Positions 1 through 33,521 of a stretch of DNA of 33,521 bases are shown here, piece by piece. Within the stretch, counting starts at the first letter, position 1. Every line of letters starts with the position of its first letter. The notes under the pieces were generated by a model. It did no database searches and had not been told where the DNA came from. It was given only the letters and a program-made list of their open reading frames with translations. The stretch comes from Pseudanabaena frigida. GTDB lineage: Bacteria > Cyanobacteriota > Cyanobacteriia > Pseudanabaenales > Pseudanabaenaceae. The translations under genes were made by a program, and so were the position numbers. The stretch lies in NCBI GenBank assembly GCA_003242085.1, contig QBML01000046.1, forward strand, positions 1 through 33,521, read 5' to 3'.

Positions 1-12
1 GTTTTTTCCTGT

Positions 13-366
13 TCACTTGCTTTCTTTTTTATACCATTCCCTCTTGATCACTACCAAAAATTCCGTATATTGAACATCTTCAGGATCGATGTCATCCTCA
101 TCTGCCGCAAAGTAAACCACCACACAGCCTTTTTTCTCTAGATGATCCTTTAACCGTAATAGCTCAGTTGACTTACCGCCGCCGCGATGTCCTGCGTATA
201 GCTGACACACCATGCGATCCGATCGCAACAACTTATGCCCCAAGTCCACTAAAATATTCGTATCGCCCCGCACCTCTGCACAATCCACATAGGCGGGAGC
301 ACCCGCAGGCAATGGCTCAAACGGATCAAAAGCGTTATAAATCTGAGTCAGCAGATCTTGAGACAT
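13..366 (-). pseudogene. Truncated AAA/P-loop ATPase N-terminal fragment
   Basis: This 117-residue frame carries an intact Walker A motif (GHRGGGKST, residues 59-67) preceded by an N-terminal segment rich in conserved-looking residues. That arrangement is typical of a family of cyanobacterial AAA-type ATPases that, from memory, run to several hundred residues. Here the frame ends about 50 residues after Walker A, with a lysine-rich tail (KREWYKKESK) that looks like out-of-frame sequence. No Walker B or sensor region is present, so the fragment could not form a complete ATPase domain. The ATG at 366 is a plausible start. The remaining domain may lie left of the window in another frame (frameshift) or be deleted; only 12 bases remain before the edge, so this cannot be resolved here. 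A genuine small protein is possible but less likely. Confidence 0.55.
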
Positions 367-407
367 GGGGTTAGATTGTGAGAAGGTTTATCAGCATTAT
401 AGATCGC

Positions 408-1625
408 CTAATTCAAAAACTTCTCTACACAACGGGCAAAGATCTCCACACCAGTCGCCAGAGCTGTCTCATCAAAATTGAATCGAGGGTGATGATGGGG
501 ATAGGCTAAACCCTTATCTGGATTGGCGGAACCGAGGAAGAAATAGCAACCCGCGACAGCTTCCAAAAAGAAGGATACATCTTCACCGCCCATAGTTTGG
601 CATTCAGGAACGATACCTGTGGGAGTTTCGATCACATTTTCGGCAACGGAGCGAACTAATTCCGCGATCGCATAATCATTAATTACAGGTGGATAGAGCT
701 TGGTATAGTCCAACTCATAGGAAGCACCATGCGCCGCACAAACACCAGCGATCGCTTCCTCCAAACGTAATGCTAACTTTACACCCACTTCAGGATTAAA
801 GAACCGCACCGTGCCACTAATCAAGGCAGAATCAGCAATAATATTCGTAGCAGAACCAGCGTGAAATTCACCAATGCTAATCACAGCAGATTCTAGAGGA
901 CTGACATTGCGAGAGACAATGCTGTGAATAGTATTAACCACCTGAGCCGCTACTAAAATTGAATCAATCGTTTGATGGGGAAGCGCACCATGTCCGCCGC
1001 GTCCGATGATTTTGCAATAGAAGTATTCTGTTGCTGCCATTAAGGCTCCACTTCGCACACCGACCGTTCCAAGAGGCAAATTATTCCAAATATGCAAACC
1101 AATCACCGCATCAACTTTGGGATTTTCGAGCACCCCCGCCTCGATCATCGGTTTTGCGCCACCTGGCCCCTCCTCGGCTGGCTGGAAAATGATTTTCACA
1201 GTGCCGCTAAAATCGGCGCGATGTTCCCAGAGATATTTTGCCGTGCCAAGGGCGATCGCCGTATGTCCATCATGACCGCAAGCGTGCATCAGTCCGTCAA
1301 TTTGCGATTTATAACTAACAATATTTTCTTCTTGAATCGGTAGCGCATCCATATCAGCACGGATCGCTAAAACTTTGTTGTTGCCTTTCTTTGTACCAGC
1401 GATCGCGGCAACGATGCCCGTTGTGGCGATCCCTGTTTGGTGAGGAATACCCCATGCCGTTAATTTTTCCGAGATCGCCGTAGAAGTCCGCTTTTCTCTA
1501 AAACCTAACTCAGGAAAGCGATGAAAATCTCTGCGCCATTGGACGAGGCTAGCTTGCAGATCGAGGATATCGGCGCGAATCTTGAAATTTGTATGCGTGG
1601 GTGAGGCTGTAGTAGCAAAAGACAT
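408..1625 (-). CDS. M20-family amidohydrolase (N-acyl-amino-acid / hippurate hydrolase type)
   Basis: This 405-residue protein is full length for the M20D metallopeptidase/amidohydrolase family, which removes acyl groups from N-acyl amino acids or related amides using a two-metal centre. Expected metal-ligand motifs are visible: LAIRADMDALPIQEE near residues 87-100, HACGHDGHTA at 114-123 (Cys116, His118), the catalytic glutamate pair in QPAEEGPGG near 148-156, GLHIWN further on, and HHHPRFNFDE near the C-terminus. No signal peptide is seen, so it is probably cytoplasmic. Cyanobacterial members are often annotated as IAA-amino-acid hydrolase or carboxypeptidase, but the substrate cannot be read from the sequence. 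It sits 32 bases downstream of the GvpL/F gene on the same strand and may be cotranscribed with it. The ATG at 1625 gives a family-typical N-terminus. Confidence 0.9.
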   Translation of the reverse strand: MSFATTASPTHTNFKIRADILDLQASLVQWRRDFHRFPELGFREKRTSTAISEKLTAWGIPHQTGIATTGIVAAIAGTKKGNNKVLAIRADMDALPIQEENIVSYKSQIDGLMHACGHDGHTAIALGTAKYLWEHRADFSGTVKIIFQPAEEGPGGAKPMIEAGVLENPKVDAVIGLHIWNNLPLGTVGVRSGALMAATEYFYCKIIGRGGHGALPHQTIDSILVAAQVVNTIHSIVSRNVSPLESAVISIGEFHAGSATNIIADSALISGTVRFFNPEVGVKLALRLEEAIAGVCAAHGASYELDYTKLYPPVINDYAIAELVRSVAENVIETPTGIVPECQTMGGEDVSFFLEAVAGCYFFLGSANPDKGLAYPHHHPRFNFDETALATGVEIFARCVEKFLN

Positions 1626-1657
1626 AGGATTGTGAGGAATTGACTATTGAACCGATC

Positions 1658-2353
1658 TTAGTTCAAAAAATGATAGGGCGGCAAAGCATCACTCCATGAG
1701 ATCTGCCAATGGGAATGTTGATCTTCCCACGATCGCAATGCTTGCTGTAGTTGTGCGACTTGAGATCGTGGCAGTAATGCATAAACGCGCACATCCTCTG
1801 AGCCTTGAGTTTCTACATGCTGAAATTCAGGTTTATAGAGGTCAAGATTTAAGTTGTCAGTAATCGTCTGGCGATAGGCGAGAACTTCCTGTTGTAACTG
1901 CGATCGCCATTGTTCTTGTTGTAAATATTGAGAGCGTTTGGCTAACAGATAGTCTTTGCCTCTGAGATCGGTAGCAACTTCTGATTTGGGTGCGATCGCT
2001 GAGCCAGTGATGAGAAATTCGGCATATCCATCCAGTCTTTGTAAACTCGCTAATAATTTTTCATTCTCTTCTTGCAAATAAGTTTCTAAAGCACTAATGG
2101 AAACAAAGGCAGTTCCAAACCGTAAGGGTAGGAGCGTGCGATTGTTAAAAAGTTCGCAAATCAAGCGATCGTGGTGAACGATCGCTTGCATTAATGATTG
2201 CTCTGGCAAAAGTTTCAGCGCTTCGATATCCACATCTGGCTCAATCGCCGCGATTAGGCGATCGGATCGCAAATATTGAATTGGCTTGCCTGTAATTCCC
2301 AACGGTAAATTTGCTGGCGCAGGTGCAAGTAAAATCGCAAAAGTATAAATCAT
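1658..2353 (-). CDS. GvpL/GvpF-family gas vesicle protein
   Basis: The 231-residue product has the hallmarks of the GvpL/GvpF family: an N-terminal beta strand (MIYTFAILLA), the segment HHDRLICELF at 60-69 and the signature LLPLRFGTAF at 74-83. These are followed by a charged helical region and a C-terminal alpha/beta region ending PPYHFLN. In gas-vesicle producers these proteins are accessory or minor components needed for vesicle assembly. No gvpA, gvpN, gvpJ or gvpK lies nearby; the flanking genes are a DUF1997 protein and an amidohydrolase. It is therefore either a dispersed member of a gas-vesicle set located elsewhere or a paralogue with another role. Whether it corresponds to GvpF or GvpL cannot be decided without comparison, so no symbol is given. 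The ATG at 2353 is the first in frame. Confidence 0.8.
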   Translation of the reverse strand: MIYTFAILLAPAPANLPLGITGKPIQYLRSDRLIAAIEPDVDIEALKLLPEQSLMQAIVHHDRLICELFNNRTLLPLRFGTAFVSISALETYLQEENEKLLASLQRLDGYAEFLITGSAIAPKSEVATDLRGKDYLLAKRSQYLQQEQWRSQLQQEVLAYRQTITDNLNLDLYKPEFQHVETQGSEDVRVYALLPRSQVAQLQQALRSWEDQHSHWQISWSDALPPYHFLN

Positions 2354-2365
2354 GTTTTTAAATCA

Positions 2366-2390
2366 GCTAAATATGCTTCGCATATTTAGC
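2366..2390. repeat. Intergenic hairpin (11-bp arms, TTC loop)
   Basis: Arms at 2366-2376 and 2380-2390 pair perfectly (gctaaatatgc / gcatatttagc) around a ttc loop. It lies between the DUF1997 gene and the GvpL/F gene. No U-run follows directly on the minus strand, so a simple intrinsic terminator is not well supported. The 3-nt ttc loop matches that of the larger palindromes in this window. Confidence 0.7.
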
Positions 2391-2411
2391 TTTAAAAGAG
2401 AGGGGTGAGGG

Positions 2412-3233
2412 CTATCTTCTGAGCTTAATCTGTTTCGGAACTTTAATATTGTGGGTTCTATGAAAGTCATCTTGCACTTTGGCAGTGAGACTTTTTGAGA
2501 CGCGCTTCACGACAAAGCCGAGCACTCCGTCACCAGTTTTTTGGAGTATGTCTTGAGATAAGAGCTGAATAAATTGAGGAAACTGTAAAGTTACAGTGAG
2601 ATTTAAATCCCATTCAATGCTAGTCATCACCGCATTTTTTCCTGATTTATCATCTGCCTTCACACCCAGAGTTTTCTCTTCTAAACGCATCTCAGCCTGA
2701 AAATCCACTTCATATCCTTGCGGTGCTTGCTCAGGAATAGGAATTGTTGTAATACGATAAACAGAGTTTTCATCAGGCGGCAACAGATTTAATCCTACTC
2801 GCGCATCAACTTGAAATCCCATAGCCCCAACTTTTCCTACACCCATAGCATAGCCAGTTTCACCAATTGGGTCAGCCTTAAAGGGATGAGCACAACGTCT
2901 AAACCAACCTTGATGGGCATCAAGGTATGTCATCACTGTACGCTGATCGGCCAACAAGTCCATGTGCCCAATATAGTGATTGTGAAATGCACTTTTTTCA
3001 GTATTCTGATTAGGCTTGAGCTGTTTTGGGTCGGAGCTTTGCGTATCTTTTGAGTCCTGTTCGTCTGAGTCAGGATCTTGAAGATTGAACTTAGAGTCAT
3101 CAGTAGTCGCACCATATTGAGACAGCATCGCCGCTTCCTGTGCAGAAGTCAACAAAAAATCAGAATCATTTTCTCCTAATATTTCTTGACTTGGATCTTG
3201 ATTGGCAGATGATTGATTCGGTTCTTGCGACAT
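2412..3233 (-). CDS. DUF1997 family protein
   Basis: This 273-residue protein has two parts. Residues 1 to about 85 are acidic and low-complexity (rich in Asp, Gln, Asn, Ser), probably disordered. Residues from about 85 to 270 form a domain starting at HNHYIGHMDLLADQ that resembles the DUF1997 family, common in cyanobacteria and plastid-bearing plants and without an assigned function. The segment GWFRRCAHPF and the following strand-rich pattern (VGLNLLPP, YRITTIPIP, YEVDFQAEMRL) suggest a lipid-binding-like beta fold, but that is inference. No signal peptide or membrane segment is visible. The ATG at 3233 heads the acidic tail. The gene diverges from the membrane-protein gene at 3346, leaving about 110 bases that must hold both promoters. 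Confidence 0.75.
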   Translation of the reverse strand: MSQEPNQSSANQDPSQEILGENDSDFLLTSAQEAAMLSQYGATTDDSKFNLQDPDSDEQDSKDTQSSDPKQLKPNQNTEKSAFHNHYIGHMDLLADQRTVMTYLDAHQGWFRRCAHPFKADPIGETGYAMGVGKVGAMGFQVDARVGLNLLPPDENSVYRITTIPIPEQAPQGYEVDFQAEMRLEEKTLGVKADDKSGKNAVMTSIEWDLNLTVTLQFPQFIQLLSQDILQKTGDGVLGFVVKRVSKSLTAKVQDDFHRTHNIKVPKQIKLRR

Positions 3234-3345
3234 GACAAATACCTTAAGACTGCTTTACGAGATTTATGACGCTTTGCGCGGCATAAATTTCATTTATTAA
3301 CTATTTAAACCATAATAAGTCTAGAAGTTCGATTAGTGAAAGTCT

Positions 3346-4644
3346 ATGGCATCTCGTACAGCAGTGATGGAAGCCGTCGAAAAGCTCAACTATCGGGTCA
3401 CGATAGGCGATGTGGCGGCGCAATCTGGACTCGATTTGAATACAGCACAACGTGAAGTGCTCGCACTTGCCTCAGAAACAGGTGGCAATATTCAAGTGGC
3501 TGAGTCTGGCGAAATTGCTTATAAATTTGCGCCAAATTTTCGCGATATCCTTGTCAGCCGTTCATTTTGGCTACAGGTCAAAGAATGGCTAAGAGGAGTT
3601 TGGAAATGGGTATTTTACGCAATCCGTATTTCTTTTGGCATTTTGTTGATTGTCTCAATTTTGATCGTAGTGCTAGGCATTATTGCCGCGACGATCGCCC
3701 TGAATAGCCAAAATCGTAGTGATAACGATCGCAACGATCGCCGTAGTGATAATCGTGGTGGCGGCGGCGGTTTTATTTGGCTAGGTGGCTGGGGCAATCC
3801 CTTCGGCAACCCCTTCATCATGTTCGATCCCAATTATTACGAGCCGCAACAACTGCGTCGGCGCGATCCTGACGAAATGGGCTTTTTAGAAAGCGTATTT
3901 TCATTTTTATTTGGTGATGGTAACCCCAACGCCGATCTCGAAGAACGTCGTTGGCGCGAAATAGCTACCATGATCCGCAGCCACAACGGTGTCGTCGTTG
4001 CCGAGCAAATTGCGCCCTATTTAGATAACATCACCTACAAGGAAAATGATGAATATTTTGTGATTCCCGTGCTGGCAAAATTTAATGGGTTCCCTGAAGT
4101 CAGCGATGCAGGAACCCTTGCTTATAAATTCCCCGAATTACAAAAAGTTGCCTCCGAGCGCAAAGCTAAAACTAGCAGCTCCTATTTGCAAGAAAAGATC
4201 TGGAAATTCAGTCAAGCTCCTCAAGGCAAGATTACTTTAGCGATCGGTTTAGGTGTTTTCTATCTGGTTGCCTCACTATATCTTGGCAGTTTAATAGGCG
4301 ATCCAAGACTTGCTAAGTCCCTTGTCGGCTTTTTAGGTTTCATCAAAGCGGCTTACGGTTTTCTATTGGGCTATGCAGTGCTATTCCTATCTACTCCTTT
4401 AGTTCGCTATTTTGTCTTGCAATATTTGAATAAGGGTATAGAAGATCGCAACCAAAAACGCACCGCCCATGCCGAACAATTACAAAAGCCATCAGCAACA
4501 TTAAGTGAAAAGCTAGACTTTGCGCGTACCTTTGCCACAAAGCAAGAGGTAATCGACCAAAATAATCTCGCCTACACCACCGAGCAGGATTTGGCGGATC
4601 AAGAATATGCAAAAATGCTCAAGGAAAACAAAGACATGAAATAA
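3346..4644 (+). CDS. Conserved cyanobacterial membrane protein with N-terminal winged-helix-like region
   Basis: The 432-residue product starts with a helix-turn-helix-like segment (residues about 1-65: VMEAVEKLNYRVTIGDVAAQ ...). A strong transmembrane helix follows at about 88-118 and a glycine-rich stretch (GGGGGF) near 139-144. A soluble middle region contains an acidic FLFGDGNPN patch, and two further hydrophobic segments lie near 297-320 and 328-355. The C-terminal tail is charged. From memory, similar proteins occur across cyanobacteria and in chloroplasts (Arabidopsis At5g03900-like), but no biochemical role is established that I can name. The N-terminal part may bind a partner rather than DNA, since the protein is membrane-bound. 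The next gene, ridA, starts 42 bases downstream on the same strand, so they may be cotranscribed. Confidence 0.75.
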   Translation: MASRTAVMEAVEKLNYRVTIGDVAAQSGLDLNTAQREVLALASETGGNIQVAESGEIAYKFAPNFRDILVSRSFWLQVKEWLRGVWKWVFYAIRISFGILLIVSILIVVLGIIAATIALNSQNRSDNDRNDRRSDNRGGGGGFIWLGGWGNPFGNPFIMFDPNYYEPQQLRRRDPDEMGFLESVFSFLFGDGNPNADLEERRWREIATMIRSHNGVVVAEQIAPYLDNITYKENDEYFVIPVLAKFNGFPEVSDAGTLAYKFPELQKVASERKAKTSSSYLQEKIWKFSQAPQGKITLAIGLGVFYLVASLYLGSLIGDPRLAKSLVGFLGFIKAAYGFLLGYAVLFLSTPLVRYFVLQYLNKGIEDRNQKRTAHAEQLQKPSATLSEKLDFARTFATKQEVIDQNNLAYTTEQDLADQEYAKMLKENKDMK

Positions 4645-4686
4645 CTTGCTTTGCAAGTTATTTCAACACAAATTTTAAGAAAAATA

Positions 4687-5079
4687 ATGAGTCAAAAAGA
4701 AGTAATCCGTAGCGCTAATGCTCCTGAACCAGTTGGTCCCTATAACCAAGCGATCACCATTCCTGCAACCAGCAAATTAGTTTTCATGGCGGGACAAATT
4801 GCGATCGATCCCGCGATCGGCAAGATCGTTGCTACCACTGTCGAAGAGCAAGCCGAACAGGTCATCAAAAATATTCAGGCTGTTCTCGCTGAAGCAGGTG
4901 CAGACATAACCAACGTGATTAAAACCACCGTATTTCTAGCAGATATGGCAGATTTCCCCAAAGTGAATGCAATCTACGGCAAATACTTTCTTGCGCCATT
5001 CCCTGCCCGTTCCACCGTTCAAGTCGCTCGCCTTCCCCTCGATGCCCTCGTCGAAATTGAGTGTATTGTCGCCATCTAA
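4687..5079 (+). CDS. ridA: RidA family reactive intermediate/imine deaminase
   Basis: From the ATG at 4687 the product is 130 residues, the usual RidA size; an upstream ATG at 4651 would add 12 residues that do not fit the family. RidA hydrolyses reactive enamine/imine intermediates such as 2-aminoacrylate released by PLP enzymes, protecting those enzymes. Visible signatures are GPYNQAI near 17-23, FMAGQIAID near 33-41 and the conserved PARSTVQV segment, whose Arg108 corresponds to the substrate carboxylate-binding arginine of the family. Glu123 in LVEIEC sits where the E. coli enzyme has its conserved glutamate. It probably forms a cytoplasmic trimer. A clear intrinsic terminator follows at 5107. 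Confidence 0.92.
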   Translation: MSQKEVIRSANAPEPVGPYNQAITIPATSKLVFMAGQIAIDPAIGKIVATTVEEQAEQVIKNIQAVLAEAGADITNVIKTTVFLADMADFPKVNAIYGKYFLAPFPARSTVQVARLPLDALVEIECIVAI

Positions 5080-5106
5080 AGAAACAGCGATACTGTTCCT
5101 TAACCC

Positions 5107-5131
5107 AAGCCTTGCTAAGCAAGGCTTTTTT
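5107..5131 (+). terminator. Intrinsic terminator after ridA
   Basis: Nine-base arms (aagccttgc / gcaaggctt) around a taa loop are followed by a run of T, 28 bases after the ridA stop. The same hairpin core recurs inside the mobile-element-like insertion at 25822-25842. Confidence 0.85.
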
Positions 5132-5162
5132 AAATTTTCTAGAGTTATAAAGTGAGTTAAAA

Positions 5163-7136
5163 ATGAAAAGTTTGTGGAGCGATCGCGAAGCATCAGAATA
5201 TAAAACTGATTTAGGGTTAAGAGTATATACATCAAGGTTATTAGGGTGCGATCCCTCATTGGTGCTGCATGGTGGTGGTAATACTTCCGTCAAAATTCGC
5301 GAGCAGAATATCGTTGGCGAAGAAGAAGAGATTCTCTATGTCAAGGGAAGTGGCTGGGATTTAGAAACGATCGCTGAAGCGGGTTTTGCCCCCGTACGCA
5401 TGACGCATCTCTTGAAATTAGCAAAATTACAAGTTCTCTCAGATTCACAAATGGTGAATGAACTGAAGACGCAAATGACGAAAGCAAGTGCGCCTGCGCC
5501 ATCGGTAGAGACGATTCTCCATGCTAGCTTGCCTTATAAATTTGTCGATCATACCCATGCTGATGCGGTGATTTCGGTAACAAATACAGCGAATGGATGG
5601 GAACGCATTCAGGAAATCTATGGCGATGATGTAGTAATCATTCCCTACGTAATGCCAGGGTTTGACCTAGCAAGAGTCTGTGCGGAGAAATTTGCTGCGG
5701 AGAAAAGCGATCGCACGATTGGCATGGTGTTAATGAATCACGGTATTTTCTCTTTTGGCGAAACTGCACGGGAATCCTATGAACGGATGATAGCCTTAGT
5801 CGATCGCGCTGAAGTTTATTTACAAAAACATCATACTTGGGAAATCTCACCACCAGCCTCTCTGATTAGGGAAAGCGAGCAGAGAATAGAGATTGCCCAA
5901 CTAAGGTCTGAAGTTTCTCAAGTCGCGGGGTTTCCCGTAGTTCTAAGTTCCCATACCGATGAGAATAGTTTAGCCTTTGCCCAAAGAGGAGACGTGAATA
6001 TCATTTCGCAGCAAGGCTGTGCGACTCCTGACCATGTGATCCGTACTAAGCGTTTGCCTCTAGTCGGTAGAGATGTAAAGACTTATGCTGAATCCTATCG
6101 TGCTTATTTTGCGGAAGAATCGCCTAAGTCAATACAGCCAGTTACTATTCTCGATCCCGCACCCCGTGTCATCCTCGATCGCCAATTAGGTCTAGTCACA
6201 GTGGGTAAATCTGCTAAAGATGCCGCAATTGTCGCAGATATCTACGAACATACGATAGAAATAATCCAGCGATCGCAACTTTTGGGCGGATATCAAGCAT
6301 TACCTGCTAGCGATATCTTTGCGGTGGAATATTGGGAATTGGAACAGGCGAAATTGAAAAAAGGAGGTTCCTCTCCTGCTTTTACAGGTGAAATTGCATT
6401 AGTCACGGGTGCAGCGTCAGGTATCGGTAAGGCTTGTGTAGATTCATTATTAAAGCGCGGCGCAGCAGTAGTTGGTTTAGATATTAATCCCGCCATTGAG
6501 AAGCTATACGATCGCCCTGACTTTGTCGGTGTTACTTGCGATGTCAGTGATGAAACTGCGATCGCTAAGGCTCTCGACCAAGCCGTAAAATCCTTTGGTG
6601 GTTTAGATATTCTCATTCTCAATGCAGGAATTTTTCCCTCTGGCTGCCGCATTGAGAATCTCGATACTGCCACATGGCAAAAGGTAATGCATATCAATCT
6701 CGATGCCAATTTAGTCCTAATGCGTGAAGCCTATCCATTGCTCAAACTTGCACCTAATGGCGGTAGGGTTGTGGCGATCGGTTCTAAGAATGTCCCTGCT
6801 CCAGGCCCTGCGGCGGCGGCATATTCGGCATCAAAGGCAGCATTAACGCAATTAATGCGGGTGGCAGCTCTGGAATGGAGCAGCGATCGCATTCGCATTA
6901 ACACGTTGCATCCCAATGCGGTGTTTGACACGGGGCTTTGGACAGAAGAGGTTTTGACATCCCGCGCCAAGCATTATGGATTAACGATTGAGGAATATAA
7001 AACCAATAATCTGCTCAAAGTGGAAGTTACGAGCCACCATGTCGCTGAACTCGCCGCCGAGATGTGTGGCAAGTTGTTTGCCTGTACGACGGCTGCTCAA
7101 GTTCCTATTGATGGTGGTAACGATCGCGTCATCTAA
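5163..7136 (+). CDS. Bifunctional class II aldolase / short-chain dehydrogenase (RhaD-like fusion)
   Basis: The 657-residue protein fuses two enzymes. Residues about 15-330 form a class II aldolase/adducin domain; DHTHAD puts candidate metal-ligand histidines at 130 and 132, and MNHGIFSFG lies further on. From about residue 408 a classical SDR domain begins with the NAD(P)-binding motif TGAASGIG (415-422), NAGIFPSG, and the catalytic YSASK (Tyr554, Lys558), ending in PIDGGN. Similar fusions are annotated as rhamnulose-1-phosphate aldolase/lactaldehyde dehydrogenase, cleaving a deoxy-sugar phosphate and oxidising or reducing the aldehyde formed. No kinase, isomerase or transporter for rhamnose or fucose is adjacent, so the true substrate is uncertain. 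The ATG at 5163 follows a terminator, so the gene probably has its own promoter. A large perfect palindrome follows the stop codon. Confidence 0.88.
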   Translation: MKSLWSDREASEYKTDLGLRVYTSRLLGCDPSLVLHGGGNTSVKIREQNIVGEEEEILYVKGSGWDLETIAEAGFAPVRMTHLLKLAKLQVLSDSQMVNELKTQMTKASAPAPSVETILHASLPYKFVDHTHADAVISVTNTANGWERIQEIYGDDVVIIPYVMPGFDLARVCAEKFAAEKSDRTIGMVLMNHGIFSFGETARESYERMIALVDRAEVYLQKHHTWEISPPASLIRESEQRIEIAQLRSEVSQVAGFPVVLSSHTDENSLAFAQRGDVNIISQQGCATPDHVIRTKRLPLVGRDVKTYAESYRAYFAEESPKSIQPVTILDPAPRVILDRQLGLVTVGKSAKDAAIVADIYEHTIEIIQRSQLLGGYQALPASDIFAVEYWELEQAKLKKGGSSPAFTGEIALVTGAASGIGKACVDSLLKRGAAVVGLDINPAIEKLYDRPDFVGVTCDVSDETAIAKALDQAVKSFGGLDILILNAGIFPSGCRIENLDTATWQKVMHINLDANLVLMREAYPLLKLAPNGGRVVAIGSKNVPAPGPAAAAYSASKAALTQLMRVAALEWSSDRIRINTLHPNAVFDTGLWTEEVLTSRAKHYGLTIEEYKTNNLLKVEVTSHHVAELAAEMCGKLFACTTAAQVPIDGGNDRVI

Positions 7137-7156
7137 TTAAGAAAGGCTCGCAATGT

Positions 7157-7227
7157 GGACTTTCAAAACCCAAACAAAGAAAGGTGGCGCTTTGCGCCAC
7201 CTTTCTTTGTTTGGGTTTTGAAAGTCC
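7157..7227. repeat. Perfect palindrome, 34-bp arms (family copy A)
   Basis: Arms 7157-7190 and 7194-7227 are perfect inverted complements around a ttt loop. From outside in: ggactttc, the shared block aaaaccca, a copy-specific segment (aacaaagaaaggt) and a ggcgc core. It begins 20 bases after the aldolase/SDR stop and could serve as a transcript 3' structure. It belongs to the palindrome family also seen at 18080, 25646, 25760, 27348 and 33469. Confidence 0.9.
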
Positions 7228-7272
7228 TAAGCTAAACTTGCATTACTATACTTTTCCTTAACAAAACCAAAT

Positions 7273-7722
7273 ATGATACAGATAGAAGGAAAACTAATTC
7301 AGGGGCATCAGGTAGCATCTGGCAAATCCCCTAATAGTCCCTATACAGAAGGTACAATCGCTACACAAATACCATTCTTTCAAAAATTGGGTGTTGATTT
7401 TTCTCCTTACTTTCAAGGTACTCTGAACATAGATATTTCGCCTCATATTTACGTTATGAAAAAGCCTCAATTTTCCTTTCAGCAAGTAAACTGGACAACC
7501 GCACACCCACCTGAGGATTTTTCATTTTCAAGATGTCACATCATTTACAACAACGAGAGCTATGATGGCTGGGTCTATTATCCACATCCAGAAACTAAAA
7601 TTCAGCATTTTCATAATTCTTCAGTGATAGAGTTAATTGCAATGCCAATTCCTAATATTAAATATGGCGATCGCCTAAAGATATCGATTAACAATTTAGA
7701 GATTGATGTTATCGAAGCATAG
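7273..7722 (+). CDS. Small protein resembling archaeal CTP-dependent riboflavin kinase (DUF120-like)
   Basis: This 149-residue protein is not a standard cyanobacterial housekeeping product. Its order of motifs resembles the archaeal CTP-dependent riboflavin kinase family (MJ0056 type, Pfam PF01982). It starts with a strand IEGKLIQGHQVASG. Then come FSPYFQGTLNIDIS near 54-67 (family pattern: small-GTLN-hydrophobic), a middle strand pair, DGWVYYPHPETK near 96-107, and a C-terminal SSVIELIAMPIPNIKYGD like the family's SxxIEIIAP...GD ending. The length is also close to the family's. The comparison is from memory, not an alignment. Cyanobacteria usually make FMN with bifunctional RibF, so this protein may have another ligand or role. 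It lies alone between two palindromes with its own ATG at 7273. Confidence 0.6.
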   Translation: MIQIEGKLIQGHQVASGKSPNSPYTEGTIATQIPFFQKLGVDFSPYFQGTLNIDISPHIYVMKKPQFSFQQVNWTTAHPPEDFSFSRCHIIYNNESYDGWVYYPHPETKIQHFHNSSVIELIAMPIPNIKYGDRLKISINNLEIDVIEA

Positions 7723-7757
7723 TGTCATTGCTATAGATTTTGAGATTCATGATTTTC

Positions 7758-7808
7758 ACACCCAAAAGAGAGAGATAGCATAAAGGTCTATCTCTCTCTT
7801 TTGGGTGT
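7758..7808. repeat. Palindromic repeat, 21-bp arms (copy B)
   Basis: Arms 7758-7778 and 7788-7808 pair perfectly around a 9-base spacer. The outer part (acacccaaaag) resembles the aaaaccca outer block of the main family, but the GC-rich core is missing. It starts 36 bases after the 7273-7722 gene and may act as its terminator, although no long T-run follows. Confidence 0.8.
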
Positions 7809-7927
7809 ATTTTGGGACTTATTGATTAAATTTTGGAAACTAAGGTTGGGTTTGTTCAATTTTAACTATCTATTCTAATGAACTGGCGATAGATTATAGG
7901 CATAAAGTTTTCTAATACTTGATTTAT

Positions 7928-9361
7928 ATGGCAATTCCTCAGCACTTAACCAAGATCGTTGCCACAATTGGTCCCGCAAGCAGATCACCTGAAGTATTCC
8001 GAAAAATGGTGAAAGCAGGTGTAACTGTAGCGCGATTGAACTTTTCTCATGGCAGTTATGAAGACCATGCCAAGACAATTAGTATGATTCGTGAAGTGTC
8101 TGAAGAATTAGACGTTCCGATTACAATTTTACAGGATTTGCAAGGTCCTAAAATTCGAGTTGGTGAGTTGCCTGATGTGGGGATCGATTTAGCTGAAGGT
8201 GATGCAATTACGCTAGTTCCAACAGATAAGTTTCAACAAGGCGATCGCGTTTATACGAATTCTGTGACTATTGACTATCCATACGTTGCCGAAGAAGCCA
8301 CTATTGGCACACAAGTCCTCTTAGCCGATGGTATCTTTGAACTCAGGGTAAGTGGCATTGAAGATTATGCTGTTCATTGCGAAGTAATTAAAGGTGGTCT
8401 TCTCACAAGTCATAAAGGCGTAAACTTTCCCAGTCTAAATTTGCGGTTACCGTCAATGACAGATAAAGATCGACAGGATTTAGCATTTGGTTTAGAGCAA
8501 GGTGTCGATTGGATTTCTTTGAGCTTTGTCAGGCAAGCCGCAGATGTGAGAATGCTCAAAGCATTAATCACAGAGTATGGGAAGTCTGATGTATCAATCA
8601 TCGCTAAAATCGAAAAACCTCAAGCGATCGCCAATCTGGAAGAAATTCTCACTGTGGTCGATGGAATTATGGTAGCAAGGGGCGATCTGGGTGTGGAGAT
8701 GCCTCCAGAACAAGTTCCTACAATCCAAAAGCATATTATTCGTCGTTGCAATGAAATCGGTATTCCCGTGATCACTGCTACACAGATGCTAGAAAGCATG
8801 ATCCAAAATCCGCGTCCAACTAGGGCTGAGGCAAGTGATGTAGCAAATGCGATCATGGATGGAACTGATGCGGTAATGCTTTCGGGGGAATCAGCAGTCG
8901 GGGCATATCCCGTACAAGCCGTAGAAATGATGACGAGAATTGCGGCTGAAGTGGAGAAAAACGCTCAATTTGTCAACTATCCTGCTTCTGGAACCGATGA
9001 GGTTCATGCTATTAGCGAAGCACTTCATGTGATTACTGATACGATCGACTTCCGTTGTATTGTCGCTTTTACAGCAAGCGGTTACACTGCAATTCTCGCT
9101 TCCAAAGAGCGTCTAAAAATTCCAATTATTGCCCTCTCACCAAATATAAATGTATATCATCGCCTCAATTTAGTTTGGGGTGTTAAGCCCTTGTTACTAG
9201 ATCGAGAAGTAACCTCCTTTGAAATGGTAATTCAACAGGTGGAGTCATGTTTACTAGAGCGTAATTTAGCGATCGAGGGCGATCTCATTCTGATTGTTGG
9301 CGGTATTCCTATGGGCATCAAAGGAGGCACAAACTTCCTTAAAATCCACATCATGCCTTAA
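7928..9361 (+). CDS. pyk: Pyruvate kinase, short form
   Basis: Pyruvate kinase transfers phosphate from phosphoenolpyruvate to ADP, the last glycolytic step. From the ATG at 7928 the product is 477 residues; an in-frame TTG nine bases upstream is a less likely start. The family motifs are all present: TIGPASRS and RLNFSHG at the N-terminus, QDLQGPKIR, the signature [10 protein letters not shown] with the catalytic lysine, [12 protein letters not shown], and [20 protein letters not shown]. The length matches the shorter of the two cyanobacterial pyruvate kinase types; it lacks the extra C-terminal PEP-utiliser-like domain of the roughly 590-residue type. It is flanked by a palindrome upstream and a convergent phosphatase gene downstream (59-base gap), so it is probably monocistronic. 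Confidence 0.96.
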
Positions 9362-9419
9362 GAAACACTTCTAAATGATTATTGATAGCTTTATGAGAGC
9401 TTGATTTTTATTATTTAAT

Positions 9420-10931
9420 TTAACAACAAAGTTGTTTAATTACTACTAGAGTGATATCGTCATAAACTCTATTCATACCGATAAAATCTTTGAGGTTCCT
9501 GATGATAGCATCACAGATAAATTGAGCCGATTCTTGATTATGTTGTTTGATCGTCTGACATAAACGATCTAAACCATAAAACTGGCAGTTTGTATTTTCT
9601 GCTTCTGTAATTCCATCAGTATAGAGAACAATTATATCTCCAAGCTCAAGAGTGATTTTGGCTTGCATAATAAAAGGGCTAATGTCAGCTTCTAATCCAA
9701 TCGGAAACCCCAAATCATTAGTATCAATTCGCTCTATTTCACCCCCAGATCTCACTACAATCACCTCTTCATGCTGACCCACTATACTCAATTTCCCTTG
9801 ATAATAATCGAGCAATAAAAGAGACATATTTTTATCAGAATTCATCCGTTGAGCATTCTCATACATTGTTGTATTCAAAGCTGTCAGAAAACGCATCGGA
9901 TCGGTTTCTTGTAACGCATCTAGGGTGCGAACAGCAGTCTGCGCCATGATCATCAAAACACCACTTTCCAAACCATGTCCCGTGACATCACCAATGCCAA
10001 TTTTAACTCTTCCATTTTGATGTAAAACATCATAATAATCACCTCCAACCTCAGTTGAAGGTTCCATAAATCCTGCTATATCTAGATCTTGAATTGCCTC
10101 TAATTCTTCAGATCTAGGCAAAATCATTTGCTGTAAACGTCGAGTTAACTCTAGTTCCGAACTCATGCGCAGGTTCTCTTCCTGCAAACGATCATTCAAA
10201 TGCATAATTTCTAAATTAGCAGATTTTAATGCTTCAGTTCTTTTTTCAACACGACTCTCCAGTTTTTGATTTAACTCTTGTAATGAAAGATGAGCTTGGT
10301 CTCGTTCTTGCACGTAGCCACGAATCTGCAAAATAATGATAATTGCTGTCAGCACCAAAATCGGAAAGCTTAGGCCCGCTAACAATAAAGATTGGAATAA
10401 GAACTGTCGATATTGAGAGAGACTATTTTCTGTTTCTAGTTGTATGGCATTTCGAGTATCTAAAATCCCTTGAGCATAGATTTGTTTGAGAGATTCATAT
10501 TCCTGTCCTGAGAGAACTTTCATTGCATCAGGTGCTTTGCGCTGGCTTACCAATTGAAATGATTTAGTCTCTAAATCGACAAGTTTGAGATTCGCTGCAT
10601 CTGTTTTTTTAGCATTGACATTATAAGTATTGGGAGTCTGCTCAATTATTTGCTTGATCGTACTGTCTAACTGAGGCACAAATTGATTGTAACGGTCTTT
10701 CCACTTCGGGTCGCCTGTGCTAGCATACATCCGAGCTGACATAGTTAGTACTTCATCAAAATAGATGATTTTGTTGCTCAAGTTCTGCAACTTAAATTGA
10801 TTGGCGATCGCTTTGTCAAAAGCTTGATAGGTTGCCAAAACATTCCATGCAGAAGCGCCAAACAAAACACCACTGAATCCTAAAGAAAAACTGACAAAGG
10901 TGATAAGGTTTGAGCCTGAGGCTAATTTCAC
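9420..10931 (-). CDS. Membrane-anchored SpoIIE/RsbU-type PP2C phosphatase
   Basis: The 503-residue protein has a transmembrane helix near 8-30, an extracytoplasmic alpha-helical sensor-like region (about 31-178), a second helix near 179-202 and a cytoplasmic coiled coil near 207-265. The C-terminal PP2C-type serine phosphatase domain starts at about 280. Metal-binding motifs are intact: GGDYYD (296-301), IGIGDVTGHG (311-320), LYTDGITEAE and YDDITLVV near the end. Such phosphatases usually dephosphorylate an anti-sigma-factor antagonist of the SpoIIAA/RsbV type in partner-switching cascades; no partner gene is adjacent. HAMP is not evident between the second helix and the coiled coil. The start is a GTG at 10931 (an overlapping ATG is immediately followed by TGA). 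It lies downstream of topA on the same strand but is separated by two hairpins. Confidence 0.9.
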   Translation of the reverse strand: MKLASGSNLITFVSFSLGFSGVLFGASAWNVLATYQAFDKAIANQFKLQNLSNKIIYFDEVLTMSARMYASTGDPKWKDRYNQFVPQLDSTIKQIIEQTPNTYNVNAKKTDAANLKLVDLETKSFQLVSQRKAPDAMKVLSGQEYESLKQIYAQGILDTRNAIQLETENSLSQYRQFLFQSLLLAGLSFPILVLTAIIIILQIRGYVQERDQAHLSLQELNQKLESRVEKRTEALKSANLEIMHLNDRLQEENLRMSSELELTRRLQQMILPRSEELEAIQDLDIAGFMEPSTEVGGDYYDVLHQNGRVKIGIGDVTGHGLESGVLMIMAQTAVRTLDALQETDPMRFLTALNTTMYENAQRMNSDKNMSLLLLDYYQGKLSIVGQHEEVIVVRSGGEIERIDTNDLGFPIGLEADISPFIMQAKITLELGDIIVLYTDGITEAENTNCQFYGLDRLCQTIKQHNQESAQFICDAIIRNLKDFIGMNRVYDDITLVVIKQLCC

Positions 10932-11008
10932 ATTTTTAGAATCTATATACGACGCTCATCACGGTAGATCGTCCTGTCTGAGCAGCAATGGTAACACATT
11001 CACCCTAC

Positions 11009-11032
11009 GACTTAGTACTTGACTTAGTACTT
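11009..11032. repeat. Tandem 12-bp direct repeat upstream of the phosphatase gene
   Basis: Two exact copies of gacttagtactt sit head to tail, 78-101 bases before the GTG start of the phosphatase gene. Each contains the palindromic hexamer agtact. This spacing suits a regulator binding site, but no regulator is identified; chance duplication is possible. Confidence 0.6.
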
Positions 11033-11065
11033 TTTCTAGTTCTACTACTCCCTTCCCAGTCAATA

Positions 11066-11100
11066 ATTAGGCGTACGCGGCAAAGCCGCGCACGCCTAAT
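11066..11100. repeat. GC-rich palindrome, 16-bp arms
   Basis: Arms 11066-11081 and 11085-11100 pair with one mismatch around an aaa loop. It is built on a gcggc-aaa-gccgc core like the other palindromes but lacks the aaaaccca outer blocks. It lies three bases before another hairpin in the topA-phosphatase gap. Confidence 0.85.
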
Positions 11101-11103
11101 AAA

Positions 11104-11144
11104 AAAACGAGAGTTGCAGCGCGAAGCGCTGCAACTCTCGTTTT
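11104..11144 (-). terminator. Palindrome acting as likely topA terminator (copy C)
   Basis: Perfect 19-bp arms (11104-11122, 11126-11144) around a gaa loop start 9 bases after the topA stop. On the minus strand the stem is followed by a run of seven T, the layout of an intrinsic terminator. The inner arm gagagttgc and core gcagcgc match the palindromes at 15757 and 33469, so this looks like a family member serving as a terminator. Confidence 0.8.
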
Positions 11145-11152
11145 CAGCTAAA

Positions 11153-13885
11153 TTACTTAGCTGCTGGTGTTTTTTTTGCAGTTGAAGGTTTTTTAGTAGT
11201 CGTGGTCTTTTTAGTGGATTTTGCTGCGGTTTTCGTGGTTGCTGTTGCCTTAGTAGCCGCAGTCTTTGTAGTTGCCTTTTTGGTCGTGGTCTTCTTCGTA
11301 TCACTAGAAGTTGCCTTAGTTCGCTTACTAGTGCTTTTGCCAGATTTACTTGCCAACATAGAGAGTGCCTCTTCTACAGTCAGCCCTTCTACAGTTTGCT
11401 CCTTGGTCAGTGAGACATTTACTTTGCCGTGTTTGACGTATGCGCCATACTTACCATCAAGAACCTCGATCGCTTCACCATCATCAGGATGTTTACCGAG
11501 AGATTTCAAGACCTTTGCCGCCGCAGCCCCACGCAACACCTTAGGCTGCGATAGAAGTTCTAAAGCACGTTCAAAAGTAATTGTGTAAGGATCGTCAGTA
11601 GCTTTCAGCGATCGATTATCATCCTTGTCACCATTACCTTTAACATGGCAAACATAGGGACCAAATCGACCAGTATTTACAAAAACGCGATTGCCAGTAT
11701 CGGGATGCTCTCCTAAAGTACGTGGCAAAGCCAATAACTTCACGGCAACATCAACGGTGACTTGTTCGGGCTGCATTCCCTTAGGTAATGATGCGCGCTT
11801 GGGTTTAGGAACTGCCTCTGTTGCTTGACCTAGCTGAACGTAGGGGCCATATTGTCCCATCATCATGAAAATTGGCTCATTAGCTTCAGGATGGATTCCC
11901 ACTTGATCGGGTCCCTCTAGCTTCTGTTTGAGCAAAAGTTCGATCTTTTCGGGAATTAAATCAGAAGGAGTGTAGTTTTGGGGAATCGAGGAATTAACCG
12001 TGCGATCGCCTTCTCCAACTTGGATATAAGCACCAAACTTACCGATTTTGACTTTGACATCATCATCTAAACCTTCAAGACGAACGGTTCTTGCTGATTC
12101 ACCATCGATAAGACTATCGCGAGATTTTACCTGTCCACTTAAGCCTTGTTCGCCCGAATAGAACTTCTTGAGATAGGGAAGCCATTCCACACTGCCTGTA
12201 GAAATATCATCAAGGGTTTGTTCCATTTTGGAAGTGAAGCTGGGATCGACCAGATTCGGGAAATGCTCCTCTAATAAACTGGTCACCGCAAAAGCAGTAA
12301 ACGTGGGAATCAAAGCGTTATTGGTAAGCTGAACGTAACCGCGATCGCAGATTGTGCCGATAATACTGGCGTAGGTACTAGGGCGACCAATACCTTCACT
12401 TTCAAGCATTTTTACGAGAGCTGCTTCGGTATAACGAGCTGGTGGTTGGGTTTCATGACCAACGGTATTTAGTTCGCGACAAACAGGACGATCGCCAATT
12501 TTGAGCGGTGGTAACATCACTTCCTGTTCTTCGAGAGCTGCATCAGGATCGTCCGATCCTTCAACATATGCTCGGAAAAAGCCAGCAAAATCAATGCGTT
12601 TGCCAGAAGCGCGAAATAGCGCATCTTCAACGGTTAGTTGCACGCTGAGCATGGTTAACTGTGCGTCTGCCATTTGTGAGGCAACGGTGCGCTTCCAGAT
12701 CAGGTCGTACAGAGATAGTTCACGTCCTGATAGTCCTGTTTCTTGAGGAGTACGAAAAGTTTCTCCCGCAGGACGGATCGCTTCGTGGGCTTCCTGAGCG
12801 CCTTTGGATTTGGTGACATATTGACGCGGCTCTTTGCTTAAGAAATTATTGCCGTACATTTTGGTGACACATTGACGCGCAGCCGTGATCGCCTGTTGCG
12901 ACAAATGTACCGAGTCAGTTCGCATGTAGGTAATAAAACCTTGCTCGTACAAAGCCTGAGCAACACGCATCGAGTCCCGCGCCGACAGACGCAGTTTGCG
13001 GTTGGCTTCTTGCTGAAGTGTTGATGTCGTGAAAGGTGGTGATGGCTTGCGGGTGGTGGGACGCTCATCAAGATTGCTGACCGACCAGACTTTGCCATTT
13101 AAGCGTTGTTGTAACGCGATCGCCGCCGCTTCATCCAAAAGCAAAACTTTGCGTCCTCTCGCAATTTTGCCCGTCGCTTCATCAAAGTCTTTGCCAGTAG
13201 CAACATTCGTACCACCAACTGAGACTAACTGCACGGGAAATTCTTGCTTTGGCGCATAGAGATTTGCTTTTAAATCCCAATAACTACCTGACTTAAAAGC
13301 ACGGCGTTCGCGTTCGCGGTTAACAATTAATCTCACTGCCACTGACTGGACTCGACCAGCGGATAGTCCCCATGCAATTTTTTTCCAGAGCAAAGGCGAA
13401 AGCGTGTAACCGACAAGGCGATCGAGAATGCGGCGAGTCTCTTGGGCATGGACAAGGCGATCGTCGATTTGGCGACAATTTTTCAAAGCCCCTTTGATTG
13501 CCTCAGAGGTGATCTCATGAAACACCATCCGCTTAATCGGGACTTTAGGCTGCAAGATTTGCAGTAAATGCCAAGAAATACTCTCCCCTTCGCGATCTTC
13601 GTCAGTCGCCAGAATAACTTCTTTAACCCCTTTTAGAGCCGCTTTCAGTTCGCGAACGATTTTTTTCTTGTCGTCTGGCACGATATAAAGAGGCTCAAAA
13701 TCTGCATCAACATTTACGCCTAGCTTTGCCCATTCAGAGGACTTTAGCTCCGCAGGAATGTCACTGGCTGATTGTGGCAAATCGCGCACATGTCCCATTG
13801 ATGCCTCAACTCGATACTCGGAGGGCAAAAAGTTCCGAATGGTGCGGGCTTTAGTGGGCGATTCGACAATGACAAGAGTAGACAT
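11153..13885 (-). CDS. topA: DNA topoisomerase I (type IA)
   Basis: Type IA topoisomerase relaxes negative supercoils by transient single-strand cleavage. From the ATG at 13885 (MSTLVIVESPTKA) the product is 910 residues; an ATG four codons upstream is a worse fit. The TOPRIM domain shows VIVESP near the N-terminus and the acidic triad ATDEDREGE at 93-101. The active-site tyrosine is in GFITYMRTDS (Tyr320). The C-terminal half holds three repeated modules with the patterns GQYGPYVQLG, GRFGPYVCHV and GKYGAYVKHG, the degenerate repeats seen in cyanobacterial and plant enzymes in place of zinc fingers. The last 60 or so residues are almost entirely Lys, Thr, Ala and Ser, a basic tail likely to bind DNA. 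A strong hairpin follows the stop codon. Confidence 0.97.
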   Translation of the reverse strand: MSTLVIVESPTKARTIRNFLPSEYRVEASMGHVRDLPQSASDIPAELKSSEWAKLGVNVDADFEPLYIVPDDKKKIVRELKAALKGVKEVILATDEDREGESISWHLLQILQPKVPIKRMVFHEITSEAIKGALKNCRQIDDRLVHAQETRRILDRLVGYTLSPLLWKKIAWGLSAGRVQSVAVRLIVNRERERRAFKSGSYWDLKANLYAPKQEFPVQLVSVGGTNVATGKDFDEATGKIARGRKVLLLDEAAAIALQQRLNGKVWSVSNLDERPTTRKPSPPFTTSTLQQEANRKLRLSARDSMRVAQALYEQGFITYMRTDSVHLSQQAITAARQCVTKMYGNNFLSKEPRQYVTKSKGAQEAHEAIRPAGETFRTPQETGLSGRELSLYDLIWKRTVASQMADAQLTMLSVQLTVEDALFRASGKRIDFAGFFRAYVEGSDDPDAALEEQEVMLPPLKIGDRPVCRELNTVGHETQPPARYTEAALVKMLESEGIGRPSTYASIIGTICDRGYVQLTNNALIPTFTAFAVTSLLEEHFPNLVDPSFTSKMEQTLDDISTGSVEWLPYLKKFYSGEQGLSGQVKSRDSLIDGESARTVRLEGLDDDVKVKIGKFGAYIQVGEGDRTVNSSIPQNYTPSDLIPEKIELLLKQKLEGPDQVGIHPEANEPIFMMMGQYGPYVQLGQATEAVPKPKRASLPKGMQPEQVTVDVAVKLLALPRTLGEHPDTGNRVFVNTGRFGPYVCHVKGNGDKDDNRSLKATDDPYTITFERALELLSQPKVLRGAAAAKVLKSLGKHPDDGEAIEVLDGKYGAYVKHGKVNVSLTKEQTVEGLTVEEALSMLASKSGKSTSKRTKATSSDTKKTTTKKATTKTAATKATATTKTAAKSTKKTTTTKKPSTAKKTPAAK

Positions 13886-14069
13886 ATTAGCCTGCAAGGT
13901 TCGCGATAATCAAAAATGGAAAATGAGCAAAATTAAAGGTTTATGAAATACCTTCTTAACCTATATACAATGTTTATGTAGAAAATTACTATTTTTAGTA
14001 AGACGGTAATTACTTTAATCTAATTATGCAAATTTGGAGTTGCCATTTTGACTAATTAGTGTGTGTCAG

Positions 14070-14507
14070 TTAAATATCACCTCGATACTTAGACAATCTC
14101 GCAAGATTTTCTAGTGGTTGATTGCCTGGATAAAAATTACCGTCGATCTCCCAAGTAGGAAAGCCTCTAATTCTTTTCGCAATGCAGAGTTCTCGTTGTG
14201 GATTAACGCCACGTAGATCGCATTCAACGATATCCAACTGGCTTACAGCTTCTTTACCAAAGCGCTCTTTTTGATCGTGGCAATGAGGACACCAATAGGC
14301 AGTGTATACCTTTGCTCCGATTTTGCGTAAATGTTTTGCTAAGGCGATCGCATTGGGTGTCGATTTTGTGGTGACTGGTTCGCCTGTTTCTTGGGCGATC
14401 GCTGGTGTAGTAAATTGAGGTGTAACTGTCAGAGCGGATATCCCTGCAATACTAGCGATCGCCAGAAAACCAGCAGCAAAATTAGAAGAGGCTTGGTGAA
14501 ACTTCAT
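14070..14507 (-). CDS. Exported thioredoxin-like protein, VKOR C-terminal domain type
   Basis: Taken from the ATG at 14507 the product is 145 residues with an N-terminal hydrophobic segment (about 11-29) that looks like a signal peptide or anchor, followed by a thioredoxin-like domain. The redox motif is CPHC (Cys73, Cys76), with two further cysteines (96, 108) and the cis-proline in GFPTWEIDG (Pro117). This arrangement closely resembles the thioredoxin domain fused to cyanobacterial VKOR, which helps form disulfides in exported proteins; here it stands alone without a VKOR domain. An upstream in-frame ATG at 14588 would add 27 Asn/Ser-rich residues and overlap the divergent glycosyltransferase region, so it is less likely. 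Oxidase versus reductase activity cannot be told from sequence. Confidence 0.8.
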   Translation of the reverse strand: MKFHQASSNFAAGFLAIASIAGISALTVTPQFTTPAIAQETGEPVTTKSTPNAIALAKHLRKIGAKVYTAYWCPHCHDQKERFGKEAVSQLDIVECDLRGVNPQRELCIAKRIRGFPTWEIDGNFYPGNQPLENLARLSKYRGDI

Positions 14508-14609
14508 AAATTGATTGGTTGCAACGTTGCTATTGTAGCCATAATTATTATTACTACTAAGATTTGAGCTTTGCTTTGTGTGTTTCAAATCTTAGGAAAT
14601 CTATGTGTC

Positions 14610-15764
14610 ATGCCAAAACTAGAAAATTTACGAATTGCGATAATCCATGAATGGTTTGTCAACTATGCGGGTTCAGAGCGTGTAGTCGAGCAAATTTTAA
14701 ATATATTTCGCCATGCCGATCTATTTGCAGTTGTCGATTTTCTTGATGATTCTCAACGGGGATTTATTCAGCATAAAAAAGTTACGACGACTTTTATTCA
14801 AAAATTACCCTTTGCCAAAAATAAGTTTCGGCAGTACTTACCACTGATGCCGCTAGCGATCGAACAGCTTGATTTGTCGGCATACGATCTCATTATTTCT
14901 AGTTCCCACGCTGTTGCCAAAGGCGTATTAACTTCGCCGCATCAGTTACATATTTCCTACATGCATTCACCGATTCGTTATGCGTGGGACTTGCAGCATC
15001 AATATTTGCAGGAGTCAAATTTAGAACGGGGTATCAAAAGCTGGATTGCACGATGGATCTTGCATCAAATGCGGATTTGGGATACGCGCACGGCAAATGG
15101 AGTCGATTTATTTATTGCTAATTCTGAGTTCATTGCCCGCAGGATTCAGAAGGTATATCGGCGATCGGCACGAGTAATCTACCCTCCCGTGGACTTGCAA
15201 AATTACTCAATTCAAGAACAAAAACAAGATTTTTATCTCACGGCTTCGCGGTTAGTTCCGTATAAACGCATCGATTTAATAGTAGAAGCTTTTTCGCAAA
15301 TGGGCGATCGCCAATTGATCGTCATTGGTGATGGCGAACAGATGGCAAAAATTAGATCGAAGGCAGGTCGTAATATCAAGTTTCTGGGGCATCTTGAACC
15401 ATCAGAATTACGCAAATTTATGCAAACCGCTAAAGCTTTTGTATTTGCTGCCGAAGAAGATTTTGGAATTACGCCAGTAGAGGCTCAAGCTTGCGGTACG
15501 CCCGTCATTGCCTATGGGCGAGGTGGAGTTTGTGAATCTGTGCGGGGATTAGAGGTTGATCGCCCTACAGGCGTATTTTTTCCCAAACAAACAGCAGAAA
15601 GTATTTGTACCGCAATACAGGAGTTTGAGAAATCTGGCGATCGGATCACACCAACAGCTTGTCGTGAAAATGCGATGCGCTTTTCAACCGCAAGATTTCA
15701 AGCAGAATTGCTGAGCTTTGTCCAACAAGCTTGGCAAAATCATCGTAGCCATAGTCAAACCTAG
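14610..15764 (+). CDS. Family 4 glycosyltransferase
   Basis: From the ATG at 14610 the product is 384 residues and begins MPKLENLRIAIIHEWFVNYAG, a typical GT4 N-terminus with an early Rossmann strand and the acceptor-side GSERVVEQ. The C-terminal nucleotide-sugar domain shows SRLVPYKRIDLIVEAF and the hallmark EEDFGITPVEAQACGTPVIA, with the E-x7-E pair of retaining GT-B enzymes. Such enzymes add a sugar to lipid-linked or cell-surface glycans; donor and acceptor are not readable here. No polysaccharide cluster surrounds it. An ATG 13 codons upstream (14571) is out of character for the family. The stop codon tag lies inside the left arm of a palindrome (15757-15797). Confidence 0.9.
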   Translation: MPKLENLRIAIIHEWFVNYAGSERVVEQILNIFRHADLFAVVDFLDDSQRGFIQHKKVTTTFIQKLPFAKNKFRQYLPLMPLAIEQLDLSAYDLIISSSHAVAKGVLTSPHQLHISYMHSPIRYAWDLQHQYLQESNLERGIKSWIARWILHQMRIWDTRTANGVDLFIANSEFIARRIQKVYRRSARVIYPPVDLQNYSIQEQKQDFYLTASRLVPYKRIDLIVEAFSQMGDRQLIVIGDGEQMAKIRSKAGRNIKFLGHLEPSELRKFMQTAKAFVFAAEEDFGITPVEAQACGTPVIAYGRGGVCESVRGLEVDRPTGVFFPKQTAESICTAIQEFEKSGDRITPTACRENAMRFSTARFQAELLSFVQQAWQNHRSHSQT

Positions 15765-15797
15765 AAGAGAGTTGCGGCGCAACTCTCTTCTAGGTTT
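15757..15797. repeat. Palindrome overlapping the glycosyltransferase stop codon (copy D)
   Basis: Arms 15757-15775 and 15779-15797 pair around a ggc loop. The inner arm (gaagagagtt) is the same as in the palindrome at 33469, but the core is shortened to gcggcgc. The glycosyltransferase stop at 15762-15764 lies in the left arm, so the last codons of the gene come from the repeat. Confidence 0.88.
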
Positions 15798-15816
15798 TTA
15801 TAAAACTTGATGAAAA

Positions 15817-15862
15817 TTAAAAAAGGTAAGGGCAATTCATGAATTACCCTTACCTTTTTTAA
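15817..15862. terminator. Bidirectional terminator between convergent genes
   Basis: A 22-bp stem with one mismatch (15817-15838 with 15841-15862) is bounded by A- and T-runs on both sides, so it can end transcription from either direction. The stop codon of the minus-strand gene (15859-15861) is inside the right arm. Confidence 0.85.
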
Positions 15863-16140
15863 TCCGTTAGTTTTTCCCATGCCGATCGCGCTGCTTTTTG
15901 AAGGCGGCTGACGGTTTTAGTTACTTTCTTTTCCAGCTTTTTCTCGACATTTTCTAGAGCCTCATTTACTGACTCAACCGCCCAGCTATCAAATTCTTCT
16001 AGGCGATCGCGTACCACATCAACCTGTTTATCTACAGTGTTATGGGCTTTTCTCAGATTTTTTTGATACTGCTGCTGTGCCACATCCGTGACTGTATGCA
16101 GCGTTTTCTCGATCTGACGTTTAATGTCTTTCTTTGGCAT
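15859..16140 (-). CDS. Small helical, charged protein of unknown function
   Basis: From the ATG at 16140, preceded by a good GGAG ribosome-binding site 10 bases upstream, the product is 93 residues; a longer in-frame reading from 16191 lacks such support. The protein is almost entirely amphipathic helix, rich in Lys, Glu, Val and Ala (for example EALENVEKKLEKKV), with no cysteine and no membrane segment. This pattern suggests a coiled-coil or surface-associated helical protein; I do not recognise a family. It diverges from the TPR gene across a short region carrying repeated tatagcgat motifs, so the two may share regulation. Confidence 0.7.
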   Translation of the reverse strand: MPKKDIKRQIEKTLHTVTDVAQQQYQKNLRKAHNTVDKQVDVVRDRLEEFDSWAVESVNEALENVEKKLEKKVTKTVSRLQKAARSAWEKLTD

Positions 16141-16224
16141 CGCTATAACTCCTGAGCGGGTCACTGCAAAAGCGTTAGTTTCATTTATCATATCGCTATA
16201 GCTGGTTTAGCAAGTATAGCGATG
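16138..16224. promoter_or_regulatory. Divergent start region with three TATAGCGAT copies
   Basis: The two start codons of this divergent pair are embedded in a perfect 10-bp inverted repeat: catcgctata at 16138-16147 and tatagcgatg at 16215-16224. A third copy, tatcgctata, lies between at 16191-16200. Both genes therefore have identical bases just upstream of and including ATG. This may be an operator or a remnant of repeat ends. Confidence 0.5.
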
Positions 16225-17511
16225 ACACAAGAATTTAATGAAGATTTCTTTCAACAGGGATTAACCAAAGCTAAATCAGGCGATCGCTATGGTGCAATCC
16301 AATCCTTTAGCTGCGCGATCGCTTCTAGTCCTGAATTTACTGAAGCCTATTATCAACGCGGACTCGTTTTATTCGATCTAGGCGATCGCCAAGGCGCACT
16401 CTCTGACTACGACCAAGCACTCAAGTTAAAACCCGATTCGCTCGATGTCTATATTGCACGTAGCATAATTCACATTGCCCTCGCCGATATCATCGCCGCC
16501 CAAGCCGATATCGCTAAAGCGTTGGAGATTAATCCTAAATCAGCGATTGCCCATCAGTTACTAGGCTTAACTTACAAACAACAAAATCAAATCGAAAAGG
16601 CGATCGCTACTTATAAAAGAGCTGCCAACCTATTTTTAGAATTGCGCGATGAAGATAATTGTCGTCGTTGCATTGAGAGTTATAAACCCCTAGAAGCAAT
16701 TTTACCGCCATCAACGGAGGATATTTTTGCCAGCGTGCAGCAAAAAATCGACAGCAGCGACTATACCAATGCTTTGATCGATCTCAATTGGCTGTTACAG
16801 ATCGATCCTAAAAATGCTAAAGCTTTTTGTCTGCGCGGCTTAACACTTGGCAAGCTTGGCGATCTCCAAGGAGCAATTAAAGATCTCAATCAAGCAATAT
16901 TTCTCGAACCTCAAAACCTAGAAGTTCGCATCGGGCGCGGGAAAATTCGAGTAGAAATTGGTGACGCTCAAGGAGCGATCGCTGACTTTAATGAATTACT
17001 ACGCGAATATCCCAACAATGCTGATATCTATAGCGATCGCGCTAAGGCTCATATACGCCTCAAAGACTATCGCAGCGCAATCGAAGATTTCTCACGATCG
17101 CTTGCCCTCAACAATAAAAATCCCCAGTTATATTGCGATCGTGCCGATGCGAGGTATGACTTTGGCGATATCAAAGGAGCGATCGATGATTATCAACAAG
17201 CCGCTAATATTTGGTTCAATCAGTCAGTCATGGATCGTTATCGCTACGCTCTAGCTCGCATTAATCTTTGGCAATCAGAACTGGAAAAGCAAAACAAAGA
17301 CGCTAAGCGACAACAAGTAAATGCTGCCGCTACGGTAGACTTGATGCAAATGCCTAGTCTTGAATTGCAGCAACGTTTGCTCGGTTTAGTAGGTGGCAAT
17401 ATGGCGATCGCCCAACGCCTAATCGATATCGCCAAACAAGATCATCCGAATATGCCCGAAGTTTGGTACTGGCAGAAAGTTGTGTTCGATCTTGAAAGCG
17501 ATCAGAAATAA
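16222..17511 (+). CDS. Tetratricopeptide repeat protein
   Basis: This 429-residue protein is a chain of TPR units in two blocks, about residues 7-150 and 165-335, with the usual pattern (for example AYYQRGLVLFDLGDRQGALSD and AKAFCLRGLTLGKLGDLQGA). The blocks are split by a short linker containing PLEAILPPSTEDI. The C-terminal 90 or so residues contain a Lys/Gln-rich helix and a final helical region (SLELQQRLLGLVGGNMAIAQ) that is not TPR. TPRs mediate protein-protein contacts, but no partner can be named. No signal peptide or membrane segment is seen, so it is probably cytoplasmic. The ATG at 16222 sits in a tatagcg motif shared with the divergent gene. A hairpin follows the stop. Confidence 0.9.
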   Translation: MTQEFNEDFFQQGLTKAKSGDRYGAIQSFSCAIASSPEFTEAYYQRGLVLFDLGDRQGALSDYDQALKLKPDSLDVYIARSIIHIALADIIAAQADIAKALEINPKSAIAHQLLGLTYKQQNQIEKAIATYKRAANLFLELRDEDNCRRCIESYKPLEAILPPSTEDIFASVQQKIDSSDYTNALIDLNWLLQIDPKNAKAFCLRGLTLGKLGDLQGAIKDLNQAIFLEPQNLEVRIGRGKIRVEIGDAQGAIADFNELLREYPNNADIYSDRAKAHIRLKDYRSAIEDFSRSLALNNKNPQLYCDRADARYDFGDIKGAIDDYQQAANIWFNQSVMDRYRYALARINLWQSELEKQNKDAKRQQVNAAATVDLMQMPSLELQQRLLGLVGGNMAIAQRLIDIAKQDHPNMPEVWYWQKVVFDLESDQK

Positions 17512-17538
17512 AAAAGGTTTGCAAAGCAAATCTTTTTT
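17509..17538 (+). terminator. Intrinsic terminator after the TPR gene
   Basis: A short stem (ggtttgc / gcaaatc, one G-T pair) around an aaa loop with flanking A- and T-runs begins at the stop codon of the TPR gene. The T-run after the stem supports termination on the plus strand. Confidence 0.75.
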
Positions 17539-17575
17539 ATTTATTGCCTATTTTGAGATGCATCTTACATATTTT

Positions 17576-17728
17576 TTACGTGGTGTGAGACTTCCAGTTG
17601 TGAGTAGTCGCTTCGTTAACAGTTAGACCGACATCTTTAGCAGCACGGCCAAGTGCAGATTCCTCACGTAATTTATCATTTTTACGATTGCGTACAGCAG
17701 CGCTTCGCATTTGATCTTGGAGAGACAT
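17576..17728 (-). CDS. Unrecognised 50-residue basic protein
   Basis: An ATG at 17728, preceded by GAGG at good spacing (gagggttaatcct then ATG), opens a 50-residue frame that ends at 17576. The protein starts MSLQDQMRSAAVRNRKNDKL, is rich in Arg, Lys and Ala, and has a helical middle (REESALGRAAKDVG) and a polar tail (NEATTHNWKSHTT). No membrane segment or signal peptide is visible. A TACAAT -10-like box lies upstream and the tRNA-Thr terminator separates it from the tRNA, so it appears to be its own unit. I do not recognise a family. Real coding is supported by the ribosome-binding site and the plausible residue composition. Confidence 0.6.
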   Translation of the reverse strand: MSLQDQMRSAAVRNRKNDKLREESALGRAAKDVGLTVNEATTHNWKSHTT

Positions 17729-17852
17729 AGGATTAACCCTCTAGATATATTTATTTTCTATGTATGCATTGTAACTTAAAACTGTAGCAATAGCTACCAA
17801 AATGCAGAACAAATATTAATAAAATTGTAAATATTTGCTAAGCAAGAATGTC

Positions 17853-17892
17853 AAATAAAAAAAGTAGCCAAATAATAGCTACTTTTTTATTT
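17853..17892 (-). terminator. Terminator downstream of tRNA-Thr
   Basis: A stem of about 15 bp (aaataaa...gtagc paired with gctac...tttattt) ends in a T-run on the minus strand, eight bases after the tRNA 3' end. This fits termination of the tRNA transcript. Confidence 0.85.
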
Positions 17893-17899
17893 ACTTTTA

Positions 17900-17971
17900 A
17901 GCCCTCAACGGGATTTGAACCCGTGACCTTTCCCTTACCAAGGGAATGCTCTACCCCTGAGCCATGAGGGC
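17900..17971 (-). tRNA. tRNA-Thr(GGT)
   Basis: On the minus strand a complete 72-nt cloverleaf folds. The acceptor stem is gccctca/tgagggc, the D stem gctc/gagc, the anticodon stem ttccc/gggaa with loop ttggtaa (anticodon GGT, reading ACC/ACT threonine codons), and the T stem acggg/cccgt with loop ttcaaat. The discriminator base is T; CCA is not encoded. A terminator hairpin follows. Confidence 0.96.
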
Positions 17972-18079
17972 GTTTTTTGCGCTTAATAATTATTACACAC
18001 CGATGTGCGAATTTCGCAAGCTTACCAAAAATATTGTCTAAAATTATTTATTGCTCGACATTACAACTATAGCGATACA

Positions 18080-18138
18080 AGGAAATAAAACCCAATAGAG
18101 GCGGCGCTTCGCGCCGCCTCTATTGGGTTTTATTTCCT
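18080..18138. repeat. Perfect palindrome, 28-bp arms (copy E)
   Basis: Arms 18080-18107 and 18111-18138 are perfect complements around a ttc loop: outer aggaaat, shared block aaaaccca, copy-specific atagag, core gcggcgc. It is preceded by tatagcgata, similar to sequence flanking other copies. It stands alone between tRNA-Thr and the pilQ terminator. Confidence 0.92.
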
Positions 18139-18190
18139 ATGCAATATCAAGTTTTGCTCCACAACACGACCAGAAAAATATAAAATTCGC

Positions 18191-18222
18191 AAAAAAAGCC
18201 TTGGAAATATTTCCAAGGCTTT
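18191..18222 (-). terminator. Intrinsic terminator after pilQ
   Basis: Twelve-base arms (18195-18206 and 18211-18222, aaagccttggaa / ttccaaggcttt) are followed on the minus strand by a run of T, 38 bases beyond the pilQ stop. This closes the pilMNOQ transcription unit. Confidence 0.88.
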
Positions 18223-18259
18223 GAAAAGGGAGTGTAAATGAAAATAGAGACTACAGATC

Positions 18260-20584
18260 CTATTGACTCTTGCGTTGATTGCTATCAATCACTTTCTGAG
18301 TCTCTGGTCCAGGCTGATAGGTATAGCCCCAAGTTGCATTCTGACTATCATCAATAATGTGAGGTGTGACAACAATCACAACTTCGTTACGACTATTGAC
18401 AGAAGTTGTTGTTCTAAATAAAGATCCAATTATAGGAAGATCGCCAAGAAGAGGTATTTTTTGAACTGACTCGGAATCTTGATCTTGGATAACCCCCGAA
18501 AGAACTAAGGTCTGGTTATCACGCAGACGGATTCTGCCAGAGTTTAAAACTCTTTGTTGAATAGGGGTGATCTGGTTAGCCGTACCATTCTGTCCATTAC
18601 CAACTGTAATAGGAGATCCAGGAGTAGCGATCGTTGGAGAAACAGATAAATTAACAAAACCATTGTCATCAATTCTCTCAATTAATATCGAGAGAGTTAA
18701 GCCAACCTGACCAAGTGTGGCAGTGGTAGTGGTAATAGGTGGAGTACTTGCAGTAGTTGTAGTTGTAACATTGTTAACTACCTGACCTGTTAACGCGATC
18801 GTTGCAGTTTCACCTTCTTGAACGGTGAGATTCGGATCTGTCAAAATCTTAGCGTTACCACTTTGCATAGCAACGAAAAGATTAGCAAGAACCGTTGATG
18901 GGAGAGAAAAAGGTGTACTGCTGTTATAGCCTATGCCAAGAGCATTAGTGGCGTAGGTATTTGCTCCAATAATCGCTCCTCCTTGTTGAATAGTTGGATT
19001 CCCTCCAACTGAGGTCAAACCGCCTCCAACAGATTGGGTATTGTTGAGATTTACCTCAACAATACGCACATTGACGGTTACTTGCCGTTTACGCAAATCT
19101 AGTCTGGCAATTTGAGCTTCCGCAAAAGCCACTTGTTGAGGCGTTCCTATTAGAGTTACTGAGTTAGACCTTTCTTCAGCAATTACCTGAAGTCCTTTAA
19201 GCAATGGAGTAGCTCCAGATTCAGCAGTAATTGCTACAGTCTCTAGAGTTGGGACAGATTCAGTCGTGACGTTTACAACTACTTGAGAAGCAGTACCAAT
19301 CTGAGCTGTTTGTACACCTGGAATAGGTCGCTGACGATTGACAACACGAGAAGCTCCCAATCCTATTAAGAATGCCGACGCTTCCCCAACGGTAATTTGG
19401 TTGAGACGATAGCTTTTGGAAACCAAATTTTTGAGAGTTACGGGAAGCTTTGTTGCCACAAAGATAGTCTGACCAATGCGATTTGCTTCTAGTCCAGAAA
19501 TTCTCAATACATTATTAAAAACGTCTTGAGCAGTTTCATTTTCGACCGAAAGACTAACTGGCTGTTTTAATCCTGCCGATCCAGTGGTTCCAGTGGTTGC
19601 GGTAGCAGCCCCAGTAGTTCCACTGTTAGCAGCTTCTGCCGAGACTACACTTAAGCCTGCCACTCGACCAATCAATGTCAAAACCTCGATCGCAGGGGCA
19701 TCGCGTAAAGTGATTCTTGGTACGCGTTCTGCCGTTCCAAGATCGATGATATCGGGACGAAACTTAGTAGCAGTTGTCGCAATATCACCAACTGGTGGAG
19801 TTTTAATCTGGCGAAAAGGTGGTACAACACCAGGAACGCGACCTTGTAACTGTGGAGTTACAGGATTGGCAACTGGTGGAGGAGTTGTATTCGTAGCATC
19901 GCTTTGAACAACGCGAGTTTTTCCATCGGGAGCAGTAATTGTTACTTGAGGTTCAAATAATGGCTTGCCGATTGAAGAAGCATTAGCAATGGTATTTTGC
20001 TCTGTTAAAACTTTGCTAGGTTCAGGCTTATTTTTGCTGGATAAAACTCCAGATTCAGATGTAGCGGCTGAAGAAATAGAACCAGATTGATTTGCCGAAG
20101 GCTGCATCTCTAGGCTAAATACTAAACTATCCCCAGTATCTTGGCGTTTGATTAAATCCTTGAGCATCTCTGGATTTGATGTCGTTACGCGAATTCTGAC
20201 TTTATTTGCGGCATATTGCGTAGCTTCGATCGCAGTAATACCAGGAGCGGGATTTGCCTTGGTATAACTTGCATTACCACTACCTAGCTGCAACTGTGCA
20301 CCATTTAGGACTGCTACCCATGCTTTACCTTGACGCGCATAAGTAACTTGAGGACGATCGCTACTCGCAAAATTTAGGGTGAGATTGAGGAGATCTCCAG
20401 ACACATTGGTGTTAATGTCAGTAATTCGACTCGCAACTGCCACAACATCAGTTTGATTGGCTGACACTGGACTTTGAGTTGCACTTTGAGCTTGGATTGC
20501 TAGCACTTGGGGGCAACTCATCGCTATCAGAAACCAGCAAGCCAAAGACTTGACCTTCAATTTCTCATTCAACTTGGAATTCAT
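18260..20584 (-). CDS. pilQ: Type IV pilus secretin PilQ
   Basis: PilQ forms the outer-membrane ring through which type IV pili extend. The start at 20584 has a strong ribosome-binding site (aaaggag, good spacing) and gives 774 residues; an in-frame ATG 11 codons earlier lacks one. A signal peptide (ACWFLIAMSCPQVLA) is followed by an AMIN peptidoglycan-binding domain (about 35-140), a Pro/Thr/Ser-rich linker, an STN-like domain (ITLRDAPAIEVLTLIGRVAG), N-domain repeats, and the C-terminal secretin domain. The secretin signature VQKIPLLGDLPIIGSLF and VVIVVTPHIID are intact. A threonine-rich insertion (VTTTTTASTPPITTTT) sits inside the secretin domain. It is separated from pilO by about 215 bases that include a weak hairpin and a possible promoter. 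Confidence 0.96.
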   Translation of the reverse strand: MNSKLNEKLKVKSLACWFLIAMSCPQVLAIQAQSATQSPVSANQTDVVAVASRITDINTNVSGDLLNLTLNFASSDRPQVTYARQGKAWVAVLNGAQLQLGSGNASYTKANPAPGITAIEATQYAANKVRIRVTTSNPEMLKDLIKRQDTGDSLVFSLEMQPSANQSGSISSAATSESGVLSSKNKPEPSKVLTEQNTIANASSIGKPLFEPQVTITAPDGKTRVVQSDATNTTPPPVANPVTPQLQGRVPGVVPPFRQIKTPPVGDIATTATKFRPDIIDLGTAERVPRITLRDAPAIEVLTLIGRVAGLSVVSAEAANSGTTGAATATTGTTGSAGLKQPVSLSVENETAQDVFNNVLRISGLEANRIGQTIFVATKLPVTLKNLVSKSYRLNQITVGEASAFLIGLGASRVVNRQRPIPGVQTAQIGTASQVVVNVTTESVPTLETVAITAESGATPLLKGLQVIAEERSNSVTLIGTPQQVAFAEAQIARLDLRKRQVTVNVRIVEVNLNNTQSVGGGLTSVGGNPTIQQGGAIIGANTYATNALGIGYNSSTPFSLPSTVLANLFVAMQSGNAKILTDPNLTVQEGETATIALTGQVVNNVTTTTTASTPPITTTTATLGQVGLTLSILIERIDDNGFVNLSVSPTIATPGSPITVGNGQNGTANQITPIQQRVLNSGRIRLRDNQTLVLSGVIQDQDSESVQKIPLLGDLPIIGSLFRTTTSVNSRNEVVIVVTPHIIDDSQNATWGYTYQPGPETQKVIDSNQRKSQ

Positions 20585-20713
20585 AATTACACTCCTTTGA
20601 CTCCTCACGGGACTCAATACTCTTAATCTTTTAGTAAATCTGTAAGAACTCGAACATGCCCTAACTAAAGGAACGACACAATCAAGGCAGAATTGACACG
20701 ATTATGGGTCGAG

Positions 20714-20719
20714 ATTATA
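20714..20719 (-). promoter_or_regulatory. Possible -10 box upstream of pilQ
   Basis: A perfect TATAAT on the minus strand lies about 130 bases upstream of the pilQ ATG. A TTGACA exists nearby but only 8 bases away, so no good -35 is placed at normal spacing. It could give pilQ its own promoter inside the pil cluster. Confidence 0.3.
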
Positions 20720-20765
20720 CCACACTTTGTCAATTTTAAATCAAAAAAAATAATATGCCTCTTGC

Positions 20766-20787
20766 ACCCTCTCTTTTAGGAGAGGGT
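20766..20787. other. Small hairpin between pilO and pilQ
   Basis: Eight-base arms (accctctc / gagagggt) around a 6-base loop lie 12 bases after the pilO stop. There is no clear T-run, so it may weaken read-through or stabilise the pilMNO message rather than terminate it. Confidence 0.5.
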
Positions 20788-20798
20788 TAGAGGAAGGA

Positions 20799-21554
20799 TT
20801 ATTTTTTCGGTGCCGCTGGCGCAGGTGCTGCAGCCTTAAGTTCAGTTTCGGTAAGAGGCACATAGGCTTCTAAAGTGAAATCTGCACCAATCAGTGGTGG
20901 TAAGACATCAATAATCTCTCTTTCTTTCCCTGCTGCGATCGGACGAGAAAACTTGAACTTATCAGTAGGTAGTGGCTTTTTAGAAAGCTTTAAATCCTTA
21001 ACTATCAGTAAAGGCTTCAAACGCTCAATTTTTTGAATAGTATTTAATACATCTTCAAACTTGCCATCAAATCCAATCGTAAAGGAATAGGTTTTATACT
21101 GAGGTCCCTTAATTACTTCTCGGGGTTGAAAAACCCGCATTGTCCCTGCTAAATCGTAAGCAAAATCAGGCGGTAGCGCGATCGTAATCGTCTTTGGTAT
21201 TTGCTCTTGAATATCACGCATGAGCGTATCAATATTGTCCACATTTGGTAAAAGAGATAAAACAAATAGATTTTGCTTATTTGCTTCTTCAATTTTCTGC
21301 GCAATATTACCCTTTCCAGCTACTTTTTGTTCTAGGGAAGTAAGGTCATTCTTTTTTGTGGAAATATTCGTTTGCCCAGACTGAACTTGATCCCAAAGAG
21401 GCAATACATAAGAAGTAGTCGCATAGGCAGCTATGCCAATCCCTGCAACCCCAATCAGAATTCCTAAAATCTTAGAAGTTAAAGTGACACCAAATAAGGT
21501 TATCCCACCTGCTGCACCGTCTTCAGATCCTGAAACAGCTCCAACATTAGTCAT
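20799..21554 (-). CDS. pilO: Type IV pilus inner-membrane protein PilO
   Basis: The 251-residue protein has a short cytoplasmic N-terminus, one transmembrane helix near 28-48 (LGILIGVAGIGIAAYATTSY), a coiled-coil segment (STKKNDLTSLEQKVAGKGN) and a periplasmic ferredoxin-like domain ending in an Ala/Pro-rich tail. This is the PilO layout; PilO pairs with PilN to align the pilus machine across the periplasm. It starts one base after the pilN stop, so they are translationally coupled. Identification rests on topology and position as much as on residue identity, because PilO proteins are poorly conserved. No pilP follows, as is usual in cyanobacteria. Confidence 0.88.
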   Translation of the reverse strand: MTNVGAVSGSEDGAAGGITLFGVTLTSKILGILIGVAGIGIAAYATTSYVLPLWDQVQSGQTNISTKKNDLTSLEQKVAGKGNIAQKIEEANKQNLFVLSLLPNVDNIDTLMRDIQEQIPKTITIALPPDFAYDLAGTMRVFQPREVIKGPQYKTYSFTIGFDGKFEDVLNTIQKIERLKPLLIVKDLKLSKKPLPTDKFKFSRPIAAGKEREIIDVLPPLIGADFTLEAYVPLTETELKAAAPAPAAPKK

Positions 21555-21555
21555 A

Positions 21556-22269
21556 TTATTTGATTACTCCTTGTTGTCTTAATAGATTAACCCTAGCAAC
21601 TAAACCATCTGCTCCAGTTTTTTGCAGTTCGGGCAACAGTTCAGCAGGGCTTTTGGCAGTAACTTTTGTTTTAATTTGAAAGTTAACCAATGTAAAGTTC
21701 TTGTCTGCTGTAGCTGGTTGTAGAGTTGATGAGACTAGTATCGTTTCCTCAGCATCTAAAAGAGGCGATGCTTTGAGCAATAGTAGATAGTCGTTCAACT
21801 CATTGTAGTTAGTAGCAGTTCCATCTAGGTTTATAAGTGATGAGACTTGATTGGGGTTTTGAGGAGATGGAACTCCAGATGTTTGATTGATAGACTTAAC
21901 TTGAACTGTAATTGGGGTGCGTTTTCTAATGTCGTCAGCGATCGCACTAACAGGAAAGTTGCCAATAAAGAGATTTAAAAGCTTACCAGTTCTATCTTGG
22001 ACTTCTTTTAGTTGAGCCTCCTGTCCTTCCAAAGCTTTGAGCTTATCTTTTAGCTGTGTTTCTTTGGCAGTTAAGGTTGTGAGTTCCTGTTGGATTCCTT
22101 CATTAGCGGAGTTCAAAAAGAAAAATGCACCGCCAACTAGAGCAAGAGCAACTACTGCTACTGCTCCACCATAGATCATGAATTGTGAATCAGCGATCGG
22201 TTGTCGTTCCACTGCTTGAGATTCAGCAGCAGCGCGATCGCTTAAAAAATTAATATCAAGTGTATACAT
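21556..22269 (-). CDS. pilN: Type IV pilus inner-membrane protein PilN
   Basis: The 237-residue protein starts MYTLDINFLSDRAA, matching the family's short cytoplasmic INLL-type motif that docks into PilM. A transmembrane helix spans about 30-53 (FMIYGGAVAVVALALVGGAF). A coiled-coil region (LTTLTAKETQLKDKLKALEG) and a periplasmic alpha/beta domain follow. It lies 4 bases after pilM and 1 base before pilO, a tight operon. PilN links cytoplasmic PilM to PilO in the alignment complex. The GDAEE-like region LLDAEETILVSS is in the periplasmic domain. Confidence 0.92.
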   Translation of the reverse strand: MYTLDINFLSDRAAAESQAVERQPIADSQFMIYGGAVAVVALALVGGAFFFLNSANEGIQQELTTLTAKETQLKDKLKALEGQEAQLKEVQDRTGKLLNLFIGNFPVSAIADDIRKRTPITVQVKSINQTSGVPSPQNPNQVSSLINLDGTATNYNELNDYLLLLKASPLLDAEETILVSSTLQPATADKNFTLVNFQIKTKVTAKSPAELLPELQKTGADGLVARVNLLRQQGVIK

Positions 22270-22273
22270 TTTG

Positions 22274-23386
22274 TTAAACCTCCCTCAAACCTAAGCCTAG
22301 AGATACAGACATTGCCATGCGATCGTGCATCGGAATATCACCATCGAAGGACACACCCATAGCGGTGAGTGGATCAACCGCACTTGCTGCTATACCAAGA
22401 CGTTGGCTGAAGAACTCATTTAATTGACCGATACAAGCACCTGGACCTGCAATCAAAAGTTGAACGACATCTGAACCAGGTGATTGACTTGTATAGAAAT
22501 CAATCGAACGACGGAGTTCATCTGATAGATCGCCAACAACCCGCATAATTGCTGCGTCGCCTGGGGTTCCACTGCCACCACCCGCCAAGCTGGCCGTATC
22601 CATAGACTGCACAGGCACAACAGTCGAACTCAACATTTCCATGTCGGTTGTCCTTCGTGGTGGCAAATTGATAGCCCGTAACTGGGCATTCTGAATTTGT
22701 GCAGTACCAATTGGGAAGGTTCTAGAAAATTGTGGTACACCATCAACCGTCACAGTAATTTCAGTTGCTTCGTACTCAATGTCAACGATCGCCACTGCTT
22801 CTGCTAACGTACTGTATCTCGCCAACTCATTGTGCATAGCCCGAATGAGCGCAAAACTACTGACTTCCACAATGTCAACTTGGAGCTGTGCTATTTCTAA
22901 AGCCTGCATATAGCTATCAGTCACCTCTTTAGGCGTTGCCACCATGAGGATTTCAATCCGCTCTATGCCGTCATCATCAAGAGATGTACCCAGCTTTTGG
23001 TAATCCACATCCGCATCTTCGCGAGGGAATGGCAGGTATAGACTAGCTTCTTGATTAAGAACCATTTCACGCAATTCCAGATCGGGAATTTCGGCAGGTA
23101 GCCTAATCAATCGACTGACAGTCTCACGACCTGGCAGAGCAGTTGCGACTTTTTTTACTTTTACTTTCTTCTCTGCTAGCAAACTGCGAATAATTTCTCC
23201 CAGTGCTACAGGATCGAGAATGCGTCCTTCTTCAACAGTTCCTTCAGGAAGCTCAATGCTGCCATGCGTCACTAGCTTATAGGAGGATTGCCCCTTACGG
23301 CGCAATTGAACTAGGTTAACTTTCTCGGAAGTAATTTCTATTCCGATGCCTTTTTTAGACTTTCCGCCAAACTTTAAGCCGAACAT
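22274..23386 (-). CDS. pilM: Type IV pilus assembly ATPase-like protein PilM
   Basis: PilM is an actin/FtsA-like cytoplasmic protein that binds the N-terminal tail of PilN. The 370-residue product begins with KKGIGIEITSEKVNLVQL, the first nucleotide-fold strand pair, and continues with the family-typical VATALPGRETVSRLIRLP, DYQKLG, VATPKEVTDSYMQALEIA, VDIEYEATEITV and SIDFYTSQSPG segments. Length and order match the family. It is the first gene of the pilMNOQ unit, and a consensus sigma-70-type promoter lies about 60 bases upstream. The ATG at 23386 has no strong ribosome-binding site. Confidence 0.95.
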   Translation of the reverse strand: MFGLKFGGKSKKGIGIEITSEKVNLVQLRRKGQSSYKLVTHGSIELPEGTVEEGRILDPVALGEIIRSLLAEKKVKVKKVATALPGRETVSRLIRLPAEIPDLELREMVLNQEASLYLPFPREDADVDYQKLGTSLDDDGIERIEILMVATPKEVTDSYMQALEIAQLQVDIVEVSSFALIRAMHNELARYSTLAEAVAIVDIEYEATEITVTVDGVPQFSRTFPIGTAQIQNAQLRAINLPPRRTTDMEMLSSTVVPVQSMDTASLAGGGSGTPGDAAIMRVVGDLSDELRRSIDFYTSQSPGSDVVQLLIAGPGACIGQLNEFFSQRLGIAASAVDPLTAMGVSFDGDIPMHDRMAMSVSLGLGLREV

Positions 23387-23446
23387 AAGCGTGTCTTTAC
23401 GAGTTTTGTAGCTTTTGTAGCACTGGGCATACTAAACAATGGAGGG

Positions 23447-23474
23447 ATTATAGACTGTAAGTGACCGTTGTCAA
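23447..23474 (-). promoter_or_regulatory. Consensus promoter of the pilM operon
   Basis: On the minus strand, TTGACA (23469-23474) and TATAAT (23447-23452) are separated by 16 bases, a perfect match to both sigma-70 hexamers. Transcription would start near 23440, giving a leader of about 55 bases before the pilM ATG. Confidence 0.8.
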
Positions 23475-23560
23475 TAGGACAAGAGAAAATAATCATTACG
23501 AATATCGTAAATGTCTGTTTTTGCCTTGTTTCTTATAGACGATTTTGGTAGTTTTAGCAA

Positions 23561-23599
23561 ACAAAAAAAGAGTTGGGCAGAGCCCAACTCTTTTTTTGT
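23561..23599 (-). terminator. Intrinsic terminator after the DUF4168-like gene
   Basis: Perfect 18-bp arms (23561-23578, 23582-23599), including gagttgggc / gcccaactc and long A/T runs, surround an aga loop. It lies between the DUF4168-like gene and the pilM promoter, so it isolates the pil operon from upstream transcription. Confidence 0.9.
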
Positions 23600-23658
23600 T
23601 TTATTTCATCTCTACCGCTTGATGCTGAGGACGAATGAATAAACCCATAAGGATTCAT

Positions 23659-24204
23659 TCATTTGTTACCGCGTAATTGCATTTGCTTGTCTTGGATTTG
23701 ACTTCTCAGCTTTGCATTCTGCATCTGCTCCAGAGTAATTTGATTAAACTCTTTATTGGTAAACCCATAACGGCAAATTTCTTCTTCGCTGTAGCTGCGT
23801 AATTGATTGCAAAGGTTTTGCAAAAATTCTGGGCGTTGAGAAAGATCGCAGACTTTAGTTTGTTGAGATTCGGCCAAACTTGCGATATTACTCCAATCAG
23901 GATTACTTTTAGCAACTCGAAAAATTTCTAGCCGTTTGTTTTCGATCGCATTAACTGCTGACGCATAACGTGTAATACGATCTTCGCCAAGTGTTACTTT
24001 GGTTAGAAAGTTTTGAAGGGAAGATGCGCGCGTACAGGTTTCCGCCGATGCTAATACACGATCGCCCATAATCTTTGGATCTGCGATCGCGCCTATAAGC
24101 ATACACAAGCCAAACAAACTGATTGTACCCAAACGCTGATTGAGATGCCTTTTTAGATAATTATTCAAAAAATAACTCGAATGCCTCTGATACCAAATAT
24201 TCAT
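23659..24204 (-). CDS. Secreted DUF4168-like protein
   Basis: From the ATG at 24204 the product is 181 residues; the longer frame begins with a TTG two codons earlier. The N-terminus has a basic stretch and a hydrophobic segment (LGTISLFGLCMLIGAIADP, about 26-44), consistent with export. The mature part is helical: DRITRYASAVNAIENKRLEI resembles the repeated Y-x2-A-x3-IE-x2-R pattern of DUF4168, and FNQITLEQMQNAKLRSQIQ is near the C-terminus. Three cysteines in the middle could form disulfides. DUF4168 proteins have no agreed function. The assignment is by pattern and is tentative. It is monocistronic, ended by the hairpin at 23561. Confidence 0.65.
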   Translation of the reverse strand: MNIWYQRHSSYFLNNYLKRHLNQRLGTISLFGLCMLIGAIADPKIMGDRVLASAETCTRASSLQNFLTKVTLGEDRITRYASAVNAIENKRLEIFRVAKSNPDWSNIASLAESQQTKVCDLSQRPEFLQNLCNQLRSYSEEEICRYGFTNKEFNQITLEQMQNAKLRSQIQDKQMQLRGNK

Positions 24205-24342
24205 AATCAATCGCCATTAATCGCCAAAAACACTAAGGACGTAAAGTTTTATTGTTGCCCAAATAAGTTTTGTTCTTAGCTTTAGCCAGAGCAAACAGCA
24301 AGACAAAACTTGATTAGACAGGTAAGCCTTAAAAATACTGAC

Positions 24343-25450
24343 TTAAATTGGCTGATTTTGTTGCCGCAAATACGACTGAATGAAAGGTTCTAGATCGCCA
24401 TCCATTACATTTTGAATATTCGTGGTTTCTTCACCCGTGCGTAAATCTTTGACTAGTTGATAGGGATGAAATACATAATTACGAATTTGATTTCCCCATG
24501 CAGCTTCTACCATATCGCCTCGAATATCAGCAATTTTTTGGGCGCGTTGCTCTTGGGCAATAATAAGCAACTTAGCTTTAAGTAAACGCATCGCATTTTC
24601 TTTGTTTTGTAATTGCGATCGCTCTTGAGTGCAGCGTACTGAAATACCTGTAGGTAAATGCGTAATTCTTACAGCTGTCTCAACTTTGTTGACGTTTTGA
24701 CCGCCTTTGCCACCTGCTCTTGTAGTCGTAATTTCTAACTCTTTGGGATCGATCTCTAAATCGACATCTTCTTCTAGCAATGGCATTACTTCTACGCCTG
24801 CAAAACTAGTCTGACGCTTATCATTAGCGTTAAAAGGGGAAATGCGGACAAGACGATGAGTGCCCTTTTCAGGGGCAAGATAACCATAGGCATAGCGTCC
24901 ATGTACGAGTAAAGTTACCGACTTAACTCCTGCCTCTTCACCTTCAGAAATTTCCGAAATTTCGACTTTATAGCCTTGGGACTCACAAAAGCGGGTATAC
25001 ATCCTCAGTAGCATTTCCGTCCAATCTTGGGAGTCAGTCCCACCTGCACCAGCATTGATTGTCAGTACTGCGTCATATTTGTCATATTTTCCAGATAGTA
25101 ATTGCTCTAGATCCCAACGATCTAATTCCTGTAGCAATTGATTTAAGCTTTGTTTGGCTTCATTAGCTAGAGCAGGATCTTCTTCAAGGGTAAGCAGTTC
25201 GGCGATCGCCTCAAGATTTTCAATAGTTTTGCGCCAGCGCTCAAATTTTTCAAGATAGGACTTTAGCGCATCTAGCTCGCGCATCGTTTTTTGGGCTTGG
25301 TCGCTATTTTCCCAAAATTCGGGTTGGGCAGCGGTTTGTTCTAGGTCGATGATTTTCGCTGCGATCGCAGGTACGTCAAAGATAGTCCTGAGCATTGCTC
25401 AGGCGCTGTGATAAAAGTTGAGTTTGGCGTGCGATCTCTGTAACATCCAC
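24343..25450 (-). CDS. prfB: Peptide chain release factor 2, with programmed +1 frameshift
   Basis: RF2 recognises UGA and UAA and triggers peptide release. The main frame encodes the SPF recognition motif (204-206 of the joined protein) and the catalytic GGQ in [14 protein letters not shown] (249-251). An upstream zero frame starts at GTG 25450, with GGAG 10 bases before it, and encodes 24 residues ending ...LSNAQDYL at CTT, followed by an in-frame TGA (25376-25378). A +1 shift there reads GAC and joins the main frame as ...[12 protein letters not shown], giving a 368-residue protein. This is the classic autoregulatory RF2 site: low RF2 favours shifting and so more RF2. The apparent start at 25395 would truncate the protein by 18 residues net and is not the true start. 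Confidence 0.95.
25375..25389 (-). promoter_or_regulatory. prfB programmed frameshift site
   Basis: On the minus strand the sequence reads AGGAC-TAT-CTT-TGA-C. CTT is the slippery codon, TGA the zero-frame stop, C the fourth base that makes it a weak stop, and AGGA acts as the internal Shine-Dalgarno-like stimulator. The spacing matches the E. coli prfB site (AGGGGG-TAT-CTT-TGA-C) closely. Confidence 0.93.
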
Positions 25451-25645
25451 TGAAATATTTCTCCGAATATGGCGGTTTCAACTGAAGTATTGTATCGCAC
25501 GCAATATCAGCCATAGTCTATGACGGTCATACCAAATCAAAAAATGGTGTTGCAATTTTTTGATTTTTCAAACCTTATTAATTTTTAAATCACAAGTGAG
25601 TTAAAAACCGTGTTATAGCTATAGCCAATTGTATTGGTACAAATC

Positions 25646-25700
25646 AAAACCCAAAAGATAAGATGCGGCGCGAAGCGCCGCATCTTATCTTTTGGGTTTT
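25646..25700. repeat. Perfect palindrome, 26-bp arms (copy F)
   Basis: Arms 25646-25671 and 25675-25700 pair perfectly around a gaa loop: block aaaaccca, copy-specific aaagataagat, core gcggcgc. Flanks contain tatagcta-like sequence on the left (about 25614) and agctatac on the right (about 25722-25729), so the mobile unit may be about 115 bp with imperfect terminal inverted repeats. Confidence 0.9.
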
Positions 25701-25759
25701 ATATCCTAACAAGACTGACGACAGCTATACGTCAATGAAAGAGATAGTTGTGACAAATC

Positions 25760-25965
25760 AAAACCCAAATAAATAACGTCAGTTCGGGTTAAGCTTGCAA
25801 ATTTTACAGGCGCAGAAGTAAAAGCCTTGCTAAGCAAGGCTTTTACTTCTGCGCTTTGAGAGAGGGTTTGCTACGCAAACCCTCTCTCAAAGCGCGTTTC
25901 AAATTATCCCGAACTCGTGTTAAACATAGGCGGTGCTTCGCGCCGCCTATGTTTATTTGGGTTTT
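25760..25965. repeat. Interrupted palindrome (copy G) split by an insertion
   Basis: Outer arms 25760-25773 and 25952-25965 (aaaacccaaataaa and its complement) are 178 bases apart. Removing 25774-25920 and one copy of taaa restores a 26+3+26 palindrome of exactly the size of copy F, with inner hairpin 25922-25954 (core gcggtgc-ttc-gcgccgc). This is therefore a family copy interrupted in its left arm. Confidence 0.85.
25774..25920. mobile_element. MITE-like insertion (about 147 bp) inside copy G
   Basis: The insert is flanked by taaa on both sides (25770-25773, 25921-25924), consistent with a target duplication. Near its ends agttcggg (25781-25788) pairs with cccgaact (25908-25915), a terminal inverted repeat of about 8-13 bases with some mismatches. 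Inside are two adjoining perfect hairpins: 20-bp arms at 25811-25853 and 21-bp arms at 25851-25895. It has no coding capacity, so movement would need a transposase elsewhere. Exact boundaries are uncertain by 2-3 bases. Confidence 0.75.
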
Positions 25966-26067
25966 ATGTCCTAAGCAAAACTTTTATTGCTATATCCAGA
26001 TTCAGTGAACTGGTATTACTCACCAAAATGCTAACCGCCAATATTAACCAACGAGCTTTAGCCATCC

Positions 26068-26122
26068 AAAAAGATACAGGAGATTTGTGAAGCTCCGCGC
26101 CGCAAATCTCCTGTATCTTTTT
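26068..26122. repeat. Palindrome, 20-bp arms with degenerate core (copy H)
   Basis: Arms 26068-26087 and 26103-26122 pair perfectly. The 15-base centre (tgaagctccgcgccg) resembles a rearranged version of the family core. Outer aaaaccca blocks are absent. Confidence 0.8.
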
Positions 26123-26443
26123 AAGAAATTACTTGGCACTTTAGCTATATTAATTTAGCTTCAACAATTGAGTTTTAAGTCTTAAGTGCTATAAATACAA
26201 GCAAAAATATACCCCTAAAGTAGATTTCTTTGGGTTACAACTGTAGTTTAGTTTAGGTGGTGGAAATTCATACCGTTCAATTTTGCTGTTAATCAAAAGG
26301 TACTAGTACGTCAAAAAACATTTAAATTTTCAGATTAAATCTTTATAAATTAAGTACAGTTCGTAATGCTTCGAGGGGGCAAGTCGGATAGTAAACATTT
26401 TTAACCGTTCAGCACCATCTCACTAGGGAGAACTAACAAAAAC

Positions 26444-26824
26444 ATGTCAGAACAGATTCATGAAGAAAGTGAAATTAGCGTCAATCTCTCCTCAGACCAT
26501 ACTTTGGTTGTAACTGACAATAGTGGAACCCGCAAGATGCCACTAGTTGACGATAAATATACAATTGGTCGTGAGCCAACTAATACCGTGCATCTAAACT
26601 CTGATTTTGTCTCTCGATACCATGCAATTTTACTAAAAGTACAGCATCGCGATTGCTCAAACACTTATCGAATTGTTGACGGGAGTTTGTCAGGAAAACC
26701 CAGCAAAAATGGCATTGTGTTGAATGCTTTACAAAAAGTTTCCTCACACGATCTTCAAGATGGCGACATTATTACCTTTGCTCCTGAAGTCCATATTCTT
26801 TATCTTGCACCAAAATTAACGTGA
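26444..26824 (+). CDS. Single-domain FHA protein 1
   Basis: This 126-residue protein is essentially one forkhead-associated domain, a fold that binds phosphothreonine peptides. Residues about 1-20 are acidic and flexible. The domain shows YTIGREPTNTVHL, SDFVSRYHAIL and NGIVLN, with the conserved Arg (in GRE), Ser and His (in SRYH) and Asn (in KNG) that contact phosphopeptide. There is no attached enzymatic or DNA-binding domain. It is followed, 167 bases later, by a clear paralogue of the same size. The partner kinase and targets are not in this window. The ATG at 26444 has an AGGGAG sequence upstream, but 13 bases away. Confidence 0.92.
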   Translation: MSEQIHEESEISVNLSSDHTLVVTDNSGTRKMPLVDDKYTIGREPTNTVHLNSDFVSRYHAILLKVQHRDCSNTYRIVDGSLSGKPSKNGIVLNALQKVSSHDLQDGDIITFAPEVHILYLAPKLT

Positions 26825-26991
26825 AGTTAAACTTTTAACGTTGTAACTGCAAGCAATCCATAACTCTTGATAAAAACTCTATGATTCAATCCCGTTTGTA
26901 GAGTAAAGTAGAGCGAGATTAAATCAAATGCCTACCAGTAGCATATACTTTTCGCTGGTAAGTGATATCTACTTCTTTTTTTGGTGAGCTA

Positions 26992-27339
26992 ATGAGCGAA
27001 ACACACGTTAGTCACACGCTACTAATCACAGATGCGAGAGGTAGTAGAAAACTCGCACTTGATGGATTAAAGTACACAATCGGGCGGGATGTGAATAATA
27101 ATATTCAACTTTATTCACGATTTGTGTCGCGTCAACATGCTGTCTTGCTTAGAGTTCCGGGGGAGGGTGGTCGATATTTGTACAGGATTATTGATGGAGA
27201 TTTGGCTGGGAAGCCTAGTGTTAATGGCGTAATTATTAATCATCATATGAAGGTTGCCTCTTCCTATGATTTGCGTAATGGTGACGTGATTACTCTCGCG
27301 CCAAATGTTGAATTAACATATCTCAGCAGCCAGCAATGA
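26992..27339 (+). CDS. Single-domain FHA protein 2 (paralogue of the preceding gene)
   Basis: From the ATG at 26992 the product is 115 residues; the longer frame from 26962 adds 10 residues unlike the neighbour. The FHA motifs YTIGRDVNNNIQL, SRFVSRQHAVLL and NGVIIN are present with the key Arg, Ser, His and Asn. The two proteins share the same layout (LVVTDNSGTRKM versus LLITDARGSRKL, IVDGSLSGKPS versus IIDGDLAGKPS), so they arose by tandem duplication. A palindrome (27348-27408) begins 8 bases after the stop. Whether the pair is one operon is unclear, since the 167-base gap holds a small ctaccag/ctggtaag hairpin. Confidence 0.9.
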   Translation: MSETHVSHTLLITDARGSRKLALDGLKYTIGRDVNNNIQLYSRFVSRQHAVLLRVPGEGGRYLYRIIDGDLAGKPSVNGVIINHHMKVASSYDLRNGDVITLAPNVELTYLSSQQ

Positions 27340-27347
27340 TCTCAAAC

Positions 27348-27408
27348 ATCAAAACCCAAAAGATGAGTGGCGGCGTGAAGCGCCGCCACTCATCTTTTGG
27401 GTTTTGAT
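27348..27408. repeat. Palindrome, 28-bp arms (copy I)
   Basis: Arms 27348-27375 and 27381-27408: block aaaaccca, copy-specific aaagatgagtg, core gcggcg with a T-G pair next to the gaa loop. It begins 8 bases after the FHA2 stop. Its right flank (ccctaactatat) is similar to that of copies F and G. Confidence 0.92.
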
Positions 27409-27586
27409 TTGCCCTAACTATATCTTGCTTTGTGGTAGGTGTGTCACAAAGTGCCACACCTAACTTTAGGTTTTGATGTCATGTTTTTGCCGACAATTTT
27501 GGTGATGATTTCTAGTTTGTATAGTTTAAGACTGGGTGGGACAATACTGTTTACTAAATCCGCAATTTGGCTTAATTGCAGCTTAT

Positions 27587-28081
27587 ATGGCAATTGTTTT
27601 ATCCAGTCAAGAAAACATAGAATTGCTGCTCGTCTTAGCCAAGTTAGCGATCGCTTTAAGCGCGTTAACCATCATTTTAGTACTGCTATTTTGGATACGC
27701 CTTAAGAAAGTTGAAAAACGGATATATCTGAGTAGAAAAAAATTAAATCCGCGATTTGTCCAAAAAACTCCTCAAAAAACACAACGATCGCCAGTCACTA
27801 CTCAAGGTTCATTGAGTCGCCCCATTAACAACTTAAACCACTCGCGTACCCAAGTTTATCGTCAAAATTCATACGCTAAGCCTTTAAGCAAATTGTCTCA
27901 GCGCTCTAGCAATTTTCGCTGGCGTTGGTTATTTGCGATCGCGATCGCTAGTATTACAGGAATGGCGATTGCCCTGATGCAATTGGGTAATAGTTTTGTT
28001 AGCCCCGAATTTACTTTGCTAATTTGGCTGTTAATTGGTGTAATGCTAGTCGCAAGTGCTACCTTTGCCAAAATTGCATAG
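27587..28081 (+). CDS. Small membrane protein with basic linker, unknown function
   Basis: Taken from the ATG at 27587 the protein is 164 residues; a GTG at 27536 could add 17 residues. It has a transmembrane helix near 12-36 (LAKLAIALSALTIILVLLFW), a long basic, Gln/Ser/Asn-rich and probably disordered stretch (about 38-112), and two further hydrophobic helices near 114-131 and 140-162. I do not recognise a family. It lies 70 bases before csaB on the same strand and may share its transcript. The choice of start is uncertain because no ribosome-binding site is clear. Confidence 0.65.
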   Translation: MAIVLSSQENIELLLVLAKLAIALSALTIILVLLFWIRLKKVEKRIYLSRKKLNPRFVQKTPQKTQRSPVTTQGSLSRPINNLNHSRTQVYRQNSYAKPLSKLSQRSSNFRWRWLFAIAIASITGMAIALMQLGNSFVSPEFTLLIWLLIGVMLVASATFAKIA

Positions 28082-28150
28082 CTCTAGCTGTCTGGAATAC
28101 GCGACAATTAGATTTCGCAAGAAATTCTGAGAACAGTTGGACTAATAAGT

Positions 28151-29191
28151 ATGCGACGTGCGGTTTTATGTGGATATTACGGAATGGGCAATGGCGGAGA
28201 TGAGGCTTTGCTTGCCACTTTGCTGCAAATGCTGCCCAAGGATGTCCAGCCGCTTGTATTGTCTGCTAGTCCCAAAGCCACTGAAAATTTGCATCAGGTC
28301 GAAGCTAGCGATCGCTATTCGGTATTTGGGTTAATAAATGCGATGAAGCGATCGGATTTGTTTATTTGGGGCGGCGGCAGTCTCATGCAAGATGCAACAA
28401 GCGCCAGAAATCCGATTTATTACGGGGGATTGATGGGCTTGGCTCAGGGAATGGGCTTGCAGACGATCGCATGGGCGCAGGGGGTGGGACCACTCAAGCG
28501 CAAGTTAAGTAAATGGATCGCGAGACGCGCTTTTCAGGGATGTACATCGATATCTGTGCGCGATCGCCCTTCTGCAAAATTATTAGCCGATTGGCAACTC
28601 GAAAGTATCATTGCTCCCGATCCAGTTTGGGCTTTGGAGTCAACGCCAATGGATGTTTATGGTGACCTACCTTCGCCACAAGTAGCAGTGGTTTTGCGAT
28701 CGCATCCTGCCCTAACTTCCTGTCGCCTTGCCACGATTACGGAGGCTTTGCAAAAATTGCAAGCACAAACTAATGCTCATATTTTGCTAGTTCCTTTTCA
28801 GCCATCTCAAGATAAGGCAATCGCCCAAGCAATTTGTGATTCGCTAAATGATAAGTGTCCTAAGCAGAGCCAAATCATCATCCAAAAAGATCCGCGCAAA
28901 CTAAAGGGGATTTTCCGAGGTGTAGATTTAGCGATCGCCATGCGTTTACATGGAGTGATTATGGCGGCTGCCGAAGGTTGCCAATGCTCAGCAATTAGCT
29001 ACGATCCAAAGGTTTCCTATCTGATGGAAGATTTGGGTATTTCTGGTTGGGAATTAGAGAATTTACCCGATGACGCTCAAGTACTGACGGATGTTTGGAT
29101 TAATGATTTGGAGAATAAAGATAATGCGATCGCGCCTCGCATTCATCAACTGAAACAACAAGCATTAATTCACAAAAAAATACTAAATTAA
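28151..29191 (+). CDS. csaB: Polysaccharide pyruvyl transferase CsaB
   Basis: CsaB transfers pyruvate from phosphoenolpyruvate onto a cell-envelope polysaccharide; in some bacteria this anchors S-layer proteins. The 346-residue product begins CGYYGMGNGGDEALL (8-21), the family's N-terminal signature. It also has IWGGGSLMQDATS, AWAQGVGPLKR, APDPVWAL and AMRLHGVIMAAA, in the expected order and overall length. It is soluble and cytoplasmic by sequence. Several HIP1 octamers in the gene mark it as resident. The preceding membrane protein may be cotranscribed; the following solo antitoxin-like gene starts 59 bases later. Confidence 0.93.
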   Translation: MRRAVLCGYYGMGNGGDEALLATLLQMLPKDVQPLVLSASPKATENLHQVEASDRYSVFGLINAMKRSDLFIWGGGSLMQDATSARNPIYYGGLMGLAQGMGLQTIAWAQGVGPLKRKLSKWIARRAFQGCTSISVRDRPSAKLLADWQLESIIAPDPVWALESTPMDVYGDLPSPQVAVVLRSHPALTSCRLATITEALQKLQAQTNAHILLVPFQPSQDKAIAQAICDSLNDKCPKQSQIIIQKDPRKLKGIFRGVDLAIAMRLHGVIMAAAEGCQCSAISYDPKVSYLMEDLGISGWELENLPDDAQVLTDVWINDLENKDNAIAPRIHQLKQQALIHKKILN

Positions 29192-29250
29192 TGCAATTGA
29201 AAATTAAAAGGAAAATCGCTTATCATTAAATTAGATCTGAATTTAGTGCT

Positions 29251-29538
29251 TTGATAATTATTATCAATCTCCAAAATATTCAATCTCTCAGTGATTTCAA
29301 GCGCAATGCTAAGGGTTTTATAGAGCAGATCAAAGCTACAAAGTCGCCAATGGTTTTGACTGTTAATGGTAAAGCTGAGGTGGTAGTTCAAGATGCAGTA
29401 GCATTTCAGGCTATATGCGATCGCGTTCAACAGGCAGAAGAAGAACTTCGCGCCCTAAAACTTGCAGCACTTCAAAAAGATATTAATGTTGGTATTTCAC
29501 AGCTTAAAAATGGCGAATACACTGAATACAGCACATAA
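29251..29538 (+). CDS. Phd/YefM-type antitoxin-like protein without an adjacent toxin
   Basis: The 95-residue frame resembles type II antitoxins of the Phd/YefM family: an early strand (INLQNIQSLSDFKRNAKGFI), a central KSPMVLTVNGKAEVVVQDA, and a C-terminal helical region (QQAEEELRALKLAAL) that would contact a toxin. The start appears to be TTG at 29251; no ATG fits. In a normal module the toxin gene (RelE/ParE or Doc type) follows within a few bases on the same strand. Here the next gene is the convergent restriction-modification gene 11 bases away, so the toxin is missing or lies elsewhere. The frame contains a HIP1 octamer, which argues against very recent arrival. Confidence 0.8.
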   Translation: MIIIINLQNIQSLSDFKRNAKGFIEQIKATKSPMVLTVNGKAEVVVQDAVAFQAICDRVQQAEEELRALKLAALQKDINVGISQLKNGEYTEYST

Positions 29539-29549
29539 AAAATAATTAA

Positions 29550-32015
29550 CTATTCATAAGGTCCTAGAAATCTTTCTCCATTGAAATGAATCATGTGATC
29601 TGGCTGATCGGCAACCCAAACTTCCGTTTCCCAAGAAATTTCGGCTAGATATTTTGTCATTTCTTTCCGACTGGGGAAAGCAGTTACAAAGACTAATCCC
29701 TCTCGACTTGAATGAAAGATTTGCTTTAATTCATTACGACGTTTTAAGTTAACTGGACCGTGGCTAGTTACAGCTTCTACTAATACAAGCCAACCTTGAG
29801 CTTCGTAATGAACTACAAGATCTGGCATTTTACCGTGAGGATCAAGTTCAATGCATAGTTCTTGAAATCTTTGAGTTTCATTAACGATAAATTTTTCTCC
29901 AGCATCACCAACATATAAGACAATGCCTTTAGGAGTAAATCTAGGGCAAAACTTCTCTAAAATTTCTTTTATCAATAGATTTTGCCCACCTGACGAAAGC
30001 TGAATTGACTTGCCATCAGGTAGGGTAACGGGAATCATTGAGATATTTCTTTCCTTTTCCCTCAATATATTTTTGACCGAAACAGCATAATTTCGACAAA
30101 ATTCTTCCCACCGATCAGAACCGTAGGATTGCAGGAGAGAAAGAGCTTGCGGATGAAGTTGATAACACCACTTAGGGCTATTGATTGGACGATCTGGACA
30201 ATCAGGATTTTCTATTACCAGTCCCATTTGTACGAACTGATGCATTGTTTGTCTTCGTACAGTTTCTCTTGTATTAGGCGCGTATTGTTTACCGTAGTAA
30301 TTCCGAAACCAATCCATCATTTCGGTAATTCTACGTCTTGGCGCTGTTGACTGATGCCAAAGTGTATCGGGGCGAAGGTCAGCTAATGCTAGCAAGCAAA
30401 GTGCTGAGCGTTCATTCTGTTGTTCTTTTGGTGCAGAAATATTTTTAAGAATAAAAATTGCTTCTTCAATGCGTTGACTGGCTTGAAGCGCATGAGTTAC
30501 TTCGCTCATAATTGACAAAGTTTTGTGAACAAGATTATCAAGAGTTAATTGATCGGTTATAGAGTCACCAACTTGGCTCCCTAGAGACATCAAAATGTCT
30601 CTACAAGGGTATTTCATTCTACGCAAATCTGTTGCATTGATTTGTGTATGACCACTAAATTGTCGAAAATAGTTATCAAATAGTGTTGAATTGAGGAAAG
30701 CTGTTAATCCCTTTGCTAGATCAGGATTGAGACTTTCACCTTTAGCATGAAAGTAGTTAAGATGGTTTTCTATACCCAGTAACGATTTATCCATCGGAGA
30801 ACAAACAGCAGCCGTAATACGGCGTTTTTCCTCTTTTGCTGAGAATCTTTTTGTCAAAACATAACACCCCTTTGGGATTAACCATTTTTGAGTTGTAAGA
30901 TTGTGTTCAATTGAGATCGCTTTACGAGGATTCTTTGGAGGAAAGACAAATTTTCCTGCTTTGATAGATTCGGGATAGATCAAAGGAACATTTTTGTGAT
31001 CTAGATAACTCCTTAAGTCAGACTTGAGACGAAAATCTACAACTGGTCCAGTTGACACATCTAATCCAAGTTCCTCTAAAGTACAGGGCATTTTATGCAT
31101 TTGTATTCTTAATGCATCTTCTAGAGAATTGGTAATAATGTGGATGAATTGATCAGAATCATTTTTTTCAATTACTTCATCATAGGGTACGGTTCTTATT
31201 TCTGAAAATTCATCCAAATCATTTCCAGAATGATTAGTGACTTCTATAAACCTAGGCTTCAGTTTTGTTTTAGTAGCGTGGAAAATAATATTTTCCTGTA
31301 GTACATTATCGTCAGCAAAAGCAGTTGAACGACTCTTAAATACATGGATTTTTTCAATCCCCATTTCTTTAAAAATTGCTTTGCGAAATGGACGGAAATA
31401 TGTGCCGTTACAAAAGCTTCTTGGGGTAATAGCAACTATTTCCCCACCTTCTACAAGCTTCAACATAGTAATCCAGACAAAAGCGCTGTAAAGATTACCC
31501 GTTTCAATACCAAGATGTGAGAGAGATTGCTTCTCACATGATTGACTATTGATTTTCTTGTAAGGCGGATTTAGAATCGCATGAGTAAAAGAATCTGTAG
31601 ACTTATATAAAAGTGATTTATCACTTTCAGCAGTAGCTTCTATAAAGTTCTTTTTATGTAGTAAATAACTCGCCTTAATTCCTTTGTTTTGTAAAGCAAC
31701 ACAGCATTCAATCAATCTTTGTTTTAATGATGGTAGAAAACTTGGCTCAATTTCATAAGCTGTTATGAAGCAACTTTCTATAGGATTAGAACTAATTAAT
31801 AATTGCTCTACAAAAGCTGTAGTTAATGAGCCAACTCCAGCTCCTGCATCGAGCAAGCTAATTTGTCCCGATAGATTATTAAATTGTCTTGCCATGAAAC
31901 GAGAAATTGGAGCAGGTGTTAAAAATTGTCCTAATTCGTTACGTTTTTCTAAATTTAGTCTTGATGATAAATGAATTCTATCTATATCAGTAGAGTCGCT
32001 AAGAAAGGTTATCAT
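29550..32015 (-). CDS. Fused adenine methyltransferase / BsuBI-PstI-type restriction endonuclease
   Basis: The 821-residue protein combines modification and restriction in one chain. The N-terminal part has Eco57I/PstI-like N6-adenine methyltransferase motifs: GQFLTP (29-34), SAM-binding LLDAGAGVGSL (54-64) and catalytic NPPY (149-152). About residues 510-660 resemble the helical/winged N-terminal domain of BsuBI/PstI endonucleases (NERSALCLLALADL, APNTRETVRRQTMHQF, RPINSPKWCYQL). Residues about 695-821 match their catalytic domain: YVGDAGEKF, HGKMPDLVV (Asp732), LVEAVTSHGPVN (Glu747) and a closing DHMIHFNGERFLGP. PstI and BsuBI themselves are made as separate enzymes, so the fusion is unusual. 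Recognition may be CTGCAG-like but is untested. There are no HIP1 octamers in 2.5 kb, hinting at transfer; sat beside it also seems to lack them, so this is weak evidence. Confidence 0.9.
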   Translation of the reverse strand: MITFLSDSTDIDRIHLSSRLNLEKRNELGQFLTPAPISRFMARQFNNLSGQISLLDAGAGVGSLTTAFVEQLLISSNPIESCFITAYEIEPSFLPSLKQRLIECCVALQNKGIKASYLLHKKNFIEATAESDKSLLYKSTDSFTHAILNPPYKKINSQSCEKQSLSHLGIETGNLYSAFVWITMLKLVEGGEIVAITPRSFCNGTYFRPFRKAIFKEMGIEKIHVFKSRSTAFADDNVLQENIIFHATKTKLKPRFIEVTNHSGNDLDEFSEIRTVPYDEVIEKNDSDQFIHIITNSLEDALRIQMHKMPCTLEELGLDVSTGPVVDFRLKSDLRSYLDHKNVPLIYPESIKAGKFVFPPKNPRKAISIEHNLTTQKWLIPKGCYVLTKRFSAKEEKRRITAAVCSPMDKSLLGIENHLNYFHAKGESLNPDLAKGLTAFLNSTLFDNYFRQFSGHTQINATDLRRMKYPCRDILMSLGSQVGDSITDQLTLDNLVHKTLSIMSEVTHALQASQRIEEAIFILKNISAPKEQQNERSALCLLALADLRPDTLWHQSTAPRRRITEMMDWFRNYYGKQYAPNTRETVRRQTMHQFVQMGLVIENPDCPDRPINSPKWCYQLHPQALSLLQSYGSDRWEEFCRNYAVSVKNILREKERNISMIPVTLPDGKSIQLSSGGQNLLIKEILEKFCPRFTPKGIVLYVGDAGEKFIVNETQRFQELCIELDPHGKMPDLVVHYEAQGWLVLVEAVTSHGPVNLKRRNELKQIFHSSREGLVFVTAFPSRKEMTKYLAEISWETEVWVADQPDHMIHFNGERFLGPYE

Positions 32016-32113
32016 TTGGTCAACAGTTAGCTTTCTTATATAATTAAGTCTAATTTAATACAACCTAATATAACATCCACAAAAAGATTTAATTACTTCT
32101 ACTATAGTGTCAC

Positions 32114-32162
32114 AAATCTAACAAAAAAGGAGATGCTTAGCACCTCCTTTTTTGTTAGATTT
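32114..32162. terminator. Bidirectional terminator overlapping the sat stop codon
   Basis: A 19-bp perfect stem (32114-32132 with 32144-32162), extendable with one mismatch, has A- and T-runs on both sides. The sat stop codon (32155-32157) lies in the right arm. It separates sat from the fused restriction-modification gene, which is transcribed in the same direction. Confidence 0.88.
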
Positions 32163-33357
32163 CAAAACCTGTGGCTGCTTCTTCGATCGCCATTTTGTGC
32201 ATGATTTTCGCTAGCTCGGCAGCGACTTCAGGGCGGGAAAACTCAGGGGGCGGACATTCGCCACGTCGGAGCATTTCGCGGACTTTCGTACCTGATAGAT
32301 GTACTCTTTCTTCAGGAAGACTGGCACTTGTTTTAGTAGTTGCCATGCCTTGAGTGCGCTTGCAATAGAAAGCATGTTCAAACATCAAAGGAATGATGCC
32401 TAGTTCGCCATCTTCAAACTCATAGAAAATATGTTGCGCGTCGTAAGTTCCGTAATAGTCGCCCACACCCGCATGATCGCGCCCGACGATAAAGTGAGTG
32501 CAACCATAGTTTTTGCGAATCAAAGCGTGGAAAATTGCCTCACGAGGTCCCGCGTAGCGCATCGCCGCAGGATTAATCGCCAAGGTGACGCGATCTAAGG
32601 GGAAATAATGCTCCAACATGATTTCATAGCAGCGCATCCGCACATCGGCAGGCACGTCATCACTCTTAGTTGCGCCGACTAGAGGATGCAAGAATAAACC
32701 ATCGACGATTTCTAGCGCACATTTTTGGATATATTCATGGGCGCGGTGGATCGGGTTACGGGTTTGAAAACCAACCACTGTCCGCCAGCCCTTTTGAATA
32801 AATAGTTCGCGAGAGTCAGCAGGATCGATTTGATAGGTGGGGAAAAGTGGATGAGAGCGACGCTCTAGCAGCCAAACATCACCCGCGAGGTAAATTTCAC
32901 CTTGGGCATAGACAACTTTGACCCCAGGATGGCGATCTTCGTTAGTACGGTAGACATGGAGAGCTTCTTTAAGTTTGTCGTACTTATATTTCTCGCTGAG
33001 TTCCAACACACCTATAAAAACACCATTCGGATCGTCGAGGCGGATTAAACTGCCTACGCTTAAAGTTTCGGAAACTTCGGAAGTGACTGGCAAGGTGATC
33101 GGAATTGACCAAGGCAATCCATTGGCAAGACGCATATTTAAAACGACAGACTCATAGTCATCTTTGCCTAAAAAGCCAGTGAGTGGGCTAAAGCCACCGA
33201 TCGCAATTAGTTCGAGGTCGGAGAGGGCGCGTTCGGTCAATTGCACACGCGGCAAGTGGTCAGCTTTGCTATAAAAAACTTCTTTTTGGGCTTCTGAGGC
33301 AATGCGATCGATCAGTTGACCACCATGCGGTGCGATGCTTTTGAGTTGTCGAGCCAT
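32155..33357 (-). CDS. sat: Sulfate adenylyltransferase (ATP sulfurylase)
   Basis: ATP sulfurylase activates sulfate with ATP to form APS, the first step of sulfate assimilation. From the ATG at 33357 ([13 protein letters not shown]) the product is 400 residues, typical of the single-domain enzyme; a frame extended to 33453 adds 32 residues without family likeness. Key motifs are the nucleotide-binding [17 protein letters not shown] (Gln198, Arg200, Asn201, His204, His207) and [13 protein letters not shown] (291-303), plus [16 protein letters not shown]. No C-terminal APS kinase domain is present, so APS kinase or APS reductase must be encoded elsewhere. It is cytoplasmic. The palindrome at 33469 lies just upstream of its promoter region. 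Confidence 0.97.
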
Positions 33358-33468
33358 GACTTTTAAGTTTAAACGGTTGAAAATATTAGGTGTTCTTAGA
33401 CTGCGATCGGCATTGCTTGGCAAGGCAGATCTTACTCTTAATAGCTTTAGCAAAGTAAGTTAAGACAT

Positions 33469-33521
33469 AAAACCCAGAAGAGAGTTGCGGCGCAAAGCGC
33501 CGCAACTCTCTTCTGGGTTTT
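33469..33521. repeat. Perfect palindrome, 25-bp arms (copy J), at the window edge
   Basis: Arms 33469-33493 and 33497-33521 pair perfectly around an aaa loop: block aaaaccca, copy-specific gaagagagtt, core gcggcgc. The copy-specific part matches that of copy D at 15757. The element may extend beyond the window. Confidence 0.92.

Follow-up and report, generated by a model that had tools for sequence, protein, structure and literature searches.

A bacterial protein family that is probably sister to the archaeal CTP-dependent riboflavin kinases, represented in Pseudanabaena frigida

Background

CTP-dependent riboflavin kinase is known from archaea, and its barrel has links to the DNA-binding cradle-loop proteins. 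A stretch of 33,521 nucleotides from Pseudanabaena frigida (contig QBML01000046.1, which is contig C40 of the 5.39 Mb genome denoted here G000; hereafter, the window) encodes a protein of 149 residues, P0001, that recalls this enzyme, and the question that the locus raises is whether a cyanobacterial gene can indeed be assigned to this lineage and, if so, whether its product performs the same reaction. Among the titles listed in literature searches for DUF120, MJ0056/RibK and RbkR, none dealt with bacterial relatives, and we found no paper that joined CTP-dependent riboflavin kinase, bacterial and cyanobacteria.

The P0001 gene and its surroundings

An earlier note, made from the letters of the window alone, had described an open reading frame of 149 codons with several characteristic motifs, and all of these were found as described, namely GTLN (residues 49-52), GWVYYP (99-104), SSVIELIA (116-123) and GD (132-133):

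7273-7722, forward strand: gene of the 149-residue riboflavin-kinase-like protein P0001, with an ATG start and a stop codon at 7720-7722

This open reading frame is a genuine gene, kept by purifying selection, and not a chance frame, given that it is encoded in 17 of the 58 related genomes compared (its own included, with the best copies in the other 16 at 42-73% identity) and that the dN/dS ratios are 0.06-0.11 in three of the seven orthologue pairs compared, silent sites being saturated in the other four. The flanking genes lie on the same strand and encode a bifunctional aldolase/dehydrogenase (5163-7136) and pyruvate kinase (7919-9361); the former, a bifunctional class II aldolase/short-chain dehydrogenase, matches NF006196 above the cut-off. 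The P0001 gene is bracketed by perfect inverted repeats, at 7157-7227 (34-nt arms, 3 nt between) and at 7758-7808 (21-nt arms, 9 nt between), which may be terminators or repeat elements, and neither was listed by the terminator scan. Elsewhere in the window, on the reverse strand (29550-32015), a single open reading frame of 821 codons combines an Eco57I-type methylase region with a BsuBI/PstI restriction endonuclease domain.

Relationship to the archaeal riboflavin kinases

The sole Pfam match of P0001 is to PF01982 (CTP-dep_RFKase), with an E-value of 0.0042 and 17.5 bits (17.2 bits in the search of its own genome), below the gathering cut-off of 25 bits for this family. NCBIfam contained no match, and the PDB searched by sequence returned no meaningful match for P0001 and none for the family profile. 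When 64 family members were scanned singly, PF01982 was matched by 25 of them (E 10 or better; best E 0.00025), compared with six of 64 for the next family. Profile-profile comparison with hhalign gave a score of 34.1 (probability 69, 89 columns) against MJ0056 combined with the Thermoplasma RbkR, and 27.1 (probability 23, 32 columns) against five archaeal sequences; thus, the length of the match varies with the archaeal template. None of 200 column-shuffled versions of either template reached the real score (best shuffles 20.8 and 22.6). The resemblance to PF01982 exceeds chance, as judged by the Pfam match, the recurrence of this match among family members and the shuffles, but P0001 falls short of the family cut-off.

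The structural comparison leads to the same relative. The AlphaFold model of P0001 (pLDDT 90.3, pTM 0.86) retrieved with Foldseek, as its top five matches, five chains of MJ0056 (E 8e-7 to 7e-6), the only structure below E 0.001, followed by a match at E 0.019; as superimposed by Foldseek, the model and MJ0056 agree only moderately (query-based TM-scores of 0.50-0.63 and rmsd values of 3.7-6.5). With VIA-align, the model superimposes on MJ0056 with bound CDP and FMN (2vbv_A) over 124 residues with a Z score of 14.3 and an rmsd of 2.2, and on the archaeal RbkR (5trd) with a Z score of 11.7. A second model, built from a Chloroflexota-led alignment of 36 non-cyanobacterial rows, 33 of which are common to the first alignment, gave Z scores of 14.0 to 2vbv_A and 11.6 to RbkR. 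The first match other than an archaeal riboflavin kinase was 3op1 for the P0001 model (Z 6.8, followed by bacterial flavokinase modules at 6.2 and 5.8), and stood at 7.0 for the second model. The kinase module of bacterial RibF (PF01687) may share a remote barrel likeness with P0001, with 1s4m and 5a8a coming after the archaeal rows at Z scores of about 5-6; across 1n06, 5a8a and 1s4m, the scores are 4.7-6.2 for the P0001 model and 4.8-6.4 for the second model, below the telling level of the tool.

Taken with the shuffle-controlled profile scores, the two models matching MJ0056 make homology and a shared fold with this enzyme well supported, so far as predicted structures can tell. The note had proposed a relative of the MJ0056/DUF120 family with a cradle-loop barrel and had named an unrelated family without this fold as the contrary outcome; the predicted models match MJ0056, and the note recognised a real, non-obvious relationship.

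Besides sharing the predicted fold, P0001 has its GTLN, P and E-I-I-A motifs arranged as in MJ0056 (RibK; PF01982; PDB 2vbv, 2vbu, 2oyn) and the same core Thr, Asn and Glu, at about 22% sequence identity. The similarity to RbkR (PDB 5trd, 3cta) extends over the fold of the kinase domain; RbkR, which a passage of PMC8305020 describes as both a gene regulator and an enzyme, contains a helix-turn-helix domain, whereas P0001 has no such domain.

Conserved residues and the question of the donor

The motifs of P0001 were compared across 93 family rows, among which at least two genes are included twice:

7303-7323, forward strand: GHQVASG, residues 11-17, at the site of the archaeal GxGxG loop, rewritten; G11, A15 and S16 in 93/93 rows
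7417-7428, forward strand: GTLN, residues 49-52; T50 and N52 in 93/93 rows, aligned with T43 and N45 of MJ0056
7510-7536, forward strand: PEDFSFSRC, residues 80-88, a family-specific block; E81, F83, S84 and F85 in 93/93 rows
7579-7599, forward strand: YPHPETK, residues 103-109; P104 aligned with archaeal P96; H105, T108 and K109 in 93/93 rows
7630-7641, forward strand: ELIA, residues 120-123; E120 in 92/93 rows, aligned with archaeal E107; the LR that follows in archaea is absent

When eight family members were aligned jointly with five archaeal enzymes (MAFFT), G11, Y24, T50, N52, P104 and E120 were the six positions without variation. In MJ0056, T43 and N45 presumably bind Mg as metal/phosphate ligands and E107 contacts the flavin, whereas both the SGxGxG loop and the LR region are taken here to touch CDP. 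The two groups of residues have fared differently. The residues corresponding to T43, N45 and E107 persist in the family, but of the archaeal SGxGxG signature (S13, G14, G16 and G18, each in 5/5 archaeal rows) only the first glycine (G11) remains invariant, GHxVASG standing in place of GxGxG, and L114-R115, present in 5/5 archaeal rows, has been removed by a deletion of four residues. The family also carries an insertion of five residues relative to the archaeal enzymes in the YPHPETK region, including HPETK. Of the metal/CTP-binding residues that the note had asked about, the presumed metal and flavin positions stand, and the GxGxG and LR signatures are gone.

The family has invariants of its own, A15, S16, Q32, W74, E81, F83, S84, F85, H105, T108 and K109, each found in 93/93 rows, and among these, the conservation of Q32, W74, E81, H105, T108 and K109 suggests an enzyme. 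Taken as a whole, the residues are consistent with an enzyme that keeps the archaeal core for phosphoryl transfer and has a different pocket for the donor, and perhaps a different acceptor as well. Use of CTP, which the note named for the MJ0056/DUF120 family, is unsupported by the sequence because P0001 lies below the PF01982 cut-off and the archaeal donor-loop and LR signatures are missing. For the same reasons, the failed family cut-off and the two lost signatures, the name CTP-dependent riboflavin kinase should not be applied to P0001, which is more likely a bacterial relative of that kinase serving another purpose.

Phyletic distribution

A 17-row alignment was used for a pattern scan of the GTDB species genomes, in which 318 relatives were confirmed. 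The best 80 of these 318, which were kept, comprise by title 40 cyanobacteria, 37 Chloroflexota and three others (KSB1, Fermentibacteraceae and a Gracilibacteria bin), the closest named copies being from Pseudanabaena. Hence the protein is cyanobacterial, as the note stated, but not exclusively so. The copy from the Gracilibacteria bin clusters with Hydrococcus in the tree and, for this reason, is perhaps misbinned. The only annotated family copy that we encountered is labelled 'hypothetical protein', and a genome-contig scan with P0001 as a single query found nothing.

The spread of the family across bacteria is patchy. Of 291 cyanobacterial genomes, 34 gave a hit (four hits are short pieces, three of them with internal stop codons), and the gene was detected in 37 of 121 Cyanobiaceae and in nine of 199 genomes in the class of one Anaerolineales genome. 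In the 93-row tree, the Chloroflexota copies adjoin those of Pseudanabaena, within the cyanobacterial spread, a position that hints at transfer, with weak support (81/69 and 90/89) and a midpoint root.

An origin as a virus or phage gene was rejected because 50,697 phage records gave no match, because viral contigs yielded 12 pattern stretches of which none could be confirmed, and because a scan of viral contigs with archaeal templates found nothing. No viral structure matched at E 0.001, the top viral row (E 0.016) being a giant-virus riboflavin kinase. Among plasmids, a single record, a Pseudanabaena plasmid, contains a family member.

Co-occurrence with RibF and candidate acceptors

RibF (PF01687) is encoded in 55 of the 58 relatives, including all 17 that carry the P0001 gene. 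It was likewise found in each of 18 other gene-positive genomes from cyanobacteria, Chloroflexota, KSB1 and Fermentibacteraceae, which we chose from the 80 loci (best 80 of 318 relatives); in the KSB1 bin, the RibF match is partial, at a contig end. P0001 differs from RibF in having no match to PF01687 in the Pfam scan up to E 10, and the lone PF01687 match in its genome lies elsewhere (G000:C29); a separate RibF gene is present in the gene-positive genomes checked. Because RibF is present in all gene-positive genomes checked, P0001 was rejected as the main flavin kinase of the cell and is not the source of bulk FMN. Bacterial hosts with RibF are, with the sequence differences described above, what sets this family apart from MJ0056.

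A monofunctional supplement to RibF is another matter, and P0001 could be a true second riboflavin kinase that converts riboflavin to FMN with ATP or CTP, for example, where FMN is made without FAD. The nearest fold, MJ0056 with bound CDP and FMN, and the retention of T50, N52 and E120 speak for this explanation, and the archaeal P-x-x-T can be matched by eye to P104...T108, a region where MAFFT leaves a gap. The ubiquity of RibF in the genomes checked and the loss of the archaeal GxGxG and LR signatures speak against it, as does the lack of any riboflavin-pathway family among the 25 of 73 families listed for 60 close same-strand neighbours. On balance, we consider a second riboflavin kinase unlikely, although it is the strongest of the competing explanations.

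By chemical analogy only, the acceptor could also be the deazaflavin FO, which serves photolyase as an antenna pigment and has the same ribityl tail as riboflavin. Formation of FO needs cofG. Across 35 genomes of the window's family, matches to this gene were absent or weak (E 4e-7 or worse), the weak ones being taken for other radical-SAM proteins; on this count, cofG is lacking from 13 of the 17 gene-positive relatives. Among gene-positive Cyanobiaceae, a strong match (E under 1e-50) was found in 14 of 37 genomes and not in the other 23, and few of the strong matches in this family passed the curated cut-off (2 of 121). Phosphorylation of FO is accordingly highly improbable, and the distribution of cofG, which these 13 relatives and 23 Cyanobiaceae lack, refutes FO as a general acceptor.

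Genomic context and predicted function

In some Pseudanabaena, a cpYpsA (SLOG) domain is fused ahead of the P0001-like domain; the two of these proteins that were scanned match PF12694 with E-values of 3e-32 and 1e-31. Among the 58 relatives, intact fusions are found in six genomes of the window's genus (G002, G005, G008, G010, G016 and G021), a seventh (G019) is broken, with the cpYpsA part in two frames, and other genomes encode cpYpsA alone. Four of the 80 loci (best 80 of 318 relatives), all from Pseudanabaena, contain the fusion. The SLOG domain is unrelated to the P0001-like domain; the gene in the window does not encode it, and the genome of the window has no cpYpsA match at E 0.001. 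According to passages in PMC9503650 and PMC6459960, SLOG domains bind or process nucleotides and the superfamily includes sensors.

The fusion and the rewritten donor loop are compatible with P0001 being a ligand-binding domain without catalytic activity, a sensor of some flavin or nucleotide, partnered, for example, with cpYpsA. This would hardly account for the preservation of T50, N52 and E120 in 92-93 of 93 rows, and most family members are unfused: 76 of the 80 loci have no nearby cpYpsA, as judged with a Pseudanabaena query that could miss distant ones. We regard a sensor as quite improbable, more so than a second riboflavin kinase.

A second association was observed in picocyanobacteria, where six of 13 gene-positive genomes from the 291-genome set were examined in wider windows. 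In all six loci, genes for TerC and DUF6464 are located upstream of the family gene and share its strand (one locus was identified with Pfam and the others by their similarity to it, the sixth DUF6464 by eye), and in five of the six, the gap between the DUF6464 gene and the family gene is 3 to -29 bases, measured on first-start open reading frames. Among 30 loci from the 58 relatives, one has TerC and DUF6464 no more than about 1.5 kb apart, and the genome concerned does not carry the P0001 gene, which hints that the P0001-like gene joined an existing TerC-DUF6464 pair. Together, the cpYpsA fusion and the TerC-DUF6464 neighbours point to nucleotide and metal handling.

We conclude with moderate confidence that P0001 belongs to a separate bacterial family of cradle-loop-barrel phosphotransferases, the sister group of the CTP-dependent riboflavin kinases of archaea, with a role other than bulk FMN synthesis and a different use of the donor. 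It most likely works as a metal-dependent small-molecule phosphotransferase. In such an enzyme, T50 and N52 would hold Mg2+ and the transferred phosphate, E120 would activate the acceptor hydroxyl, and the rewritten GHxVAS loop together with the new PHPETK segment (H105, T108, K109) would bind a donor other than CTP, or bind the donor differently. The substrate would probably be a small molecule resembling a flavin or a nucleoside, in a nucleotide-related pathway that is dispensable. More tentatively, and with the balance of probability against it, this could be a bacterial family of kinases, previously without a name, that has adopted the barrel of the archaeal riboflavin kinases with both another donor and another acceptor, whose product is processed by the SLOG domain in Pseudanabaena and tied to TerC metal homeostasis in picocyanobacteria. 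A widespread bacterial sister family would mean that the riboflavin-kinase fold has found uses beyond archaea and beyond bulk FMN synthesis; P0001 is a small protein with clear residues for mutation, and its two genomic partners hint at where the substrate may be sought.

Other neighbours of the gene vary. No neighbour is conserved family-wide among 79 of the 80 loci compared (L082, with no open reading frame for the domain, was dropped). There are 73 same-strand neighbours within 150 bases, and the 60 scanned include eight metallophosphoesterases, three ChpXY proteins and three type I phosphodiesterases, all apparently clade-specific. In three related cyanobacterial loci (L045, L062 and L095), the gene is directly 3' of the gene for the CO2 hydration protein (ChpXY), and in eight Chloroflexota loci (L040, L050, L053, L070, L072, L076, L093 and L099), a calcineurin-like phosphoesterase gene lies downstream of it on the same strand.

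Finally, some picocyanobacterial copies contain a C-terminal extension, for which Pfam gave no match in the two proteins scanned. This extension of about 70 residues, with the motif LLEFLKFRVLA, is present in eight of 12 translated copies (L118-L122 and L127-L129). A similar sequence is a separate downstream open reading frame in L149 (8180-8419), was also noted at L172, and occurs in one of 116 drawn cyanobacterial genomes (G045) as a separate frame of 109 codons.
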